64,000 nt of DNA from NCBI GenBank assembly GCA_016780775.1, contig JADHLI010000004.1, positions 62,001 to 126,000 on the forward strand, read 5' to 3'. Under the pieces are notes generated by a model. It worked only from the letters and a program-made list of their open reading frames with translations, did not search any database and was not told the origin of the DNA. Made by a program: the position numbers and the translations under genes. Positions 1 to 64,000 of the stretch are shown here, one piece after another. The DNA comes from Alphaproteobacteria bacterium (lineage in GTDB: Bacteria; Pseudomonadota; Alphaproteobacteria; Puniceispirillales; Puniceispirillaceae). Positions within the stretch are counted from its first letter, which is position 1; each line of letters opens with the position of its first letter.

Positions 1-1
1 G

Positions 2-550
2 CGCCGTTCAAAAATAGAGGTATTGGCGCTTTTGGAAATTATGCGCTCTTTTCTGCGCAGTAAGGTAGTAACGTTAATAGAAGATAATGTGCGCTTACAT
101 ATTATTGGTGACCGCACTGCCTTTGATGAAGATATGCAAGGTTTATTTAAGAATGCTGAGGCGCAAACTGCCCATTGTACCGGCTTAACCTTAACGGTAG
201 CCCTAAATTATGGTGGCCAGCAGGATATTGAAAGAGCCGCAGAGCGTATGGCTGAAGCACAGGCATCTGGGGGTGAGGAAAAGCCTTTTTTCTCTTATCT
301 GGAAACCGCTTATTTACCTGCTGTTGACATGCTTATTCGCACTGGAGGTGAGCGGCGCTTATCAAATTTTCTACTTTGGGATTTAAGCTATGCAGAGCTT
401 TATTTTACAGATGTATTTTGGCCAGATTTCAATGCTGAAGAGCTAAAAAAGGCTATTGGTAGTTTTTATCAACGCCAGCGCCGTTTTGGCGGCGATGGTG
501 AGGGTGCTGCAGGGGATGAAACAGCTTCTACCGAAGAAAAGTTGGCTTAA
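2..550 (+). CDS. uppS: Undecaprenyl diphosphate synthase, C-terminal part (5' end outside window)
   Basis: Cis-prenyltransferase that builds C55 undecaprenyl diphosphate, the lipid carrier for peptidoglycan and O-antigen, from farnesyl diphosphate and isopentenyl diphosphate in the cytoplasm. The open frame runs in from the left edge, so the N-terminal substrate-binding part is missing. What is left holds the conserved C-terminal family block: IRTGGERRLSNFLLW followed by YAELYFTDVFWPDF, which forms the IPP-binding and dimer region. The tail after about residue 160 is acidic and low in complexity. The stop is 3 bases ahead of cdsA, whose ribosome site overlaps the end of this gene, so the two are co-translated. 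Identity is secure; only the length is unknown. Confidence 0.95.
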   Translation, partial: RRSKIEVLALLEIMRSFLRSKVVTLIEDNVRLHIIGDRTAFDEDMQGLFKNAEAQTAHCTGLTLTVALNYGGQQDIERAAERMAEAQASGGEEKPFFSYLETAYLPAVDMLIRTGGERRLSNFLLWDLSYAELYFTDVFWPDFNAEELKKAIGSFYQRQRRFGGDGEGAAGDETASTEEKLA

Positions 551-553
551 AGG

Positions 554-1366
554 ATGGCTGTTGACCGATCAGACTTGCGCGCGCGGTTATTCGGTTTTTT
601 ATTTTTTCTGCCTATTTTACTCTCTATCGTAGCTGGTGCTCCTTATGTAGTAATTGGAATGGGACTAGCTGGGTTTTGGGTATGCTATGAGGCCTCGGCA
701 TTGCTGGGGGCAGGGCAGGCGCTGGCGAGGCGGATAATTTCTATGCTGGCCTTTATGGGACTATTTCTGCTTCCTATTTTAGTGAATAAGGCCATATTAT
801 CTGTGCTGGCCGCAGCCAGTATTGGCTTTATCTGTATTGCGTGCGCTTTTGCTATCTTGCAAACCAAAGAGCGAGTATTTATCCTTCTTCTTGGTGCCAC
901 GCTTATCAGCCTTTCTTATGTTTCTATGCATCCTTTAGGCATATATATGCTGTTAAGTTTAGCGCTGATTATTTCGGCAAGTGATATTGGCGCGTATTTT
1001 TCTGGCCGGCTTATTGGGGGGCCTAAATTAGCGCCTTCGGTAAGCCCGTCAAAGACATGGGCTGGAAGTATTGGCGGGGTAGTTTGCGCGGTTATTGCGG
1101 CCGCATTTTTATTTTATCTTTTTGCTCGGTTACCTCTTTCTAGCCCTGCATTAGGGTTTGTTTTGTTAATAGCCGTGCTTTCACAAATAGGGGATTTGTT
1201 TGAATCCTCGATGAAGCGGCGTTTAGGCATCAAAGATAGCGGCCAGATTGTGCCCGGGCATGGCGGAGCGTTAGACAGGTTTGATGGCTATTTAACAAGT
1301 TTACCCGTGGCAGCACTTATGCTGTATTTTGATGCCCCTCTTATCGCTAGCTTGGCTATGTTGTAA
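554..1366 (+). CDS. cdsA: Phosphatidate cytidylyltransferase (CDP-diglyceride synthase)
   Basis: Integral membrane enzyme that makes CDP-diacylglycerol from CTP and phosphatidic acid, the branch point of phospholipid synthesis. The 270-residue protein is mostly hydrophobic helices. Near the C-terminus it has the full CDP-diglyceride synthase signature: SMKRRLGIKDSG then PGHGGALDRFDGY, preceded by SPSKTWAGS. The ATG lies 3 bases after the uppS stop with AAAGG just upstream, so it belongs to the same transcript. The dxr gene follows after 20 bases. Length and motif order are normal for the family. Confidence 0.96.
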   Translation: MAVDRSDLRARLFGFLFFLPILLSIVAGAPYVVIGMGLAGFWVCYEASALLGAGQALARRIISMLAFMGLFLLPILVNKAILSVLAAASIGFICIACAFAILQTKERVFILLLGATLISLSYVSMHPLGIYMLLSLALIISASDIGAYFSGRLIGGPKLAPSVSPSKTWAGSIGGVVCAVIAAAFLFYLFARLPLSSPALGFVLLIAVLSQIGDLFESSMKRRLGIKDSGQIVPGHGGALDRFDGYLTSLPVAALMLYFDAPLIASLAML

Positions 1367-1386
1367 ATGCAGAATGGATAGTTTTT

Positions 1387-2526
1387 ATGACCGCTAGTAA
1401 GAGCATTACCATTTTAGGCGCAACAGGTTCGGTTGGCGGGAGTACTCTGTCGCTTGTAAGAGAGCACCCTGATAGGTTTGTTGTGCATGCATTAACAGCC
1501 AATAGCGATTATGAGGGACTGGCAAAGCTGGCATTGGAATTTAAACCTGCTCATGTTGTTATCGCAGATGAGGCATTTTATTCCCCCCTGTCTGAGACAC
1601 TAGCTGGCACCGGTATTGAGGTTTGTGCAGGTGCGCCTGCCTTGATAGAAATTGCGGCACAAAAGGTTGATTTAGTTGTTGGAGCCATTGTTGGTATTGC
1701 TGGGCTGGCACCAGTTTGGAATGCAGTTGAGGCTGGCCAAACCATCGCACTTGCCAACAAAGAGGCTTTGGTTTCAGCTGGGCATCTTATTATGCCAGCA
1801 GCACAGAAACATGGCGCAAATATACTACCGATAGACTCCGAACATAACGCTATTTTTCAGTGCCTTAGGCATGAACGGCAAGATGATATTGAGCGTATTA
1901 TTCTTACCGCTTCTGGTGGACCTTTCCTGCGGATGACACCTGCAGAAATGCGCCAAGTTACCATAGAACAGGCTTTGCAGCATCCAAATTGGTCAATGGG
2001 CCCTAAGGTAACTATTGATAGTGCCACGATGATGAATAAGGGTTTGGAGCTTATCGAAGCGGCATGGCTGTTTGATAAAGGTGCAACAAAGCTGGATGCG
2101 ATTATACACCCGCAATCGACACTTCACGGGCTGGTTGGCTTCAAGGATGGCTCTTGGCTAGCCCATCTTGGCATTGCCGATATGCGCGTGCCTATTTCTT
2201 ATGCGCTTGGCTGGCCTGAACGGCTAAGCTGGAAGGCGCAACCTTTTGACTTTGGGTCTGCATTACAGCTAGATTTCGCACCTGTTAACGAAGCTAAATT
2301 CCCGTGTTTCCGTCTGGCGAAACAGGTCATGGGAGGTGCAGACGAACAAGCGATTATTTTAAATGCTGCTAACGAAGAAGCTGTGGAGCGCTTTTTGAAA
2401 GGCGATATTGGTTTCTGTGATATAGCTGGCCAGGTGGAAGCCGCTTTGGCGGCAGGCGATTTTGGTATCGTGGCAGATAGTTTTGATGCGGTTGTGGCAC
2501 TCGATAGAGAAATTCGGCAAAGATAA
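1387..2526 (+). CDS. dxr: 1-deoxy-D-xylulose 5-phosphate reductoisomerase
   Basis: Second enzyme of the MEP isoprenoid pathway, converting DXP to MEP with NADPH; it supplies precursors for the undecaprenyl carrier made by the upstream uppS product. The 379-residue protein begins with the NADPH-binding loop GATGSVGGSTL. It contains the metal and substrate motifs PIDSEHNAIFQ and IDSATMMNKGLELIEA, with acidic metal ligands in both, and HPQSTLHGLVGF, a slight variant of the usual HPQSVIHS-type loop. Length is slightly short but complete. It is followed by a 127-base gap before rseP, so a new promoter may start there. Confidence 0.96.
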   Translation: MTASKSITILGATGSVGGSTLSLVREHPDRFVVHALTANSDYEGLAKLALEFKPAHVVIADEAFYSPLSETLAGTGIEVCAGAPALIEIAAQKVDLVVGAIVGIAGLAPVWNAVEAGQTIALANKEALVSAGHLIMPAAQKHGANILPIDSEHNAIFQCLRHERQDDIERIILTASGGPFLRMTPAEMRQVTIEQALQHPNWSMGPKVTIDSATMMNKGLELIEAAWLFDKGATKLDAIIHPQSTLHGLVGFKDGSWLAHLGIADMRVPISYALGWPERLSWKAQPFDFGSALQLDFAPVNEAKFPCFRLAKQVMGGADEQAIILNAANEEAVERFLKGDIGFCDIAGQVEAALAAGDFGIVADSFDAVVALDREIRQR

Positions 2527-2653
2527 TTGCATCCCTCTCGCAGCTAGATTAAGAATAAAGCTTAAATAGGCATGAAATTTGCGATACTATTCTATTGCGA
2601 AAAATGTCTGAATGTTAAGCTCGTACCCCCTTCATCCTAACAGGACATAAAAA

Positions 2654-3739
2654 ATGCCGGACCTCGGTGGTTTCAATCAAATTTTATTCTTTTTGCTGGT
2701 GATTACGCCGATCGTTTTCATCCATGAGTTAGGGCATTACTGGGCGGCACGCCGTGCAGGGGTTGTGGTGGAGGTGTTTTCCATTGGTTTTGGTCCAGAG
2801 CTATATGCATGGGTTGATAAAAACGGCACACGCTGGCGCATTGGCGCATTGCCGCTTGGTGGGTTTGTGAAAATGCGCGGTGATCAAAACGCCGCTAGCA
2901 TGACCTCTGCTTCGGCGCGCGAGATAGAGGGCAGTTTTGCGGGGGCGGGTGTATTTCGGCGTATCGCTATTGTTGCCGCAGGGCCTGCGGCTAATTTTCT
3001 GCTTGGTATTTTGTTATTTGCTGGGGTTTATATGGGCGCTGGCAAGACCTTTATTCCGCCTATTATTGGCGAGGTGATGGAAGAAGGCGCAGCAATGGAA
3101 GCTGGGCTGAAAGAAGGCGATAAAATCCTAGCAATCGACGGCTCCGAAATCGGTGATTTTAATGAGCTACGTGCGCTTATTTTTGAAAATCCTGATAAAG
3201 AAGTGTTTTTTGAAGTGGAGAGGCAAGGGGATATATTTAACCTGCCTGTACAGCTGAAATCATCCTATTCTAAGGAATATGATATTACATTTGGTGTTTT
3301 AGGTGTGCGCTCTTCTGCTGCTGGTGAATTTCGTAAGCTTGGGATAAGCGAAGCTTTTTATGTTGCTAGTGCGGATACCTTGAATTTATGTGCGGCGATG
3401 CTGCGCGGGATTGGCAGGCTGGTTACAGGGCAAGCAAGTGGCGGCGAGATAGGTGGTCCTGTTCGGATTGCTGAATTATCTGCAGATGCGGCTCAGCAGG
3501 GTTTGGTTGCTTTTATTATCTTTACGGCGCTTATCTCAATTAATTTGGGGCTGATTAATTTATTTCCTATTCCCGCGCTAGATGGCGGGCATCTGGTTTT
3601 TTTCTTAATAGAGGCCGTAATAGGCAGGCCGTTGCCAGATAAGATGCAGGAAAGATTAAATCGTCTTGGCGTCAGTTTACTTTTGTCGCTTATGGTGGTC
3701 GTAATTTCGTTAGATATTGTTAGAAAGTTCACAAGTTAG
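2654..3739 (+). CDS. rseP: Site-2 zinc metalloprotease RseP
   Basis: Membrane-embedded protease of the S2P family that cleaves anti-sigma factors and leftover signal peptides within the bilayer. The 361-residue protein has the zinc motif HELGH at residues 24-28 in the first membrane helix. A PDZ domain covers about residues 125-205 (the EAGLKEGDKILAIDG stretch). The second active-site motif, NLFPIPALDGGHL, lies in the C-terminal membrane part. It is shorter than E. coli RseP (about 450 residues) because it has one PDZ domain, common in Alphaproteobacteria. It sits directly upstream of bamA, the usual envelope-stress and outer-membrane neighbourhood. Confidence 0.95.
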   Translation: MPDLGGFNQILFFLLVITPIVFIHELGHYWAARRAGVVVEVFSIGFGPELYAWVDKNGTRWRIGALPLGGFVKMRGDQNAASMTSASAREIEGSFAGAGVFRRIAIVAAGPAANFLLGILLFAGVYMGAGKTFIPPIIGEVMEEGAAMEAGLKEGDKILAIDGSEIGDFNELRALIFENPDKEVFFEVERQGDIFNLPVQLKSSYSKEYDITFGVLGVRSSAAGEFRKLGISEAFYVASADTLNLCAAMLRGIGRLVTGQASGGEIGGPVRIAELSADAAQQGLVAFIIFTALISINLGLINLFPIPALDGGHLVFFLIEAVIGRPLPDKMQERLNRLGVSLLLSLMVVVISLDIVRKFTS

Positions 3740-3849
3740 GGTTGCAACGCTTTCTGTGATAAAGTTTTTTGCAAATATGGTCGTTTACGGCGTATACTCA
3801 GCGCGGTGGATGAAATAGAACAGCTTTGTTTTATGGAGTGAGGTCTCAA

Positions 3850-6129
3850 ATGCATTTCCTCAAGAAAATCATAATCTTATCTTTTGTCTGGCTGTCGCTA
3901 GCTTTTGTGCCTGCCGTTTTGGCGCAAACGGCAACAGATCGATTTGAAGTTGAGGCCATTATTGTTGACGGAAATGAGCGGGTAACAGACGCAACCATTC
4001 AGGCTTATTTGCCTATTAAAGTCGGTGATAAAATAGATCTTCAAGCATTAGATCAGGCCATCAGCAGCTTGTTTTCTACCAATTTGTTTGAAAATGTCAG
4101 CATTTCTAGAGATGGCAATCAGGTGATTGTTGAAATCGCTGAAAATCCAATTATCAACCGCATTAATATTGAAGGTAATGATGTCCTTAGTGATGAAAGA
4201 CTGCTTGCGGAATTAGATATTCAGCCGCGCCGTGTTTATACAGCGGCTGTAGCAAGGGGAGGCACGCAAAGGCTTTTGGAGATCTATCGTCTATCTGGGC
4301 GGTTTGCCGCGAGCGTTGTGCCAAAGATTATCCGCTTAGAGAACAACCGTGTTGATCTTGTTTTTGAAGTGGATGAAGGCCCGCTTATTAAAATTCAGTC
4401 TATTCGCTTCCTTGGCAATAAATCTTTTTCTGATTATGCACTGCGCCAGATTATCTCTAGCCGGGTTGAGCGCTGGTGGGCCTTACTTGCCTCTACCGAT
4501 AAATATGATCCGGGTCGTTTGGATTATGATGTACGGCTATTACGGCAATTCTATTTAAGCAGAGGCTATGCAGATATTGATGTGGTAAGAGCTCAAGGAG
4601 GTCTGTTGTCAGACCGTTCTGGATTTGCCGTTACCTTTTCTTTAACAGAAGGCCCGCGCTACCAACTTCGTGATATTAGCTTCACCTCTGAGATTGAATC
4701 TGTTGATGTAAGCGCGCTGCGCGATCTGATCCCTTTGGAAACAGGGGATTGGTATGATGTGCGCGCTATAGAAGAAGGCTTGTTGAATATCACCAATGAG
4801 CTGGGTAATTTCGGTTATGCTTTTGTAAATGTCACCCCTGAAGTGATAACAGACCCGGAAACAAAACAACTAGATGTTCAGATAAATATTGGTGCTGCAA
4901 CCAAGAATTTCGTAGAGCGCATTGAAGTGATTAATAATTCACGCACCCTAGATAATGTTGTGCGTCGTGAGCTGGAAATCGTTGAAGGTGATGCCTATAA
5001 CCAGCTAAAGATTGACAGATCTCTGCGAAAGGTGCGCGGTTTAGGTTTCTTCCGTAAGGTTGATGTGGAAACCAAACAAGGCTCAACAGCGGATCAATCG
5101 GTCGTTCAATTTGATGTTGAAGAACAGCCGACAGGTGATTTTTCCATTGGATTGGGTTATTCCTCACTCGATAAAACCACCCTTAGCCTTGGTATCAAAG
5201 AACGAAACTTCCTTGGTACGGGGCGAGAAACTAATTTTTCTCTATCCACTTCTGATACGCGCGCGGATTACCGGGTCGGCATTTCTGAGCCTTACTTGTT
5301 TGACAGAAATTTACGAGGCGGAATTGAGCTGTTTAACGAAAAAGTCACAGAAACCAGTGCTGAGGTTAAAACACAAGGTTTATCAGCAACTGCGTCCTTT
5401 AATGCCGCACGCGATTATTATCACCGCTTTGGCTATCGCTATGTTTCCAAAGACACAAAACAAGAAAGTACCAAAGCCACCTCTTCTACAGGGGATGAGG
5501 GGAAATCACTTATTGAATCTGCGGTTACATACACGCTTGGCCGCGATACGCTGAATAACCGCTTTGACCCAAGCGAGGGGTACTTGTTTGAGGCGAAACA
5601 GGAATATGCAGGTGTTGGGGGAGATGTAAATTATTTGCGTAGTGTCCTTCGTGCCTCTTATTACAAGCCTTATCTATTTAACAGCATCGTCTTAGGGGTT
5701 CGTGGTCAATATGGCTTTGTTGAAAGCTTTGATGAAAAAGTATCTCAGTCAGCACGCTTTGCTTTGGGTGGCCGTAATGTTAGAGGCTTTGATTCTGGCG
5801 GCATCGGGCCACGCGATATAGGCACAGACACAGCTGTTGGCGGTAATAATATGTATTCAGGCTCTATTGAGCTTATTTCTAGCCTTGGTCTTAGTGACGA
5901 TTTAGGTGTTCGCTGGACGCTGTTCTCAGATTTTGGTTCTGTTTGGAAAACGGATTACCCAGACGGCGTTATTGGCGCAAATGATGAAAAGATGCGGCAA
6001 TCTGTTGGGTTTGGCTTCCTCTGGGATACCGCGATTGGGCCGTTAACCTTCTATTGGGCAGACGCTTTTTCAAAGACTTCTTATGATAAAACAAAGCGCT
6101 TCCAGTTTAATATTGGAACCAGATTCTAA
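3850..6129 (+). CDS. bamA: Outer membrane protein assembly factor BamA
   Basis: Omp85 protein at the core of the BAM complex, folding beta-barrel proteins into the outer membrane. The ATG at 3850 is preferred over an upstream TTG at 3826 because GAGG lies 6 bases upstream and the protein then starts with a proper signal peptide (KK, hydrophobic run, cleavage near VLAQT). The 759-residue product has five POTRA repeats in roughly the first 420 residues and a 16-strand barrel domain behind. It ends in FQFNIGTRF, with the terminal phenylalanine expected of an outer-membrane barrel. skp follows after 11 bases. Confidence 0.96.
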   Translation: MHFLKKIIILSFVWLSLAFVPAVLAQTATDRFEVEAIIVDGNERVTDATIQAYLPIKVGDKIDLQALDQAISSLFSTNLFENVSISRDGNQVIVEIAENPIINRINIEGNDVLSDERLLAELDIQPRRVYTAAVARGGTQRLLEIYRLSGRFAASVVPKIIRLENNRVDLVFEVDEGPLIKIQSIRFLGNKSFSDYALRQIISSRVERWWALLASTDKYDPGRLDYDVRLLRQFYLSRGYADIDVVRAQGGLLSDRSGFAVTFSLTEGPRYQLRDISFTSEIESVDVSALRDLIPLETGDWYDVRAIEEGLLNITNELGNFGYAFVNVTPEVITDPETKQLDVQINIGAATKNFVERIEVINNSRTLDNVVRRELEIVEGDAYNQLKIDRSLRKVRGLGFFRKVDVETKQGSTADQSVVQFDVEEQPTGDFSIGLGYSSLDKTTLSLGIKERNFLGTGRETNFSLSTSDTRADYRVGISEPYLFDRNLRGGIELFNEKVTETSAEVKTQGLSATASFNAARDYYHRFGYRYVSKDTKQESTKATSSTGDEGKSLIESAVTYTLGRDTLNNRFDPSEGYLFEAKQEYAGVGGDVNYLRSVLRASYYKPYLFNSIVLGVRGQYGFVESFDEKVSQSARFALGGRNVRGFDSGGIGPRDIGTDTAVGGNNMYSGSIELISSLGLSDDLGVRWTLFSDFGSVWKTDYPDGVIGANDEKMRQSVGFGFLWDTAIGPLTFYWADAFSKTSYDKTKRFQFNIGTRF

Positions 6130-6140
6130 TAAGGCAGTTT

Positions 6141-6776
6141 ATGCAAAACTTCTCTAAGACATGCTTTCGTAGCTTCTGGGTTTCTTTCCTGAAATATACG
6201 TTTATTCTTGCGGTTATGATGGCTGGTTTAGCTAGTATGCCATCAAAGGCACAAGATAACAGCGCAACAGACGCTAACCGATTTGAGATCAGCAGAGTAG
6301 CGGTTATCGACCTTGCACGTATTATCCGAGAATCTGAAGCAACCGCCCGTGTGCGCGTTTTATTAGATGGCAAAAGCGATGAGTTTCAGCAAGAGTTCGC
6401 TGAAAAGGAAATACAGCTATTAGCTAAAGAAAAAGAGTTGAAGGCAAAGGAAAGTCTAATTTCAGAGGATGCTTATCAAGAAGAAGTGCGCGCCTTTCAA
6501 AGAGATGTAGCAGCTATTCAGCAAGACATTCAAAATAAAAGACAATCATTGGACCGCGCCTTGCAGAAGGCACAAGACAAAATTAGAAACTTGGCGACCA
6601 CTATTATTGCTGAGCGCGCTTCTGAGCTTGAAATTGATATCGTGGTTAAAGAAGACCAGTTGCTCGTGTTCCGCAATCAGCTAAATATTACCGATGATAT
6701 TTTGCAGATTTTGAATGCGCGAACCAAGGATGCTCAACTCGAAATTAGTGAGCAAACCGTAAAAACGGGTGAATAA
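6141..6776 (+). CDS. skp: OmpH/Skp family periplasmic chaperone
   Basis: Periplasmic chaperone that holds unfolded outer-membrane proteins on the way to BamA, encoded just upstream. The 211-residue protein has an N-terminal signal peptide (hydrophobic FILAVMMAGLA, cleavage near SKAQD). It then has the family start RVAVIDLARIIRES and a long charged alpha-helical, coiled-coil stretch (about residues 75-155) rich in E, K and Q, which forms the tentacles of Skp trimers. Sequence in this family is weakly conserved, so the assignment rests on architecture and on its place between bamA and lpxD, which is the standard order. Confidence 0.9.
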   Translation: MQNFSKTCFRSFWVSFLKYTFILAVMMAGLASMPSKAQDNSATDANRFEISRVAVIDLARIIRESEATARVRVLLDGKSDEFQQEFAEKEIQLLAKEKELKAKESLISEDAYQEEVRAFQRDVAAIQQDIQNKRQSLDRALQKAQDKIRNLATTIIAERASELEIDIVVKEDQLLVFRNQLNITDDILQILNARTKDAQLEISEQTVKTGE

Positions 6777-6779
6777 GAC

Positions 6780-7805
6780 ATGCAGCGCGCTGGCAGACTT
6801 CATAAAAGTGCTGGAAGCTGGCCTCTCTCTACGCTCTGTGACGCGGTTGGCATATCCTTAGTTAAAGGTAGCCCTGAGCTGCAAATTGATACGCTTTCAA
6901 GCACCGCTGCACCTGTAACGGGCGCGTTAGTGCTGTTAACGCAGAAAAAATATATCGCTGAATTATCAGAAATCTCTGGGCTGGTTTGTCTTACCTCTGC
7001 TGAATTAGCGGATAACATCAAAGACCAGCTAAATGACCCTGTCATTTTGGTTGCGGCGCGGCCACGTGCAGCTTTTGCACGCATCGCCCAGATGATGTTT
7101 CCGGAGATCCTGCCAGCATCTGGTATCGATGCAAGCGCAAAAATTCACCCCGATGCAAAAATAGATGAAAGCGCCCATATTGGTGCTTTTGTAGTCATTG
7201 GCCGTAACTGCCAAATTGGTGCTGGATGTTCTGTTGGAGCTGGCTCTGTCTTGGCAGAAGATGTGCATTTAGGTGCGCGTAATATTATAGGCACACATAA
7301 TTTTTTAACCCATCTACATACAGGTGAGGGGCTAAAGACAGCATCGCATTGTAGTATTGGCAAGCGCGGTTTTGGATTTGAAGGGCAGGGCAGTGAAGCA
7401 CAATTCCTTGCCCATCTGGGACGTGTAGTGATCGGCAAAGGATGTGATATCAGCGCCGGTGTAACCATTGATAGAGGTGTCCTAGATGATACGATCATCG
7501 GCGATTATGTTATGATCGACAATCAATGTCATATTGCCCATAATGTGATAATTGGCAGTAATGCTATTATTTTAGGGCAGGCAGGCATTGCTGGCAGTGC
7601 GGTCATTGGCAGGAATTGCATTTTAGGGGGACAGGTTGGCGTTGGCGATCATATCACATTGGCAGATAATATCGTGGTTGCATCAAAGTCAGGGGTTACA
7701 AAGGATTTAAACAAAGCTGGCACCTATGCTGGGTTTCCAGCCATGCCAGCGCGTGAGTTTTGGTTGCAGATGGCCAGTTCGCGCCGTAAAAACAGAAGCA
7801 CCTAA
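6780..7805 (+). CDS. lpxD: UDP-3-O-(3-hydroxyacyl)glucosamine N-acyltransferase
   Basis: Third lipid A enzyme; transfers a hydroxyacyl chain from acyl-ACP to the 2-amino group of UDP-3-O-acylglucosamine in the cytoplasm. The 341-residue protein has an N-terminal uridine-binding domain (about 1-110) followed by a left-handed beta-helix of hexapeptide repeats, seen as spaced IG and VIG triplets from about residue 115 to 310 (for example HIGAFVVIGRNCQIGAGCSV). The catalytic-type histidine lies in the DNQCHIAHNVIIG segment. The ATG follows the skp stop by 3 bases, so the genes are coupled. Confidence 0.95.
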   Translation: MQRAGRLHKSAGSWPLSTLCDAVGISLVKGSPELQIDTLSSTAAPVTGALVLLTQKKYIAELSEISGLVCLTSAELADNIKDQLNDPVILVAARPRAAFARIAQMMFPEILPASGIDASAKIHPDAKIDESAHIGAFVVIGRNCQIGAGCSVGAGSVLAEDVHLGARNIIGTHNFLTHLHTGEGLKTASHCSIGKRGFGFEGQGSEAQFLAHLGRVVIGKGCDISAGVTIDRGVLDDTIIGDYVMIDNQCHIAHNVIIGSNAIILGQAGIAGSAVIGRNCILGGQVGVGDHITLADNIVVASKSGVTKDLNKAGTYAGFPAMPAREFWLQMASSRRKNRST

Positions 7806-7853
7806 AACATCATAGATGAAGACAAAATCAGCCAGCTTTAAAGGGGGAATATT

Positions 7854-8309
7854 ATGAGTGTTAATCAAACGCTGGGATATGCGGAAATTGAAAAATTATT
7901 ACCGCATCGCGCCCCATTTTTGCTGATCGATAAAATCAAGGACATAGAGCTTGGACACTCTGCAACTGGCATTAAGGCGGTAAGCGGAAATGAGCCTTAT
8001 TTTGTTGGACATTTTCCTGGTAATCCAGTCATGCCTGGCGTTTTGATTGTTGAGGCGATGGCACAAACAGCAGGCGCGCTTGCTGCGCTTTCGCTAGGTG
8101 AAGAGGCAGAAGATAAGCTGGTGTTTCTAGCCTCTGTAAATAATACCAAGTTTAAAACACCTGTACGACCCGGTGACTTGTTAGAATTGCATGTAACCAA
8201 GATCGCCGGCCGTAACTTGCTGTGGAAGTTTTCTGGTACGGGCATGGTAGATGGTCACATTGTTAATCAAGCAGAGTTCTCAGCGATGATTGTGGATAAG
8301 GATAGCTAA
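7854..8309 (+). CDS. fabZ: 3-hydroxyacyl-[ACP] dehydratase FabZ
   Basis: Hot-dog fold dehydratase of type II fatty acid synthesis; it competes with LpxA for 3-hydroxyacyl-ACP and so balances phospholipid against lipid A. The 151-residue protein has the catalytic histidine in GHFPGNPVMPGVL and the glutamate in EAMAQTAG. A strong ribosome site (GGGGG, 7850 region) precedes the ATG. It is placed between lpxD and lpxA, as in most Gram-negative genomes. Length is normal. Confidence 0.97.
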   Translation: MSVNQTLGYAEIEKLLPHRAPFLLIDKIKDIELGHSATGIKAVSGNEPYFVGHFPGNPVMPGVLIVEAMAQTAGALAALSLGEEAEDKLVFLASVNNTKFKTPVRPGDLLELHVTKIAGRNLLWKFSGTGMVDGHIVNQAEFSAMIVDKDS

Positions 8310-8313
8310 GGCA

Positions 8314-9105
8314 ATGAGCGTTACCCAACATGAAACGGCAATTATTTCGCCGCAAGCCCAGCTTGGTCAGAATATAGATATTGGTGCTTATTCCATCATT
8401 GGTGCGAATGTAGAAATCGGGGATAATGTAAAAATTCACAGCCATGTTGTGATAGATGGCCACACACGCATTGGCACAGGCACAGAAATTTTTCCGTTTG
8501 CAGCCATTGGTCTTGCCCCGCAACATACGCGTTTCGAAGGTGAAGCGTCCGAACTTATCATTGGCGAAAATAATCTGATACGTGAATATGTAACCCTGCA
8601 TCCGGGAACCAAAGTAGGGACTATGAAAACGATTATTGGTGATAATAATCTGTTTTATGTTGGATCGCACATCGCCCATGACTGTGTAGTTGGGAATAAT
8701 GTTATTTTGGCTAATCATGTTGGGGTAGGCGGGCATGTAACAATAGGTGATTTTGCCTATCTAGGTGGTTATTCAGCTATTCATCAGTTTGTGCGTATTG
8801 GCGCCCATGCCATTATTGGCGGCGGCACAGCGATTACAGCAGATGTTATTCCCTTTGGGCTGGCATCTGGTCCACGTGGGGCTTTGCATGGTCTGAATGT
8901 TGTGGGTTTGCGTCGGCGCGGGTTTGAAAAAGAAGCGCTGGCGAATTTGAAAAAAGCCTATGCATGCATCTTTACAGGTGAGGGGCTGTTTAAAGAAAAT
9001 CTGGCCAAGACTAAATCTGATTTAGGCCACCATGATATGGTTGGCGCACTGGTTCAATTTATCGAAGATGGACAGGATCGTGCACTCTGTCAGCCACAAA
9101 AATAG
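8314..9105 (+). CDS. lpxA: UDP-N-acetylglucosamine acyltransferase
   Basis: First enzyme of lipid A synthesis; moves a 3-hydroxyacyl group from ACP to the 3-OH of UDP-GlcNAc. The ATG at 8314 is chosen over an in-frame TTG at 8290 that lies inside fabZ; it leaves 4 bases after the fabZ stop and gives the usual 263 residues. The N-terminal two thirds are hexapeptide repeats (IDIGAYSIIGANVEIG and so on) and the middle has the active-site block VGSHIAHDCVVGNNV with the catalytic histidine. The C-terminal part is helical (LRRRGFEKEAL region). It works in series with lpxD and lpxI here. Confidence 0.96.
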   Translation: MSVTQHETAIISPQAQLGQNIDIGAYSIIGANVEIGDNVKIHSHVVIDGHTRIGTGTEIFPFAAIGLAPQHTRFEGEASELIIGENNLIREYVTLHPGTKVGTMKTIIGDNNLFYVGSHIAHDCVVGNNVILANHVGVGGHVTIGDFAYLGGYSAIHQFVRIGAHAIIGGGTAITADVIPFGLASGPRGALHGLNVVGLRRRGFEKEALANLKKAYACIFTGEGLFKENLAKTKSDLGHHDMVGALVQFIEDGQDRALCQPQK

Positions 9106-9114
9106 GATGATTTA

Positions 9115-9963
9115 ATGGGACGGCTTGGCATCATTGCAGCCAGTGGAACCCTGCCTTTGGAGCTAGCCCATGCGGCTAGGTTGCAAGGTGAGCGTCCTTT
9201 TATTATCTGCCTTAACGGTCAAGCTGACCAAGATTACAGTGCTTTTGAAAATGTCAACTTTGCCCCTGGAAAGCTAAAAGCTGTTACGGCCGCATTGCTG
9301 GAAAAATCCTGCAACCGGCTGTTGCTGGCGGGTAAGTTTACACGGCCTAGTCTAAGCGATTTAAAGCTAGATAGTGCTGGGGCTGCGTTGCTTGGCCGTC
9401 TGGCGTTAAAAGGAGATGACAAGGCATTGCGGTTGGTATCAGAGCATTTCGCGCAAGCTCAGATAAAAATTCTGCCCAATACAGATTTTCTGCCAAACCG
9501 CATTTTGCCCAATAATTATCATTTTGGCCGCGCTATTACACCAACAGAGGGGGCTGCCCTTACTCTAGGGGTTAACGTGTTATCCCAGCTTGGTGCATTA
9601 GATGTTGGTCAGGCCGTGATTGTTCAGCAAGATAGGGTGCTAGCCATTGAGGCTGCAGAAGGTACACAAGGCCTGATTGCACGGGCTGCTCCGCTCATAG
9701 ATGCAAGCGCCGATGCAGCTGTGTTCGTAAAAATGGCAAAAACCCAGCAAGACAAAATGCTAGACATACCAGTTATTGGTATCGCAACTCTCAAGAGCCT
9801 TGCTGAGGCTGGTATTTCTGTTGCTGGTGTCACTGCTGGCCAGACGATGCTCGCAGACCCTCTTGAGGCAATTGAGGCAGAATTATCGGTGCATGGGCTT
9901 GTTCTAACTACCTTGCTAGAGAGTTCTTGTAAGCCCTCCGGCATAGCAGAGCACGCAGAGTAA
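9115..9963 (+). CDS. lpxI: UDP-2,3-diacylglucosamine pyrophosphatase LpxI
   Basis: Hydrolyses UDP-2,3-diacylglucosamine to lipid X plus UMP, the fourth lipid A step. This is the LpxI type (former DUF1009) used by Alphaproteobacteria in place of the unrelated LpxH of E. coli. The 282-residue protein starts GRLGIIAASGTLPLELA. It has the conserved core GALDVGQAVIVQQDRVLAIEA followed by EGTQGLIARA, then FVKMAKTQQDKMLDIPVIG, all typical of the family. The stop overlaps the lpxB start by one base (TAATG), so translation is coupled and the order lpxA-lpxI-lpxB follows the pathway. Confidence 0.95.
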   Translation: MGRLGIIAASGTLPLELAHAARLQGERPFIICLNGQADQDYSAFENVNFAPGKLKAVTAALLEKSCNRLLLAGKFTRPSLSDLKLDSAGAALLGRLALKGDDKALRLVSEHFAQAQIKILPNTDFLPNRILPNNYHFGRAITPTEGAALTLGVNVLSQLGALDVGQAVIVQQDRVLAIEAAEGTQGLIARAAPLIDASADAAVFVKMAKTQQDKMLDIPVIGIATLKSLAEAGISVAGVTAGQTMLADPLEAIEAELSVHGLVLTTLLESSCKPSGIAEHAE

Positions 9964-11123
9964 TGAAGATTCCCAAGAATAGCTCTGCCGCCCCCAGCAA
10001 TTCGGCTTTTATTTTGGCAGGGGAAGCGTCTGGTGATAGGCTGGCCGCGCGCTTGATGGATGCTGGCGGACAAGTTTTCCAAGATATAAGCTGGTTTGGT
10101 GTAGGCGGCCCACAGATGAGCGCTCATGGGCTAGAAAAATTAGCAGATATGGAAGCACTGTCTATTATTGGCTTTGGGGATGCTTTGCGCCATCTGAAAA
10201 CGCTTACCCACCTAGCTGATGAGCTGATTGACGCTATTCTTACCCGCCAGCCAGAATATGTATTTACCGTTGATAGTAAGGGTTTTTCCTTGCGCTTTGC
10301 AAAGCGCCTACGCCGAGCCTTAAAAGGGGGTAGCTATCAGCCTAAATTAGTGCATATGGTTGCGCCAACGGTGTGGGCATGGGGGGCTTGGCGGGCAAAG
10401 AAATTTGGCCAGATTTTCGATTATATTTTCTGTCTGTTTCCCTTTGAGTTGCCTTATTTCAAATCCCAAACTGCCAATGCTGTCTTTGTTGGACATCCTG
10501 ATGCAGATGGAAAAGCGCGGCCGATGCCAGATAGGAATAGCGGCGTGCATATTTTGCTTCTGCCCGGTAGCCGCCGAAAAGAGATTGAATGCCATTTGCC
10601 GTTGATGCTAGAGGCCTGTGAGAAACTGTTACAGAACCATCCAGAGTTGCGCTTTAGCCTGCCTTTACTGCCGCATTTGCATATGCTAGCAGCGCCCTTA
10701 TTAGCTAAATCTGGATTACAAGAATATGTGGATTTAAATGATAGCAAGGTGGATAAAGCCTTTGAGCATGCCCATTTCATTATCGCGTCTTCTGGTACTG
10801 TAACGCTAGAGGCTGCGATAGCCGGTGTGCCTGGTGTGGTTATCTATCATTTAAGCTTGGTAAACAGACTTTTTGCTAAACTTTTTTTCAAACCTGAAAC
10901 ACCTGTTTTGCCAGACATTATTTTAGGAACAGACGCTTATCCATTTCTAATCCCACCTGATTTAAGCACGGCAAATATCGTCCAGCTTGCCGAGCGGGGT
11001 TTGCAAGATATAGCTGCCAAAAATGCTGAAATGGCGCGTCTATCCAACCAGTTGAAAGCTGAATTAAGCCCAGATGGCCAGCCCTTTGATATAAGGCTGG
11101 TTGCTGCTCTTCGTGCGCTTTAG
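9963..11123 (+). CDS. lpxB: Lipid-A-disaccharide synthase
   Basis: GT19 glycosyltransferase that joins lipid X to UDP-2,3-diacylglucosamine to form the lipid A disaccharide at the inner face of the membrane. The 386-residue protein begins with FILAGEASGDRLAARLMDA, the family N-terminus. It contains VDSKGFSLRFAKRL, the VAPTVWAWGAWRAKK segment and, in the second half, LLPGSRRKEIECHLP and SSGTVTLEAAIAGVPGVV, which bind the UDP-sugar. Start shares one base with the lpxI stop. It ends the + strand operon; gltA converges on it with a gap of only 16 bases. Confidence 0.96.
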   Translation: MKIPKNSSAAPSNSAFILAGEASGDRLAARLMDAGGQVFQDISWFGVGGPQMSAHGLEKLADMEALSIIGFGDALRHLKTLTHLADELIDAILTRQPEYVFTVDSKGFSLRFAKRLRRALKGGSYQPKLVHMVAPTVWAWGAWRAKKFGQIFDYIFCLFPFELPYFKSQTANAVFVGHPDADGKARPMPDRNSGVHILLLPGSRRKEIECHLPLMLEACEKLLQNHPELRFSLPLLPHLHMLAAPLLAKSGLQEYVDLNDSKVDKAFEHAHFIIASSGTVTLEAAIAGVPGVVIYHLSLVNRLFAKLFFKPETPVLPDIILGTDAYPFLIPPDLSTANIVQLAERGLQDIAAKNAEMARLSNQLKAELSPDGQPFDIRLVAALRAL

Positions 11124-11139
11124 GCTGAGCTGGTTATCC

Positions 11140-12441
11140 TTAACGCTTGCTTACTGGCACAAAATCACGCTGTTCTGGGCCTACATAAAGCTGGCGCGGA
11201 CGACCAATACGCTGCGTGTCATCCTCAATCATTTCCTTCCATTGTGAAATCCAGCCAACAGTGCGGGCAACCGCAAATAATACGGTAAACATAGAGGTTG
11301 GGAAATTCATCGCTTTCAGGATAATGCCAGAATAAAAATCGACGTTCGGGTAGAGTTTTTTATCAATGAAATACGGATCTTTCAGGGCCAATTCTTCTAG
11401 TTCCATTGCCAGTTCCAAAAGCGGGTCTTCTACCCCTAGCTTGTTCAGCACTTCATGGCAGGATTTGCGCAATACTTGTGCGCGTGGGTCATAGTTTTTG
11501 TAAACGCGGTGACCAAAACCAAACAGACGGAACGGGTCATTCTTGTCTTTTGCTTTGTCCACAAAGGTCTTGATGTTAGATTTGTCGCCAATCTCATTCA
11601 GCATATTCAATACAGCTTCGTTGGCACCACCATGTGCAGGCCCCCATAAAGAGGCAATCCCGGCCGCAATACAAGCAAAAGGGTTTGCTCCAGAAGAACC
11701 AGCCAACCTTACAGTAGAGGTCGACGCATTTTGTTCATGGTCCGCATGGAGGATAAAGATTTTATCCATTGCATCGGCAATTACGGGGTCAATCTTATAT
11801 TCCTCTGCTGGAACAGAGAAGCACATATGCAGGAAGTTTTCTGCATAGCTCAGCTCATTGCGCGGATAATTGAAGGGCTGACCTATTGAATATTTGTAAG
11901 CCATCGCCGCTAGAGTTGGCATTTTAGCGATTAGACGGCGGGAGGCAATCATCCGCTGCTTTTCATCATTTATATCGGTTGAATCATGATAAAAGGCAGA
12001 TAAAGCTCCTGTTACCCCACATAAAATGGCCATCGGGTGGGCATCGCGGCGGAAACCGCGGAAAAAGGTTGAGATTTGCTCATGAACCATTGTGTGATGC
12101 GTGATCGCGGTCACAAATTCATCGCGCTCAGTCTTATTCGGCAATTCACCGTTCAATAAAAGATAGGCGACTTCCAAAAAGCTAGACTGATCAGCAAGCT
12201 GATCAATTGGATAGCCCCGATGCAGTAAAACGCCCTTATCACCATCAATATATGTCAGGCCAGATAAACAAGAGCCTGTAGCCCCATAGCCCGGGTCAAA
12301 AGTAAAGTGACCTGTTTTGGCATAAAGTGAGCGGATATCAATAACATTTGGGCCAATGCTGCCGCCAAGAAGAGGGAGGTCGGTGCTATCGCCTGTCTGA
12401 TTGTCAGTCAGGGTTACAAATTTATTATTTTCGTTAGACAT
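11140..12441 (-). CDS. gltA: Citrate synthase (type II)
   Basis: Condenses oxaloacetate and acetyl-CoA to citrate, the entry step of the TCA cycle. It is relevant here because the taurine and sulfonate genes downstream end in acetyl-CoA. The 433-residue protein is of the hexameric Gram-negative type with an N-terminal beta extension. Catalytic motifs are present: [27 protein letters not shown] with the active-site histidine, and [14 protein letters not shown]. The gene lies on the minus strand after gltX with a 75-base gap, so it may have its own promoter. Length and motifs are normal. Confidence 0.97.
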
Positions 12442-12516
12442 ACTTTCAATTCCCCCAAAATGAATCTACTCAAATGAACCGCAATAGTGGAGGCTTATTA
12501 TAAGCTTGTTATGCGG

Positions 12517-13887
12517 TTATATGCAAATATCTTGTATTCTTTTCTGTGTCTCATCGCGCCCTAGCGTTACCACAATATCCAAGATTGAAGGCGCTCTTTT
12601 TGTTCCTGTTAGCGCAGCACGCAGCGGCAGACCAATATCCTTCATCTTTAGATCATTTTCTGCCATCCAGTCTTTAAAGGCTGGCTCAAAATCAAGCTTA
12701 TTTTCGGGCGCTGTGGCCATAAATGTAGCAAAATTTTGTAGGTGGCTTTTTGCTTCTTCATTTAGGATGGCCTTAGCATTCTCATTCAGTGCTGGAGCAC
12801 CTTCACAAAACAGCCAACTGCTCATCTCTGCTAGCTCTGGCAAGGTTTGTGCGCGTTCAGATAAGAGCGGCATTAGCGAAGCAAGCCAATCTTTGGTCTT
12901 AGGGCCTCCATCAGGCGCAATTTGCATCACCATCTCTACCAGCATTGCTGGGTCAGCTTGCCGCATCCAGTGATGATTAACAGATTTTAGCTTGTCAAAA
13001 TCAAAGCGGGAGGGGCTTTTACCAATATGGCTACCATCAAACCACTCTATGGCTTCTTTTAGACTAAACAGCTCATCATCGCCATGTGACCAGCCAAGCC
13101 GAGCTAGATAATTCAGCATCGCTTCTGGCAAATAGCCCATCTCGCGGTAGGCATCCACGCCTAACGCACCATGCCGCTTAGAAAGCTTTGCACCATCCGC
13201 CCCATGAATAAGCGGGATATGTCCGAAAATGGGTACATCCCAGCCTAATGCCTGATAAATATGGTACTGGCGAAAGGCATTATTTAGATGGTCGTCTCCG
13301 CGAAGTACATGTGTGATGCCCATATCATGGTCATCTACCACCACCGCTAGCATATAAGTCGGACTGCCATCGCTGCGCAGCAGGATCATATCATCCAGCT
13401 TTTCATTCTGGATGATTACCTTGCCTTGCACCATATCTTCTATCACGGTCTCCCCACCTTCGGGCATTTTCAGGCGGATGGTAAAGGGGGTGTTTTCGGG
13501 CGCATCATTCTTATCGCGCCAAGGTGAGCGTACTGGTATACCTGCTTCTTTGGCTTGCGCGCGCAATGCCTCAACTTCATCAGGGGTTAGGTAGCATTTA
13601 TAAGCAGTTCCGCGTTCCAGCATATCAAAGGCAGCTTTTTTATGCGCTTCAAGCTGGTTGGATTGTAAAACAACCTCTCCATCGCCTTGCAGACCAAGCC
13701 AGTTTAGCCCGTCATATATAGCTTCAACTGCTTCTGGGGTGGAGCGTTTTTTATCTGTATCTTCAACGCGTAGCAGGTATTTACCGCGCTGATTGCGCGC
13801 AAAAAGATAATTAAATAACGCGGTTCTCGCCCCACCAATATGCAAGTAACCGGTTGGCGAGGGGGCAAAGCGGGTGATAACGCTCAT
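12517..13887 (-). CDS. gltX: Glutamyl-tRNA synthetase
   Basis: Class I aminoacyl-tRNA synthetase charging tRNA-Glu (one such tRNA gene lies at 54466 in this window). The 456-residue protein has the HIGH-type motif in PSPTGYLHIGGART at residues 9-22 and the KMSKS-type loop as AKLSKRHG near residue 240. The C-terminal half is the helical anticodon-binding domain of the bacterial enzyme. Alphaproteobacteria often carry two gltX copies, one of which charges tRNA-Gln for later amidation; which one this is cannot be told from the sequence alone. comEC is divergent with a 64-base gap that must hold both promoters. Confidence 0.96.
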   Translation of the reverse strand: MSVITRFAPSPTGYLHIGGARTALFNYLFARNQRGKYLLRVEDTDKKRSTPEAVEAIYDGLNWLGLQGDGEVVLQSNQLEAHKKAAFDMLERGTAYKCYLTPDEVEALRAQAKEAGIPVRSPWRDKNDAPENTPFTIRLKMPEGGETVIEDMVQGKVIIQNEKLDDMILLRSDGSPTYMLAVVVDDHDMGITHVLRGDDHLNNAFRQYHIYQALGWDVPIFGHIPLIHGADGAKLSKRHGALGVDAYREMGYLPEAMLNYLARLGWSHGDDELFSLKEAIEWFDGSHIGKSPSRFDFDKLKSVNHHWMRQADPAMLVEMVMQIAPDGGPKTKDWLASLMPLLSERAQTLPELAEMSSWLFCEGAPALNENAKAILNEEAKSHLQNFATFMATAPENKLDFEPAFKDWMAENDLKMKDIGLPLRAALTGTKRAPSILDIVVTLGRDETQKRIQDICI

Positions 13888-13951
13888 CTTTTATTAATAC
13901 CTTGTCTCTATAATGCTACTGAGCAGGAAAGCTCTTCGATAAGGATATACC

Positions 13952-15994
13952 ATGCTTAAAGACAAAATGGCACTCCCGCCGTTGAAAATTTCTGACGCTT
14001 ATTTGCTGGTTTGGGGCCTGTTATGTTTGGTGATGGGTATCTTGCTGTTTGGGCTTAATCGGTATCCTTGGCTGGCAGGTGCGGCCGCAGTGATACTCGT
14101 TGCGGGTACAGTGTTGCCGCTATTTTATAGAAGCTTGCCAAGCTGGCGCACAAAAGGGATTTACGCAATAGCTATTGCCTTTCTTCTTGCCGGCATTTGT
14201 TTGTCCGCACTCCAGCATTATAGCCAGACCCAGCGTGCGCTTAGCATACCTGAAGAAGGCCAGATTGCGGCAGTAATTGATGATTTATCTATACGACCAA
14301 ATGGACGTTTGCGACTTGAATTACGGCTAATTGATAGCCGTGATTTTTCAGATATTCAAAAGGTGCGGGTAAGTATTGCACCGAAGCGTGAATTTTCAGC
14401 AGGCGATAAAATCTTAGCAGATGTGGTTTTGTTCCCGCTTGGACGTCCGGCCTTTGCACAACGCCCTGACTATGCCCGTCAGCATTATTTTAGTGGCCTG
14501 TCCGCAACCGGGTTTATTAGTAATATACATGAACATCAGCCAGCTTTCGAAGCCAGCTTGAAGCAGCGGTTAGTAAATTGGCGGCGTAATTTTGCGATAG
14601 AATTAAACCAGCTTATGCCGCGTCCATTGGGCGGTATTGCTGCTGCCTTGCTGGTTGGCGTGCGCGATTTTATTCCCGCTGCGCATTATGACAGTTTCCG
14701 CAGCTCTGGTCTTGCCCATCTGCTGGCGATTTCAGGTTTGCATATGGGACTATTTTGCTTTTCGGTTTATGGATTGTTGCGACTTGGATTTGCCCTTACG
14801 CCGGCTTTGTCCCAGCGCCTTGCCGTGCATAAGCTGGCGGCCATTGCTGCGCTAATAGCAGGCGCCATTTATCTTTGTTTGTCAGGCTTTCCGGTATCGG
14901 CTATCCGCGCCTATTTAATGGCTTGTATTGTTATTCTGGCGGTGCTGGTGGATAGGCGCGCATTAACACTTCGCAATCTGGCTTTGGTGGGATGTGTGAT
15001 GCTGGCGCTTCAGCCTTCACTGGTTTATGGCGCTGGGTTTCAGCTTTCTTTTCTAGCTAGTTTTGAGATAATTTACGTTCTTTCTTGGGTTCGTGGGATG
15101 CAGATAAAAAACCGCCAGCTAAGATGGCTGGTTTTTATGGTGGCCAGCTCAACTATGGCGGCGCTTATCACGATGCCAGTGATAGCGTATCATTTTGCAC
15201 AGTTTACCCTGTGGGGTGTGGTCGCTAACATTATCGCCATTCCGTTAACAGGCTTATTGATTCTGCCTAGTGGGATATTGGTGCTAATCGCCGGCGTTTT
15301 CGGCTACATGCCAGCCCTAGTTGCTGCCACCGCAATAATGGCAATGCCGCTTGGCTGGTTAGCACAATTCTCTGATGTTATGGCAAGCCTTCCACTAGCT
15401 GGCATTACAATAAAGCCGCCGCCAGCCTATCTGTTGGTAATGTTTTCTAGTGCGGCAGTCATGCTGGCTACATTAGCCGGAGTTTGGCGCGCAGCTGGGG
15501 TGCTAAGTTTGAGTGTAACAGCTATCTTGTGGCTGACAGCACCGCAACCTGGCGGCGTTATGCTTGTTTCTGGCAAGCAATTGCTGGTTACTGTAGTAGG
15601 TGACAACGCCCAAATAAACACAACAAACAGACTGACCGAGTTCTGGCAAAGCAATATCCGCATTGTGCTTGGAAGTGGGGAGGTGTCAAGTGTGCCTTGT
15701 AATGACATACCCTTTTGTGTGCTGCCTCTCAAAGGCGGTAGGCGCCTTGCTTTTGTGCGCGATCGCCGGGCATTAGCAGAAGTTTGTTCAACTGGCTTTG
15801 ACTATATTATCAGCGCTGCGCGTCCCTATTATCCTTGTCGCAATGGCACACCTATCCATTACCAGTATTTAAAGCGAAATGAGCGCCATTTGCTATATTT
15901 TGAAGATATGGGCTTGCGTGTTGTAAGCAATCTTGACCGGCAGCCGCCACCGTGGCGACCTTCAAATTCAGCTATATCTAATAACGGCGAATAA
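13952..15994 (+). CDS. comEC: ComEC/Rec2 family DNA-uptake membrane protein
   Basis: Inner-membrane channel family that passes single-stranded DNA into the cytoplasm during natural transformation. The 680-residue protein has N-terminal membrane helices, then a soluble DUF4131-type domain (about 85-200), then the Competence domain with the marker [16 protein letters not shown] near residue 255 and many further helices. The C-terminal ~130 residues are soluble but do not show an intact metallo-beta-lactamase HxHxDH motif, as in many alphaproteobacterial members. The last 17 bases overlap the convergent lexA gene. Whether the cell is competent is unknown, since no pilus genes are in view. Confidence 0.88.
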
Positions 15995-16637
15995 GCCCTG
16001 TTAAGCGACCTTGGATACGCACTTTATCTGTCTCAAAATAGCGGGTTTCATAAGCTGGATTAGCTGCCTCTAGCGCGATGCGCCCAGGCTCTTTGCGAAG
16101 CGTTTTTAACGTCGCTTCATGCTCTTCAACAAGCGCAACTACAATATCACCGCTATTGGCATTGTCGGTCCGTTTAATGATAACTGTGTCGCCTTCATGG
16201 ATGCCAGCCTCGATCATTGAATCCCCGACAATCTCTAGTGCGAAATGCTCTCCCCCTGAAACTAGGGCATCTGGCACGCTCATATAGCTGGTAGGATCAG
16301 ACAACGCCTCAATAGGTGTGCCTGCAGCAATACGGCCAAGCAACGGCAATTCCACGCTATTAGATGATTTATTTCCTGCCCTAAAGTCTGGCTGGATAAT
16401 ATTGCTTTCAGCTTTGCTGGCAGCGCCCGGATGACGCAGGATTTCAATTGCCCGGGCACGGTTAGCCAGTTTCCGGATATAGCCACGCTCTTCCAAACCA
16501 GATATCAGCCGGTGAATGCCGGATTTACTGGCCAATCCCACCGCCTCTCGCATTTCATCAAATGAAGGGGAGATATCATGTTCAGCCTGATGTTCGATAA
16601 GAAAGCTCAAAAGCTGATGCTGTTTTTCTGTAAGCAT
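15978..16637 (-). CDS. lexA: SOS-response repressor and self-cleaving protease LexA
   Basis: Represses DNA-damage genes and cleaves itself when RecA is activated. The ATG at 16637 is preferred to the GTG two codons upstream because AAGGAG lies 7 bases ahead and the product then begins [10 protein letters not shown], the standard LexA start. It has an N-terminal winged helix (to about residue 70). The cleavage site Ala105-Gly106 lies in [11 protein letters not shown], and the Ser140 (VGDSMIEAG) and Lys178 catalytic dyad is present. The promoter carries a matching SOS box at 16693-16707, so autoregulation is expected. The comEC-lexA-moeA neighbourhood is usual in this class. Confidence 0.97.
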
Positions 16638-16692
16638 ATTCACGCTCCTTCTTAGTAAATCTGCCCCTGCTTGTTGGGCGATTTATAAAACT

Positions 16693-16707
16693 GTTCTGTT
16701 TATGTTC
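16693..16707 (-). promoter_or_regulatory. SOS box (LexA operator) ahead of lexA
   Basis: On the minus strand the site reads GAAC, seven bases, GAAC (plus strand GTTC at 16693-16696 and 16704-16707). This direct repeat with a 7-base spacer is the known LexA operator of Alphaproteobacteria and differs from the palindromic CTGT-N8-ACAG of E. coli. It lies about 56 bases before the lexA ATG, where a promoter is expected, and implies autorepression. Confidence 0.88.
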
Positions 16708-16783
16708 TATCTCAAAAAAAAGAACAAATCAAGAATATTTGAAAATGGTGGATAGGGGGAACTATTTTTGGGTTTAGATGGGG

Positions 16784-18013
16784 CTAGAGGCTTGCATCAA
16801 TATCGATCACTGGTACGCTCTCGCCGCCTTGTGCAGCTTTGGCAAAGGGGGGGCGCAAAATAAGCGCATCTGCAAGGCAGAAATTGCGCAGCATGGAGGA
16901 ATCTTGCTTGCCAAGAGGTTTTACTCTAATCGTGCCATTTTCATCTGTTTTATAAACAGCACGGATATAATCTTGGCGGCGGTCATTTTCAGGTAATTCA
17001 CTATCCAGGGGCAGGGTGTGAATTTCAGGTCGTGCATTTAGGCCAAGAAAATGGCGAAGCGCTGGCAGAACAAAGATAAGCGCGCAAACCCCTGCAGAGA
17101 CAGGATTGCCAGGCAGGCCTAAAAATGGAATTTTCTGCCAGCTAGCAGCAATCAGGGGTTTTCCTGGTCGCATGGCAATGCGCCAGAAATCAATTTGTGA
17201 GGCGCTATCTTCTATTAAGTCGCCAGCAATATGGTCATGGTTGCCAACAGATGCGCCGCCAGTACAAACAATCATATCAAAATCTTTATACTCGGCATGC
17301 CCTGCTTCTAGCGCAGATATTAGCGCCCCCTTTTTATCTGGAAGGATGCCTAAATCTATTACCTTTGCCCCAGCTCTTGTTAGCGCTTGTGCTAGAAATA
17401 TACTGTTAGAATTTATCAGCTGGCCAGCTTTGGGAATTGTGCCCACATCAACCAATTCATCCCCGCTAGATAAAATCGCTATCACAGGCCGTTGACGCAC
17501 GGGCAGGGTAGTAAAGCCAGCAAGGCTAGCTAAAGCCAGATGACGTGGCCCTAATATCTGTCCTGCGCGTAAAATAATCTCATCAGCATGGAAATCCATT
17601 CCCTTTGGACGCACAAACTGACCGGCTTTAACAGCTTCATTTAGCGTAATTTTATTTCCATCACGGCTGATATCCTCTTGTAGGGCAACACAATCCGCCC
17701 CTTCTGGCAGATATGCTCCCGTAAAAATACGCAACGCCATTCCCGAAGTAATAGTTGTTGCTGACAAATGCCCCGCTGCAGCCTCACCTGCAACCTGCGC
17801 AACTGCCCCTATCTCCAGCCTGTTGCCGCCAGAGGCGAGCGCATAGCCATCCATAGCAGAAATGTTAGCCGCAGGATGGTCAAGCATCGCAGATATATCG
17901 CTTGCAAGAACGCGACTTGCCGCCGCTTGTAAGGAGCAGTTTTCTGTGCGCGCCTGACCCATCATCGAAAAGATAGCGTCTTGTGCCTCCGCAACGGGTT
18001 TTAGCTCAGTCAT
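16784..18013 (-). CDS. moeA: Molybdopterin molybdenumtransferase
   Basis: Inserts molybdate into adenylated molybdopterin, the last common step of Mo-cofactor synthesis; the cofactor would serve the large molybdoenzyme at 35896. The ATG at 18013 overlaps the moaC stop by 8 bases; a GTG at 18028 is the alternative start. The protein of about 409 residues has the MoeA order. It shows an N-terminal domain with DHPAANISAMDGYA, the MPT-binding region SSGDELVDVG, CTGGASVGNHDH, and MRPGKPLIAA with LGLPGNPVSA, then the C-terminal domain IV. It shares the operon with moaC and trp genes. Confidence 0.96.
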   Translation of the reverse strand: MTELKPVAEAQDAIFSMMGQARTENCSLQAAASRVLASDISAMLDHPAANISAMDGYALASGGNRLEIGAVAQVAGEAAAGHLSATTITSGMALRIFTGAYLPEGADCVALQEDISRDGNKITLNEAVKAGQFVRPKGMDFHADEIILRAGQILGPRHLALASLAGFTTLPVRQRPVIAILSSGDELVDVGTIPKAGQLINSNSIFLAQALTRAGAKVIDLGILPDKKGALISALEAGHAEYKDFDMIVCTGGASVGNHDHIAGDLIEDSASQIDFWRIAMRPGKPLIAASWQKIPFLGLPGNPVSAGVCALIFVLPALRHFLGLNARPEIHTLPLDSELPENDRRQDYIRAVYKTDENGTIRVKPLGKQDSSMLRNFCLADALILRPPFAKAAQGGESVPVIDIDASL

Positions 18014-18485
18014 TTGCTTTAAAATCACCTGATTTGCCGCCAGATTTATGCACCAGCTTTATATCTGTAATGCGCATCTTTTTATCTATCGCTTTGCACA
18101 TATCATAGATGGTAAGCGCCGTAATACTAACAGCCGTCAAGGCTTCCATCTCCACGCCGGTTTGTCCTTTTAGCCGGCATTCTGCGCGAATATCAATAGC
18201 ACATGCCCCCTCATTCAACTCTAGTGCCACATCAATATGACTAAGGGCGAGGGGATGACAGAGCGGGATAAGGTCACTTGTTTTCTTGGCCCCCATAATA
18301 CCCGCCAGCTGTGCTACGGATAACACATCTCCTTTTTTAAGCCCGCCTTCTGCGATAGCCGATAAGGTAGGTTTGCCAACCAGCACTTGTCCTATGGCGA
18401 TAGCGATGCGCTGAGTTTCATCCTTTTCACCCACATTCACCATTTGCGGGCGACCATCTTGTGTGAAATGTGTGAAATCTGCCAT
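18006..18485 (-). CDS. moaC: Cyclic pyranopterin monophosphate synthase
   Basis: Acts with MoaA to turn GTP into cyclic pyranopterin monophosphate, the first stage of molybdenum cofactor synthesis. The 159-residue protein carries the family blocks KKTSDLIPLCHPLAL, GVEMEALTAVSITALTIYDM and KSGGKSGDF with the conserved lysines and histidine. It lies 19 bases after trpC and overlaps moeA, forming the trpC-moaC-moeA run that is common in Alphaproteobacteria. No moaA is present in the window. Confidence 0.97.
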   Translation of the reverse strand: MADFTHFTQDGRPQMVNVGEKDETQRIAIAIGQVLVGKPTLSAIAEGGLKKGDVLSVAQLAGIMGAKKTSDLIPLCHPLALSHIDVALELNEGACAIDIRAECRLKGQTGVEMEALTAVSITALTIYDMCKAIDKKMRITDIKLVHKSGGKSGDFKAND

Positions 18486-18504
18486 TTCGCTTTTAGCTCC
18501 AGTT

Positions 18505-19305
18505 TTATTTAGCGACCGGATTAGCCAGAATGTTGGCAGTAGCGCGGCTTACATCCTCTGCGCGCATTAAGCTTTCTCCGATCAGAAAACAACGTGCACC
18601 AGCCTCTGCCATTTCGGCAAGATCACTAGCTTCAAACAAGCCGCTTTCGGCAACGGCTATCCTATCGCTAGGCAGCAGGGGCAGCATGGCTTTGCCAACA
18701 TCAAGGGATATTTCCATAGTTTTCAAATTCCGGTTATTAATGCCCATCAAGGGGGATTTTAATGCACAGGCTGCCTCTAATTCGCTAGCGTCATGAACTT
18801 CTATCAGCACGTCCATTCCGTATTCTATAGCTGTATCTTCTAACTCTTTTGCTTGAGCCAGCGAAAGGGAAGCCATGATCAGCAATATACAGTCAGCGCC
18901 TAATGCACGGCTCTCAATAATTTGCAGAGGATCAAGCATAAAATCTTTACGCAAAGCCGGAAGAGAGCTTGTCGCTTTTGCAGCGGCAAGATAACTGTTA
19001 TCGCCAGAAAAATAAGTCTTATCGGTCAATACAGATAAACAGGCAGCCCCGCCATCTTCATAGGCTTTTGCTAGCACTGGCGGATTGAAATCTGCACGGA
19101 TAAGCCCCTTTGACGGGGAGGCTTTTTTAAGCTCTGCAATCAGGCCATAGCCCGTGCTGGATGCTTTTTGTAAAGCAGAAACAAAGCCGCGCGGCAACTC
19201 TGCTTGCTGAGCCTGTTCTTCTAATTCTGCTTGGCTAAAACGCTTTTTAAGAGCAGCAATTTCACCACGCTTTGTTTCATTTATTTTCTTAAGAGTGTCT
19301 GACAT
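18505..19305 (-). CDS. trpC: Indole-3-glycerol phosphate synthase
   Basis: TIM-barrel enzyme closing the indole ring in tryptophan synthesis. The 266-residue protein has the substrate-binding block AELKKASPSKGLIR near residue 60, LRKDFMLDPLQI, LLIMASL, and GINNRNLKTMEI with VAESGLF near the C-terminus, all diagnostic for IGPS. It is a stand-alone enzyme, not fused to trpF. It lies 10 bases after trpD in the trpGDC operon. Confidence 0.97.
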   Translation of the reverse strand: MSDTLKKINETKRGEIAALKKRFSQAELEEQAQQAELPRGFVSALQKASSTGYGLIAELKKASPSKGLIRADFNPPVLAKAYEDGGAACLSVLTDKTYFSGDNSYLAAAKATSSLPALRKDFMLDPLQIIESRALGADCILLIMASLSLAQAKELEDTAIEYGMDVLIEVHDASELEAACALKSPLMGINNRNLKTMEISLDVGKAMLPLLPSDRIAVAESGLFEASDLAEMAEAGARCFLIGESLMRAEDVSRATANILANPVAK

Positions 19306-19315
19306 CTATATAAAT

Positions 19316-20338
19316 TTATACGCTTTTATTGGTTGTTGAAATAAGAGTATTCAGGGCGTTTAATGCTTTTTTGCTATCAATTGCAGCGGTTGCACGCCCG
19401 AGCGCTTCGCTCATTTGTTGTTCATGCCCGCTTGCTATCAGCGCAGCTGCGGCATTCAGCAGTACGATATCGCGGTAGGAACCTTCCTCGCCTTCTAAAA
19501 GTTTTCGAAGAGCTATTGCATTTTCCTCAGGTGACCCGCCTTTAATATCTTCAACCGAGACTGTTTTTAGACCTAATTCTGATGGGTGCAGGGACAGGGT
19601 TTTAATTTGGCCATCGCGCAATTGCACAATCTGGTTATCGCCAGTGGTGCTTAACTCATCCAGACCATTTGCCCCATGTATAATCCACGCATGATTCGCG
19701 CCAAGCTTGTTGAGAGCTTCGGCAAACGGGTGCAACCATCGTGCATCAAAACTGCCGATCAGATATCTGGTTACCTGTGCTGGATTAGATAACGGGCCTA
19801 GAAGATTGAAGATGGTGCGTACACCAAGCTCAGCACGGATAGGTCCGACATGGCGCATAGCTGCATGATGCCGCGGTGCCATTAAAAAAACGACACCTGC
19901 TTTTGCAAGCGCTTCTTCTAGGGCTTCAAATGGGCAATCCATATTAATGCCTAGCATGGTCAGCACATCTGCTGCGCCGCTTTTTGAGGAAACTGCTTTA
20001 TTGCCATGTTTCGCAACGGGAATGCCTGCGCCTGCTACGACCATTGCCGTAGCCGTGGAAATATTATAGGTGCCGATCTTATCGCCGCCTGTGCCAACAA
20101 TGTCCATGGCTGCATCTGGGGCATTAATCCTCAAAGCTTTTTCACGCAGAATACTTGCCCCCGCCGCAATATCGTCAGGGGTTTCCCCGCGCATCCGCAA
20201 GCCAATTAAAAAGCTGGTCAACTCAACTGGGCTAGCCTTGCCTTCCATAATTTCATCAAAGGCAACGCGCATTACTGTTTCAGGCAGTTCTGCGCCTTCA
20301 ATGATTTGCTTGGTAATATCGTGTAATTTTTTAGACAT
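19316..20338 (-). CDS. trpD: Anthranilate phosphoribosyltransferase
   Basis: Adds the phosphoribosyl group to anthranilate, the second step of tryptophan synthesis. The 340-residue protein has the PRPP-binding motif DIVGTGGDKIGTYNIST, the KHGNKAVSSKSGAADVL loop and AELGVRTIFNLLGPLSNP. It is separate from trpG, with which it overlaps by 8 bases (trpG stop at 20331). Length and motif order are standard. Confidence 0.97.
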   Translation of the reverse strand: MSKKLHDITKQIIEGAELPETVMRVAFDEIMEGKASPVELTSFLIGLRMRGETPDDIAAGASILREKALRINAPDAAMDIVGTGGDKIGTYNISTATAMVVAGAGIPVAKHGNKAVSSKSGAADVLTMLGINMDCPFEALEEALAKAGVVFLMAPRHHAAMRHVGPIRAELGVRTIFNLLGPLSNPAQVTRYLIGSFDARWLHPFAEALNKLGANHAWIIHGANGLDELSTTGDNQIVQLRDGQIKTLSLHPSELGLKTVSVEDIKGGSPEENAIALRKLLEGEEGSYRDIVLLNAAAALIASGHEQQMSEALGRATAAIDSKKALNALNTLISTTNKSV

Positions 20339-20990
20339 GGACTTGATCCGGGAATTTTTTGTCTAACGCTAATAATTGGCTTTCTAACCGGCGCATTTCT
20401 TTCTCATCTGGTAAGTCATTTTGGCCAGTTAAGCGAAGAAAGGCGCGTAAAAGCCGGTATCCGCCCTTGGATGCGATGGATTCTGGGTGAAATTGCACGC
20501 CAAAAACAGGTCTGTCTTCATGCTGCAAGCCCATGATTTTGCCATCTTTTGTGGTGGCGGTAACCTGCAAACATTCGGGCAAATATTCCTCATCTGCTAG
20601 CAATGAGTGATAACGGGTCACTACAAATTGCTCTTCAATACCTGCAAACAGGCCTTGCTCCTTGTGCGTGATATAAGAGAGTTTTCCATGCATAGGCGGC
20701 GAGAAATGCTTTAATTTGCCGCCATAGGCTGTGCAGATTGCCTGATGACCAAGACAGACACCCATTATCGGCAGACTAGCAGGGGCAGCTTTGATTAAAG
20801 GAACCATAACACCCGCATCTGCAGGCACGCCGGGGCCAGGGGAAAGAACAAGCCCAGTAGGGTTTAGCGCCAAAATTTCCTCAACCGTCATCACATCATT
20901 ACGGATGGTTACTACCTCAGCGCCTAAGTCAGACAGGAAATGCCACAAATTCCATGTGAAGCTATCGTAATTATCAATTAAAATGATCAT
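20331..20990 (-). CDS. trpG: Anthranilate synthase glutamine amidotransferase subunit
   Basis: Class I glutamine amidotransferase that delivers ammonia to TrpE; PabA activity is also possible. The 219-residue protein begins IILIDNYDSFTWNLWHFL. It has the nucleophile cysteine in MGVCLGHQAI and the His-Glu pair in FGVQFHPESIAS. The last ~30 residues (KEMRRLESQLLALDKKF) extend beyond the usual domain. trpE is not next to it in this window, so the partner must lie elsewhere. The long leader ahead holds attenuator-like hairpins. Confidence 0.93.
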   Translation of the reverse strand: MIILIDNYDSFTWNLWHFLSDLGAEVVTIRNDVMTVEEILALNPTGLVLSPGPGVPADAGVMVPLIKAAPASLPIMGVCLGHQAICTAYGGKLKHFSPPMHGKLSYITHKEQGLFAGIEEQFVVTRYHSLLADEEYLPECLQVTATTKDGKIMGLQHEDRPVFGVQFHPESIASKGGYRLLRAFLRLTGQNDLPDEKEMRRLESQLLALDKKFPDQVHV

Positions 20991-21331
20991 TTCTTATCAA
21001 TCGAAAAAGGAATAAAACTGCGCAATTAGCTAAGCTGTGCGATCTATAATGTCTCTTGGGTTGGGGGTCAACGGCAAGCAAAATTTACAAAAGCTCTGAA
21101 AGAAGAGCTAAAATTGTGTAAAAAAGTACCTTTTAGAATAAGGTAAAATAATACCTTATTTATAATGTATTGAATTTTATGTATTTTTTAAATTTTGATA
21201 AAAATAAAGAGCTTGATCTTTTATCATCCCTGCCTTAGAAGAAGCCTTCTCCAGTATTTGCGGGTTCTCTGTTAGTTGCGACGAGTAAAATCCTGAAATG
21301 CTGATTTTGTTATTTGTTGGAGGTTTAACTC
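20991..21331. other. 341-base AT-rich intergenic region between divergent trpG and rplM
   Basis: No protein gene of normal size is seen here. The part nearer trpG holds the hairpins described separately. A perfect TATAAT at 21161-21166 could be the -10 box for the ribosomal protein operon rplM-rpsI, though no good -35 box stands 17 bases upstream. An L13-S9 leader regulatory structure is possible but no known motif was recognised. The rplM ribosome site GGAGG lies just before its ATG. Confidence 0.5.
21120..21227 (-). promoter_or_regulatory. Attenuator-like leader ahead of trpG: small leader ORF and alternative hairpins
   Basis: Reading the minus strand toward trpG there is first a 16-codon ORF (21227-21177, MIKDQALYFYQNLKNT) with AAGGCAGGG directly upstream. 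Then ATAAGGTA (21159-21152) can pair with TACCTTAT (21145-21138), and TACCTT (21145-21140) can instead pair with AAGGTA (21132-21127), followed by CTTTTTT. The two pairings exclude each other and the second resembles an intrinsic terminator. A further AGCTCT/AGAGCT hairpin lies at 21092-21109. The leader ORF has no Trp codons, so a classical trp attenuator is not supported. On the plus strand the same stretch has TATAAT at 21161-21166. Confidence 0.4.
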
Positions 21332-21799
21332 ATGCCCCTACCACGGACTTATGTGGCAACACCAAAGGATATCGACAAGAAATGGATTCTTGTGGATGCT
21401 GAGGATGTTGTTCTTGGCCGTCTGGCTTCCATTCTAGCGATGCGCCTGCGCGGCAAGCACAAGCCAGATTACACACCAAACATGGATTGTGGCGACCATG
21501 TGATCGTTATCAACGCTGAAAAGGTCAAGCTGACTGGTAATAAGCGCTCGCAGAAAACTTATTACTGGCATACAGGCTATCCGGGCGGGATCAAATCACG
21601 CACTGCAGACAAGGTGCTAGATGGCAAGTTCCCAGAGCGGGTTATCTCCAAAGCCGTTGAACGTATGGTTCCGCGTGGTCCACTCGGTCGCAAAGCGATG
21701 TCGCATTTGCATGTTTATGCAGGTGCAGAACATCCCCATGAAGCACAACAGCCAGCAATTCTGGATGTTGCTGGTATGAATCCAAAGAATAAGAGGTAG
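21332..21799 (+). CDS. rplM: Ribosomal protein L13 (uL13)
   Basis: Large-subunit protein needed early in 50S assembly. The 155-residue sequence has the family markers [38 protein letters not shown] and [17 protein letters not shown] strong GGAGG ribosome site precedes the ATG. It is coupled to rpsI 2 bases downstream, the universal L13-S9 pair, and transcription probably starts in the AT-rich region upstream. Confidence 0.98.
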
Positions 21800-21801
21800 T
21801 C

Positions 21802-22299
21802 ATGGCTGAAGAAACAACACAAGTCGAAGAAAAAGGCATGGCCGCTCTTGAAACCTTGGCAGAGCCAACGGTTGTCGAAGCAACAGCACCAGCTGAGCCA
21901 AAGATTGATGAGCATGGCCGCTCTTATGCGACAGGCCGCCGTAAAAACGCGATTGCACGGGTCTGGCTGAAACGGGGTTCAGGCCGTATTACAGTTAATG
22001 GCCGTGATGTTACTACCTATTTCGCACGTCCGGTTTTGCAGATGATTTTGCAACAACCTTTTGAGGTGGCTGAGCGCAAGGATGAATTTGATGTGGTTGC
22101 CACCGTTGTTGGTGGCGGCTTGTCGGGTCAGGCAGGCGCCGTGCGTCACGGTATTAGCCGCGCATTAACCTACTTTGAGCCGGGTTTGCGTCCAGCGCTG
22201 AAGGCTGGCGGGTTCATGACCCGTGACCCACGCGTTGTTGAGCGGAAAAAATATGGTAAGGCAAAAGCGCGCCGGAGCTTCCAGTTCTCGAAGCGTTAA
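21802..22299 (+). CDS. rpsI: Ribosomal protein S9 (uS9)
   Basis: Small-subunit protein whose C-terminal tail reaches the P-site tRNA. The 165-residue protein has the core [38 protein letters not shown] and the basic C-terminus ending FQFSKR. It carries an N-terminal extension of about 40 acidic, Ala/Glu/Thr-rich residues, as often seen in Alphaproteobacteria. It closes the two-gene operon and is followed by a clear intrinsic terminator. Confidence 0.98.
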
Positions 22300-22324
22300 T
22301 AGCCACTTTTCTATTAAAAAAATC

Positions 22325-22361
22325 AAAACAAGCACTTACGAAAATTTGTGCTTGTTTTTTT
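22325..22361 (+). terminator. Intrinsic terminator after rpsI
   Basis: AAAACAAGCAC at 22325-22335 pairs perfectly with GTGCTTGTTTT at 22348-22358 over 11 bases with a 12-base loop, and the T run continues to 22361. It lies 26 bases after the rpsI stop and marks the end of the housekeeping block. Confidence 0.88.
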
Positions 22362-22452
22362 ATGGCCAAAGTATGTAGGAAAAGTGTGGCAAATGAGGTT
22401 GCTATTAAAGTATTTCAATCGTTATTTTTATGCTTACTTTACTGATGGACAA

Positions 22453-23458
22453 TCAACAAAAACTCTGATCAATACTAAAAAACTTAAGACAAGTATCGTT
22501 TATTACTAACGGTCTTAATTTATTTTCCATTTTAGGTTTTAAAGTTTCGTTACCGATGTGAATTCCAATAGCGATTTTTTTAGGTTTGGCGGATATAATT
22601 ATTTTAATCAAATGTTCATCAAACTCACTCATTTCCCAGCCAAATATCAACAACTTACCTTCTTTTAAACTGTTAGAAAAAAATTTGATGATAGATGGTT
22701 TGTAAGTATCTGTTACCTACAATAGAACGTGATTTCTCCTCGCTATCGCCTTCACTAACAAATAATGGGACATTGTTTTGCCAATGTTGTTCTATCGCTT
22801 CCAATAGTCTACTTTCACCCGTTACGATTTTTTTCACTGAACCGTCTTCAGTCTGCAAAAGGTGTAAAGCTCCGTGTGGATAAAAAACCAGAGTTCTGTC
22901 TTCCTCTTTTAGATATGGCTTCCTATATTTTTCCCAATCGTCATAACTAAAAACTTCGCGATCAAAACAATCTTTTATCGTTTTTTGTGCTTTGTCTTCA
23001 TTATTGTCTGCAATCCTGTTGTTAAGATTGATAATCCAATAAACTAGCAAATCATAACTCAACGAAAATACGGTGTTAAAATGCTTTAAAAAATCAATTC
23101 TTTTTCTTAATTCGCAGTCAACGTCGCTGTGCTCGCAGTGTATTGCCTTTATTGTTGTTATCAATGCAGAGCGTAATTCAGCGTAATTGCATTCAACCTT
23201 ACCTTCAGTATCGAGATCTAATTTTTCATTTACTATCTTGGTAGTATAAAGTTGCCGCAGAAGTAGTTCAAAGTTCGTGCCAGTGCGAAGTTCTTCTGCT
23301 AAATTGCAAAGGTTTTCTGAAAGACTTTCTTTTTTCGCCTCTTCCTATAAGCTTTCATAAGCAAATTTGTCATTAATTCCTATGCTGAACCCATTTCCTA
23401 CTATCAGTGAACCTTGTTTAAACTCTTCTTTAATGTCTTCCCAATTTTCTAGTGTCAT
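22453..23458 (-). pseudogene. DUF4917-like (SIR2-like) protein gene, interrupted by an amber stop and a frameshift
   Basis: Read on the minus strand from the ATG at 23458, the gene encodes about 335 codons in three pieces. Codon 38 is TAG (23347-23345), and the same frame then stays open to 22673. There a run of seven T (22683-22677, minus strand) shifts the frame; with six T the reading continues as HQIFSNSLKEGKLLIFGW to the stop at 22453. The joined product has GNGFSIGIND near the start, LSYDLLVYW, YPHGALHLL, VSEGDSEEK and LIFGWEMSEFDEH, in the order of DUF4917 proteins. The GNG, NYD-like and HG motifs resemble SIR2-type NAD-binding folds (inference). Base composition is clearly more AT-rich than the flanks, suggesting transfer. 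Either a decayed gene or, for the homopolymer, a sequencing error. Confidence 0.75.
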
Positions 23459-23465
23459 GTTGCAC

Positions 23466-23494
23466 ACCTATACTCAAATTTATAAAGAGTAGGT
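23466..23494. promoter_or_regulatory. Imperfect inverted repeat between the DUF4917-like gene and merF
   Basis: ACCTATACTC (23466-23475) and GAGTAGGT (23487-23494) form an inverted repeat with a two-base bulge around an AT-rich 11-base centre. It lies 8 bases upstream of the broken gene's ATG, in the region between two divergent genes, so it could be an operator. No regulator gene is adjacent and the match is imperfect. Confidence 0.25.
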
Positions 23495-23595
23495 CATCAA
23501 CTATGACAGCTTTAACGGGTGAACATTGCTCATTTTTGCTAATCCCAAAAAAGAACCCTAGAGTGTTACCTAATTATAAAACAAAGGTGGTCGCA

Positions 23596-23799
23596 GTGAA
23601 AGTGAACAAATTATTCATCATTGGAGGAGTTGGCAGCGTAATCACTGCAATATGCTGCTTTACGCCATTCCTTGTGGTTGTGCTTGGGGCGTTAGGCTTG
23701 TCCGCAGCTTTGGGTTGGTTAGATTATCTGCTGTTGCCGTTATTATTAGTATTCGTGTTGATGCTTTTGGTTGGAATATGGAAGCGCAGATTAAACTAA
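23596..23799 (+). CDS. merF: MerF-like small membrane mercury transporter
   Basis: Two-helix inner-membrane protein family that carries Hg(II) into the cytoplasm for reduction. The GTG at 23596 is chosen because AAAGGTGG lies 5 bases upstream; an open frame extends further up but without family similarity. The 67-residue product has the MerF hallmark ITAICCFTPFLVVVLGALGLSA, here with the vicinal pair Cys20-Cys21 in helix 1, then LDYLLLPLL into helix 2. Typical MerF is about 81 residues with a second Cys pair near the C-terminus; this one ends KRRLN and lacks it. No merR, merA or merP is in view. It overlaps the next small gene by 22 bases. Confidence 0.75.
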   Translation: MKVNKLFIIGGVGSVITAICCFTPFLVVVLGALGLSAALGWLDYLLLPLLLVFVLMLLVGIWKRRLN

Positions 23800-23993
23800 C
23801 ATCGCATATTGTCTGCCCGCTATGTAGGCACGAAGAGACTGAAACCATGCCAACTGACGCGTGTCAGTATTTTTATGACTGCAAGGGCTGCGGCGAGGTT
23901 CTAAAGCCCAAACAAGGAGATTGCTGCGTTTATTGCAGCTATGGGGATACAGCTTGTCCACCCATCCAAGCTGGTGATGATTGCTGTTCGTAG
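23778..23993 (+). CDS. Small cysteine-rich GDCCVxC-motif protein
   Basis: A 71-residue protein with ten cysteines: an N-terminal CPLCRHEE knuckle, CQYFYDCKGCGEVLKP, and the block GDCCVYCSYGDTACPPIQ, then a terminal DDCCS. The GDCCVxC block defines a family of small proteins found next to merF-type genes in many bacteria, some of which are selenoproteins; here the last motif position is cysteine. The role is unproven, probably metal (mercury) binding or hand-over in the cytoplasm, since there is no signal peptide. The ATG lies 22 bases inside merF, so the two are translationally coupled. It might supply the thiols that this MerF-like protein lacks. Confidence 0.72.
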   Translation: MEAQIKLTSHIVCPLCRHEETETMPTDACQYFYDCKGCGEVLKPKQGDCCVYCSYGDTACPPIQAGDDCCS

Positions 23994-24076
23994 CAGGATT
24001 GCTAATTGAAAGTTTCTTTCAGGCCTTTTTTTATTTCAGCATAAATGCGGGAAGGGGAGATGATAGGTCTAAAATA

Positions 24077-24832
24077 TCAGGAAAACAATATCTGCTTAAT
24101 TTCCGCCGCCGCTTTATGCAGAATATCAACCTTCTCAACGGCTTCATCAAGCTTGAAGCGCGGGGTTGGGCCATGCACCGCAAGCGAGGCAAAATAATCA
24201 CCATTTAGGTCTGTAACGGGCACAGCTACGGCGACCATCTCGCTATAGAATTCCTCATTATCTACGGCATGGCCCTGCCGCTTTATCTTTGCCAGCTCTG
24301 ATTCAAGCCAAACTGGATTATCGATAGTGGCATGGGTGCGCTTTTTTAACTGCAGGGAGTTGGCTAATCGCTCACGCTTTTGTTTAGGCAGAGATGCAAG
24401 ATAGGTTTTGCCACTTGCGGTGCAATGAAAAGGGACATGCGTGCCAACTGGCAGCAAAATACGAAAGGCCCAGTTTGTTTCCACCCTATCAACATATTTC
24501 ATTCCAGACTTTTCCGGACGCACGAAATTTACCGTCTCGCCAAATTGGTAAGATACTTTTTGTAAAATTTGATGGCTGGCTATATTATTAATGCCCAGCG
24601 TGCCAAGGCCAGATGCCATGCGAAGTAATCTTTGGGCGGGGTATAATTTACGCCCTGTTTTGGCTAGATATCCCTCATCTATCAGGATGTTGCATAGCCG
24701 ATGCAGCGATTGTTTAGGCATATTTAGCCTAGCATTTAATTCGGTAGGGGATAGCGGCTTATCTTGCTCTGCCAAAATTTCGAAAATGCGTATTATCCGA
24801 AGGTTTGGTGCCAATTTTTCCTGCGCATTCAT
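24077..24832 (-). CDS. IclR-family transcriptional regulator
   Basis: The 251-residue protein has an N-terminal winged helix-turn-helix (about 10-75, with LSPTELNARLNMPKQSLHRL) and the C-terminal IclR effector domain (ASGKTYLASLPK, later GDYFASLAVHGPTPRF). IclR proteins sense small organic acids or alcohols and usually control the divergent neighbour, here the GMC oxidoreductase gene with 130 bases between. A perfect small inverted repeat sits in that gap at 24918-24932. The effector cannot be named; a substrate of the following oxidoreductase or TRAP genes is the likely signal. Confidence 0.9.
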   Translation of the reverse strand: MNAQEKLAPNLRIIRIFEILAEQDKPLSPTELNARLNMPKQSLHRLCNILIDEGYLAKTGRKLYPAQRLLRMASGLGTLGINNIASHQILQKVSYQFGETVNFVRPEKSGMKYVDRVETNWAFRILLPVGTHVPFHCTASGKTYLASLPKQKRERLANSLQLKKRTHATIDNPVWLESELAKIKRQGHAVDNEEFYSEMVAVAVPVTDLNGDYFASLAVHGPTPRFKLDEAVEKVDILHKAAAEIKQILFS

Positions 24833-24917
24833 ATTATTTTCTGACCCTCTTTAAGGTTTTTGTAAATAAAACTTGCACGCCTATTAAAACCATGTACCGT
24901 TTAATTATGCAATAAAA

Positions 24918-24932
24918 GAGACAAAAAGTCTC
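24918..24932. promoter_or_regulatory. Inverted repeat GAGAC-N5-GTCTC between iclR-type gene and GMC gene
   Basis: GAGAC (24918-24922) and GTCTC (24928-24932) flank AAAAA about 31 bases before the GMC start codon. A perfect dyad in a divergent promoter region is where an IclR-family dimer would bind. The short arms leave a fair chance of coincidence. Confidence 0.35.
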
Positions 24933-24962
24933 AAAAAATAATATTTCTACGGGAACGGGGAC

Positions 24963-26555
24963 GTGGAATTTGATTTTGTAGTTGTTGGCGCAGGCTCTGC
25001 TGGCTGTGCGGTTGCTAGCCGTCTATCTGAGGATAGTCGTTACAGCGTAGCTTTGCTTGAAGCTGGTGGGCGTGACACTATACCTTGGGTTCATATCCCA
25101 ATTGGTTATTTCAAAACTATGGGTAACCCAGTAACTGACTGGTGTTATTATACTGAGCCTGATGCTGGGCTAAATGGTCGTTCCATTGCTTGGCCGCGCG
25201 GCAAGGTTTTGGGGGGCAGCTCATCTATTAATGGGCTGTTATATGTCCGCGGTCAGGCTAGGGATTTTGATCATTGGCGCCAGCTTGGCAATACCGGCTG
25301 GGGCTTTGATGATGTTCTGCCCTATTTCAAAAAAGCAGAAAATTGGGAAGGCAATGCAGATGATATGCGCGGCAAGGGCGGGCCGTTAAATGTCTCACAA
25401 AGCCGGGTATCGCGCCCCGTTATTGATGCATGGGCAGAGGCGGCTATCGCTGCTGGATACAAACAGAACACAGATTATAACGGTGCTGACCAAGAAGGGG
25501 TTGGCATGTTCCAGATGACGATGAAAGATGGGTTGCGCTGTTCAGCTGCCAAAGCGTATTTAGCGCCAGCAAAACAGCGCAAGAATTTAAGTATTATCGT
25601 ACATGCCCATACCACCAAAATAGAATTTAAGGGGCGTCGCGCAAAAGCCGTTATCGCCAAAATTAACGGCATTGAGACCAGCATTACCGCAAGGCGAGAA
25701 ATTGTCCTCAGCGCGGGATCAATAGGATCGCCTCAGATTTTGATGCTATCGGGTATCGGCGCAGCAGAAAAGCTGCATCCCCACGGTATTGAGCCGATAC
25801 ATGAGCTTGCCGGGGTGGGCATGAATTTGCAAGACCATCTCCAAGCACGGCCAGTATTCAAATGTAACTCAAGCACAATAAATACAGAAACTCGCAGCCT
25901 GTTCCAGAAAATGGGTATTGCTTTTGAATATGCCTTCAGGCGTTCAGGCCCGATGGCGATGGCCGCTTCTCTTGGTACCGCGTTTTTGAAAACACGCCCA
26001 GAGCTGGAAACCCCTGATATTCAATTTCACTTGCAGCCCTTTAGCGCGACACGCCCCGCAGATGGGCCGCACGCTTTTTCTGCTTTTACGGCCTCTGTGT
26101 TGCAATTACGTCCCGAAAGTACAGGTCATCTCGAATTAGCCTCTGGCCATTATGGTGACCATCCAAAAATTTATCCAAATTACCTAGCTACCAAGACAGA
26201 TTGTGACACGCTGGTAGAAGGTATCAGAATAGCTAGAAGAATAGGCAATACCTCACCTGTTAAGGAGATGATTACGTCCGAGTTTTCACCCGGTGAGGCG
26301 GTTAGTGATAATTATGACGGCCTGTTGGAATGGGCGCGGAACTCATCAACAACCATCTATCATCCAACTGGAACTTGCAAAATGGGCAATGATAAAATGG
26401 CAGTTGTCGATGCAGACCTTAAGGTGCATGGCATTAAGGGGCTAAGGGTTGCAGACGCCTCTATCATGCCAACTATCACTTCGGGCAATACCAATGCGCC
26501 AGCAATAATGATAGGTGAAAAAGTAGCAGATATGATTTTGAAGGAAGCAGTATGA
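24963..26555 (+). CDS. GMC-family FAD oxidoreductase (choline/alcohol dehydrogenase type)
   Basis: Flavoprotein that oxidises an alcohol to an aldehyde, passing electrons to a quinone or oxygen. The start is GTG at 24963, since the FAD-binding Rossmann motif FVVVGAGSAGCAVASRLSED follows at residue 5. The GMC signatures are present: GRSIAWPRGKVLGGSSSING, SAGSIGSPQILMLSGIG and, at the C-terminus, YHPTGTCKMG with the catalytic histidine and TSGNTNAPAIMIGEK with its asparagine partner. Length (530) fits BetA-like choline dehydrogenases but related enzymes use many alcohols, including polyethylene glycol and sugar alcohols. It overlaps the TerC gene by 4 bases (ATGA) and is divergent from an IclR regulator. 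Confidence 0.88.
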   Translation: MEFDFVVVGAGSAGCAVASRLSEDSRYSVALLEAGGRDTIPWVHIPIGYFKTMGNPVTDWCYYTEPDAGLNGRSIAWPRGKVLGGSSSINGLLYVRGQARDFDHWRQLGNTGWGFDDVLPYFKKAENWEGNADDMRGKGGPLNVSQSRVSRPVIDAWAEAAIAAGYKQNTDYNGADQEGVGMFQMTMKDGLRCSAAKAYLAPAKQRKNLSIIVHAHTTKIEFKGRRAKAVIAKINGIETSITARREIVLSAGSIGSPQILMLSGIGAAEKLHPHGIEPIHELAGVGMNLQDHLQARPVFKCNSSTINTETRSLFQKMGIAFEYAFRRSGPMAMAASLGTAFLKTRPELETPDIQFHLQPFSATRPADGPHAFSAFTASVLQLRPESTGHLELASGHYGDHPKIYPNYLATKTDCDTLVEGIRIARRIGNTSPVKEMITSEFSPGEAVSDNYDGLLEWARNSSTTIYHPTGTCKMGNDKMAVVDADLKVHGIKGLRVADASIMPTITSGNTNAPAIMIGEKVADMILKEAV

Positions 26556-27178
26556 ACTGGGCTTGGATTGCAGATGTCGCGCAAATAATTTTCGCTGATA
26601 TCATTTTATCAGGGGATAATGCGTTGGTCATAGGTATGGCCGCAGCAGGGCTATCGCCAAAATTACGCAAACGCGCGATTTTCTTTGGTATGGCTATGGC
26701 AGCAGGCTTGCGCATTTTATTCGCAATTGTAGCTTCGCATCTTTTGGCAATTCAGGGTATTTTGATTATTGGCGGGGTATTGCTAGCTTGGGTATGCTGG
26801 CGCTTCTATAAAGATCTTAAAGAATTTAATGCTGGAAATATAGAGATTGCCAGTCCACCAGATAGCAGCGCTGACACAGCTCAGGTTAGTGATGCTGGCA
26901 GCAATAAAATGTTTTCGCGTGCCTTATTTACTATCTTGATAGCAGATGTGTCGATGTCGATTGATAATATCGTAGCGGTAGCTGCGATTGCGCGTGATGA
27001 TACCCAACTACTGATTTTTGGTCTGGCATTAGCGATTGCATTTATGGCGTTTTTTGCCTCTATGATCATGAAAGTTATGTTGAAATACAAATGGTTATCT
27101 TACGTAGGATTATTCTTCTTAATCTATTTAACCATTATGATGTTGTATGACGGAATAAGAGATATAGGGGCGATTTAA
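26552..27178 (+). CDS. TerC-family integral membrane protein
   Basis: The 208-residue protein has about seven membrane helices and the TerC family motifs: DIILSGDNALVIGMA near the start and, in the second half, ADVSMSIDNIVAVAAIA, with conserved aspartates and asparagines inside helices. Family members are linked to metal (Mn) efflux and to tellurite resistance. The ATG overlaps the stop of the GMC gene (ATGA), so the two are co-translated, an unusual pairing. A large stem-loop follows at 27201. Confidence 0.88.
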   Translation: MNWAWIADVAQIIFADIILSGDNALVIGMAAAGLSPKLRKRAIFFGMAMAAGLRILFAIVASHLLAIQGILIIGGVLLAWVCWRFYKDLKEFNAGNIEIASPPDSSADTAQVSDAGSNKMFSRALFTILIADVSMSIDNIVAVAAIARDDTQLLIFGLALAIAFMAFFASMIMKVMLKYKWLSYVGLFFLIYLTIMMLYDGIRDIGAI

Positions 27179-27200
27179 AATAGAATGACAAAGCCCCTAT

Positions 27201-27234
27201 TTGAGGCTGGTGGGCAAGTTTTTATCAGCCTCAA
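27201..27234 (+). terminator. Stem-loop after the TerC gene
   Basis: TTGAGGCTG (27201-27209) pairs perfectly with CAGCCTCAA (27226-27234) across a 16-base loop that itself contains TTTTT. There is no T run behind the stem, so it is either a weak terminator or a processing or stability element between the TerC gene and dctP. Confidence 0.4.
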
Positions 27235-27338
27235 TCGTGGACATGCCGGAATATAGATGGATGTGCAGTCGCCTTCACTGTTATCCAGCCGGTAAGTAAG
27301 TAGAAGGCAAAAAGTAGAACAGACAAGGGAGGAAAATC

Positions 27339-28454
27339 ATGTCTCGTTTCACTACACTAAAGAAAGGTATCGCTGCTGCTGGCATCGGTGCTTCAATATT
27401 ACTGGCGCCTGCATTAGCACAGGCAAAAGAAGTACATATCAAAGTGCAGGCAGTTATTGGCACGCAAACAACAGAAGTAAGAATGCTGAAAGATTTCATG
27501 GCTGACGTTACGGCTCTTACCGGCGGTGAAGTTACCTTTGAAGTATTGCCAGCAGGCGCAGTTGTTGGCGTTACCGAAACACTGGATGCAGTTGATGCAG
27601 GTCTGGTAGATGGTGGCTTTGCATGGACACATTACTGGTCAGGCAAGCACCCTGCAGCTATGCTGTTTGGCTCTCCTGTTGCGGGTGCGGGTGTTGGTAT
27701 TGACAACATTGCCTTTTTGTCATGGTTCCAGTTTGGCGGCGGCAAAGAACTTTATGAACAGCTCTGGGATGAGATGGGCATGAATGTAAAAGGCTTTATG
27801 CTACAGCCTGTTGGTCCTGAAGCGTTGGGCTGGTTCAAAGAGCCTATCAACTCTATGGATGACTTCCGTAAATATAGATTCCGCACACCTCCAGGCCTGC
27901 CAGGTCAGACTTATAAGGATATTGGTGTTGCCTCTGTAGCTATGGGTGGCGGCGATATTCTACCAGCTCTTGAAAAGGGTACAATTGATGCAGCTGAATG
28001 GTGTTGTCCAAAGCCTGATATGGATTTTGGTTTCCATAAGGTTATGAAGCATTACTATCTGCAAGGCCTGCATCAGGTTGTTGTGAATGCGGATCTGTAT
28101 CTGAACAAGGATGTTTATAACTCTTTGACAGACCATCAGAAGAAAGCTTTTGAAGTAGCTGCAAATGCATCTCTTTCAAAAGGTATTTCAGCACGTATCT
28201 ATGATAATGGCCAAGCTTTGCATGAGCTGACCACCAAGCATGGTGTTATTCTGCATGATACACCAGCAGACTATTTCACTGAATATATGAGTGCAGCGAA
28301 TGCTCTGTTGGAGAAAAACTCAAAAGAAAATGCGTTTTTCGCTGAAGTTTGGCAGTCACAAAAAGACTTTGCGCGTATCGCTGTTCCTTTCTGGGCAGGT
28401 GCACAGTCCTCAAACGCTCAGCTTGGCATGGCCTATGCCAACAGCTTGAAATAA
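27339..28454 (+). CDS. dctP: TRAP transporter substrate-binding protein (DctP/TakP type)
   Basis: Periplasmic binding protein of a tripartite ATP-independent transporter. A strong GGGAGGA ribosome site precedes the ATG. The 371-residue protein has a signal peptide (LLAPALAQAKE) and the features of the TakP-like subfamily that binds organic acids and sulfonates: HYWSGKHPAAMLFGSP, FRTPPGLPGQTYKDIG and ALEKGTIDAAEWCCP, in which the tryptophan and acidic residues contact the ligand. It is followed by a stem-loop and then a fused DctQM permease. The downstream HpsN-like gene makes dihydroxypropanesulfonate a good guess for the cargo, but this is inference. Confidence 0.92.
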   Translation: MSRFTTLKKGIAAAGIGASILLAPALAQAKEVHIKVQAVIGTQTTEVRMLKDFMADVTALTGGEVTFEVLPAGAVVGVTETLDAVDAGLVDGGFAWTHYWSGKHPAAMLFGSPVAGAGVGIDNIAFLSWFQFGGGKELYEQLWDEMGMNVKGFMLQPVGPEALGWFKEPINSMDDFRKYRFRTPPGLPGQTYKDIGVASVAMGGGDILPALEKGTIDAAEWCCPKPDMDFGFHKVMKHYYLQGLHQVVVNADLYLNKDVYNSLTDHQKKAFEVAANASLSKGISARIYDNGQALHELTTKHGVILHDTPADYFTEYMSAANALLEKNSKENAFFAEVWQSQKDFARIAVPFWAGAQSSNAQLGMAYANSLK

Positions 28455-28468
28455 GCAGCACATTTTTT

Positions 28469-28508
28469 CAGGTCTTCTTTTTACCAGCGATGGCATTTAG
28501 AAGACCTG
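28469..28508 (+). terminator. Stem-loop between dctP and dctQM
   Basis: CAGGTCTTCT (28469-28478) pairs perfectly with AGAAGACCTG (28499-28508) around a 20-base loop. It lies 14 bases after the dctP stop and 64 bases ahead of the permease gene. No T run follows, so it most likely protects the upstream mRNA end or only partly terminates, giving more binding protein than permease. Confidence 0.55.
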
Positions 28509-28572
28509 ATTTATCAATTTTATTAATGAATTTAGAATAAATAAGCATAAAGAAGCAGCCTTAGCGGCGGAA

Positions 28573-30834
28573 ATGGGGCAGGAAATGGCACAAGATCCTG
28601 AATTAGAGAAGCTGGATATTACCGATGAGCTGATTGCTGAACGGCGGTCATCTGCGCCTGGCGAAACGCCAGAGGATATGCATCCGCTCTCACGTAAAAT
28701 TGTGGGGAATATTGATATTCTTAGCAATTGGGTTGGCAGAATTACTTGTTTTATGCTCCTTCCTGTGATGTTCGCCATGGTCTATGAGGTAGTCGCCCGC
28801 AAGCTATTTGTGGCGCCAACCGACTGGGCCTATGACACTAGCCGGATGTTTTCGGGGGCGATGTTTATGCTGGGCGCTGGCTATGCCTTGATGCGGGGTG
28901 TTCATATCCGTGCAGACTTCCTGTTTCGAACATGGACACCGGTAAATCAGGCGCGCGTGGATACCGCTCTGTATCTTTTATTCTACTTTCCGGCAATGCT
29001 ATTCTTTTTCTGGCTGTCTGCGCAATATACCTACAAAAGCTGGGTGACGTGGGAGTTGACCATGGATACTGCGCTGATGGCACCCCTAGCACCGGCTAGA
29101 ACAGCAATGCCGCTAGGGGCATTATTCCTGATTTTGCAAGGGGTAGCTGAATTACTGCGCTGCCGCTACCAGCTAGATGGTAAATGGCGGCGTTGGCTAG
29201 ACCGTGCATTGCCTTTTTATGTGGTCATACTTGCAGCAATCTTCATGGAAACCTTTTTTCCAAACATTTTGCCGCTTGGTAATACACTAGAAGACGGGTT
29301 TAAAGGGGCATTTGGCTTATCCGCAACGATGATAGGCGCGGTAATGATCGGGGTAATGCTAGCAGCGATTTTTGTTGGTTTTCCAATTTCCTTTACCCTG
29401 ATTTTCTTGGGCTTTGTGTTTGGTGCGTGGGGATTTGGCGGCAAGATGGTGTTCTATTTGCAAACCCTGCAATTTAATTCAGTGATGCTGGAACAAACCT
29501 TGGCGGCGGTACCATTATTTGTGTTTATGGGCATTTTGATGGAACAGGCTGGATTGATGGAACGGTTATTTAATTCTGTTCAATTGATGCTATCACGCAC
29601 GCGCGGCGCGCTCTATCTTGCGGTGTTATTTGTTTCTACTATCTTTGCTGCAGCTACCGGAATTGTTGGTGCGTCAGTTACCATTTTGGGCATTATGGCA
29701 GCGAAAACAATGAACCGTTCTGGCTATAATGTACGCCTAGCAGCAGGGACTATTACCGCAGGCGGCACATTGGGTATTTTGATCCCGCCATCCATTATGT
29801 TGGTGGTGATGGGGCCAGTGCTAGAGATTCCGGTTATTGACTTGTTTGCAGCGGCGATAATTCCGGGCATTATGCTTGCTACTTTGTATGCAGGTTATGC
29901 AATGGTCCGTTGCTGGCTGGACCCTTCTTTAGGGCCTATCCTAAGCCCAGAAGAGCAGCCTGAAATTTCAAAATATTACTGGTTAGAATCTCTATTGGTG
30001 ATAGGCTCTATCTTGTTCTTATTTACCCTAATAGTGATGGGTATATCAGGCTCGCTAGCTGGACTGTTTCCACTATCCTCCCTTATTCTGCCCGCAGGTT
30101 GGGCAGCTTTGATGCTGGGGGTATCAAAATGGGTTGAAAAGAGCCGTCCGGCAGGCTTTTTCTTTTGTGACCTTTGGTATGAATTTTTTATGGGGTTGGT
30201 GCCGCCTGCAGCGCTAGTATCTTTCGCCCTTGGCTCTATCCTTTTCGGGTGGGCAACCCCAACTGAAGGGGCGGCTTGCGGGGCATTTGGTGCTTTATTG
30301 CTGACCATTTTGTATGGCCGTTTTACCCTTGAGGGTACCTATCAGGCGCTCCTGAAGACCCTAGAAATCTCCGTGCTGATTTTGTTTCTTGTTGCTGCCT
30401 CCAACTTCTTTGGCGCGGTATTTTCACGCCTTGGCACACCAACTCTTTTAACAGAGTTTTTGCTGTCATGGGATATGTCAACAACGATGGTCCTTATTAT
30501 CATTATGGCAATGATATTCTTGCTTGGCTGGCCACTGGAATGGGTGCCTATCGTTCTGATTATTCTGCCTATCTTGATACCTGTTTTAATCGAATTAAAT
30601 GTCAATTTGACATGGTTTGGCATTTTGGTAGCTGTTAATTTACAAACCGCCTGGCTAAGTCCGCCTGTTGCCCTTTCGGCCTATTTCCTAAAAGGCGTTG
30701 TGCCCGAATGGGATCTTAAAGATATTTATATTGGCATGATGCAGTTTATGGTTATTCAACTGATTGGCCTTATTCTGATTTTTGTCTTCCCGCAAATCGC
30801 CTTATGGCTTCCTACCCTTTTATATGGAAATTAA
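28573..30834 (+). CDS. TRAP transporter fused permease (DctQ small subunit + DctM large subunit)
   Basis: The 753-residue membrane protein joins both TRAP permease subunits. After a hydrophilic head of about 45 residues, a DctQ-type four-helix part runs to about residue 205 (MVYEVVARKLFVAPTDW, GAGYALMRGVHIRADF). A linker helix follows, then a DctM domain of the ion-transporter fold with IFVGFPISFTLIFLGFVFG, TGIVGASVTILGIMAAK and AGTITAGGTLGILIPPS. Start ATG at 28573; an ATG at 28585 is possible. The gene follows dctP and precedes the HpsN-like gene by 3 bases, so uptake and first oxidation are encoded together. The DctM part carries an extra hydrophobic segment around residues 470-520. Confidence 0.92.
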   Translation: MGQEMAQDPELEKLDITDELIAERRSSAPGETPEDMHPLSRKIVGNIDILSNWVGRITCFMLLPVMFAMVYEVVARKLFVAPTDWAYDTSRMFSGAMFMLGAGYALMRGVHIRADFLFRTWTPVNQARVDTALYLLFYFPAMLFFFWLSAQYTYKSWVTWELTMDTALMAPLAPARTAMPLGALFLILQGVAELLRCRYQLDGKWRRWLDRALPFYVVILAAIFMETFFPNILPLGNTLEDGFKGAFGLSATMIGAVMIGVMLAAIFVGFPISFTLIFLGFVFGAWGFGGKMVFYLQTLQFNSVMLEQTLAAVPLFVFMGILMEQAGLMERLFNSVQLMLSRTRGALYLAVLFVSTIFAAATGIVGASVTILGIMAAKTMNRSGYNVRLAAGTITAGGTLGILIPPSIMLVVMGPVLEIPVIDLFAAAIIPGIMLATLYAGYAMVRCWLDPSLGPILSPEEQPEISKYYWLESLLVIGSILFLFTLIVMGISGSLAGLFPLSSLILPAGWAALMLGVSKWVEKSRPAGFFFCDLWYEFFMGLVPPAALVSFALGSILFGWATPTEGAACGAFGALLLTILYGRFTLEGTYQALLKTLEISVLILFLVAASNFFGAVFSRLGTPTLLTEFLLSWDMSTTMVLIIIMAMIFLLGWPLEWVPIVLIILPILIPVLIELNVNLTWFGILVAVNLQTAWLSPPVALSAYFLKGVVPEWDLKDIYIGMMQFMVIQLIGLILIFVFPQIALWLPTLLYGN

Positions 30835-32133
<1,299 letters not shown>

Positions 32134-32177
32134 GCTGTTTTTAACAACTAACCTCTCAAAGGTGGCTAGAAAAGACC

Positions 32178-33164
32178 ATGAAAGCACTAGTTTATAGCGG
32201 CACGATGCAATCTGAAATCCGTGAAATGGCACTGGCAGATATCGGTGCTGGCGAGGTCATAGTAGATGTGCATCAATGCGGGATTTGTGGCTCGGATATG
32301 CATGCATGGCATGGCCTTGATGACCGCAGAATTCCGCCGCTAATTTTGGGGCATGAAGCCGTTGGTAGGGCGCGTGCAGGACGGTTTGCTGGTCAACGAG
32401 TAGTGATAAATCCCCTTATGTCATGTGATAATTGCCATTTTTGCCAGACCGGGGCTGAACATCTTTGCGCTAGCCGGGAGCTGGTAGGCATGCGCGTTGC
32501 AGGCGCCTTTGCTGAGCAGGTAATCGTAAAAGAGGACAATCTAACCGTAATTTCAGACAATCTATCGGATAGTAATGCGGCATTGGCAGAACCGTTAGCG
32601 TGTGCGGTAAATGCAGCCCAGCTCGCTATAGCGCATATCCCTGATAGTACCGCAAATGTACATGTGCTTGGGGGAGGGGCTATCGGCCTCCTAGCAGCGA
32701 TGGTGTTTTCTGCCAAAGGTTATTCCAATATCCACATCGCTGAAACAAACGCGTTGCGTCGTAATATCCTAACCAAGATAGGGAATTTCAATGTCTATGA
32801 TCCGCTAGCTCAGCGTTCAGATGACGGCCAGATTGATATTGTTTTGGATGCGGTGGGATCAGGGCGCAGCCGTGCCGCCGCGAGCGCTATGGTGCGCCCT
32901 GGCGGGGTTATCTCGCACATTGGATTGCAAGATAACGAGGCTGGGCTGGATACGCGGCGCATTACCCTCCAGCAAATTCATTTCACAGGTTCTTACTGCT
33001 ATAGCCGTAATGATTTTGCGGATGCTGTACAATTGCTGGAAGACGGGTTTATTACCGGATCAGGATGGGTTGAGGTAAGAGAGCTGGAAGCTGGTGCACA
33101 ATCCTTTGTTGATATCCATGAAGGCAAAGCCCCTCCCAAAATTATCCTGAACATGTCTGCATAA
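32178..33164 (+). CDS. Zinc-containing alcohol dehydrogenase (MDR family)
   Basis: Medium-chain dehydrogenase of 328 residues. The N-terminal GroES-like domain has the catalytic zinc ligands (CGICGSDMHAW and LGHEAVG) and a structural zinc loop with four cysteines (CDNCHFCQTGAEHLC). The Rossmann part has VHVLGGGAIGLLAAMVF for NAD(P). Sorbitol, threonine and L-idonate dehydrogenases share this layout. Its position behind the HpsN-like gene suggests a role like HpsO/HpsP, which interconvert the two enantiomers of dihydroxypropanesulfonate through the 2-keto form; that is inference. The ribosome site AAAGGTGG lies upstream of the ATG. Confidence 0.85.
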   Translation: MKALVYSGTMQSEIREMALADIGAGEVIVDVHQCGICGSDMHAWHGLDDRRIPPLILGHEAVGRARAGRFAGQRVVINPLMSCDNCHFCQTGAEHLCASRELVGMRVAGAFAEQVIVKEDNLTVISDNLSDSNAALAEPLACAVNAAQLAIAHIPDSTANVHVLGGGAIGLLAAMVFSAKGYSNIHIAETNALRRNILTKIGNFNVYDPLAQRSDDGQIDIVLDAVGSGRSRAAASAMVRPGGVISHIGLQDNEAGLDTRRITLQQIHFTGSYCYSRNDFADAVQLLEDGFITGSGWVEVRELEAGAQSFVDIHEGKAPPKIILNMSA

Positions 33165-33176
33165 AGGAGTTATTAG

Positions 33177-33554
33177 ATGGCTTTATTATTGAAAATTAGA
33201 ACAGCTTTCATCAGTTTTTTGGTTGGCGGCTTTATCTCTTTATCTATTCCAGTGCAGGCAGATTTTCTGAACGGCCATGATTTAAACACCTATTGCAATT
33301 CAAAGTCGCCAAGTGATGATATGATTTGTATCGTTTATGTCACAGGCGCCTTTGATGCCTTTACCACAACAGACCTTATCAATCAAAAAACGCGGCAGGC
33401 AGAGGCCAATTTATGTCCACGCGAAGATGTCTCACCAGATGAATTGAAGCAGGTGACGTTGGACTGGCTAGCACGCCCAGAAAGTGACCATAATTTTGCA
33501 GCGACCTTGCTTGTGCTGGCGGCTTTTCAAGATAAATATGGCTGCGCGAAGTAG
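33177..33554 (+). CDS. Small secreted protein with Rap1a/Tai-like domain
   Basis: A 125-residue protein with a clear signal peptide (hydrophobic FISFLVGGFISLSI, cleavage near VQADF). The mature part has four cysteines, with GHDLNTYCNS, ICIVYVTGAFDAF, LCPREDVSPDELKQVTLDWL and a terminal KYGCAK. This pattern is that of the Rap1a/Tai family, which includes type VI secretion immunity proteins and many plain periplasmic proteins. No effector or secretion gene is nearby, so immunity is not supported. AAAGGAG precedes the ATG and the gene is 12 bases after the zinc dehydrogenase. Confidence 0.62.
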   Translation: MALLLKIRTAFISFLVGGFISLSIPVQADFLNGHDLNTYCNSKSPSDDMICIVYVTGAFDAFTTTDLINQKTRQAEANLCPREDVSPDELKQVTLDWLARPESDHNFAATLLVLAAFQDKYGCAK

Positions 33555-33565
33555 GCGCTTGGCAG

Positions 33566-34015
33566 TTGCCCTTGGTTGATATCTCAGTTGCCAAGACAGA
33601 TGATGCAACGGCGATGCGCGCCATCGCGGCAGCTGCTTATCAGCCCTATATTGCTGAAATCGGTCGCCCACCAGCACCAATGCTGGCTGATTTTGGCGCT
33701 CATATAAACGAAAATATGTGCTTTGTTCTGCGGGTAGGGGGTGTTGTCTGCGGCTATGCTATCATCATCGAAAAGTCAGATGGGTATTGGCTGGAAAATA
33801 TTGCGGTTCATCCAGAAAAGCAGGGATGCGGAAACGGGCTTGCTTTGCTAAAGGCAGCAGAAGATTACCTTGCTCCCCATGCCAGTTTCTATCAGCTTTA
33901 TACAAATATTGCGATGCATAGCAATATTATCTGGTATCAACAGCTTGGCTTTAAAAAAATACGGGAAGTGCAGGAAGAAGGCTTTCGCCGGATTTATTTT
34001 AAAAAGAAACTTTAA
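33566..34015 (+). CDS. GNAT-family N-acetyltransferase
   Basis: The 149-residue protein has the GNAT acetyl-CoA motif A in reduced form, VHPEKQGCGNGLALL, after the beta strand WLENIAV, and the family C-terminal piece YQQLGFKKIREVQEEG. No ATG lies early in the frame: the first strand ISVAKTDDATAMRAIA needs a TTG start at 33566 or 33572, so the exact start is unsure. The substrate is unknown. It lies 11 bases after the small secreted protein gene and could be in the same transcript. Confidence 0.78.
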   Translation: MPLVDISVAKTDDATAMRAIAAAAYQPYIAEIGRPPAPMLADFGAHINENMCFVLRVGGVVCGYAIIIEKSDGYWLENIAVHPEKQGCGNGLALLKAAEDYLAPHASFYQLYTNIAMHSNIIWYQQLGFKKIREVQEEGFRRIYFKKKL

Positions 34016-34096
34016 GCTATAACGTATCACAAACAACTCTTAAAATATCAGCTTTTAAAAAAGCTAATAGACTTATTAAAGATGTTCATCGTATGA

Positions 34097-34130
34097 GTAA
34101 GGCAAGGGGCTACCTTGTCTTGAACCTTAC
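34097..34130 (+). other. Structured RNA element ahead of the LysE-family gene
   Basis: GTAAGG (34097-34102) pairs with CCTTAC (34125-34130), and directly inside CAAGG (34103-34107) pairs with CCTTG (34113-34117). This gives an 11-base-pair bulged helix with a GGCTA loop, 57 bases upstream of the LysE-type ATG. It could be a leader element or the terminator of the preceding genes. No known riboswitch is recognised. Confidence 0.35.
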
Positions 34131-34187
34131 CTGATTTCTGCAAGTACGTTTTTGCTAAACATTCTTTAACCAATAGGTTTTATTGTC

Positions 34188-34790
34188 ATGCTGACTTTTG
34201 CCTTAGCAGTCTTTTTGCTTATAGCCACCCCGGGTCCGGGCGTTTTGTCGACCGCAGGGGTAGGCTCAGCCTTTGGCTGGCGGCCAGGCCTGTCTTATGT
34301 TACGGGGCTGTGGGCTGGCACTAATCTGGTATCTTTGGCGATTATTACTGGCCTTGCTGCGATAATTTTTTCAGTACCAATTGCGCGCACAATTTTGCTG
34401 TTCGCCTCATCTGGATATCTAGGGTACTTGGCTTTGCGTATTGCGCTAGCGGGAAGTAAGATAAGCTTTATTACGGCTAATAAACCGCCCGGTTTTCTGT
34501 CAGGCCTATTTTTGCAGTTTATTAACCCAAAAGCCTATGCGGTTAATACAGCTTTATTTACCAGCTTTGCTTTCTACCCCCAGAATATTGCTTTTGAGCT
34601 AACCGCAAAGCTGATTATTATGAATATTATTTGGCTGCCTTTGCATCTGCTTTGGCTGTGGGCTGGGGTTAAGCTGCATTCGCTTAATCTGGCGCCAAAA
34701 ACACAGAAAATGGTAAATATCATCATGGCCTTATCACTAACGGCTGTCGTCGGCCTGTCTCTTTACTCAGTTCTTGGCCAGAATATCTAA
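34188..34790 (+). CDS. LysE/RhtB-family amino acid exporter
   Basis: A 200-residue inner-membrane protein with about six helices. The N-terminal family motif is ATPGPGVLSTAGVGSAFGWRPG and the middle has FLSGLFLQFINPKAY, both typical of the LysE superfamily that exports basic amino acids, homoserine lactone or threonine. The substrate cannot be told. The ATG follows a structured stretch of RNA-like sequence. An EamA-type transporter gene follows after 23 bases. Confidence 0.86.
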   Translation: MLTFALAVFLLIATPGPGVLSTAGVGSAFGWRPGLSYVTGLWAGTNLVSLAIITGLAAIIFSVPIARTILLFASSGYLGYLALRIALAGSKISFITANKPPGFLSGLFLQFINPKAYAVNTALFTSFAFYPQNIAFELTAKLIIMNIIWLPLHLLWLWAGVKLHSLNLAPKTQKMVNIIMALSLTAVVGLSLYSVLGQNI

Positions 34791-34813
34791 CAGAATAGGG
34801 CAATGTAAGCGCA

Positions 34814-35704
34814 ATGTGGAGCAATCTTTCAAATCCTGTTAAGGCTGGTTTTTGGATGCTAGGGGCGATGATTTCTTTCACGCTTATGGCGATATCTGGA
34901 CGCTCGCTTGCTGAAAAGCTCGATACGTTTGAGATAATGACCTACCGTTCATTTATTGGGATCGCTATTGTTCTGTTTTTTGCTTACCGTGCTGGAACTC
35001 TAGGCCAGATTAGGACGCGCTATCTTAAGCTACATATCGTCCGCAATATATTTCATTTTACCGGCCAGAATCTGTGGTTTTTTGCTATCCTTTATGTCCC
35101 ATTATCGCAAATGTTTGTGTTTGAGTTTTCAACACCTTTGTGGGTTGCGGTATGCGCGCCACTGGTTTTAGGGGAACGGTTAACGCTGGTGCGTTTTATG
35201 GCTGCCGCAATGGGTTTCTTTGGCATATTGGTTGTAGCGCGTCCTGATTTCTCTGATGTGAATCCAGCAATCATTGCAGCAGCTTTATGTGCTGTCGGGT
35301 TCGCGGGGGCAACGCTAGCAACGAAGATTCTAACGCGCACCGAGACCATCACCGCGATTTTGTTCTGGTTAACAGTCCTGCAAGCTGTCTTTGGAGTTGT
35401 TTGTGCAGGCTATGACGGCATTATGGATATTCCGCGTGGCAGTGAATGGTTATGGGTGGTTGTTATTGGAATTTGCGGACTTTGCGCACATTTTTGCATT
35501 ACGACTGCCTTACAGCTTGCCCCTGCAACGATTGTGACGCCATTTGAGTTTTTGCGGCTGCCTCTTATTACCTTTGTTGGGGTAGTATTATATGGCGAAG
35601 CGCTAGAATGGCTGGTATTTTTAGGGGCGTTTATCGTGTTGTTGGCAAATATTATGAATATTCGTGCCGAAATGCGCGGCTCAAAATCAGCATTGGCCAA
35701 ATGA
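34814..35704 (+). CDS. EamA/DMT-family membrane transporter
   Basis: The 296-residue protein has ten membrane helices arranged as two EamA repeats (about 15-140 and 155-285). Repeat landmarks are MTYRSFIGIAIVLFFAYRAG in the first and APATIVTPFEFLRLPLITFVG in the second. Drug/metabolite transporters of this kind export metabolites or amino acids, sometimes riboflavin. The substrate is unknown. It is 23 bases after the LysE-like gene. Confidence 0.86.
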   Translation: MWSNLSNPVKAGFWMLGAMISFTLMAISGRSLAEKLDTFEIMTYRSFIGIAIVLFFAYRAGTLGQIRTRYLKLHIVRNIFHFTGQNLWFFAILYVPLSQMFVFEFSTPLWVAVCAPLVLGERLTLVRFMAAAMGFFGILVVARPDFSDVNPAIIAAALCAVGFAGATLATKILTRTETITAILFWLTVLQAVFGVVCAGYDGIMDIPRGSEWLWVVVIGICGLCAHFCITTALQLAPATIVTPFEFLRLPLITFVGVVLYGEALEWLVFLGAFIVLLANIMNIRAEMRGSKSALAK

Positions 35705-35895
35705 ATCTGCCGTTATATCGGCAAAAAATTTACAAAATTAACCTTTTTTGAGCGGATTATCTTTAGTCCTTTGTGCTAGCTAAAAAAATAGCTGTTTTTT
35801 GCATAGATAATTTGACCTGAATTGCTTGCAAAATTAATGTAATAATTCAAACATGCCTCAATTATGAGTATCTCTTATTCGGTGAAGTAGCCAAC

Positions 35896-38730
35896 ATGAC
35901 CCAGCATAAAATTAACACCTCTCAGAAAGTATCCGATGAGGTGAAAAAAACCACCTGTTATATGTGCGCCTGTAGATGCGGCATCAATGTGCATATGTGC
36001 GATGGCAAGGTTCGTTATATCGAAGGTAACCGCGATCATCCCGTTAATCAGGGCGTATTATGTGCCAAGGGCAGCGCGGGTATTATGCAGCATTATGCAC
36101 CTTCGCGCCTGAACACCCCGATGCGTCGTGTCGGAGAGCGCGGGGAAGGGAAGTTTGAGCCCATAAGCTGGGAAGAAGCTCTAAGCACAGCAACTGAATG
36201 GCTAGCACCTATTCGAAAAGATGACCCATCTTGCCTAGCCTTTTTTACTGGCCGCGATCAATCACAAGGTCTAACGGGTTGGTGGGCACAGCAATTTGGC
36301 ACGCAAAATTTTGCTGCCCATGGCGGCTTCTGTTCAGTCAATATGGCTGCCGCTGGTATTTATACAATGGGCGGCGCGTTCTGGGAGTTTGGCTCTCCTG
36401 ACTGGGAACGTACTAAATTATTTATGATTTTCGGTGTCGCAGAAGATCATGACAGCAACCCGATTAAAATGGGGCTGTCCCGATTGAAGGAAAGAGAAGC
36501 AAAAATTATTGCCGTGAATCCTGTGCGCACTGGCTATAACGCGATTGCTGATGAATGGGTAGGCATTACCCCCGGAACAGATGGGTTGTTTGTATTGGCG
36601 CTAATCCATGAGTTGATGGGCGCTGGTAAGGTCGATATTGATTATCTCTGTCGTTATACCAACGCGCCTTGGCTGGTTATCGATAATCCGGGCGGCGCAG
36701 ATGATGGCTTGTTTGCCCGTAATGAAGCTGGTGAGGCTCTTATTTGGGATAAAAAAGCAGATAAGCCATGTGCATATAGCGAAAAAGGCATCACACCAGA
36801 AATGGCAGCATCTGTAAGCTTGGCAGATGGACGGCGCGCACGCCCTGTCTTTGCGCTGATGGCAGATAAATATTTGGATGATAAATACAGCCCAGAAGCT
36901 GTGGCAGAGGCAACCGGCATTCCAACTAGCCAGATTAAATCTATCGCCTATCAGCTAGCTAAAACTGCCTTTGAAGAAGAAATTGTCATCAAGCAGAAAT
37001 GGACAGACTGGAAAGGCGAGACGCATAGCGAGATGCGAGGCCGTCCGGTGAGCTTTCATGCGATGCGCGGTATTTCTGCTCATTCAAACGGATTTCAGAC
37101 TTGCCGTTCCATTCATTTACTGCAAATTTTATTAGGCTCAGTGGAATGTCCGGGTGGTTTCCGCTTCAAGCCGCCTTATCCAAAGCCGTCTAGCGCACAT
37201 CCTGCACCTGGTCGACCAAAGGGGCCTGAAACGCCTCTGTCTGGGCCACCACTGGGCTATATTCATGGGCCTGAAGATCTGTTGGTAGAGGCGGATGGCA
37301 GTCCACAGCGTATTGATAAAGCCTATAGCTGGGATGCGCCGTTTTCAGCACATGGCATGATGCATATGGTAATATCCAATGCCTATGCAGGCGATCCTTA
37401 TCCAGTAGATGTGCTGTTTATGTATATGGCTAATATGTCGTGGAATTCATCTATGAATTCTGGCGGTGTGATGGAAATGCTAAAAGCCAAAAATGAAGAT
37501 GGGGAATATGTGATTCCGAAAATTATTTACTCGGATGCATATGAATCAGAAATGGTGGCCTTTGCCGATCTTATTTTGCCAGACACCACCTATTTAGAGC
37601 GCCATGACTGTATTTCTTTACTCGATAGGCCAATTTGTGAACCTGATGCGGTCGCAGATTCTATCCGCTGGCCAGTTGTAGAACCAGACCGTGATGTGCG
37701 CGGCTTTCAGTCGGTTTTGTTGGAGCTAGGCGGCAGGTTAGGTCTAAACGGCATGACAGGGGAGGATGGCAAGCCCTTATATAAAGATTACGCTGATTAT
37801 ATCATCAATCACCAGCGCAAACCCGGTATTGGTCCACTTGCAGGGTTTAGAGGAGAAGATGGCAGCCAGTCTGGGCGCGGTGATCCTAATCCTGGCCAGC
37901 TAGATGCTTATATTGATAATGGCGGCTTTTGGTCTGAAGAGTTGCCTGAGGCAGCGCGTTTTTATAAACACGCTAATCAAGATTATCAGGATTGGGCAGT
38001 CAAAATGGGCTTTTTTGATGCCCCGCAGCCTGTTACCTTCCAACTTTGGCTTGAACCTTTGGCAAAATTCCAGCTAGCGGCAAATGGGCATGGGGAACAT
38101 ATTCCCCCAGAGCATATCAAAGAACAGATCAAAGCCTGTTTTGACCCGTTGCCTGATTGGTATGCGCCATTTGAAGGGGAGCGTCTAGATAACGTGAATG
38201 ATTATCCCTATCATGCAATCACCCAACGTCCGGCGGCGATGTACCATAGCTGGGGATCGCAAAATAGCTGGCTTCGCCAAATTCACACGAAAAATCCCCT
38301 TTATGTGCCTGGTCCCATCTGTGATGAAGCAGGGCTGGTAGATGATGATTGGGCATGGGTTTCTTCCCATCACGGCAGAATAAAGGTGCAAATTAAGCGC
38401 ATGGAGGCGGTGAATAACAAAACCATGTGGACTTGGAATGCTATTGGTAAGCGCCGCGGGGCTTGGGCGCTGTCCCCAGATGCACCAGAAGCCAAGAAAG
38501 GCTTTTTGCTGAACCACCTAATTCATGAGTTACTGCCGGGTAAGGGAGATGGGCTTCGTTGGTCAAATTCTGACCCTATAACTGGACAGGCCGCATGGTA
38601 TGATTTGCGGGTAAATATTGAAAAAGCTGAAGTAGGTGAGGGGGTCTCTGAGCCCGCGGTACCAGCCCAAGAGCCGTTGAAAGAAAACGGTCAAACCGAG
38701 CTTCGCTATGGACAGGAGTGGACATCATGA
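35896..38730 (+). CDS. soeA: Molybdopterin oxidoreductase, SoeA-like sulfite dehydrogenase catalytic subunit
   Basis: Large subunit of the DMSO reductase superfamily, 944 residues. It has an N-terminal [4Fe-4S] site Cys21, Cys24, Cys28 and Cys56, and the likely Mo ligand Cys146 in HGGFCSVNM. It has the Mo-bis-MGD domains and the C-terminal nucleotide-binding part (YHAITQRPAAMYHSWGSQN). There is no twin-arginine signal, so the enzyme should face the cytoplasm, as in SoeABC and unlike DMSO reductase. Genes for a four-cluster ferredoxin subunit and a DmsC-type anchor follow directly. The tpa, xsc and pta genes next door release sulfite in the cytoplasm, so sulfite oxidation is the best guess. 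Polysulfide or thiosulfate reductases share the layout. Confidence 0.8.
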   Translation: MTQHKINTSQKVSDEVKKTTCYMCACRCGINVHMCDGKVRYIEGNRDHPVNQGVLCAKGSAGIMQHYAPSRLNTPMRRVGERGEGKFEPISWEEALSTATEWLAPIRKDDPSCLAFFTGRDQSQGLTGWWAQQFGTQNFAAHGGFCSVNMAAAGIYTMGGAFWEFGSPDWERTKLFMIFGVAEDHDSNPIKMGLSRLKEREAKIIAVNPVRTGYNAIADEWVGITPGTDGLFVLALIHELMGAGKVDIDYLCRYTNAPWLVIDNPGGADDGLFARNEAGEALIWDKKADKPCAYSEKGITPEMAASVSLADGRRARPVFALMADKYLDDKYSPEAVAEATGIPTSQIKSIAYQLAKTAFEEEIVIKQKWTDWKGETHSEMRGRPVSFHAMRGISAHSNGFQTCRSIHLLQILLGSVECPGGFRFKPPYPKPSSAHPAPGRPKGPETPLSGPPLGYIHGPEDLLVEADGSPQRIDKAYSWDAPFSAHGMMHMVISNAYAGDPYPVDVLFMYMANMSWNSSMNSGGVMEMLKAKNEDGEYVIPKIIYSDAYESEMVAFADLILPDTTYLERHDCISLLDRPICEPDAVADSIRWPVVEPDRDVRGFQSVLLELGGRLGLNGMTGEDGKPLYKDYADYIINHQRKPGIGPLAGFRGEDGSQSGRGDPNPGQLDAYIDNGGFWSEELPEAARFYKHANQDYQDWAVKMGFFDAPQPVTFQLWLEPLAKFQLAANGHGEHIPPEHIKEQIKACFDPLPDWYAPFEGERLDNVNDYPYHAITQRPAAMYHSWGSQNSWLRQIHTKNPLYVPGPICDEAGLVDDDWAWVSSHHGRIKVQIKRMEAVNNKTMWTWNAIGKRRGAWALSPDAPEAKKGFLLNHLIHELLPGKGDGLRWSNSDPITGQAAWYDLRVNIEKAEVGEGVSEPAVPAQEPLKENGQTELRYGQEWTS

Positions 38731-39521
38731 CAAACCTACCCCAAGAGCCAACCAAAAAGCTGGGTTTGGTTATCGATCTTGATATTTGTGTTGGTTGCCA
38801 CGCTTGTGCCGTGAATTGTAAAGAATGGAATACAGGCGGATATGGTAATGCGCTATCTGATCAGGATGCTTATGGTGCATCGCCTAGCGGCACGTGGTTA
38901 AACCGTATTCACAGCTTTGAGGCAATTCCCCAAGATGCACAAGGCCAGCCTGTACCGTCTGATGCGCGGATTGTGCATTTTCCAAAATCTTGTTTGCATT
39001 GTGATGATGCGCCTTGTGTTACAGTTTGCCCAACAGGGGCATCTTATAAACGGGCTGAGGACGGCATTGTACTGGTGAATGAGGATCATTGCATTGGGTG
39101 CGGGCTATGTGCATGGGCATGCGCCTATGGGGCACGCGAAATGGATGAAGCTGCCGGTGTTATGAAGAAATGCACCTTATGTGTTGACCGTATCTATAAT
39201 GATAATTTGCCGGAAGAAGATCGCGAGCCTGCCTGTGTGCGAAGCTGTCCTGCTAATGCACGTCATTTTGGCGATCTAGCAGACCCGCAGTCTGATGTAT
39301 CTGTGATGGTAGCGGCGCGTGGCGGGGTTGATTTGATGCCAGAACAGGGTAATCGGCCAGTAAATAAGTATCTGCCGCCACGTCCAAAAACTTCTTCTTG
39401 TGCAAGCTCTAATGAGGAAGAAGCACCAAATTTGGTGAAATTGGCACAGGAAAACACACGCGGCGGTGCCGCGCAATCTGGCTTTTTGGGCTGGCTTGAT
39501 AATGCGCTCTCGCGTATGTAA
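38727..39521 (+). CDS. soeB: SoeB-like iron-sulfur electron-transfer subunit
   Basis: A 264-residue ferredoxin-type subunit. The ATG at 38727 overlaps the soeA stop (ATGA) with GGAG upstream, which is better than the GTG at 38718. Four cysteine groups are visible: CVGCHACAVNC (residues 21-31), CLHCDDAPCVTVCPTG, CIGCGLCAWACAYG, and CTLCVDRI with CVRSCP. This is the four-cluster layout of DmsB/PsrB/SoeB. The C-terminal 60 residues are less conserved and may contact the anchor. It would pass electrons from the Mo site of the upstream subunit to the membrane anchor. Confidence 0.85.
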   Translation: MTNLPQEPTKKLGLVIDLDICVGCHACAVNCKEWNTGGYGNALSDQDAYGASPSGTWLNRIHSFEAIPQDAQGQPVPSDARIVHFPKSCLHCDDAPCVTVCPTGASYKRAEDGIVLVNEDHCIGCGLCAWACAYGAREMDEAAGVMKKCTLCVDRIYNDNLPEEDREPACVRSCPANARHFGDLADPQSDVSVMVAARGGVDLMPEQGNRPVNKYLPPRPKTSSCASSNEEEAPNLVKLAQENTRGGAAQSGFLGWLDNALSRM

Positions 39522-39562
39522 TCGGTCTTAAAAAGCATTTTTCAATAGCGGAAAATTTTATT

Positions 39563-40483
39563 ATGCATCCAGCTAAATCGGTCATTTTCTTTACCACTAT
39601 TTCAGGCGCAGGCTTCGGGTTTATAGCGCTTTTATCGCTGGCAATATGTTTCGGGATTGCGGCATTTGATACTGCTTTATTTACAAGCGCGATTATCGCT
39701 GTTGGTTTAAGTAGCGCAGGGCTTATCTCTTCAACTTTTCATCTAGGTAATCCGCAACGTGCATGGCGTGCCCTAAGCCAGTATCAAAGCTCGTGGTTAT
39801 CGCGCGAAGGGGTGTTATCGGTAATAACTTTAGCGGCCTTTGTGCTGTGGCTTGGCAGTGCTTTTGTTACTGGTCACGCACCTTTATGGATTGGCGCCGC
39901 TATTGCCATTTTGTGCGGGTTAACGATTTTTGCTACCGCGATGATTTATGCACAATTAAAGCCAGTGCCGCGCTGGCATAGTCATTTAACGCCTGCTAGC
40001 TACCTAGGCTTTGGTTTATCTAGCGGGATATTATTATTTGCATCCCTTACACCTAGTGTTACCGCGCTTGGCTATATCAGCATGGCCAGCCTTATCCTAG
40101 CATGGGCGATAAAGATGATGTGGTGGCAGCGTGCCGATAAAACAGGGCGGGATGCCGATGGTTCAACATTGGCAACGGCTACAGGTCTTACAGGCTATGC
40201 AAGCGTGAAACTATTTGAAGCCCCGCATTTGACTAAAAACTATCTAATGAAGGAAATGGTATTTGAAATTGGCCGCAAGCATGCCACAAAATTGCGCCGA
40301 ATTTCGATGGGTTTAGGATTTGTTCTACCATTCATTTTGCTGATGTTAGCCGCGTTTTTTGGTGCGCCAATAATCATTTGTGCCAGCGCCGCTTTCCTTC
40401 TTCATATGACAGGATTGTTTGTGGAGCGTTGGTTATTCTTTGCTGAAGCTGAACATGTGGTTGCGCTCTATTACGGTAAATAG
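39563..40483 (+). CDS. soeC: SoeC-like membrane anchor (DmsC family)
   Basis: A 306-residue integral membrane protein with about eight helices and the DmsC family block STFHLGNPQRAWRALSQYQ then WLSREGVLS. Such subunits anchor the cytoplasmic Mo and Fe-S subunits and exchange electrons with the quinone pool. Its gene ends the soeABC-like set and is followed 28 bases later by a strong two-way terminator. Confidence 0.83.
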   Translation: MHPAKSVIFFTTISGAGFGFIALLSLAICFGIAAFDTALFTSAIIAVGLSSAGLISSTFHLGNPQRAWRALSQYQSSWLSREGVLSVITLAAFVLWLGSAFVTGHAPLWIGAAIAILCGLTIFATAMIYAQLKPVPRWHSHLTPASYLGFGLSSGILLFASLTPSVTALGYISMASLILAWAIKMMWWQRADKTGRDADGSTLATATGLTGYASVKLFEAPHLTKNYLMKEMVFEIGRKHATKLRRISMGLGFVLPFILLMLAAFFGAPIIICASAAFLLHMTGLFVERWLFFAEAEHVVALYYGK

Positions 40484-40510
40484 CTCGTTCTGCTAAAACC
40501 AAGGTAAAAG

Positions 40511-40543
40511 AAAAGCTGTATCTAAATGCTAGATACAGCTTTT
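40511..40543. terminator. Bidirectional intrinsic terminator between soeC and the aminotransferase gene
   Basis: AAAAGCTGTATCT (40511-40523) pairs perfectly with AGATACAGCTTTT (40531-40543) over 13 bases with a 7-base loop. On the plus strand the T run continues TTTTG, and the A-rich left side gives a T run on the minus strand, so the hairpin can stop both convergent transcripts. Confidence 0.92.
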
Positions 40544-40566
40544 TTGTTTTCCTATTGCCTCAGTGT

Positions 40567-41880
40567 CTAGACATGCGCATCAAGCGTTTTGCGGAATTTA
40601 TCCACAATTTCGTCGATATGTGAGCGTTCTGCAACAAAGGCAGGCGCTAGAATACCATTATCGCCTGTGAACTTCACATGCAGGCCGTTCCAGAACATAT
40701 CCTTTTGCATCTGCGTGCCACGTCTGCCACCTACACCATCATGGTGCAATTCAACACCAGCCATCATACCATAGCCGCGTAAATCCTTCACCAGCTCATG
40801 GTCTTTCAATGACCAGACTGCATCCAGAAAATATTGCGACATATCTGCTGCGCGGTCAAACAAGCCTTCATCCTCATAGATTTTCTGTGTTGCAATACCA
40901 GCAGCACAGGCGGCAGGATGGGCAGAATAGGTGTATCCATGGAAAAACTCGATAGCATTTTCAGGAGAAGCGTTAGTTATCGTGTTGTAAATCTCATCCT
41001 TCACCGCAACCGCACCCATCGGAATAGCACCATTAGTAAGCGCCTTAGCCATCGTGATAATATCTGGCGTCACACCATAGGTTTCAGAAGCGAAGGCTTT
41101 GCCGGTGCGCCCAAAGCCTGTGATAACCTCATCAAACACCAGCAAGATGCCATGTTCGTCACAAATTTCACGAAGCCGCTTAAGATAGCCAATAGGCGGT
41201 ACAAGTGTACCGGTTGAGCCAGCAATAGGTTCAACAAATACAGCTGCGATAGTGCTACCGCCATAAGTCTCACAGATGCGCACCAAATCTTCTGCTAATT
41301 CTGCACCTGTGTCTGGCTGACCTTTGGTAAAGGCCTGCTCTGGTGTGTGTGTATGGCGCATGGTAACGACATTTGGCAGGGTTACCGGGAATGTCTCTCT
41401 GTTTTTGACCATACCAGCTAGCGATACACCGCCCATATTCACGCCGTGATAAGCGCGCTCACGGCTAACAAAACGTAGCCGCTGAGATTGACCGTTTGCA
41501 CGGTTATAGGCCATCACAATTTTCATTGCTGTTTCAACAGATTCTGAACCCGAATTTGTAAAAAACACATGGTTTATGGGGTCAGGCAAAAGACGTGACA
41601 CCCGCTCGGCTAATTCAAATGAGCCCGGATGGCCAAGCTGGAAATGCGGAATATAGTCATTTTCCAACATCTGTTTATAAACCGCCTCAGCGATTTCAGT
41701 TCGGCCATGACCAGCGGGGGTGCAAAACAGACCTGAAGATCCGTCAATAACTTTGCCACCCTTATAATCCCAGCAATACATACCTTCCGATTTAACGACA
41801 AGGCGCGGGTTAGCTTTGAAATCCCGATTTGCGGAAAAGGGCATCCAATGATTTTCCAAAGAATTTACATCAAAAGGCAT
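40567..41880 (-). CDS. tpa: Class III PLP aminotransferase, probable taurine:pyruvate aminotransferase
   Basis: Transfers the amino group of an omega-amino acid to pyruvate. The 437-residue protein begins FDVNSLENHWMPFSANRDFK, as in beta-alanine:pyruvate aminotransferases. It has the PLP features FTNSGSESVETAMK, FDEVITGFGRTGK and the Schiff-base lysine in MAKALTNGAIPMG. The adjacent divergent xsc gene, 428 bases away, points to taurine as substrate and sulfoacetaldehyde as product. By sequence alone it is closer to the beta-alanine or omega-amino acid type than to classic Tpa, so substrate is uncertain; taurine, hypotaurine and beta-alanine may all be used. Confidence 0.78.
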   Translation of the reverse strand: MPFDVNSLENHWMPFSANRDFKANPRLVVKSEGMYCWDYKGGKVIDGSSGLFCTPAGHGRTEIAEAVYKQMLENDYIPHFQLGHPGSFELAERVSRLLPDPINHVFFTNSGSESVETAMKIVMAYNRANGQSQRLRFVSRERAYHGVNMGGVSLAGMVKNRETFPVTLPNVVTMRHTHTPEQAFTKGQPDTGAELAEDLVRICETYGGSTIAAVFVEPIAGSTGTLVPPIGYLKRLREICDEHGILLVFDEVITGFGRTGKAFASETYGVTPDIITMAKALTNGAIPMGAVAVKDEIYNTITNASPENAIEFFHGYTYSAHPAACAAGIATQKIYEDEGLFDRAADMSQYFLDAVWSLKDHELVKDLRGYGMMAGVELHHDGVGGRRGTQMQKDMFWNGLHVKFTGDNGILAPAFVAERSHIDEIVDKFRKTLDAHV

Positions 41881-42308
41881 AACACCCTCCTAGCTGTATT
41901 TAGTTATTTGATTGACCTGTTTTAAAAGTACCAACGACTTTAGAAATCCAGTCCTTATCTTAACGGGAGCAGAGTGGCAAAAGTCAACTAAATTACACGT
42001 AAATTACAGCTTTTTTAGCCTTTGAAATGATGGGCATGAAATATTCGAATTTTCTGCAAAAAAGTGACGGTTTATTGATATTTTAAGGCGTTTATTTGTA
42101 GAGTTTGCCGCCGTTTAAAAAAGGTGTGAAATTCTATGAAGAGATAGCCTTGACAGAAGTGAATCTAATCTACATAGCTATGATGAAACGTAGGTTTTCC
42201 ACAGCTTTTCAACGCTAAAATTTGGTGCGCGCTTTAATGCAGAACATGATTCTTTGAAAAAAGCAAAAGCGCTTAAAGTTGTTAATTGTTAATTGAAGGG
42301 AGCACATC
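41881..42308. other. 428-base divergent promoter region between tpa and xsc
   Basis: No coding capacity of note is seen. The stretch is AT-rich. TTGACA at 42150-42155 could be a -35 box for xsc, but the -10 candidates 16-18 bases on (for example CATAGC) are poor. Close to the xsc ATG there is a repeated GTTAATTGTTAATTG followed by the ribosome site AAGGGAG. No TauR-type regulator gene lies nearby, although the region is long enough for one or more operators. Confidence 0.45.
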
Positions 42309-44087
42309 ATGAAGATGACAACCGAAGAAGCATTTGTGAAAGTGCTGCAAAGACACGGAATTGAACATGCCTTTGGTATTATTGGCTCGGCAATGATGCC
42401 GATATCTGATTTGTTTCCAAAAGCAGGAATTACGTTTTGGGACGCTGCGCATGAATGTAATGCAGGTATGATGGCTGATGGCTATACCAGAGCTTCTGGT
42501 AAGGTCTGTATGATGGTTGCGCAAAATGGACCAGGCATTACTAACTTTGTAACGCCGGTTAAAACAGCTTACTGGAACCATACGCCTCTGCTGCTGGTTA
42601 CCCCGCAAGCGGCAAACAAGACTATCGGACAAGGCGGCTTTCAGGAAGTTGAGCAAATGGCGTTGTTCAAGGATATGGTCGCCTATCAAGAAGAGGTGCG
42701 GGACCCCTCTCGTATCGCTGAAGTTCTGAACCGTGTTATCTCGCAAGCTATCCGATTGAGCGCACCTGCGCAAATCAACGTGCCCCGCGATTTCTGGACA
42801 CAAGTCATCGATATTGAAATTCCTGAAGCTGTGCGCTTTGAGCGCCCCTCTGGCGGCGAGGAAGCTATTGCAGAGGCCGCAAAGTTGCTATCTGAAGCGG
42901 AATTCCCAGTATTGCTGAACGGTGCAGGTGTTGTTATCGGCGGCGGAATTGAAGCATCGATGGCACTCGCAGAACGCCTTGATGCGCCGGTTTGTTGTGG
43001 TTATCAACATAATGATGCGTTTCCTGGCTCGCATCCGCTTTTTGCTGGCCCGCTTGGGTATAATGGCTCAAAAGCAGGTATGGAGCTGATAGCTAAAGCA
43101 GATGTGGTGCTTGCCCTTGGCACGCGTTTAAATCCATTCTCTACCCTTCCGGGTTATGGCATTGATTACTGGCCAAAAGATGCAAAGATTATTCAGGTAG
43201 ATATTAATCCTGACCGAATTGGCCTGACCAAGCCAGTGTCAGTTGGTATTGTCGGCGATGCTAAGAAGGTTGCAACATCAATTCTGGAGCGTCTAGGCAG
43301 CAATGCTGGCGAGAAGGGGCGTTCTACGCGTAAATCGGTTGTCGCCCAGACGAAATCAGCATGGGCGCAGGAGCTAACCTCGCTTACCCATGAAGATGAT
43401 GATCCCGGTACAACTTGGAATGAGCGTGCACGTACACGTGAGCCTAAAAAGATGAGCCCACGCATGGCATGGCGGGCGATTACCTCTGTGTTGCCAAAAG
43501 AAGCCATTATCAGCTCTGATATCGGCAATAACTGCGCCATTGGTAATGCTTATCCAACTTTTGATGAAGGGCGTAAATATCTGGCCCCCGGCCTGTTTGG
43601 CCCTTGTGGTTATGGCTTTCCAGCCATAGCTGGTGCAAAGATTGCCCAGCCAGATGTGCCAGTTGTCGGTTTTGCAGGGGACGGTGCATTTGGCATTTCG
43701 ATGAACGAAATGGTGTCAGTTGGTCGCAGTGAATGGCCAGCTATTACCATGGTTATCTTCCGCAATTATCAGTGGGGTGCTGAAAAGCGCAATACGACAC
43801 TGTGGTTTGATGATAATTTCGTAGGCACAGAGTTGGATACGGATGTTACCTATGCAGGTATCGCCAAACAGTGCGGGCTTGAAGGGGTACAGGTAGACAG
43901 CATGGACGCCTTAAGTGAGGCTCTTGATAGGGCTATCAACGCGCAGATGAAGGATAACAAAACAACCTTTATTGAGGTGGTGCTAAACCAAGAGCTGGGT
44001 GAGCCTTTCCGCCGCGATGCAATGAAACAGCCTGTTCAGGTTGCGGGTATCGACCCTTCTGACTTCCGCCCACAGCAATCTGCCTAA
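42309..44087 (+). CDS. xsc: Sulfoacetaldehyde acetyltransferase
   Basis: Thiamine-diphosphate enzyme that cleaves sulfoacetaldehyde with phosphate into acetyl phosphate and sulfite, the desulfonation step shared by taurine, isethionate and related sulfonates. The 592-residue protein has the cofactor-activating Glu49 in AAHECNAGMMADGYTR, the ThDP motif GDGAFG at residues 457-462 ending at an asparagine about 28 residues on (RNYQWG), and the Xsc-specific WNHTPLLLVTPQAANKT and KRNTTLWFDDN stretches. A good ribosome site (AAGGGAG) precedes the ATG. pta follows after 19 bases. Confidence 0.96.
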   Translation: MKMTTEEAFVKVLQRHGIEHAFGIIGSAMMPISDLFPKAGITFWDAAHECNAGMMADGYTRASGKVCMMVAQNGPGITNFVTPVKTAYWNHTPLLLVTPQAANKTIGQGGFQEVEQMALFKDMVAYQEEVRDPSRIAEVLNRVISQAIRLSAPAQINVPRDFWTQVIDIEIPEAVRFERPSGGEEAIAEAAKLLSEAEFPVLLNGAGVVIGGGIEASMALAERLDAPVCCGYQHNDAFPGSHPLFAGPLGYNGSKAGMELIAKADVVLALGTRLNPFSTLPGYGIDYWPKDAKIIQVDINPDRIGLTKPVSVGIVGDAKKVATSILERLGSNAGEKGRSTRKSVVAQTKSAWAQELTSLTHEDDDPGTTWNERARTREPKKMSPRMAWRAITSVLPKEAIISSDIGNNCAIGNAYPTFDEGRKYLAPGLFGPCGYGFPAIAGAKIAQPDVPVVGFAGDGAFGISMNEMVSVGRSEWPAITMVIFRNYQWGAEKRNTTLWFDDNFVGTELDTDVTYAGIAKQCGLEGVQVDSMDALSEALDRAINAQMKDNKTTFIEVVLNQELGEPFRRDAMKQPVQVAGIDPSDFRPQQSA

Positions 44088-44106
44088 ATAGGGGCTAGTG
44101 CCTAAT

Positions 44107-45087
44107 ATGCCACAGCCGCCAAAAAGCTCTGCAACTGCCGCACAGAATTTTATCAGCTCTGTTGCGGCAGATTGCCCAGAGGGGCTTTTGGCAGCCGCGC
44201 GCGGCAAGGGCAGAATAAACTTACTTGTAGTCAGGGCATCTGCTGCCCTGCCTATGGAAGCGGCCTTCAATGCTTATCAAGCTGGTATCGCTAACCCTAT
44301 CTTAGTCGGTGAGGGGGCCGCTATTCGCGTTGAGGCAGAAAAGCTTGGCTGGGACCTCTCCGGCATCACCATAATCGAGGCTACTGGTGAGAAAGAAGCG
44401 GCTTTGATAAGTGCTGGTCTGCTGCGAGATAGCCTCAAAGATGGTGCTGTCCAGGCTATTGGCGCGGTAATGAAAGGCCAACTCCACACAGATGTATTTA
44501 TGGCGGCGTTACTGAACCGGGAGATAGGTCTTCGTATCGGCAATCGGCTTGTTCATGTCTTTGCTATATACCCGCCGGATAGCTCAGCTGGACCTATTTT
44601 GGTTTCTGATGCAGCAGTTAATGTACAGCCAGATGAAAAAACGCAAAATCAGTCCATGATTGAAATGTGCGCTCTGGCAAAAAAGCTAGGGCAAGCACGT
44701 CCGAAATTAGCGATATTATCAGCAACTGAAACCCCAATAGAGTCCATGCCGGCTTCTATTACAGCGCACGAGCGTGCTAAGTGGGCAGCAGAAAATATCT
44801 CAGAAATTGAAGTATCTGGACCTCTTTCCTTCGACCTTGCTTTATCAGATAAAGCTGTTCAAACCAAAGGGGTGGAAGGGGATATGGTCGCTGGGCAAGC
44901 AAATTGTTTGCTCGTGCCGGATATCGTTAGTGGTAATATCCTTTATAAAGCGCTGGTCTATCTTGGCGGCGGTTGTGCAGCCGGTATTGTGCTAGGAGGC
45001 GCTGTGCCTGTATTATTGACTAGCCGTGCAGACCCACCGCAAGCCCGCCTTGCTTCTATTGCTTTAGCTGCGGTTGCTCAAGATTAG
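44107..45087 (+). CDS. pta: Phosphate acetyltransferase
   Basis: Converts the acetyl phosphate formed by Xsc to acetyl-CoA. The short form of about 326 residues contains only the PTA_PTB catalytic domain: GRINLLVVRASAA, KGQLHTDVFM, IYPPDSSAGPILVSDAAVN, and the C-terminal GGCAAGIVLGGAVPVLLTSRAD. The ATG at 44107 is favoured because GGGG lies 12 bases ahead; a GTG at 44098 would place it only 3 bases away. The xsc-pta pair is the standard arrangement for sulfonate dissimilation. It converges on the next gene with a 15-base gap. Confidence 0.94.
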   Translation: MPQPPKSSATAAQNFISSVAADCPEGLLAAARGKGRINLLVVRASAALPMEAAFNAYQAGIANPILVGEGAAIRVEAEKLGWDLSGITIIEATGEKEAALISAGLLRDSLKDGAVQAIGAVMKGQLHTDVFMAALLNREIGLRIGNRLVHVFAIYPPDSSAGPILVSDAAVNVQPDEKTQNQSMIEMCALAKKLGQARPKLAILSATETPIESMPASITAHERAKWAAENISEIEVSGPLSFDLALSDKAVQTKGVEGDMVAGQANCLLVPDIVSGNILYKALVYLGGGCAAGIVLGGAVPVLLTSRADPPQARLASIALAAVAQD

Positions 45088-45102
45088 GCGAGATGGGCTA
45101 CA

Positions 45103-47583
45103 CTAGCCTTTCATGCGCTCACCCTTAGGGTCATAAAGCGGTTTCAAGCTTGCCTGAGCAGCACAAAGCTGGCCAGCTACATCTATCTCATAATTAGCAG
45201 AAAGCAGATCTGAGGCAGTTTCATCTGCGGCGCATTGCACATAGCCTAGCCCGATTGCCCCGCCCAAATAATGCCCATAATTACCTGAGGTCAGATAGCC
45301 CGTAATCTGGCCATCTTTCAGAATAGGCTCATTATGATAGAGCAGGGGAAGCGGGTCTGTTAATTGAAACTGCATTAGGCGCCGCGATAACCCTGCTTCT
45401 TTTTTGCGCAATACAGCATCCCGGCCAATAAATTCGCCAAATTGTGAGGGCTGTTTATCCGTTTTAACCGCAAAGCCTAGCCCTGCCTCAAGGACATGGT
45501 CCTCATCACTTATATCATGGCCAAAGTGACGGAAAGCTTTTTCAATACGGCAACTATCCAGAACATGCATACCTGCAGGAATTAGCCCTTTTTCTGCACC
45601 GGCTTGCATCACCACATCAAAAACATGTTCTGCCATCTCTGTGCTAACATAAAGCTCCCAGCCAAGCTCACCTACATAAGAGACACGGTGCGCGCGAGCT
45701 ATAGCATGACCAATTTCAACCTCTATTGCCCTCCCAAAACCAAAGTCAGCATTATCTAGAGATTGCGAGATCACCGGCTGTAGAATATCGCGTGCCTTAG
45801 GCCCCATAACGGCAATAACCGCTTCAGATACGGTAACATCTATCGCCATGCAATGTGCTTGTTCAGGGATATGACGCTGAATCCATCCTAAATCGCGCCT
45901 TATGGTAGCCGCTGGGGTAATCACTAGAAATTCTGTTTCCGATAATCTGGTTACCGTAATATCTGCTTCTATACCGCCGCCTATATTTAGCATCTGAGTG
46001 TAAACAATACGGCCTTGTTGGACGGCAACATCATTTGCACATAGATGCTGCAAAACCTTTTCAGCATCTCTGCCAATTACTTTAATCTTGCCAAAGGTGG
46101 AGAGATCAAACAGACCGGCCTTTTCCCGAACCGCCATATGCTCGCTCTGCGCATAATCAAACCAGTTCTGGCGTCCCCAGCTATATTCATATTCAGCTTC
46201 TTTGCCAGCTTTGCGTTCTGGACTAGGCAGGAACCAATTTGCCCTTTCCCAGCCATAAACCTCACCAAAACAGGCACCTTGTTCTGCTAACTTATGATGA
46301 AGCGGGGTTTTTCGGATACCGCGTGCTGAAGCAAATTGCCGATAGGGGAAGTGATCAGCATATAAAAGGCCAAGTGTTTCGGTCACCCGTGCAGACAAGT
46401 AATGCCGATTAGTTTGGAAAGGATGCACACGCCTAATATCCACATCCCAGACATCCATTTGTGGCGCGCCCATATCCATCCATTCTGCCAGCGCTTTACC
46501 GGCGCCGCCAGCAGACTGAATACCCACAGAATTAAAGCCAGCAGCAACAAAAAAACGTTTTAGCTCTGGTGCTTCTCCTAGCAGATATCGGTCGTCCGGG
46601 GTGAAGCTTTCTGGTCCATTAAAGAAGGTCTGGATGCCTGCGGTTTCCAAAACCGGCAAGCGTTCAATAGCCTTTTCCAATATTGGCGCGAAATGATCAA
46701 AATCATCGGGCAGGGTGGTGAATTCAAAATCTTCTGGAATCCCGTCGCCGCCCCATGGCTTGGCAACAGGCTCAAATGCGCCTAACAACAGCTTGCCAGC
46801 ATCTTCTTTGTAATAAGCGCATTCATCTGGCACCCGTAAAACAGGAAGATTACGTTTAAGATCGGGTATTTGTTCGGTCACGATATAAAAATGCTCACAA
46901 GCATGCAATGGCACAGATACACCAGCCATTTTACCAATATCGCGTGCCCACATACCGCCGCAATTCACCACATACTCTGCTGCAATGTCGCCTCTGTCAG
47001 TAGAAACACCTGCTACCGCCCCATCTTTGGTGGTGATACCAGTTACCTTTATCCCTTCGATAATCTTAGCGCCCTTTGTGCGTGCGCCTTTGGCCAGCGC
47101 TTGGGTGATATTCACCGGGTCTGCTTGGCCATCTTTGGCTAAAAACACCCCTCCTTTGCAGTCAGAAATATTTAAACCCGGATAATGGGCCGCTATTTCA
47201 GATGGGCTTATTTCTTCAATTTCTACACCAAAGGCACGTGCCATAGCTGCCCCGCGCCGCAATTCTTCCATCCGCGCATCTGTTAGGGCAGCGGTGATTG
47301 AGCCATTTTGGCGAAATCCGGTTGCTACCCCTGTTTCCGCTTCAAGGCCGGTATAAAGTTCTTGTGAATATTTTGCCAAACGTGTCATATTTTGGGTCGC
47401 ACGAAGCTGGGCAATTAGGCCGGCTGCATGCCAGGTTGTGCCGGAAGTGAGCTGTTTACGCTCCAAAAGAAAGATATCTTTCCATCCAAGTTTTGCGAGG
47501 TGATAGGCCACAGAACAGCCAACCACCCCGCCGCCAATAATCACTACTTTTGCCGCCTTTGGCAGAGAGATATCTTGCATCAT
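45103..47583 (-). CDS. Dimethylglycine/sarcosine dehydrogenase-like flavoprotein, copy 2
   Basis: An 826-residue two-part enzyme: an N-terminal FAD oxidoreductase (VVIIGGGVVGCSVAYHLAK, then TSGTTWHAAGL with the histidine that carries covalent FAD in DMGDH) and, from about residue 440, a GcvT-type tetrahydrofolate domain (YVGELGWELYVS, LDSCRIEKAFRHFGHD). The reaction expected is oxidative N-demethylation with transfer of the methyl group to folate. The start codon follows the stop of the preceding homologue with no gap (TAAATG). The substrate is not certain; dimethylglycine, sarcosine or another N-methyl compound. Confidence 0.85.
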   Translation of the reverse strand: MMQDISLPKAAKVVIIGGGVVGCSVAYHLAKLGWKDIFLLERKQLTSGTTWHAAGLIAQLRATQNMTRLAKYSQELYTGLEAETGVATGFRQNGSITAALTDARMEELRRGAAMARAFGVEIEEISPSEIAAHYPGLNISDCKGGVFLAKDGQADPVNITQALAKGARTKGAKIIEGIKVTGITTKDGAVAGVSTDRGDIAAEYVVNCGGMWARDIGKMAGVSVPLHACEHFYIVTEQIPDLKRNLPVLRVPDECAYYKEDAGKLLLGAFEPVAKPWGGDGIPEDFEFTTLPDDFDHFAPILEKAIERLPVLETAGIQTFFNGPESFTPDDRYLLGEAPELKRFFVAAGFNSVGIQSAGGAGKALAEWMDMGAPQMDVWDVDIRRVHPFQTNRHYLSARVTETLGLLYADHFPYRQFASARGIRKTPLHHKLAEQGACFGEVYGWERANWFLPSPERKAGKEAEYEYSWGRQNWFDYAQSEHMAVREKAGLFDLSTFGKIKVIGRDAEKVLQHLCANDVAVQQGRIVYTQMLNIGGGIEADITVTRLSETEFLVITPAATIRRDLGWIQRHIPEQAHCMAIDVTVSEAVIAVMGPKARDILQPVISQSLDNADFGFGRAIEVEIGHAIARAHRVSYVGELGWELYVSTEMAEHVFDVVMQAGAEKGLIPAGMHVLDSCRIEKAFRHFGHDISDEDHVLEAGLGFAVKTDKQPSQFGEFIGRDAVLRKKEAGLSRRLMQFQLTDPLPLLYHNEPILKDGQITGYLTSGNYGHYLGGAIGLGYVQCAADETASDLLSANYEIDVAGQLCAAQASLKPLYDPKGERMKG

Positions 47584-50109
47584 TTACCCCTTCAGAAGTG
47601 CATTATCTGCATCATAAATTGTGCCATGGCCGATTATTTTAGCTCGGCGATTGCGCCCAACAACCTCAACCATAAGGGTGCGGCCAATACTGGCATCCTC
47701 GCCAGCTTCTAGAACAGCGAGGGCAAGCGATTTTTGTGTTCGGTGGCCATAGCCTGCGGACAGGACAAGGCCGGCGATTTCTGAGCCGCTCGCATTATTA
47801 AAGACAGAAGAGAGATAAACAGCCTCACCAAAATCTGTATCGCTATCTTCTGGGTCATCTAGCGCTAATGTAACCAGATTTCGGGCAGGGGCATCTTTTA
47901 TGGCTGCTAGCGCTGCACGCCCTGTAAATTCGGGCTTGCTGAAATGTACCCAACGCCGCAACCCAGCATCAAACATATTATAATCAGAGGTTAGGTCGTG
48001 CTTCCAAGAACGATATCCTTTTTCCAGACGCATGCTATCAAGGGCAAGCATTCCAAAGGGTTTTAGCTGAAAAGCGTTCCCTGCTTCGCGCAGGTGTTCA
48101 TAAATCTTTTGTGATTCTGAAACCGGTATATGCAGCTCCCAGCCAAGCTCACCTGTAAAGGACACCCGTATCGCAACACAATTCACCCCCTCAATTTGCA
48201 GGCTTTGATGGGTTAGCCATGGGAAAGCATCAGAGCTGAAATTGGCGCTACAGACAGACGCAAGCAAGTCACGCGATTTTGGTCCTGTTACCAGCAAGGT
48301 TGTGTAATCACGTGTTTCGTCACTCAGTTCGATATCTGGGGTATCTGCAATTGCTGCGATTAGGTAATCTCGGTCATGCCAGTAAGCCCCAGCCCCAAAG
48401 ATAAGCCAGAAACGGTTTTCATCAAAACGGGCTACTGACATCTCAGAGACAATCTTACCCTTTTCAGAAGCAAAATATCCTAGCGATATCCGCCCCACTG
48501 CCGGCAATTTATTTGTTATGAGTTTATCAAGGCATGCTGCTGCGCCGCTCCCAGACAAAACAAAGCGGGAGAAGCCAGGCAAATCTAGCACGCCCACATG
48601 GTTTGCGACATGCTGGCATTCCGCGCCAACGATGTTGAAATAAGGCTGCCTGTCATAGGTATCCACCTGTTTATGCTGATACCCTTTGGGGGCGAAAAAT
48701 TCTGCGCGTTCCCAGCCGCCATAGGCGCCCATCTCTGCACCATCCCTTAAATGGGTGTCATATAGGGGGCCTTTTTTAACGCCGCGCCCAGCAGGCCACT
48801 GAATACCCGGATAATGGATGGCATATTCATGGCTATAAACCTCAAGAGCTTTTTCGGTGCAATAGGCGCTATCGGCATGGTCGGTAAAGCGGCGCGGATC
48901 AACTGCCCAGCTATCGGTTTCGGTCTCACCTTCGGAAATCCATTCAGATATCAGCTTGCCTGCGCCGCCAGCTTGGACAATACCAAAAGTAAAGGTACAA
49001 GCCTCAAACGCGTTCGGTACACCCGGCATTGGGCCAATTAGGGGCAATCCATCTGGTGCATAAGGAATAGGGCCGTTTACCACACGGGTGATGCCGCCAC
49101 TGGCCAAAATTGGCACCCGGGCACAAGCATCTTCAATATACCATTCCAGACGTTCTAGATCATCTGGATAGAGCTGGAACGAGAAGTCGGCTGGCATCGG
49201 ATCACTTTCATCAATCCAATGCGCACGGCAATTTTTTTCATAAGGGCCAAGCAGCAATCCATCTTTTTCCTGACGGAGATAATAAGAGCTATCTGGATCG
49301 CGCAATAACGGCAACTTTTTATCCAGAGCAGCAAGTTCATCAATAGATTCGGTGATTAAATATTGATGGGCAAGCGAGATACAAGGTACATCACGGCCAA
49401 ACATCGCCCCAATTTCGGCTGCACGATAGCCAGCTGCATTTACCACATATTCTGCTTCAATCAGGCCTTTTTCGGTTTCGATCTGCCAAAAGCCATTTTT
49501 ACGACTAACGCCAGTAACGGGGCAAAAACGGACGATTTTTACACCAGCTTGGCGCGCGCCTTTGGCAAAGGCTTGTGAAAGCTGGGCTGGGTCTATATCG
49601 CCGTCATATTCATCCCACAAACCGCCCTCTAGATCATGCGTCTCAAGAAAGGGATAGACATCTTGCATATCCTTATTGCTCATCATCTCCAAATCGAAGC
49701 CCATTTGCCGTGCCATAGAGCGAACATGGGCAAACTCTTCCATGCGCTGGCGGTTATGGGCAAGACGAACCGAGCCGGTAACATGATAATTCATCGGATA
49801 GTCAGTTAGAGCGCCTAATTTGCGATATAGCTCAGTAGAGTAATGCTGCATCTTCATGACGGTCCAAGAGCCTACAAAGTTCGGGCAATTGCCAGCAGCA
49901 TGCCAGGTAGAACCAGAGGTCAGCTCATTTTTTTCCAGAAGAACCGTATCGCTCCACCCTAGCTGGCCTAGATGCCAAGCAATAGAACAACCAACCGAAC
50001 CGCCACCAATAATTACCAAACGCGCATGCGAAGGCAGTGCTGCGCTATTTTGGGCACTATCTTGGGTATTACTCTGGACATTACTTGGTTTGTTTGGCTG
50101 CTGTTCCAT
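47584..50109 (-). CDS. Dimethylglycine/sarcosine dehydrogenase-like flavoprotein, copy 1
   Basis: An 841-residue homologue of the next gene, with the same layout: FAD domain (LVIIGGGSVGCSIAWHLGQ, SGSTWHAAGNCPNF with the conserved histidine) and C-terminal GcvT-like domain (FTGELGWELHIPV, LDSMRLEKGYRSWKHD). It differs by a 25-residue Q/N/S-rich N-terminal tail and in the pocket-lining FAD half, so the two may act on different substrates or in sequence. They are co-transcribed and both end toward pta. Stand-alone signal peptides are absent, so both act in the cytoplasm. Confidence 0.85.
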   Translation of the reverse strand: MEQQPNKPSNVQSNTQDSAQNSAALPSHARLVIIGGGSVGCSIAWHLGQLGWSDTVLLEKNELTSGSTWHAAGNCPNFVGSWTVMKMQHYSTELYRKLGALTDYPMNYHVTGSVRLAHNRQRMEEFAHVRSMARQMGFDLEMMSNKDMQDVYPFLETHDLEGGLWDEYDGDIDPAQLSQAFAKGARQAGVKIVRFCPVTGVSRKNGFWQIETEKGLIEAEYVVNAAGYRAAEIGAMFGRDVPCISLAHQYLITESIDELAALDKKLPLLRDPDSSYYLRQEKDGLLLGPYEKNCRAHWIDESDPMPADFSFQLYPDDLERLEWYIEDACARVPILASGGITRVVNGPIPYAPDGLPLIGPMPGVPNAFEACTFTFGIVQAGGAGKLISEWISEGETETDSWAVDPRRFTDHADSAYCTEKALEVYSHEYAIHYPGIQWPAGRGVKKGPLYDTHLRDGAEMGAYGGWERAEFFAPKGYQHKQVDTYDRQPYFNIVGAECQHVANHVGVLDLPGFSRFVLSGSGAAACLDKLITNKLPAVGRISLGYFASEKGKIVSEMSVARFDENRFWLIFGAGAYWHDRDYLIAAIADTPDIELSDETRDYTTLLVTGPKSRDLLASVCSANFSSDAFPWLTHQSLQIEGVNCVAIRVSFTGELGWELHIPVSESQKIYEHLREAGNAFQLKPFGMLALDSMRLEKGYRSWKHDLTSDYNMFDAGLRRWVHFSKPEFTGRAALAAIKDAPARNLVTLALDDPEDSDTDFGEAVYLSSVFNNASGSEIAGLVLSAGYGHRTQKSLALAVLEAGEDASIGRTLMVEVVGRNRRAKIIGHGTIYDADNALLKG

Positions 50110-50344
50110 ATTTCCCTCACTCGTTTATAATCTGGTATATTCTGGCTACCAGAAGGCTTAAGCCTACCAAGCTTGCTTTGTTTTGGTATAAGGATGTTAA
50201 TTCATCTATTTCTTCAAGAAAATACAATAAGGTTGTATGGTTTGTCAGTTCTTGAAAAAAACGTATCTAATTGGCTAAATTACGCCGCTTATGACCTTTT
50301 TTTTATGAAGGTTGGCTGGTGTCAAAGGAAGTTGGAGAGTTTAG

Positions 50345-51073
50345 ATGGCAAAAAGCCCTTTGCGCCCGCTTGGCCTTATTGGCGGCATGAGTTGGCAAAG
50401 CACGCAAATCTATTATTCACAGATAAATACAGCGGTGAATGCCCGTCTTGGCGGCAATCATTCTGCGCCCCTGTTTTTATATTCCTATGATTTTGCGGAA
50501 ATTGAAGCCTTGCAAGAGGCGGGGCAATGGGATGAGGCTGGCAAAAATCTAGCTGATATTGCGCGGCGTCTGGAAGATGCAGGTGCAGAAGCGATGGTTA
50601 TTTGCACCAATACTATGCATAAGCTTAGTGGGTATGTAGAGGATGCAACAGCCATTCCATTGCTACATATTGTTGATGCAACGAGGAACGCTATTCTGGC
50701 ATCTGAGGCGCAGAACTGCCTGCTTCTGGCGACCCGCTATACAATGGTTCAGGATTTTTACAAAGGCCCGCTAGCAGATAAAATAGCGGCTGATAATCGC
50801 AAACTTTATATCCCATCAGAAGCGGGCTGTGAAATTGTGCATCAGATAATATATGAAGAGCTGTGCCGTGGGATTATTCGCCCAGAATCACGCAAAGCCT
50901 ATCTTGATATCATAGACCAATCAGTTAATGAATTTGGGGCTGATGGGGTAATATTGGGCTGTACAGAAATTGGTATGTTGATAGGAACACAAGATACGCA
51001 ACTAACGGTATTTGATACAACCAGTTTGCATTGTAAGGCGGCTGCCGATTTTATTTGCGCTGATGTTACTTAA
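50345..51073 (+). CDS. Aspartate/glutamate racemase-family protein
   Basis: A 242-residue cofactor-independent racemase of the Asp/Glu/hydantoin superfamily. The two catalytic cysteines are in VICTNTMHKL and LGCTEIGML. The N-terminus LGLIGGMSWQSTQIYY fits aspartate racemase-type members. The role is probably D-/L-aspartate or another dicarboxylate. GGAGAG precedes the ATG. It stands between the DMGDH-like pair and homoserine dehydrogenase, probably with its own promoter. Confidence 0.88.
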   Translation: MAKSPLRPLGLIGGMSWQSTQIYYSQINTAVNARLGGNHSAPLFLYSYDFAEIEALQEAGQWDEAGKNLADIARRLEDAGAEAMVICTNTMHKLSGYVEDATAIPLLHIVDATRNAILASEAQNCLLLATRYTMVQDFYKGPLADKIAADNRKLYIPSEAGCEIVHQIIYEELCRGIIRPESRKAYLDIIDQSVNEFGADGVILGCTEIGMLIGTQDTQLTVFDTTSLHCKAAADFICADVT

Positions 51074-51180
51074 ATCAAGCAAGCTGTGTCCCTGTCTTGC
51101 CAAAATATCTGAAAGTGCGTAAATCTTTGACACTGATTTTGATCTATTTTTTTAAAAACCTGAAGAAATGAAAGCCTGAT

Positions 51181-52458
51181 ATGAAAGAAGTGAATATCGC
51201 CATTGCTGGCCTTGGCGTGGTTGGCGGAGAAGTTGCCCGGATTCTGTGTAATGATGCAGATAGGCTTAAGCGGCAAGCTGGCGCAAAACTTAACCTTGTT
51301 GCTGTTAGCGCAAGACAAGTGCGTGATAGAGGTTTTTCAATGGATGGGATTTCCTTTGCAGAGGACGCTGCAAGCTTAGCCAACAGGGACGATATTGATA
51401 TTGTCGTAGAGCTTATCGGCAGGTCTGAAGGGGTGGCGTTGGATTTATGCCGAAATGCTTTGAAGTCTGGCAAACATGTTGTTACGGCGAACAAGGCGCT
51501 GGTTGCCCATCATGGCCATGAGCTGGCAATCTGTGCTGAAGAAAATGACACACAGCTTTGTTTTGAGGCAGCGGTGGCAGGCGGTATTCCAGCAATAAAA
51601 CTGCTTCGGGAAGGGCTGTCTGCAAATGACATTGAGCTGGTTACTGGCATTTTAAATGGCACCTGCAATTATATCCTGACAGAAATGACACAAACTGGAC
51701 GCTCCTTTGATGATGTGCTGGCAGAGGCACAAGCAAAAGGCTATGCCGAGGCTGAGCCAAGTTTTGATGTGGACGGTATTGATGCTGCGCATAAGCTCGC
51801 TATTCTAGCAGCAATTGCTTATGGCCAGAAGATCCGCTTTGAGAGTGTGCAAATGGCTGGCATTCGCAATATTTCCGATACCGATATCGGTTTTGCTGCT
51901 GATTTGGGTTATGTTATTAAACTGCTCGGCACAGCTGCACGCTATGCCCTGCCAACGGTGCAGCCTTGCCTGATTGCGCAGGACACACAGCTGGCCAAGA
52001 TAGATGGCGCGCTTAATGCAGTTGCGTATAAAGGTAGCCCAGTGCAATCCATCTTATGCACAGGACCTGGGGCAGGGGACGGGCCGACAGCTTCTGCGGT
52101 ACTGGCTGATATCATTGATATAGCTAGAGGTCACCGTGCGTTCCCATTTGGCAAGCCTGCAGCTAGTTTGTTAGATGCGGATATTCAAAAGCCTGTTGAT
52201 GCAGGGCGTTATTACCTGAGGATGATGGTTAAGGATGAAATCGGGGTTCTAAATACGGTAACCGCGATTTTGCGTGATCATGATATTTCGGTAGAATCAA
52301 TGCTGCAGAAAGGCCGGTCCGATAATGCGCCAGTGCATTTGGTCTTTACCACACATAGCACAGAGCACGCATATGTTAGGGCTGCCTGTAACAGCCTTTC
52401 GGGGGAAAAATTTGTTGCTGGCGATATTTTAGCCCTGCCCATTATGGAAAATGTGTAA
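51181..52458 (+). CDS. hom: Homoserine dehydrogenase
   Basis: Reduces aspartate semialdehyde to homoserine, the branch point to threonine and methionine. The 425-residue protein has the Rossmann motif GLGVVGGEVARIL, the catalytic region VTGILNGTCNYILTEM with EAQAKGYAEAEPSFDVDG, and a C-terminal ACT domain (about 345-425, VKDEIGVLNTVTAIL) for feedback by threonine. It has no fused aspartokinase. recJ follows after 66 bases. Confidence 0.96.
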   Translation: MKEVNIAIAGLGVVGGEVARILCNDADRLKRQAGAKLNLVAVSARQVRDRGFSMDGISFAEDAASLANRDDIDIVVELIGRSEGVALDLCRNALKSGKHVVTANKALVAHHGHELAICAEENDTQLCFEAAVAGGIPAIKLLREGLSANDIELVTGILNGTCNYILTEMTQTGRSFDDVLAEAQAKGYAEAEPSFDVDGIDAAHKLAILAAIAYGQKIRFESVQMAGIRNISDTDIGFAADLGYVIKLLGTAARYALPTVQPCLIAQDTQLAKIDGALNAVAYKGSPVQSILCTGPGAGDGPTASAVLADIIDIARGHRAFPFGKPAASLLDADIQKPVDAGRYYLRMMVKDEIGVLNTVTAILRDHDISVESMLQKGRSDNAPVHLVFTTHSTEHAYVRAACNSLSGEKFVAGDILALPIMENV

Positions 52459-52524
52459 TGGGGCATAATTGGCCTTGGCATAGATTTAAATCAGCCCACT
52501 ACAAACAAGGGTGACTCAAGGGAA

Positions 52525-54339
52525 ATGCACGAGAATAGCCATCAAAGCCTGCTTGTTGAGAGTTCTCTTTCTGGGGCAGCATGGCAGCAACTTGCCTCTG
52601 TCTATCCGTTGGCAGAAACCGAAAGGCGTGCAGAGGGGCTGGCGGTAGCAGCAGATATGCCGCTGGCTTTGGCCTATTATCTTGCAGCCCATGGCATGGA
52701 AAGGTACGAGATAGAACATTTTATCTCTCCACGCCTACGCGACAGCCTACCAGATCCGCATATTATGCAAGATGCAGAGCGTGCCATTACCTTAATATGC
52801 AACGCGATAGAAGCAAAACAACCTATTGGAATATTTGGAGATTATGATGTTGATGGCGCTTGCTCTGCTGCGCTCTTCAGAGCTGTGCTGGCACCGCTTG
52901 GCTGCCCTGTCTATTGCCATATTCCAGATCGTTTTTCAGAAGGGTATGGACCAAATATCACTGCGCTAGAGGGGCTAAAGGCGCAAGGCGCAGAGCTCAT
53001 TCTAACTGTAGATTGCGGGATTACTGCACATCAACCGCTAGAGGCGGCGGCAGAGGCGGGGATGAATATCATTGTGGTTGACCATCACAAAGCTGGCCCT
53101 AGCTTGCCGCAAGCACAGGCAGTCGTTAATCCGAACCGGTTGGATGATGATAGTGGACTTGGCCATTTATGTGCAGCAGGGGTGTGTTTTGTGGTGTTGG
53201 CGGGAGTTATACGTCAATGCCGGGCACGCGCACTCACACTTCCAAATGGCAACATGCCAGACCTGTTATCCGTGCTAGACTTGGTGGCGCTGGCCACTAT
53301 TTGCGATATTGTGCCATTAAAAGGGATTAACCGTACCTTTGTAAAACAGGGGCTAAAGGTGCTGGCACAGCGCCAGAATACTGGTCTTCGGGCCTTAATG
53401 GATATAGCGCGGCTAGACAGGCGTCCAACACCCCATACGTTGGGTTTTTTACTAGGCCCACGCTTGAATGCGGGTGGGCGCTTGGGGCAGTCTGATCTTG
53501 GCTTGCAATTGCTAAGCAGCGCTGATGATGATCTCGCAAACGCAATAGCTCAGCAACTTGATGAGCTTAATATGCAGCGCCGAATAACCGAAAAAGAAGT
53601 TCAGCAACAGGCTGAAGAAATGGCCTTGGCAAAGCTGGCTAAAAACCCAGGGCTAACCGTGCTGGTTTTAGCGTCAGAAGGGTGGCATGAAGGGGTTATC
53701 GGTATTGTTGCTGGCCGTATCAAAGATCGTTTTAATCGGCCATCTATTGTTATTTCTCTTGATGAAGCCGGGACCGGCAAAGGTTCTGGGCGCAGTGTTA
53801 AAGGCTTTTCCTTGGGAGATGCGATTATGGCGGCACGCCAGCAAGATATTCTGGTTTCTGGGGGTGGGCATGATATGGCAGCAGGCTTAGGGTTGGAGGC
53901 GCATAAACTGCCTGAACTAGAAGCCTTTATGTTAGCACGCGCGAATTCTATATTTGCTGAACCTCCCCGAAAGACTTTTCTAGCTGCTCATCATGTTTCA
54001 GTGGCTGGCCTTGATTTTGCGTTTTCTGAATGGCTTGAAAAAATTGGTCCATTTGGGTCAGGTTTTGCTGAGCCGCGCTTTTATATTACGCATTGCCGAT
54101 TAACCCGTCATCATTGGATGGGGGCAGAAAAGCAGCATCTATCTGTTTCGCTAGATGATGGCACAGCGCCGGCTCTGCGGGCAGTAGCCTTCAATTTGGC
54201 CGGCACAGATCTAGGCAAAGCTATACAGGATAATCCAGATCCAGGCCCGGTGATGGTGTTAGGCACATTACGCGCCGATACGTATCGCGGCGGCAAAAAT
54301 GTACAGTTTATGATAGAGGATATTGCCCTTAACCCTTGA
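52525..54339 (+). CDS. recJ: Single-strand-specific 5'-3' exonuclease RecJ
   Basis: DHH/DHHA1 nuclease used in recombination, base-excision and mismatch repair. The 604-residue protein has motif I FGDYDVDGACSAALF, the DHH motif VDHHK, and the DHHA1 motif VSGGGHDMAAG about residue 450, with the C-terminal OB-like domain. Length is normal. The hom-recJ arrangement is common in Alphaproteobacteria. Confidence 0.96.
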   Translation: MHENSHQSLLVESSLSGAAWQQLASVYPLAETERRAEGLAVAADMPLALAYYLAAHGMERYEIEHFISPRLRDSLPDPHIMQDAERAITLICNAIEAKQPIGIFGDYDVDGACSAALFRAVLAPLGCPVYCHIPDRFSEGYGPNITALEGLKAQGAELILTVDCGITAHQPLEAAAEAGMNIIVVDHHKAGPSLPQAQAVVNPNRLDDDSGLGHLCAAGVCFVVLAGVIRQCRARALTLPNGNMPDLLSVLDLVALATICDIVPLKGINRTFVKQGLKVLAQRQNTGLRALMDIARLDRRPTPHTLGFLLGPRLNAGGRLGQSDLGLQLLSSADDDLANAIAQQLDELNMQRRITEKEVQQQAEEMALAKLAKNPGLTVLVLASEGWHEGVIGIVAGRIKDRFNRPSIVISLDEAGTGKGSGRSVKGFSLGDAIMAARQQDILVSGGGHDMAAGLGLEAHKLPELEAFMLARANSIFAEPPRKTFLAAHHVSVAGLDFAFSEWLEKIGPFGSGFAEPRFYITHCRLTRHHWMGAEKQHLSVSLDDGTAPALRAVAFNLAGTDLGKAIQDNPDPGPVMVLGTLRADTYRGGKNVQFMIEDIALNP

Positions 54340-54465
54340 GGGCGGCGCAAATATTAGCCTTAAAGAGGGGTTGTTTTAGCCTCTGTTGATATTTTTTTGA
54401 TAAACGCCGATTTGCGCACTTGATTTCATCTGCCTTTTTGAGTAGAAACTCACAAAACTGCTTGC

Positions 54466-54541
54466 GTCCCGTTCGTCTAGTGGTTTAGGACACCGCCCTT
54501 TCACGGCGGCAACACGGGTTCGAATCCCGTACGGGATGCCA
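54466..54541 (+). tRNA. tRNA-Glu (anticodon TTC)
   Basis: A 76-base cloverleaf with encoded CCA end. Acceptor arms GTCCCGT and ACGGGAT pair (the first pair is a G-T wobble). The anticodon stem CCGCC/GGCGG encloses CTTTCAC with anticodon TTC at 54500-54502, and the T arm is CGGGTTCGAATCCCG. A short hairpin GCCA/TGGC at 54610-54620 followed by six T may terminate it. It is the substrate of the gltX product in this window. Confidence 0.97.
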
Positions 54542-54733
54542 ATTTTTTTTTAAAATCCAACAAGCTTGATGGCAAGATGCCTTAACCGTTCAGCTGTGTT
54601 AGCAGGATGGCCAAGCTGGCTGATTTTTTATGCACCAGATAGTGCTTCAATTTGGTTTATGTCAAATTCGAGGATGACATTGTTTTGGTCCACCTCCAAC
54701 CCTTAAAGTTTTTATGCGGGTAATGTGAAGAAT

Positions 54734-56599
54734 ATGACAAGTGACCTTTCTAGTTTCGATGCGCTCGGTATCGCTGACATCCTTATAAATCGCCTAGCTG
54801 AGCTCGGCATTGACAAGCCAACCCCTATCCAAGAGCAAGCTATACCAGCTTTGTTATCTGGTCAGGACTTGATGGGCTTAGCCCAGACAGGCACAGGCAA
54901 GACAGCTGCTTATTTGCTGCCACTTATTCAGAAGCTGAGTGAGGGGCAGATAGGCAAAGGCCCGCGCCGCCCACGTGTTTTGGTATTAGCGCCAACAAGA
55001 GAGCTTGCGCATCAGGTATCCATTAGCCTGCGTGATTTCAGTCGGGGCGTTACCCTTCGCTATGTCACAATTTGTGGTGGTGAGCGTTATAATAATCAAA
55101 TATCTGCTCTGAAAAAAGGAGTAGATTTCATTGTTGCAACGCCCGGTCGTTTTGAAGATTTGCAAGATCGCGGCGTTATCGACCTGTCTGAGATTGAGCA
55201 TGTCATCCTTGATGAAGCTGACCAGATGATCGATTTGGGCTTTTATCCAGCCATTAAGCGGATTTGCGCCAGTACGCCGCAACCACGCCAGACAATTTTC
55301 TTTTCTGCGACCATGCCTGCCGAAATGAAAGCACTGTCAGATGAATTTCTGCAAGATCAAGTCACGATTAAGATCGAAAGTAAAAATATTACGGCAGATA
55401 CGGTTAGCCAGCGCGCTATTATGGTATCGGACGCGCTTAAACGCGAGACTTTGAGCAAGCTTTTAGAAGATGTGGATGGAGATCAGGTTCTTGTATTTGT
55501 GGGTACCAAGCGGCGGGCAGATGCGTTAGGTCAATTTTTATCCGCGCAAGATTATCAAGCAGATGTGCTGCATGGTGATATGCGCCAAGTTATTCGCTCT
55601 AAAGTCTTGCGGAAATTCAAATCTGGTCAATTGCAGGTGTTGGTCGCAACAGATGTTGCAGCAAGAGGCATTGATGTGGTCGGTCTAAACTGGGTTATCA
55701 ATTACGATTTACCGCAAATGCCAGAGATTTATGTCCACCGAATTGGACGGACTGGGCGTGCCCAACAATCTGGGCGCGCTATTTCTTTATGTGCGCCAAC
55801 CCAGCGTGGCCTGCTAATGGCTATTAGCCGTCATGTAAACGGGGTTATCGACATCGTTAATTCAAACGGTGAGGCGATTGAGATTGAAAGTTTTCAAGCC
55901 CCTAGCCGGCAACGCCGAAAGGGTGGTCGCCCGTTTGGTGGCGCACGTCCGGCAAATTTCAAAGGTGGCAGACGGCGCACAGGTGAAACAGAGGGTCGGC
56001 GGCGCAAAAATGACGACAAGCCGCGTCCAGAGCGTAAATCATCAAAAGAAGGTTGGCATCCTGATAATGCCCAGCGTGCTGAACGCGCCGACCGTGCTGA
56101 ACGTCCCGACCGTGCTGCGCGTCCCGATCGTGCTGCGCGTCCCGGCCGGTCTGAACGTCCCGATCGTGCTGAACGCCCCGGCCGTCCTGAAAGAACAGAC
56201 AGGCGTCCTGCAAAGCCAAGAGGCGGGAAATTCAAACCCAATGGAGCTAGGGGTGAGTTTAATGAAAGCCCCCGTTCTGAGCATGCGCAAAAAACCAGCC
56301 CGCATAAAAAACGCAGCAAAGACAACCGCCAAAAGGATAGGCCAAGAGGCGAGGCAAGCCGTTTTGATGAAAATAGCTCAGGGGCAAGCAAGTCCCATGC
56401 AACACAAAAGCCGAGGTCAAATTCAAAATCAAAGCCGTTTCGTGCAAAAACCCGTAGCCATGAAGGGCGTTCAGATAAGCCGCAACATAAAAGGTCAGGG
56501 AAGCCAAGTTCACCGCGCACCAATAGCCGCGATAACTCTGGTTCCAATGATGGTGGCCAGCTCCGTTTGAAACGTACTAAAAGAGCGAAACGAGCTTAA
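54734..56599 (+). CDS. DEAD-box RNA helicase with arginine-rich C-terminal tail
   Basis: Cytoplasmic ATP-dependent RNA helicase, RhlE/CsdA type. Start ATG at 54734; a GTG at 54725 is possible. Conserved motifs are complete: Q motif near TPIQEQAIPALL, AQTGTGKT, PTRELAHQ, TPGRFEDL, DEAD in VILDEADQMID, SAT, VATDVAARGIDV and HRIGRTGRA. The core ends around residue 385. The remaining ~235 residues are low-complexity and strongly basic, with seven 6-residue repeats of the type AERPDR (56078-56203) and K/R/S/G-rich ends, resembling RNA-binding RGG-like tails. The repeat copy number may vary between strains. Confidence 0.93.
   Translation: MTSDLSSFDALGIADILINRLAELGIDKPTPIQEQAIPALLSGQDLMGLAQTGTGKTAAYLLPLIQKLSEGQIGKGPRRPRVLVLAPTRELAHQVSISLRDFSRGVTLRYVTICGGERYNNQISALKKGVDFIVATPGRFEDLQDRGVIDLSEIEHVILDEADQMIDLGFYPAIKRICASTPQPRQTIFFSATMPAEMKALSDEFLQDQVTIKIESKNITADTVSQRAIMVSDALKRETLSKLLEDVDGDQVLVFVGTKRRADALGQFLSAQDYQADVLHGDMRQVIRSKVLRKFKSGQLQVLVATDVAARGIDVVGLNWVINYDLPQMPEIYVHRIGRTGRAQQSGRAISLCAPTQRGLLMAISRHVNGVIDIVNSNGEAIEIESFQAPSRQRRKGGRPFGGARPANFKGGRRRTGETEGRRRKNDDKPRPERKSSKEGWHPDNAQRAERADRAERPDRAARPDRAARPGRSERPDRAERPGRPERTDRRPAKPRGGKFKPNGARGEFNESPRSEHAQKTSPHKKRSKDNRQKDRPRGEASRFDENSSGASKSHATQKPRSNSKSKPFRAKTRSHEGRSDKPQHKRSGKPSSPRTNSRDNSGSNDGGQLRLKRTKRAKRA
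56078..56203 (+). repeat. Seven 18-base tandem repeats inside the helicase tail
   Basis: Seven in-frame units of GCTGAACGTCCCGACCGT type encode AERADR, AERPDR, AARPDR, AARPGR, SERPDR, AERPGR and PERTDR. The third-codon positions differ little between the middle copies, so expansion looks recent. The high GC of the repeat also produces long open frames on both strands that are not genes. Confidence 0.9.
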
Positions 56600-56663
56600 A
56601 TGCGCTTATCTCCTGTTCGAACAGGTGAATGTTCTAATAACTGGGCAGTAATCCTTAAAAAGC

Positions 56664-57292
56664 TTAAAAACAGGTCATAATCTCGGATAGTGGTTTTTTA
56701 CTCATCGATGCTTGTGGGATCACCGCATCCGAAGATGGATAGCCTATGGGCAAGATCATTACTGGTTTTTCATGGGCAGGGCGTTCACACAACTTGTTCA
56801 AAAACCGCATCGGTAGGGGTATGCACTAGACAAGATAGGCCTGCTTGATGCAGGGCAGTTATCAGCATCCCGGCCGGGATACCAACATTTTTTTGGAACA
56901 TAATAATGCTTATAGCGGCTGTTATCTGCGCGCAGGCCATAACGTTGGGCAAACACGATGGTCAACCAAGGGGCATCGGTCAAATGCGGTTTATGCGCGG
57001 TCGTGCCCAGCGGTTCTAGTGCAGCTATCCATTCATCACCGCCGCCGCCTGCATAAAATGCTTCTTCCTCTGCCTCTGCAGCCTTTCTTATATGTGCTTT
57101 CATTTCTGCATCCTTTATGGCCACAAAATGCCAAGGCTGCTGATTGGCTCCAGATGGCGCACGCCCTGCGGTCGCTATCGCATTTTCAATAATTGTTTGG
57201 GATACCGGCCGATTGTCATAATGCCGCACAGAATGACGCGTTTTTATAAACTCAAGAAACGCTGCACTTGCCGCTTTTTGAGGCTTTATCAC
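56664..57292 (-). pseudogene. Nitroreductase-family gene with two frameshifts
   Basis: From the ATG at 57292 the frame encodes a normal nitroreductase start (KTRHSVRHYDNRPVSQ, GRAPSGANQQPWHFV) up to YYVPKK, then turns into nonsense and stops at 56798. Removing one base from a run of seven T (plus strand 56888-56894) restores NVGIPAGMLITALHQAGLSC. A second shift near 56811-56815 restores PMRFLNKLCERPAHEKPVMI to a TAA at 56664. The joined protein would be about 209 residues, normal for FMN nitroreductases of the short type. Either a decayed gene or two sequencing errors. Confidence 0.8.
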
Positions 57293-57493
57293 TTATCTGT
57301 TTGTAATCTGGCAATAGGATAGGGCTATAGGATTGCCGTGTCATGGTAACGGCCTTTTGTTAAATCTCTCAGCTAGCAAAAGCCTTTTATACCTAACTAG
57401 CACAAACTATCTTAAGAAGAGATTTACACTATGTGCAATCTGCGGCTAGATTTCAGGGAGTGATTTATTAAAAAAGAGAAGGAAATTAAGGAT

Positions 57494-58228
57494 ATGAACG
57501 TCTTTGCATCAGATGCCGTCAAAGCAGCGCTTGCCCCGCATGGAACTCTTCGTGCGGCGATAAATATGAGTAATTTTCTGCTCGTTTCTGGTCAGGATAG
57601 CGATGGGGCAGCAGATGGGGTGTCGCCTGACCTAGCCAAAGCAATTGCCAAACGATTGGATGTGCCATGTCAACTTATTCCCTATGAAGGTCCGGGGCAG
57701 CTTGGTGATGATGTTGGCAAGGATATCTGGGATATTGGTAATATCGCAATTGAACCAGAACGCGCACAAACGATAGATTTTAGTCAAAGCTATGTGAATA
57801 TTGATGCTAATTTTTTGGTCCGTAAAAATTCTGATTTTCACAGTAATGCAGATATTAATAAGCAAGGGGTGGAGATAATTTTATATAACCGCAGTGCTTA
57901 TGATTTATGGCTTACGGATAATTTTACATCGCCAACTTATCGCAGGGTAGCTTCTATTAAAGACTCGCATGCAGATTTTCATAATGGGGAGGCGGATGTG
58001 CTAGCTAGCCTAAAGCCCAAATTGGTTGAGGAATTAGAGGCCTCAGATCAGTACCGCGTGATTGACCCCCCTTTTACCGCTATCCGTCAGGCTGTTGGGA
58101 TTGCAAAAGGGCATCCAGCGGCGCTGAGCTTCATAAATGAGGTGATAGGAGAGCTATTAGGAACAGGGGCTATCGCAAGCTCGTTAAAAGCGCATGATGT
58201 AGACAGGAAACTGAGTCTTCCCAGCTAG
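57494..58228 (+). CDS. Substrate-binding protein domain (SBP_bac_3 type) without signal peptide
   Basis: The 244-residue protein has the fold markers of extracellular solute-binding proteins of family 3 (LRAAINMSNFLL, SPDLAKAIAKRL, DIGNIAIEPERAQTIDFSQSY, HNGEADVLASLKPKL), which bind amino acids or related ligands. It lacks a hydrophobic leader: the sequence starts MNVFASDAVKAALAPHGT and enters the domain at once. It is therefore cytoplasmic or a sensor-like stray, unless a start lies further upstream (none seen). No permease gene adjoins it on the same side; the taurine ABC genes begin 271 bases downstream. Confidence 0.75.
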   Translation: MNVFASDAVKAALAPHGTLRAAINMSNFLLVSGQDSDGAADGVSPDLAKAIAKRLDVPCQLIPYEGPGQLGDDVGKDIWDIGNIAIEPERAQTIDFSQSYVNIDANFLVRKNSDFHSNADINKQGVEIILYNRSAYDLWLTDNFTSPTYRRVASIKDSHADFHNGEADVLASLKPKLVEELEASDQYRVIDPPFTAIRQAVGIAKGHPAALSFINEVIGELLGTGAIASSLKAHDVDRKLSLPS

Positions 58229-58239
58229 ATGCCCAAATG

Positions 58240-58293
58240 TATGACGTTGCCAAGATATATGACGTTGCCAAGATGTATGACTTTGCGGATAAA
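58240..58293 (+). repeat. 18-base tandem repeat upstream of tauA
   Basis: TATGACGTTGCCAAGATA (58240-58257) and TATGACGTTGCCAAGATG (58258-58275) are followed by a decayed third copy starting TATGACTTTG (58276). The preceding GATGCCCAAATG also resembles the end of a unit. The repeats lie just after the preceding stop codon and about 207 bases ahead of tauA. Confidence 0.75.
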
Positions 58294-58419
58294 ATCACCC
58301 TAAATTTTCTCAAATCGACATCTTTTGACTGATATTGCAAACTTTGAAAGCAGATTAGTAAATAGATGTTAATTAATGTTGAAAATTCGACATAAAACTG
58401 TAACGTTTGAGCTGCGGAT

Positions 58420-58441
58420 ATGTTTTGATTTTTTAAAACAT
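58420..58441. promoter_or_regulatory. Inverted repeat ATGTTTT-N8-AAAACAT upstream of tauA
   Basis: The seven-base arms at 58420-58426 and 58435-58441 are perfect and lie about 60 bases before the tauA ATG, in promoter position. It could be an operator for taurine-responsive control. AT-richness makes chance dyads more likely. Confidence 0.35.
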
Positions 58442-58499
58442 GGTCTGATCAACATTCTGGTTTTTCATCAAAGCCAAAATATAACTGGGAGATAGAGTA

Positions 58500-59480
58500 A
58501 TGAAAAAGTTTTTGAAGCACGCATATGCTGGGCTGGCAAGCGCCGCTTTGCTAGCGTCCGCGACGGCTGCACAAGCAGCTGATAGCGTAAATGTGGCTTT
58601 CTTTTTGGAGTGGGCTACCCCTAACCAGATTGCAAAGGTAGATAAAGCCTATGATGCCGCAATGGGCGTCGATGTAAATTGGACAGACTTTTCAACAGGT
58701 GTCGGGATGACCGAAGCCATGTTGGCTGGTGATATCGATATTGCCTATTCACAAGGTCTGGCACCGTTCGTAACAGCTATCCAGCAGGGTGCTCCTTTGA
58801 AAATGGTGGCAATCGCTGTGGTTTACGAAGCTAATGACTGTTTCGTGCGTGGCGATTTAGGTATTACTTCAGCTAACGCAACCGAGCTAGAGGGCAAAAC
58901 AGTTGCTGTGCCTCTAAATACAATGGCTGACTTCTCTTTCAGAAAGCAGATGGCTGCGCTGAACGTAGATACCTCAACCATGACAATTGTTGATCAGGCG
59001 CCGCCTGATGGTGCTGCGTCACTAACAGATGGTTCTGTTGATATGGCTTGTATTTTCGGTGGTGCTTCTGCGAAAATCGCTGGTGAAGCTGGTGCGCCTA
59101 TCATGTCATCACAGGAAAAGAAGGATGCTGGTATCGGTTCTTTTGATGTGATTTCGGTTACTGAAAAATTTGCTTCAGAAAACCCTGGTCTGCTGAAAAC
59201 CTTCCTTGAGGTAACAGATGAAGCTAATGCTGCATGGACAGGTTCTGATGAGCAAATTTCAAAAGTTGCTGCTGACGCAGGGATGGATTTTGCTACAACC
59301 AAGAACCAAATGTCTGGCTTTATCTTCCCATCAGTTGAAGAACAGCAGGCTAATTATTTCGGTAACTCTGGTGTCGCCGCTTCTGCAGCTGAATCACTTG
59401 GTGCGGTTTTCGTGAAAACCAACATTTCTAACTACAAGGGTGCTGTTGCTGCAACAATTGACGGCTCTTTCCTAGAGTAG
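58500..59480 (+). CDS. tauA: Taurine ABC transporter substrate-binding protein
   Basis: Periplasmic binding protein of 326 residues with a signal peptide (LLASATAAQAAD). The mature part shows the TauA/SsuA family features FFLEWATPNQIAK, GDIDIAYSQGLAPFVTAIQQG, KTVAVPLNTMADFSFRK and DMACIFGGASAKI. Taurine is the likely ligand given Xsc in the same region. The gene is separated from tauB by 109 bases holding two hairpins, so it probably makes more protein than the permease genes. The ribosome site GGGAGA lies upstream of the ATG. Confidence 0.92.
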   Translation: MKKFLKHAYAGLASAALLASATAAQAADSVNVAFFLEWATPNQIAKVDKAYDAAMGVDVNWTDFSTGVGMTEAMLAGDIDIAYSQGLAPFVTAIQQGAPLKMVAIAVVYEANDCFVRGDLGITSANATELEGKTVAVPLNTMADFSFRKQMAALNVDTSTMTIVDQAPPDGAASLTDGSVDMACIFGGASAKIAGEAGAPIMSSQEKKDAGIGSFDVISVTEKFASENPGLLKTFLEVTDEANAAWTGSDEQISKVAADAGMDFATTKNQMSGFIFPSVEEQQANYFGNSGVAASAAESLGAVFVKTNISNYKGAVAATIDGSFLE

Positions 59481-59495
59481 GAAGTTTTGAAAATT

Positions 59496-59515
59496 CCCAT
59501 AATTTAGGTTATGGG
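59496..59515 (+). other. Small hairpin after tauA
   Basis: CCCATAA (59496-59502) pairs with TTATGGG (59509-59515) around a six-base loop, 16 bases after the tauA stop and just ahead of a stronger stem-loop. It is probably part of the same 3' end structure. Confidence 0.45.
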
Positions 59516-59530
59516 TAATAAAGGTATAAG

Positions 59531-59561
59531 CAAGACCCTTACGCACATAAGGGTCTTGTTT
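59531..59561 (+). terminator. Strong stem-loop between tauA and tauB
   Basis: CAAGACCCTTA (59531-59541) pairs perfectly with TAAGGGTCTTG (59548-59558) across a six-base loop and is followed by only three T. The short T run suggests partial termination or mRNA protection, so the binding protein is made in excess over TauB and TauC, encoded just downstream. Confidence 0.7.
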
Positions 59562-59589
59562 AACGTCTGACATTAATTCAGAGCTGCAA

Positions 59590-60387
59590 ATGACTGATCT
59601 ATTGTGTAAAAACCTGTCTATGACTTTTACCAATCCAGCAAATGGAGCGATGGTAGAGGCCTTAAAAGATATCAATTTTACGTTAAAAAAAGGTGAGCTT
59701 TTATCCGTTCTTGGACCTTCTGGTTGTGGAAAAACTACCTTGCTTAATATGATTGCAGGGTTTCTGAATCCTACTTCTGGCCAGCTTTCCCTTGGCGATA
59801 AGCAGATAGAGGGGCCAGGGGTTGAGCGCGGCATGGTGTTTCAGCAAGGCGCATTATTTGAATGGTTGCCGGTATCGAAAAACGTAGATTTTGGCTTGCG
59901 GATGAAAAATTTAACCCCCGCTGACAGTGAAAAACTTGTCGAAAAATGGCTGGATATTGTTGGTTTAACAGGGTTTGGGGATACACCTACCTATCAGCTA
60001 TCAGGCGGGATGCAGCAACGGGTTGCCTTAGCGCGTTGCCTTGTAAATGATCCAGAACTTATTTTGATGGATGAGCCTTTGGGCGCGCTTGATGCGCTGA
60101 CTAGAGAAAAAATGCAGTCGCTAATATTAGAGCTGTGGAAAGAAACTGGAAAAACTATCATCATTATCACCCATTCTGTCGAAGAAGCCCTGTTACTGGG
60201 GGAGCGGTTATTTGTGATGGCACCGCGTCCGGGACGGATTCACAAAGAATATAATCTGCCCTTTGCAGAGCGCGGCTTAAAGGAAAGTTTGCGGGATATC
60301 AAACAACAATCTGATTTCGGAAGCGTTAGAGAAGAAATTCTAACAATGATTTGGGATATGGAAGAGGAGATCATGGGCAATGTCTGA
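59590..60387 (+). CDS. tauB: Taurine ABC transporter ATP-binding protein
   Basis: A 265-residue ATPase of the nitrate/sulfonate/taurine importer class. Walker A GPSGCGKTT is at residues 42-50, the Q loop FQQ at 84-86, the signature LSGGMQQR at 137-144, and Walker B LILMDEPLGALD around 157-168. The switch histidine follows in IIITHSVEEAL. It overlaps tauC by 8 bases. The closest partners are TauA and TauC encoded here. Confidence 0.94.
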   Translation: MTDLLCKNLSMTFTNPANGAMVEALKDINFTLKKGELLSVLGPSGCGKTTLLNMIAGFLNPTSGQLSLGDKQIEGPGVERGMVFQQGALFEWLPVSKNVDFGLRMKNLTPADSEKLVEKWLDIVGLTGFGDTPTYQLSGGMQQRVALARCLVNDPELILMDEPLGALDALTREKMQSLILELWKETGKTIIIITHSVEEALLLGERLFVMAPRPGRIHKEYNLPFAERGLKESLRDIKQQSDFGSVREEILTMIWDMEEEIMGNV

Positions 60388-62308
60388 GTTCTTATCTACC
60401 CACCGCGCTGATGTAGCGGCACTCCTTATTATCATTCTGACGGGGCTGTTTGTCTGGTCAATTTATTATGGGTTACGGCGTACGCGTAAACTCGATAGTG
60501 AACAGGTATTTGGCGATCCAGAACGCACGCTAGGTGGCTGGTTCTGGGCGGTTTGCGGTGTATCTAGCCTGCTTCTGGTATGGTTTTACTTCTCTTGGGG
60601 AACGGCGCGCGCTTTCTTTCCAAGTGCTGCGAACGAAATGTGTCAGGTAGCTAAGATCGATGAAGCTCTATCGCCGATAACAGCTAAATTGCCTTATGGT
60701 GATCGCTATTATAAATCGACCGAATTGTTGGTGCGTAATGGCCAACAATTGGCTGCGTTGGAAGCGCAGATGCCAGCAGGTGTCTATTCAAGTGCAGAAC
60801 AGAAAAAGCTGTTTTCTATTCTTGATCGCAACCAACAACTCCTAACTATTTATTCTGACAGCGCCCAGCAAAGCCCATCTACAGGCGCTGATCTGGACGC
60901 AATTCATCTTCGCCTTCAGGGGCTAAGCGAGGCTATTGACGCAGGTTATGCCGGGTTGATGCCAACTGCTGAAGCACTGGCACAGCCGCGTTGGGGGGTT
61001 ACTGATAGCGAAATCCCTATGCTGCCTTTAACGCCAAGAGGGGTTTTATTTGATAATGTGGCTGAGCAATCTAAAGAAATTGCCAAAGATTTCGTTAAGG
61101 TGCGCAATCTGCCAGAAGCTGCAAAAATAATTATTTCAGGTGTAAAGAGCGATATTACTAGCCTGAAAGAAGCGGATAAAAATTACAGCGGTAGTGAGGC
61201 AGATTTAGCCAGCCGGAAGGCTTATCTTAAAGCTGTGGAGCGTATTTTTAAACGTTTAGATGATGGCGCTATTTTCCCTGCCGCTGCAATGATGCAAATC
61301 AATCTAGATATCCTCCAGATTCAAGATAGTGTAAAAAGCCAAACAAAGGGTCTACGCCTTGTGGATGCGCTGTTTTTGCCTGGTGAGGGGGTTGTAAAAT
61401 CGCGGACGCTTTGTGTGGAGCAGGGGTCTAGTCGTTGGCTTCCTAAACCTACAGATGTAGTTGCAAAATTTGCCCGCCTCGCCAATCCAAATCTTGAAGA
61501 TGGTGGCGGGTATAAAGGCACAGTTCTATTCTGGTGGAAATGGCTGGAAATTGCAGATGTTATTGCCTTTTTAATTCCCGATGGGGTAGTGGATATGCTG
61601 CCCGGTGATTATGGCATTCATAATGATAATGGAGAATTTGTTAAAACCTATAAAGATCACTTACTCGCTGTTGCGCAGGGCGATGTGTATTTAGGCGTGG
61701 TACCCATGCTGGATGGGCATATTTGGGATTCGGTGTTCCGGGTTATTGTCGCTATGGGATTTGGTATTGCCTTAGGTGTGCCACTTGGCATCTATATGGG
61801 CGTATCGCGCTTTTTCAAGTCCTTTTTTGACCCTCTTATTGAATTGTACCGCCCGGTACCACCATTAGCATGGGCGCCGTTGATTCTGACCATTTTTGGG
61901 ATTCAGGATGACGGTAAAATCTTTCTGTTATTTATGGTAGCCTTTGCCATTATGGTGATATCAGCACGCACAGGCGCCTCTGGGACACAGCTCTCAAAGA
62001 TACGTGCCTCACACTCGCTAGGCGCAACTAATAAGCAGATCATCCGCTATGTTATTTTACCAAACGCCTTGCCGGAAATCCTAACCGGCATCCGGATTTC
62101 TATCGGTGTGTGCTGGGGAACTTTGGTCGCCGCAGAAATGTTAGCAGGGACGACTGGTATCGGCTTTATTGAAAATGTAGCACGTACAGTCTCAGACTAT
62201 GAGCTAATCTGGGTAACAATCTTGATTATGGGCTTACTAGGCTTGTTATTTGATATAGCAATGCGGTTTACGATTTCGGTGCTGATACCATGGCGCGGTA
62301 AGGGCTAG
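60380..62308 (+). CDS. tauC: Taurine ABC transporter permease with large periplasmic-type insertion
   Basis: A 642-residue permease, more than twice the usual ~280 residues. Two membrane helices (about 13-32 and 53-72) are followed by about 370 mostly soluble residues (helical, K/E/D/A-rich, with a hydrophobic patch near 381-400). A typical BPD_transp_1 domain of about five or six helices follows from about 446. The EAA loop that contacts TauB lies at 542-572 (ASHSLGATNKQIIRYVILP). Topology places the insertion on the periplasmic side (inference). No family assignment for the insertion was recognised; it may help receive the ligand from TauA. The frame is continuous, with no sign of an artificial fusion. 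Confidence 0.88.
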   Translation: MSEFLSTHRADVAALLIIILTGLFVWSIYYGLRRTRKLDSEQVFGDPERTLGGWFWAVCGVSSLLLVWFYFSWGTARAFFPSAANEMCQVAKIDEALSPITAKLPYGDRYYKSTELLVRNGQQLAALEAQMPAGVYSSAEQKKLFSILDRNQQLLTIYSDSAQQSPSTGADLDAIHLRLQGLSEAIDAGYAGLMPTAEALAQPRWGVTDSEIPMLPLTPRGVLFDNVAEQSKEIAKDFVKVRNLPEAAKIIISGVKSDITSLKEADKNYSGSEADLASRKAYLKAVERIFKRLDDGAIFPAAAMMQINLDILQIQDSVKSQTKGLRLVDALFLPGEGVVKSRTLCVEQGSSRWLPKPTDVVAKFARLANPNLEDGGGYKGTVLFWWKWLEIADVIAFLIPDGVVDMLPGDYGIHNDNGEFVKTYKDHLLAVAQGDVYLGVVPMLDGHIWDSVFRVIVAMGFGIALGVPLGIYMGVSRFFKSFFDPLIELYRPVPPLAWAPLILTIFGIQDDGKIFLLFMVAFAIMVISARTGASGTQLSKIRASHSLGATNKQIIRYVILPNALPEILTGIRISIGVCWGTLVAAEMLAGTTGIGFIENVARTVSDYELIWVTILIMGLLGLLFDIAMRFTISVLIPWRGKG

Positions 62309-62470
62309 AGCAGGTTTTACCGTCTCTGCAACCAGCGTTAAATATGCTCTATCAGCGATAAATATATCCTGTTGTTTTGTAGCTGAAAACACTTGACCTT
62401 ATGCAAGCCTGCGCACAAGGTTGGCTATAGAATAAAAAAAGTTGGTTTCATTCTTAGCTGGGGATTAGGT

Positions 62471-64000
62471 ATGGATGATCACTCACCTGACGCGGTTGGA
62501 GGTCAGCAATCCGGGTCTAGAAGAAGCGGCGGACGCAGTGCAAGACATAGGGTTCGTAATGCGCCGTTAGCAAAAGAAATTCAACCTGTTCACCCTGGTC
62601 TTATTGGGGGGCAATATCGGCCTTTAACGCCATCTGATGTTTCCCGAATTGAGCAAACAATCTATCAGCTCCTGAGCGAGATAGGCCTATCACAAGCACC
62701 AGAAAGCGGTATTGAATATATGACACGGGCTGGCGCTACTCTAGGCGATGATGGCCGTGTACGCTTCTCTCAATCACTTGTTGAAGATACGCTAGCGGGA
62801 GCGGCGCGCAGTTTGACCTTGCATGCTAGAGACCCGCAATATGATTTGCATTTATCTGGTTCGCGCGTGCATTACGGCACAGCAGGGGCGGCAGTACATA
62901 TTGTGGATGTAGAAGGGCATTGCTACCGCGAATCCCATTTGCGTGATATTTATGATGCGGCGCGGATTGTTCAACAAATGGATAATATTCACTTCTTTCA
63001 GCGTCCTATGGTCGCTCGTGATATCGATAATCCCTGTGATTTGGACGTAAACACGCTCTATGCATGTCTGAAAGGGACGAGCAAGCATGTAGGGACTAGC
63101 TTTACAGAAGCTGATTTTCTTACCCCCTCTATGGCGCTTTTGCATGATATAGCTGGCGGCGAGGCAGCGTGGCGCGCCAGGCCCTTTGTTTCTAATTCAA
63201 ACTGTTTTGTTGTACCGCCTTTGCGGTTTGCCACTGAATCTTGTCTTGTGATGGAAGCAGCTGTCCGTGCAGGCATGCCGGTATTGTTGCTATCTGCTGG
63301 GCAAGCTGGGGCTACGGCACCGGCTTCTATTGCAGGGGCAATTGCCCAAGCATTAGCCGAAGTGCTGGCGGGGCTAATTTATGTAAATGCCATGTCGCCG
63401 GGGCATCCGACGATTGCTGGAACTTGGCCGTTCGTATCTGATTTACGCACAGGGGCAATGTCTGGTGGTTCTGGAGAGCAGGGGCTGCTAACCGCAGCTT
63501 GTGCGCAGATGCTTCAGCATTTTGGCCTGCCTGGTGGTGCTGCCTCTGGTATGGCAGATGCAAAAATGCCAGATGCGCAATCTGGTTATGAGAAAGGGTC
63601 AACAGCGGTTATGGCAGGGCTTGCTGGCCTGAATATGGTTTATGAGGCGGCTGGCATGCATGCCTCTTTGCTGGGCTTCTGCCTTGAATCTCTGGTGATA
63701 GATAATGATATGCTGGGCCAGTGCTTGCGATGTGTTCGCGGAATAGAGGTTACAGACGAAATGCTGGATATATCTGTGTTCAGGGATGTTTGTCTTGATG
63801 GGCCTGGGCATTATCTAGGTCATAGTCAGACACTATCTTTGATGCAGTCTGAATATATCTATCCTGCTGTTTCCGACCGTTCTAGCCCAAAAGAATGGGA
63901 AGAGCTTGGCAAGCCAATATTAGTTAAACAAGCGTCTGAAAAGGTGCAGGCGATCTTGCAGAATGACACAAAAGGCCGCTTTGATGAAGACCTTGATGCT
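62471..64000 (+). CDS. MttB-family (trimethylamine methyltransferase superfamily) protein, 3' end outside window
   Basis: 510 codons are open to the window edge without any in-frame stop, including no TAG that could encode pyrrolysine. The protein starts with a short basic head (GRRSGGRSARHR-like region, residues 17-30), then the MttB-like TIM-barrel: HVGTSFTEADFLTPS, FVSNSNCFVVPPLRF, GQAGATAPASIAGAIAQALAEV, GGSGEQGLLTAAC and GGAASGMADAKMPDAQSGYEKG. Pyl-free members of this superfamily demethylate glycine betaine and other quaternary amines onto corrinoid proteins. No corrinoid protein or reductive activator is seen in the window. The start ATG at 62471 is the first in the frame; the upstream gap is 162 bases. 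Confidence 0.85.
   Translation, partial: MDDHSPDAVGGQQSGSRRSGGRSARHRVRNAPLAKEIQPVHPGLIGGQYRPLTPSDVSRIEQTIYQLLSEIGLSQAPESGIEYMTRAGATLGDDGRVRFSQSLVEDTLAGAARSLTLHARDPQYDLHLSGSRVHYGTAGAAVHIVDVEGHCYRESHLRDIYDAARIVQQMDNIHFFQRPMVARDIDNPCDLDVNTLYACLKGTSKHVGTSFTEADFLTPSMALLHDIAGGEAAWRARPFVSNSNCFVVPPLRFATESCLVMEAAVRAGMPVLLLSAGQAGATAPASIAGAIAQALAEVLAGLIYVNAMSPGHPTIAGTWPFVSDLRTGAMSGGSGEQGLLTAACAQMLQHFGLPGGAASGMADAKMPDAQSGYEKGSTAVMAGLAGLNMVYEAAGMHASLLGFCLESLVIDNDMLGQCLRCVRGIEVTDEMLDISVFRDVCLDGPGHYLGHSQTLSLMQSEYIYPAVSDRSSPKEWEELGKPILVKQASEKVQAILQNDTKGRFDEDLDA

Follow-up and report, generated by a model that had tools for sequence, protein, structure and literature searches.

A predicted helical domain in the first periplasmic loop of the long-form TauC permease of marine proteobacteria

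TauC permeases and the systems closest to the long form

The TauABC importer of E. coli functions with a short TauC permease (275 aa) that has neither an extra N-terminal membrane helix nor a domain in its first periplasmic loop. The long-form TauC described here (642 aa) has both, but it shares with E. coli TauC the permease core, an EAA-type loop, the gene order tauA–tauB–tauC and an LPxP motif after the first membrane helix (TM1). In structure, the permease part comes closest to NrtB and CmpB, the permeases of nitrate and bicarbonate importers (Z 15.7–17.9), although these serve other substrates and, at ~250–280 residues, therefore lack a comparable insert. Medium-form TauC of Rhodobacteraceae (plasmids of Ruegeria conchae and Paracoccus aminovorans) is similar in its hydrophobic N-terminus before a TVTFGD motif, an insert in the same loop and a tauABC context. 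It differs in length (420–460 aa), in an insert that looks beta/Ig-like rather than helical, and in forming a separate clade.

A large periplasmic loop domain in a type I permease is also found in MalF. MalF-P2 spans MalF residues 91–271, consists of beta-sheets and a short helix, and has residues that contact MalE (available text of PMC3150292). The comparison is one of role and position and claims no homology, as the long TauC insert is all-helical, follows TM1 and belongs to a presumed homodimer. No description of a long TauC, or of a domain in it, was found in the titles and abstract openings of the papers listed, which come mostly from the open literature.

The taurine locus and the layout of long-form tauC

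The window (the whole 64,000-nucleotide stretch of DNA analysed) carries tauA, tauB and tauC in that order, each scoring below the cut-off of its E. coli-type equivalog, and three further genes that bear on the substrate:

58500..59480, plus strand: TauA-type substrate-binding protein (NMT1 in Pfam; N-terminus resembling a signal peptide by eye)
59590..60387, plus strand: TauB-type ATPase (ORF list and Pfam; NF008421 at 273 bits, below the cut-off of 357; 8-base overlap with tauC)
60380..62308, plus strand: long-form TauC permease, 642 aa (single ORF from ATG; Pfam, NCBIfam and profile alignment)
42309..44087, plus strand: Xsc, sulfoacetaldehyde acetyltransferase (TIGR03457 at 931 bits, above the cut-off of 676)
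40567..41880, minus strand: omega-aminotransferase (NF052567 at 606 bits, above the cut-off of 500), a probable taurine aminotransferase
44098..45087, plus strand: phosphate acetyltransferase-type protein (NF006045 at 242 bits, below the cut-off of 282), a probable Pta

The window's TauA matches TIGR01729 with E 9e-28 and 97.5 bits, below the cut-off of 304. Genes of the Xsc, aminotransferase and Pta types also adjoin part of the homologue loci. The importer is best explained as a TauABC-type (type I ABC) transporter for taurine or a close relative, the substrate being suggested by gene context. The binding pocket of E. coli TauA comprises Gln30, Gly61, Gly79, Glu106, Thr132 and Asp205 (available text of PMC6906117). 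In long-form TauA, G61, G79 and D205 are kept in 59 of 59 sequences, Q30 is F in all 59, T132 is M in 58 and E106 is D in 53, in a comparison made at ~22% identity in which the sites near 106 and 132 are possibly misaligned.

A TauC-type permease with a C-terminal permease domain had been proposed for the 60380..62308 frame by an earlier note, and the ORF, the EAA-type loop and BPD_transp_1 are all present (Pfam, residues 466–629, E 4e-23, 82.4 bits against a gathering cut-off of 26.4). The NCBIfam TauC equivalog (PRK10160, E. coli type) aligns residues 443–641 with positions 75–273 of 275 at 173.9 bits, below 342, and residues 444–642 are 42% identical to short TauC in a profile alignment headed by E. 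coli TauC. Judged by its sequence, the window protein has a TauC-like core but is not an E. coli-type TauC. The same note had counted two extra N-terminal helices, of which one remains. The predicted model aligns with CmpB (9ua0_A, VIA-align) over residues 51..639 on chain 24..278 (Z 17.9, rmsd 3.8, 227 aligned), and because this alignment starts at model residue 51 and chain residue 24, the helix at 53–79 is taken as the normal TM1 and that at 9–41 as the extra one. The parts of the protein, all on the plus strand, are as follows:

60404..60502, plus strand: extra N-terminal membrane helix, residues 9–41 (AlphaFold2 helix; not covered by the best CmpB alignment; lacking in E. coli TauC)
60503..60535, plus strand: loop 42–52 with a VFGDPER motif (alignment; presumably cytoplasmic)
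60536..60616, plus strand: normal TM1 of the permease fold, residues 53–79 (VIA-align to CmpB 9ua0_A)
60623..61384, plus strand: inserted all-helical domain, residues 82–335 (AlphaFold2; presumably periplasmic)
60641..60643, plus strand: codon of Cys88, invariant in 68 of 68 sequences
61412..61414, plus strand: codon of Cys345, invariant in 68 of 68 sequences
61439..61450, plus strand: LPKP motif, residues 354–357 (alignments, matched by eye)
61448..61708, plus strand: second extension of the first periplasmic loop, residues 357–443 (from the LPxP motif to the GHIWDS segment)
61709..62305, plus strand: permease core with EAA-type loop, residues 444–642 (Pfam, NCBIfam, Foldseek and profile alignment)

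Several short motifs tie these parts to other TauC proteins. A TVxFGD motif lies at the place equivalent to loop 42–52 in medium and some short TauC, LPKP (354–357) is by its sequence the likely counterpart of the LPxP motif after TM1 in short TauC, and the GHIWDS segment aligns with WQHLAAS of E. coli TauC. The added part (about residues 80–443) sits in the first loop, presumably on the periplasmic side, as a helical domain (82–335) followed by an extension (357–443). A large soluble part before the permease domain thus stands as earlier described, with its bounds of 73–445 redrawn and the region divided in two.

The AlphaFold2 model was built from a 68-sequence alignment (A3; 68 of 85 sequences kept after an 88% identity filter). 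Block means of pLDDT are 78–94, mostly 85–94, in domain 82–335 and 58–79, less confident, in extension 357–443; core stretches at about 490–510 and 590–605 still fall below 50. This model (mean pLDDT 77.9) replaced a first one from 17 sequences (mean 61.5). The first model nevertheless served in the second fold search, as its permease part is of low confidence and is therefore partly trimmed. A further alignment (A1) comprises 17 of 20 homologues, with L008, L010 and L018 left out and L004, the window's own copy, represented by the window. In 67 of the 68 sequences, C88 and C345 are the sole cysteines in 82–443. Such an invariant pair fits an oxidising compartment, and the two residues probably form a disulfide clasp on the helical domain.

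Distribution and ancestry of the long form

The long-form insert is real, conserved and widespread. The same ORF (624–657 aa) occurs at 84 of 89 loci (L024–L112, one of them the window's own and one a repeat), and in the other five it is truncated by contig ends. Long TauC of constant length is present in SAR116, in a SAR11-like genus with small-genome assemblies (36 of 37) and in marine gammaproteobacteria. Of 61 relatives, 36 gave a match, or 35 if one with 24% identity, one stop and E 8e-4 (G010) is set aside as probably due to chance. A plasmid search with the insert sequence returned no match, and in a pan-phylum sample the long form was found, among the best 4 candidates per genome, in 1 of 397 genomes, the window's own. 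Candidates scored per genome were the best 4 in two surveys, the best 13 in one and the best 10 in another, in which the matches are at least those listed. Among marine importers, one clade has the long form as its standard TauC. It is widespread in marine alpha- and gammaproteobacteria and is not a one-off layout. With a predicted fold, homologues and low dN/dS, the region is neither unstructured nor assembly-derived, nor absent from orthologues. An artefact or frame fusion is ruled out by the 84 of 89 uninterrupted ORFs of the same size and by the dN/dS ratio.

Selection on the insert has a bearing on whether it does anything at all. Over residues 82–345, dN/dS is about 0.06 (0.063 against the nearest relative, with dS close to saturation). 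The permease core is invariant at 103 of 199 positions in the 68 sequences, and the mean distance is 1.29 in the insert against 0.21 in the core, so that the insert changes ~6 times faster. A loop that accepts insertions could carry a tolerated passenger that does little, as the fast-evolving helices and the different insert of a related clade would allow. This is improbable, however, given the constant length (624–657 aa in 84 of 84 full ORFs), the invariant cysteines, the dN/dS of 0.06 and the retention of the domain in 36 of 37 small-genome SAR11-like assemblies, in which useless coding DNA is unlikely to persist.

Trees were made from hand-picked entries, with 8 medium forms each for TauC and TauA, 15 long forms for TauC and 14 for TauA. 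One entry, L128, was cut longer than the rest (309 residues) in both permease trees, and 8 distant short entries were dropped from the permease tree used for the topology test. The 15 long TauC proteins form one clade (support 100/100) that spans alpha- and gammaproteobacteria, and their 14 TauA partners also form one (100/100); as read from these trees, long TauC is co-inherited with a distinct TauA clade. The medium forms (Ruegeria, Paracoccus) are a related but separate clade (99/98), whose insert occupies the same loop and has a beta/Ig-like look (weak Pfam Big_9), unlike the helical long-form insert. Short forms L127, L129 and L130 group with the medium clade in the permease tree; in the TauA tree, short forms also fall between long and medium, in a different order. 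In the short-form genome G094, the trees disagree, with TauC (L129) beside the medium clade and TauA (L182) beside the long clade, a conflict that counts against the docking reading discussed below. A single clade of long and medium forms was not rejected by the topology test (p-AU 0.37). Inserts so unlike each other imply at least one replacement event, or else that an insert was gained twice. That a related clade carries a different domain in the same loop points to a place where extra periplasmic structure is of advantage.

Candidate roles of the inserted domain

Structure prediction gave a confident helical domain, for which the searches found only bundle-level matches to known folds. A Pfam scan of the window's own insert gave no match at E up to 1, and a scan of 68 inserts gave scattered coiled-coil-like matches only among the 25 of 137 families listed, including DUF4404 in 11 (best E 0.0024) and Tup_N in 2 (best E 6e-5). 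In a PDB profile search the matches were helical proteins of a designed or generic kind (best E 8e-4). Foldseek with the insert domain found nothing significant, the 15 and 9 matches with E <0.001 all being ABC permeases. The best VIA match is the sensor domain of TorS (3i9y, Z 11.4, rmsd 8.3, 162 aligned), a histidine kinase that works with the periplasmic binding protein TorT; TorS in complex with TorT (3o1i) gives Z 9.2 and rmsd 10.1. This likeness (Z 11.4 and 10.7) is the best yet weak, as Z lies below the ~13 asked by the tool for helical bundles and thus within their chance range, the unrelated TTYH2 ties at Z 10.7, and TorS is not among the 41 PDB profile matches of the insert. Other bundle matches are PilJ (7zjr, Z 9.0, rmsd 3.1, 109 aligned), McpZ (8f7n, Z 8.8, rmsd 3.0, 103 aligned) and McpS (2yfa, Z 8.6, rmsd 8.3). 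A weak or missing fold match is no proof of a new fold.

That TorS, PilJ, McpZ and McpS are all bacterial sensors invites the view that the insert is a periplasmic sensor module, binding a small ligand or a partner and gating the transporter or reporting flux. The invariant or near-invariant insert residues, which cluster in a few loops (W205, G206, E211; R292, D294, D295), would fit such a module. It is nevertheless unlikely, because all these Z values are within the chance range for helical bundles, the 25 of 137 Pfam families listed include no sensor family, and the PDB profile search gives only chemoreceptor chains (2ch7, 3ja6) at E 0.24 or worse. A further point against it is that genes resembling response regulators and kinases (clusters 13 and 19, by eye) accompany the gammaproteobacterial loci only in part. 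The long helices, fast-changing sequence and coiled-coil-like profile matches could also belong to an envelope anchor or oligomerisation domain that joins transporters to one another, to peptidoglycan or to another membrane protein, with no direct part in substrate transfer. This is distinctly unlikely, as no peptidoglycan-binding family is among the 25 of 137 listed and linkage to one TauA clade is unexpected were TauA irrelevant.

The relation of the insert to TauA is the remaining question raised by the earlier note, which had proposed a receptor-like or docking domain beside a separate TauA. The extra extracytoplasmic domain stands, a receptor replacing TauA is disfavoured, and docking is the best guess. 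Of 75 full-length loci, 57 have TauA upstream, 5 lack upstream sequence and 13 have no TauA there; where present, TauA is encoded by a gene of its own. In 11 gammaproteobacterial loci, tauB and long tauC occur without tauA, as might be expected if the domain bound taurine first and TauA were dispensable; a search of those 11 genomes found no TauA in G1192 and G1198. Such a built-in receptor is highly improbable, however, since 9 of the 11 genomes carry TauA elsewhere (51–59% identity), the two misses may reflect incomplete assemblies, and the predicted fold of the insert is a helical bundle rather than that of a binding protein.

The leading, if tentative, reading is that the insert is an accessory docking or retention platform for TauA, in which contact with TauA, as of the unrelated MalF-P2 loop with MalE, and an effect on uptake are proposed. 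The first periplasmic loop would have expanded into a stable helical domain and a shorter extension, and a homodimeric TauC, as presumed from short TauC, would place two copies on the periplasmic face. These copies would flank the TauA docking place and hold or guide TauA over the translocation pore, and TauA retention would raise taurine capture at the very low concentrations of sea water. Counted for docking are the loop position after TM1, the helical prediction, the cysteine pair, the low dN/dS, the shared clades, the TorS match, TauA in 9 of the 11 genomes with tauBC alone, the different insert in the same loop of a related clade, the precedent of MalF-P2 and the taurine genes.

Evolutionary rates do not single out TauA. 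The correlation test used 54 loci after removal of near-duplicates, from 58 with adjacent full TauA, TauB and long TauC, drawn from 90 with full-length long TauC (84 + 6). For TauA and the insert, the partial correlation (given TauB and core) is 0.28, smaller than that of TauB with the insert (0.52, given TauA and core) and of TauA with the core (0.72, given TauB and insert). Thus, no specific TauA–insert link is seen in the rate correlation, in which the cytoplasmic TauB exceeds TauA. The remaining values are 0.28 for insert and core (given TauA and TauB), −0.07 for TauA and TauB (given insert and core) and 0.05 for TauB and core (given TauA and insert). The ~6-fold faster change of the insert is also more than expected of a tight conserved interface and counts against docking, as does the fact that short TauC functions with no such domain. 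In a wider version of the docking platform, doubtful at present, marine lineages would have fitted unrelated domains into the first loop, helical ones in SAR116, SAR11-like bacteria and marine gammaproteobacteria and Ig-like ones in Ruegeria and Paracoccus. The loop would then be a docking bay, and every such domain would suit a TauA clade of its own and tether TauA to the homodimeric importer when substrate is nanomolar.

Taurine ranks as a major source of carbon and energy for marine prokaryotes, with SAR11 responsible for much of its uptake (available text of PMC6647121). Should the insert prove to be a docking platform, the permease of these bacteria would carry a ~28 kDa part that Pfam and NCBIfam leave undescribed and that a plain permease annotation would hide. 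It would also offer a testable handle on importer function at nanomolar substrate, and the two unlike domains in one loop would amount to a natural experiment.

Architecture and conservation of the long TauC

The long-form TauC of 642 residues is encoded by the gene that closes a tauA-tauB-tauC set, and genes of possible taurine metabolism lie ~13–18 kb from these transporter genes:

40567–41880: omega-aminotransferase
42309–44087: sulfoacetaldehyde acetyltransferase (Xsc; TIGR03457 score above cut-off)
44098–45087: phosphate acetyltransferase-type (Pta-type) gene
58500–59480: tauA, first of the set
59590–60387: tauB, second of the set
60380–62308, plus strand: long-form tauC, third of the set

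The permease core occupies the C-terminal 199 residues (444–642), which a profile alignment puts at 42% identity to short TauC, with the E. coli protein as its head sequence. Pfam BPD_transp_1 is placed at residues 466–629, and CmpB and NrtB are structural matches of this part (Z up to 17.9). The window TauA, TauB and TauC all score under the E. coli-type NCBIfam equivalog cut-offs. Long TauC belongs firmly to the TauC-type type I permeases. The permease is of a kind already known; for the inserted domain, Pfam, NCBIfam and PDB profile searches and a literature search of limited reach found no family or annotation.

The earlier note had described two extra N-terminal helices. Because the best CmpB structural alignment begins at model residue 51, only helix 9–41 is extra, and helix 53–79 is the ordinary TM1. 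A VFGDPER loop separates the two. Residues 42–52 would be cytoplasmic and 80–443 periplasmic, judging by the family fold, the positive charges that come after the first helix and a cysteine pair (C88 and C345). Short TauC continues from TM1 with an LPxP motif, then a short stretch and the HxxxS segment; in long TauC, TM1 leads into the helical domain (82–335), LPKP (354–357), a second extension to 443 and GHIWDS. Some short TauC (L131 and L134, loci of family f52) have a smaller expansion of ~20 residues past LPxP, in the very loop that the long form expands.

Structure prediction and a fold search of the insert, as the earlier note had proposed, gave a predicted helical domain and no significant Foldseek match to the insert with the long-TauC models. 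The AlphaFold2 model (68 sequences; mean pLDDT 77.9) has pLDDT 85–94 over most of 82–335, with seven main helices between 112 and 322, 58–79 over 357–443 and <50 in parts of the core. The top match of the insert in the structural alignment tool VIA was the TorS sensor domain 3i9y (Z 11.4, rmsd 8.3, 162 aligned), a score to be read with the tool's warning that helical bundles attain Z ~13 by chance. Other matches were the periplasmic sensor bundles PilJ, McpZ and McpS, and unrelated bundles such as TTYH2 (Z 10.7) also match. The TorS match is of interest because TorS in E. coli is described as acting together with the periplasmic binding protein TorT (PMC6814406); the modelled likeness serves as a lead rather than a test, and a sensor or gating role of the insert is a less likely reading.

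Across 68 long TauC sequences (filtered at 88% identity), C88 and C345 are unvarying, and 67 have no further cysteine in 82–443. The core is invariant at 103 of 199 positions. As for the insert, the average frequency of the most common residue is highest at 295–300 (0.82), followed by 323–356 (0.70) and 80–111 (0.69), and is 0.37–0.56 in the helices. The insert changes at ~6 times the rate of the core (mean distance 1.29 vs 0.21). Against locus L024, which is 89% identical to the window TauC across the N-terminal 442 residues, dN/dS is 0.063 for 82–345 and 0.015 for the core (dS near 1). That the insert is a near-neutral passenger is improbable.

Distribution and relatives

The long form recurs well beyond the window, which answers the earlier note's question on its spread. 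The N-terminal region has a match in 36 of 61 relatives (35 without one probable chance match). A contig scan of genomes gave at least 499 confirmed matches, and the titles of the best 80 loci, which were retained, name SAR116 and Rhodobacterales assemblies, Geminicoccus, Thioalkalivibrio, Cocleimonas, Leucothrix, Granulosicoccaceae and Pseudomonadales. A full ORF (624–657 aa) is found in 84 of 89 loci, and the remaining 5 reach a contig end. The long form was found in 9/385 genomes of a class-wide sample and 1/397 of a phylum-wide sample. In the order of G355 (a genome of 1.3 Mb), it occurs in 40/97 genomes, including 36/37 of genus g194, and 38 of the 40 open frames span 610–667 aa; a TAA reported inside some of these matches is taken to precede the start, because the frame itself is intact. 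This order looks like Pelagibacter (SAR11), a name suggested by its low GC (31–33% in fetched regions), genomes of 1.0–1.5 Mb and alphaproteobacterial kinship. All six fetched loci of the order carry tauA-tauB-long tauC and an opposite-strand aminotransferase, four have a Pta-type gene, and none has Xsc within the 9–13 kb read.

When the core alone was searched across the class, the matches listed numbered 30: 6 at 69–100% identity, all within 641–652-aa frames, and 24 at ≤48%. The core has a match in 156/295 genomes of a Rhodobacteraceae-like family, where 6 of the matches listed are the long form (84–90% identity). The weaker matches inspected were 14 of this family and 2 from the class-wide search, which their coordinates assign to this family as well. 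All 16 (L126, L128, L159–L172) are a medium form of 420–460 aa, with a hydrophobic N-terminal stretch, a TVTFGD motif and an unlike insert in the same loop; TVxFGD also stands at a position like that of VFGDPER in the short forms L127, L129 and L130. The medium insert weakly matches Pfam Big_9 (bacterial Ig) in 9/9 scanned (E 4e-6 to 0.02), 4 of them above the cut-off, which suggests a second extended TauC architecture with an Ig-like insert, different in kind from the long one. Plasmids of Ruegeria conchae and Paracoccus aminovorans supply named examples, whose annotation, if any, is simply ABC transporter permease. For Ruegeria pomeroyi tauABC, a table gives SPO0674 and SPO0676 as verified for taurine via mutant growth, and in its second test SPO0674 is not significant and SPO0676 has p 0.011 (PMC10130141). 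SPO0676 is presumably a medium form.

In permease trees, long TauC forms a single clade (100/100) and medium TauC a separate one (99/98; 98/98 in a second tree), with L127, L129 and L130 beside the latter. The TauA tree likewise separates a long from a medium clade (100/100 for both), and TauA of the short-form genome G094 falls beside the long clade. A joint long and medium TauC clade is not rejected (p-AU 0.37), which would allow one insert gain or more, although the inserts differ.

TauA, substrate and the possible role of the insert

TauA is encoded upstream of long tauC in 57 of 75 full-length loci; 5 have too little sequence and 13 lack it there, 2 of these with TauA nearby on the other strand. 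Among the 11 genomes behind the remaining loci, 9 carry TauA elsewhere (51–59% identity), and a genome search found none in 2. Because separate TauA is so frequent, the insert probably does not substitute for it. In Granulosicoccaceae-type genomes (L079, L082, L091, L092, L095, L096), tauB-long tauC lies apart from tauA, beside genes that from their sequence starts encode a ~600-aa protein, a ferredoxin-like protein and two-component-like products.

The favoured reading, though a tentative one, is that the insert serves as an accessory platform for docking or retaining TauA. We infer this by analogy with MalF-P2, the periplasmic loop of the maltose importer, whose residues are reported to touch MalE (PMC3150292); the proposed role is the same, but the long-TauC insert has another fold and position. 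A rate-correlation test found no special TauA–insert tie, and this result and the fast-changing helices count against a docking platform. An anchor role of the insert is also doubtful, slightly more so than a sensor role.

Flanks of up to 6 kb per side, often less, were read around the best 80 loci. An aminotransferase of the same superfamily as the window's occurs in 19 (in 10 of the 80 it scores ≥500 bits to the window aminotransferase), while 12 have a MocR-type regulator, 10 a Pta-type gene and 7 Xsc; most of the loci have none of these within reach. At 62471–64000, 3′ of tauC and clipped by the window end, lies an MttB-like (trimethylamine methyltransferase) gene (TIGR02369, 323 bits, under the cut-off of 525). 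A substrate shared with TauC is doubtful, because only 3/80 loci have a similar gene. A lone family-3 amino-acid-type binding protein ORF (SBP_bac_3; 57494–58228), with no visible signal peptide, precedes tauA, and a 164-aa ORF at 56798–57292 (minus strand), by eye nitroreductase-like at its start and unrelated-looking at its end, is possibly a frameshifted or broken gene.

The sequences point to taurine or a close relative as the likely substrate. In the window TauA and 58 homologues, the E. coli pocket residues D205, G61 and G79 are retained, Q30 is F in 59/59, T132 is M in 58/59 and E106 is mostly D; at ~22% identity, the alignment near 106 and 132 may be off. Because the pocket differs in this way from that of E. 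coli, TauA affinity and substrate range may differ as well, and the change of Gln30 to Phe and of Thr132 to Met, with Asp205 kept, may have shifted substrate preference or affinity.
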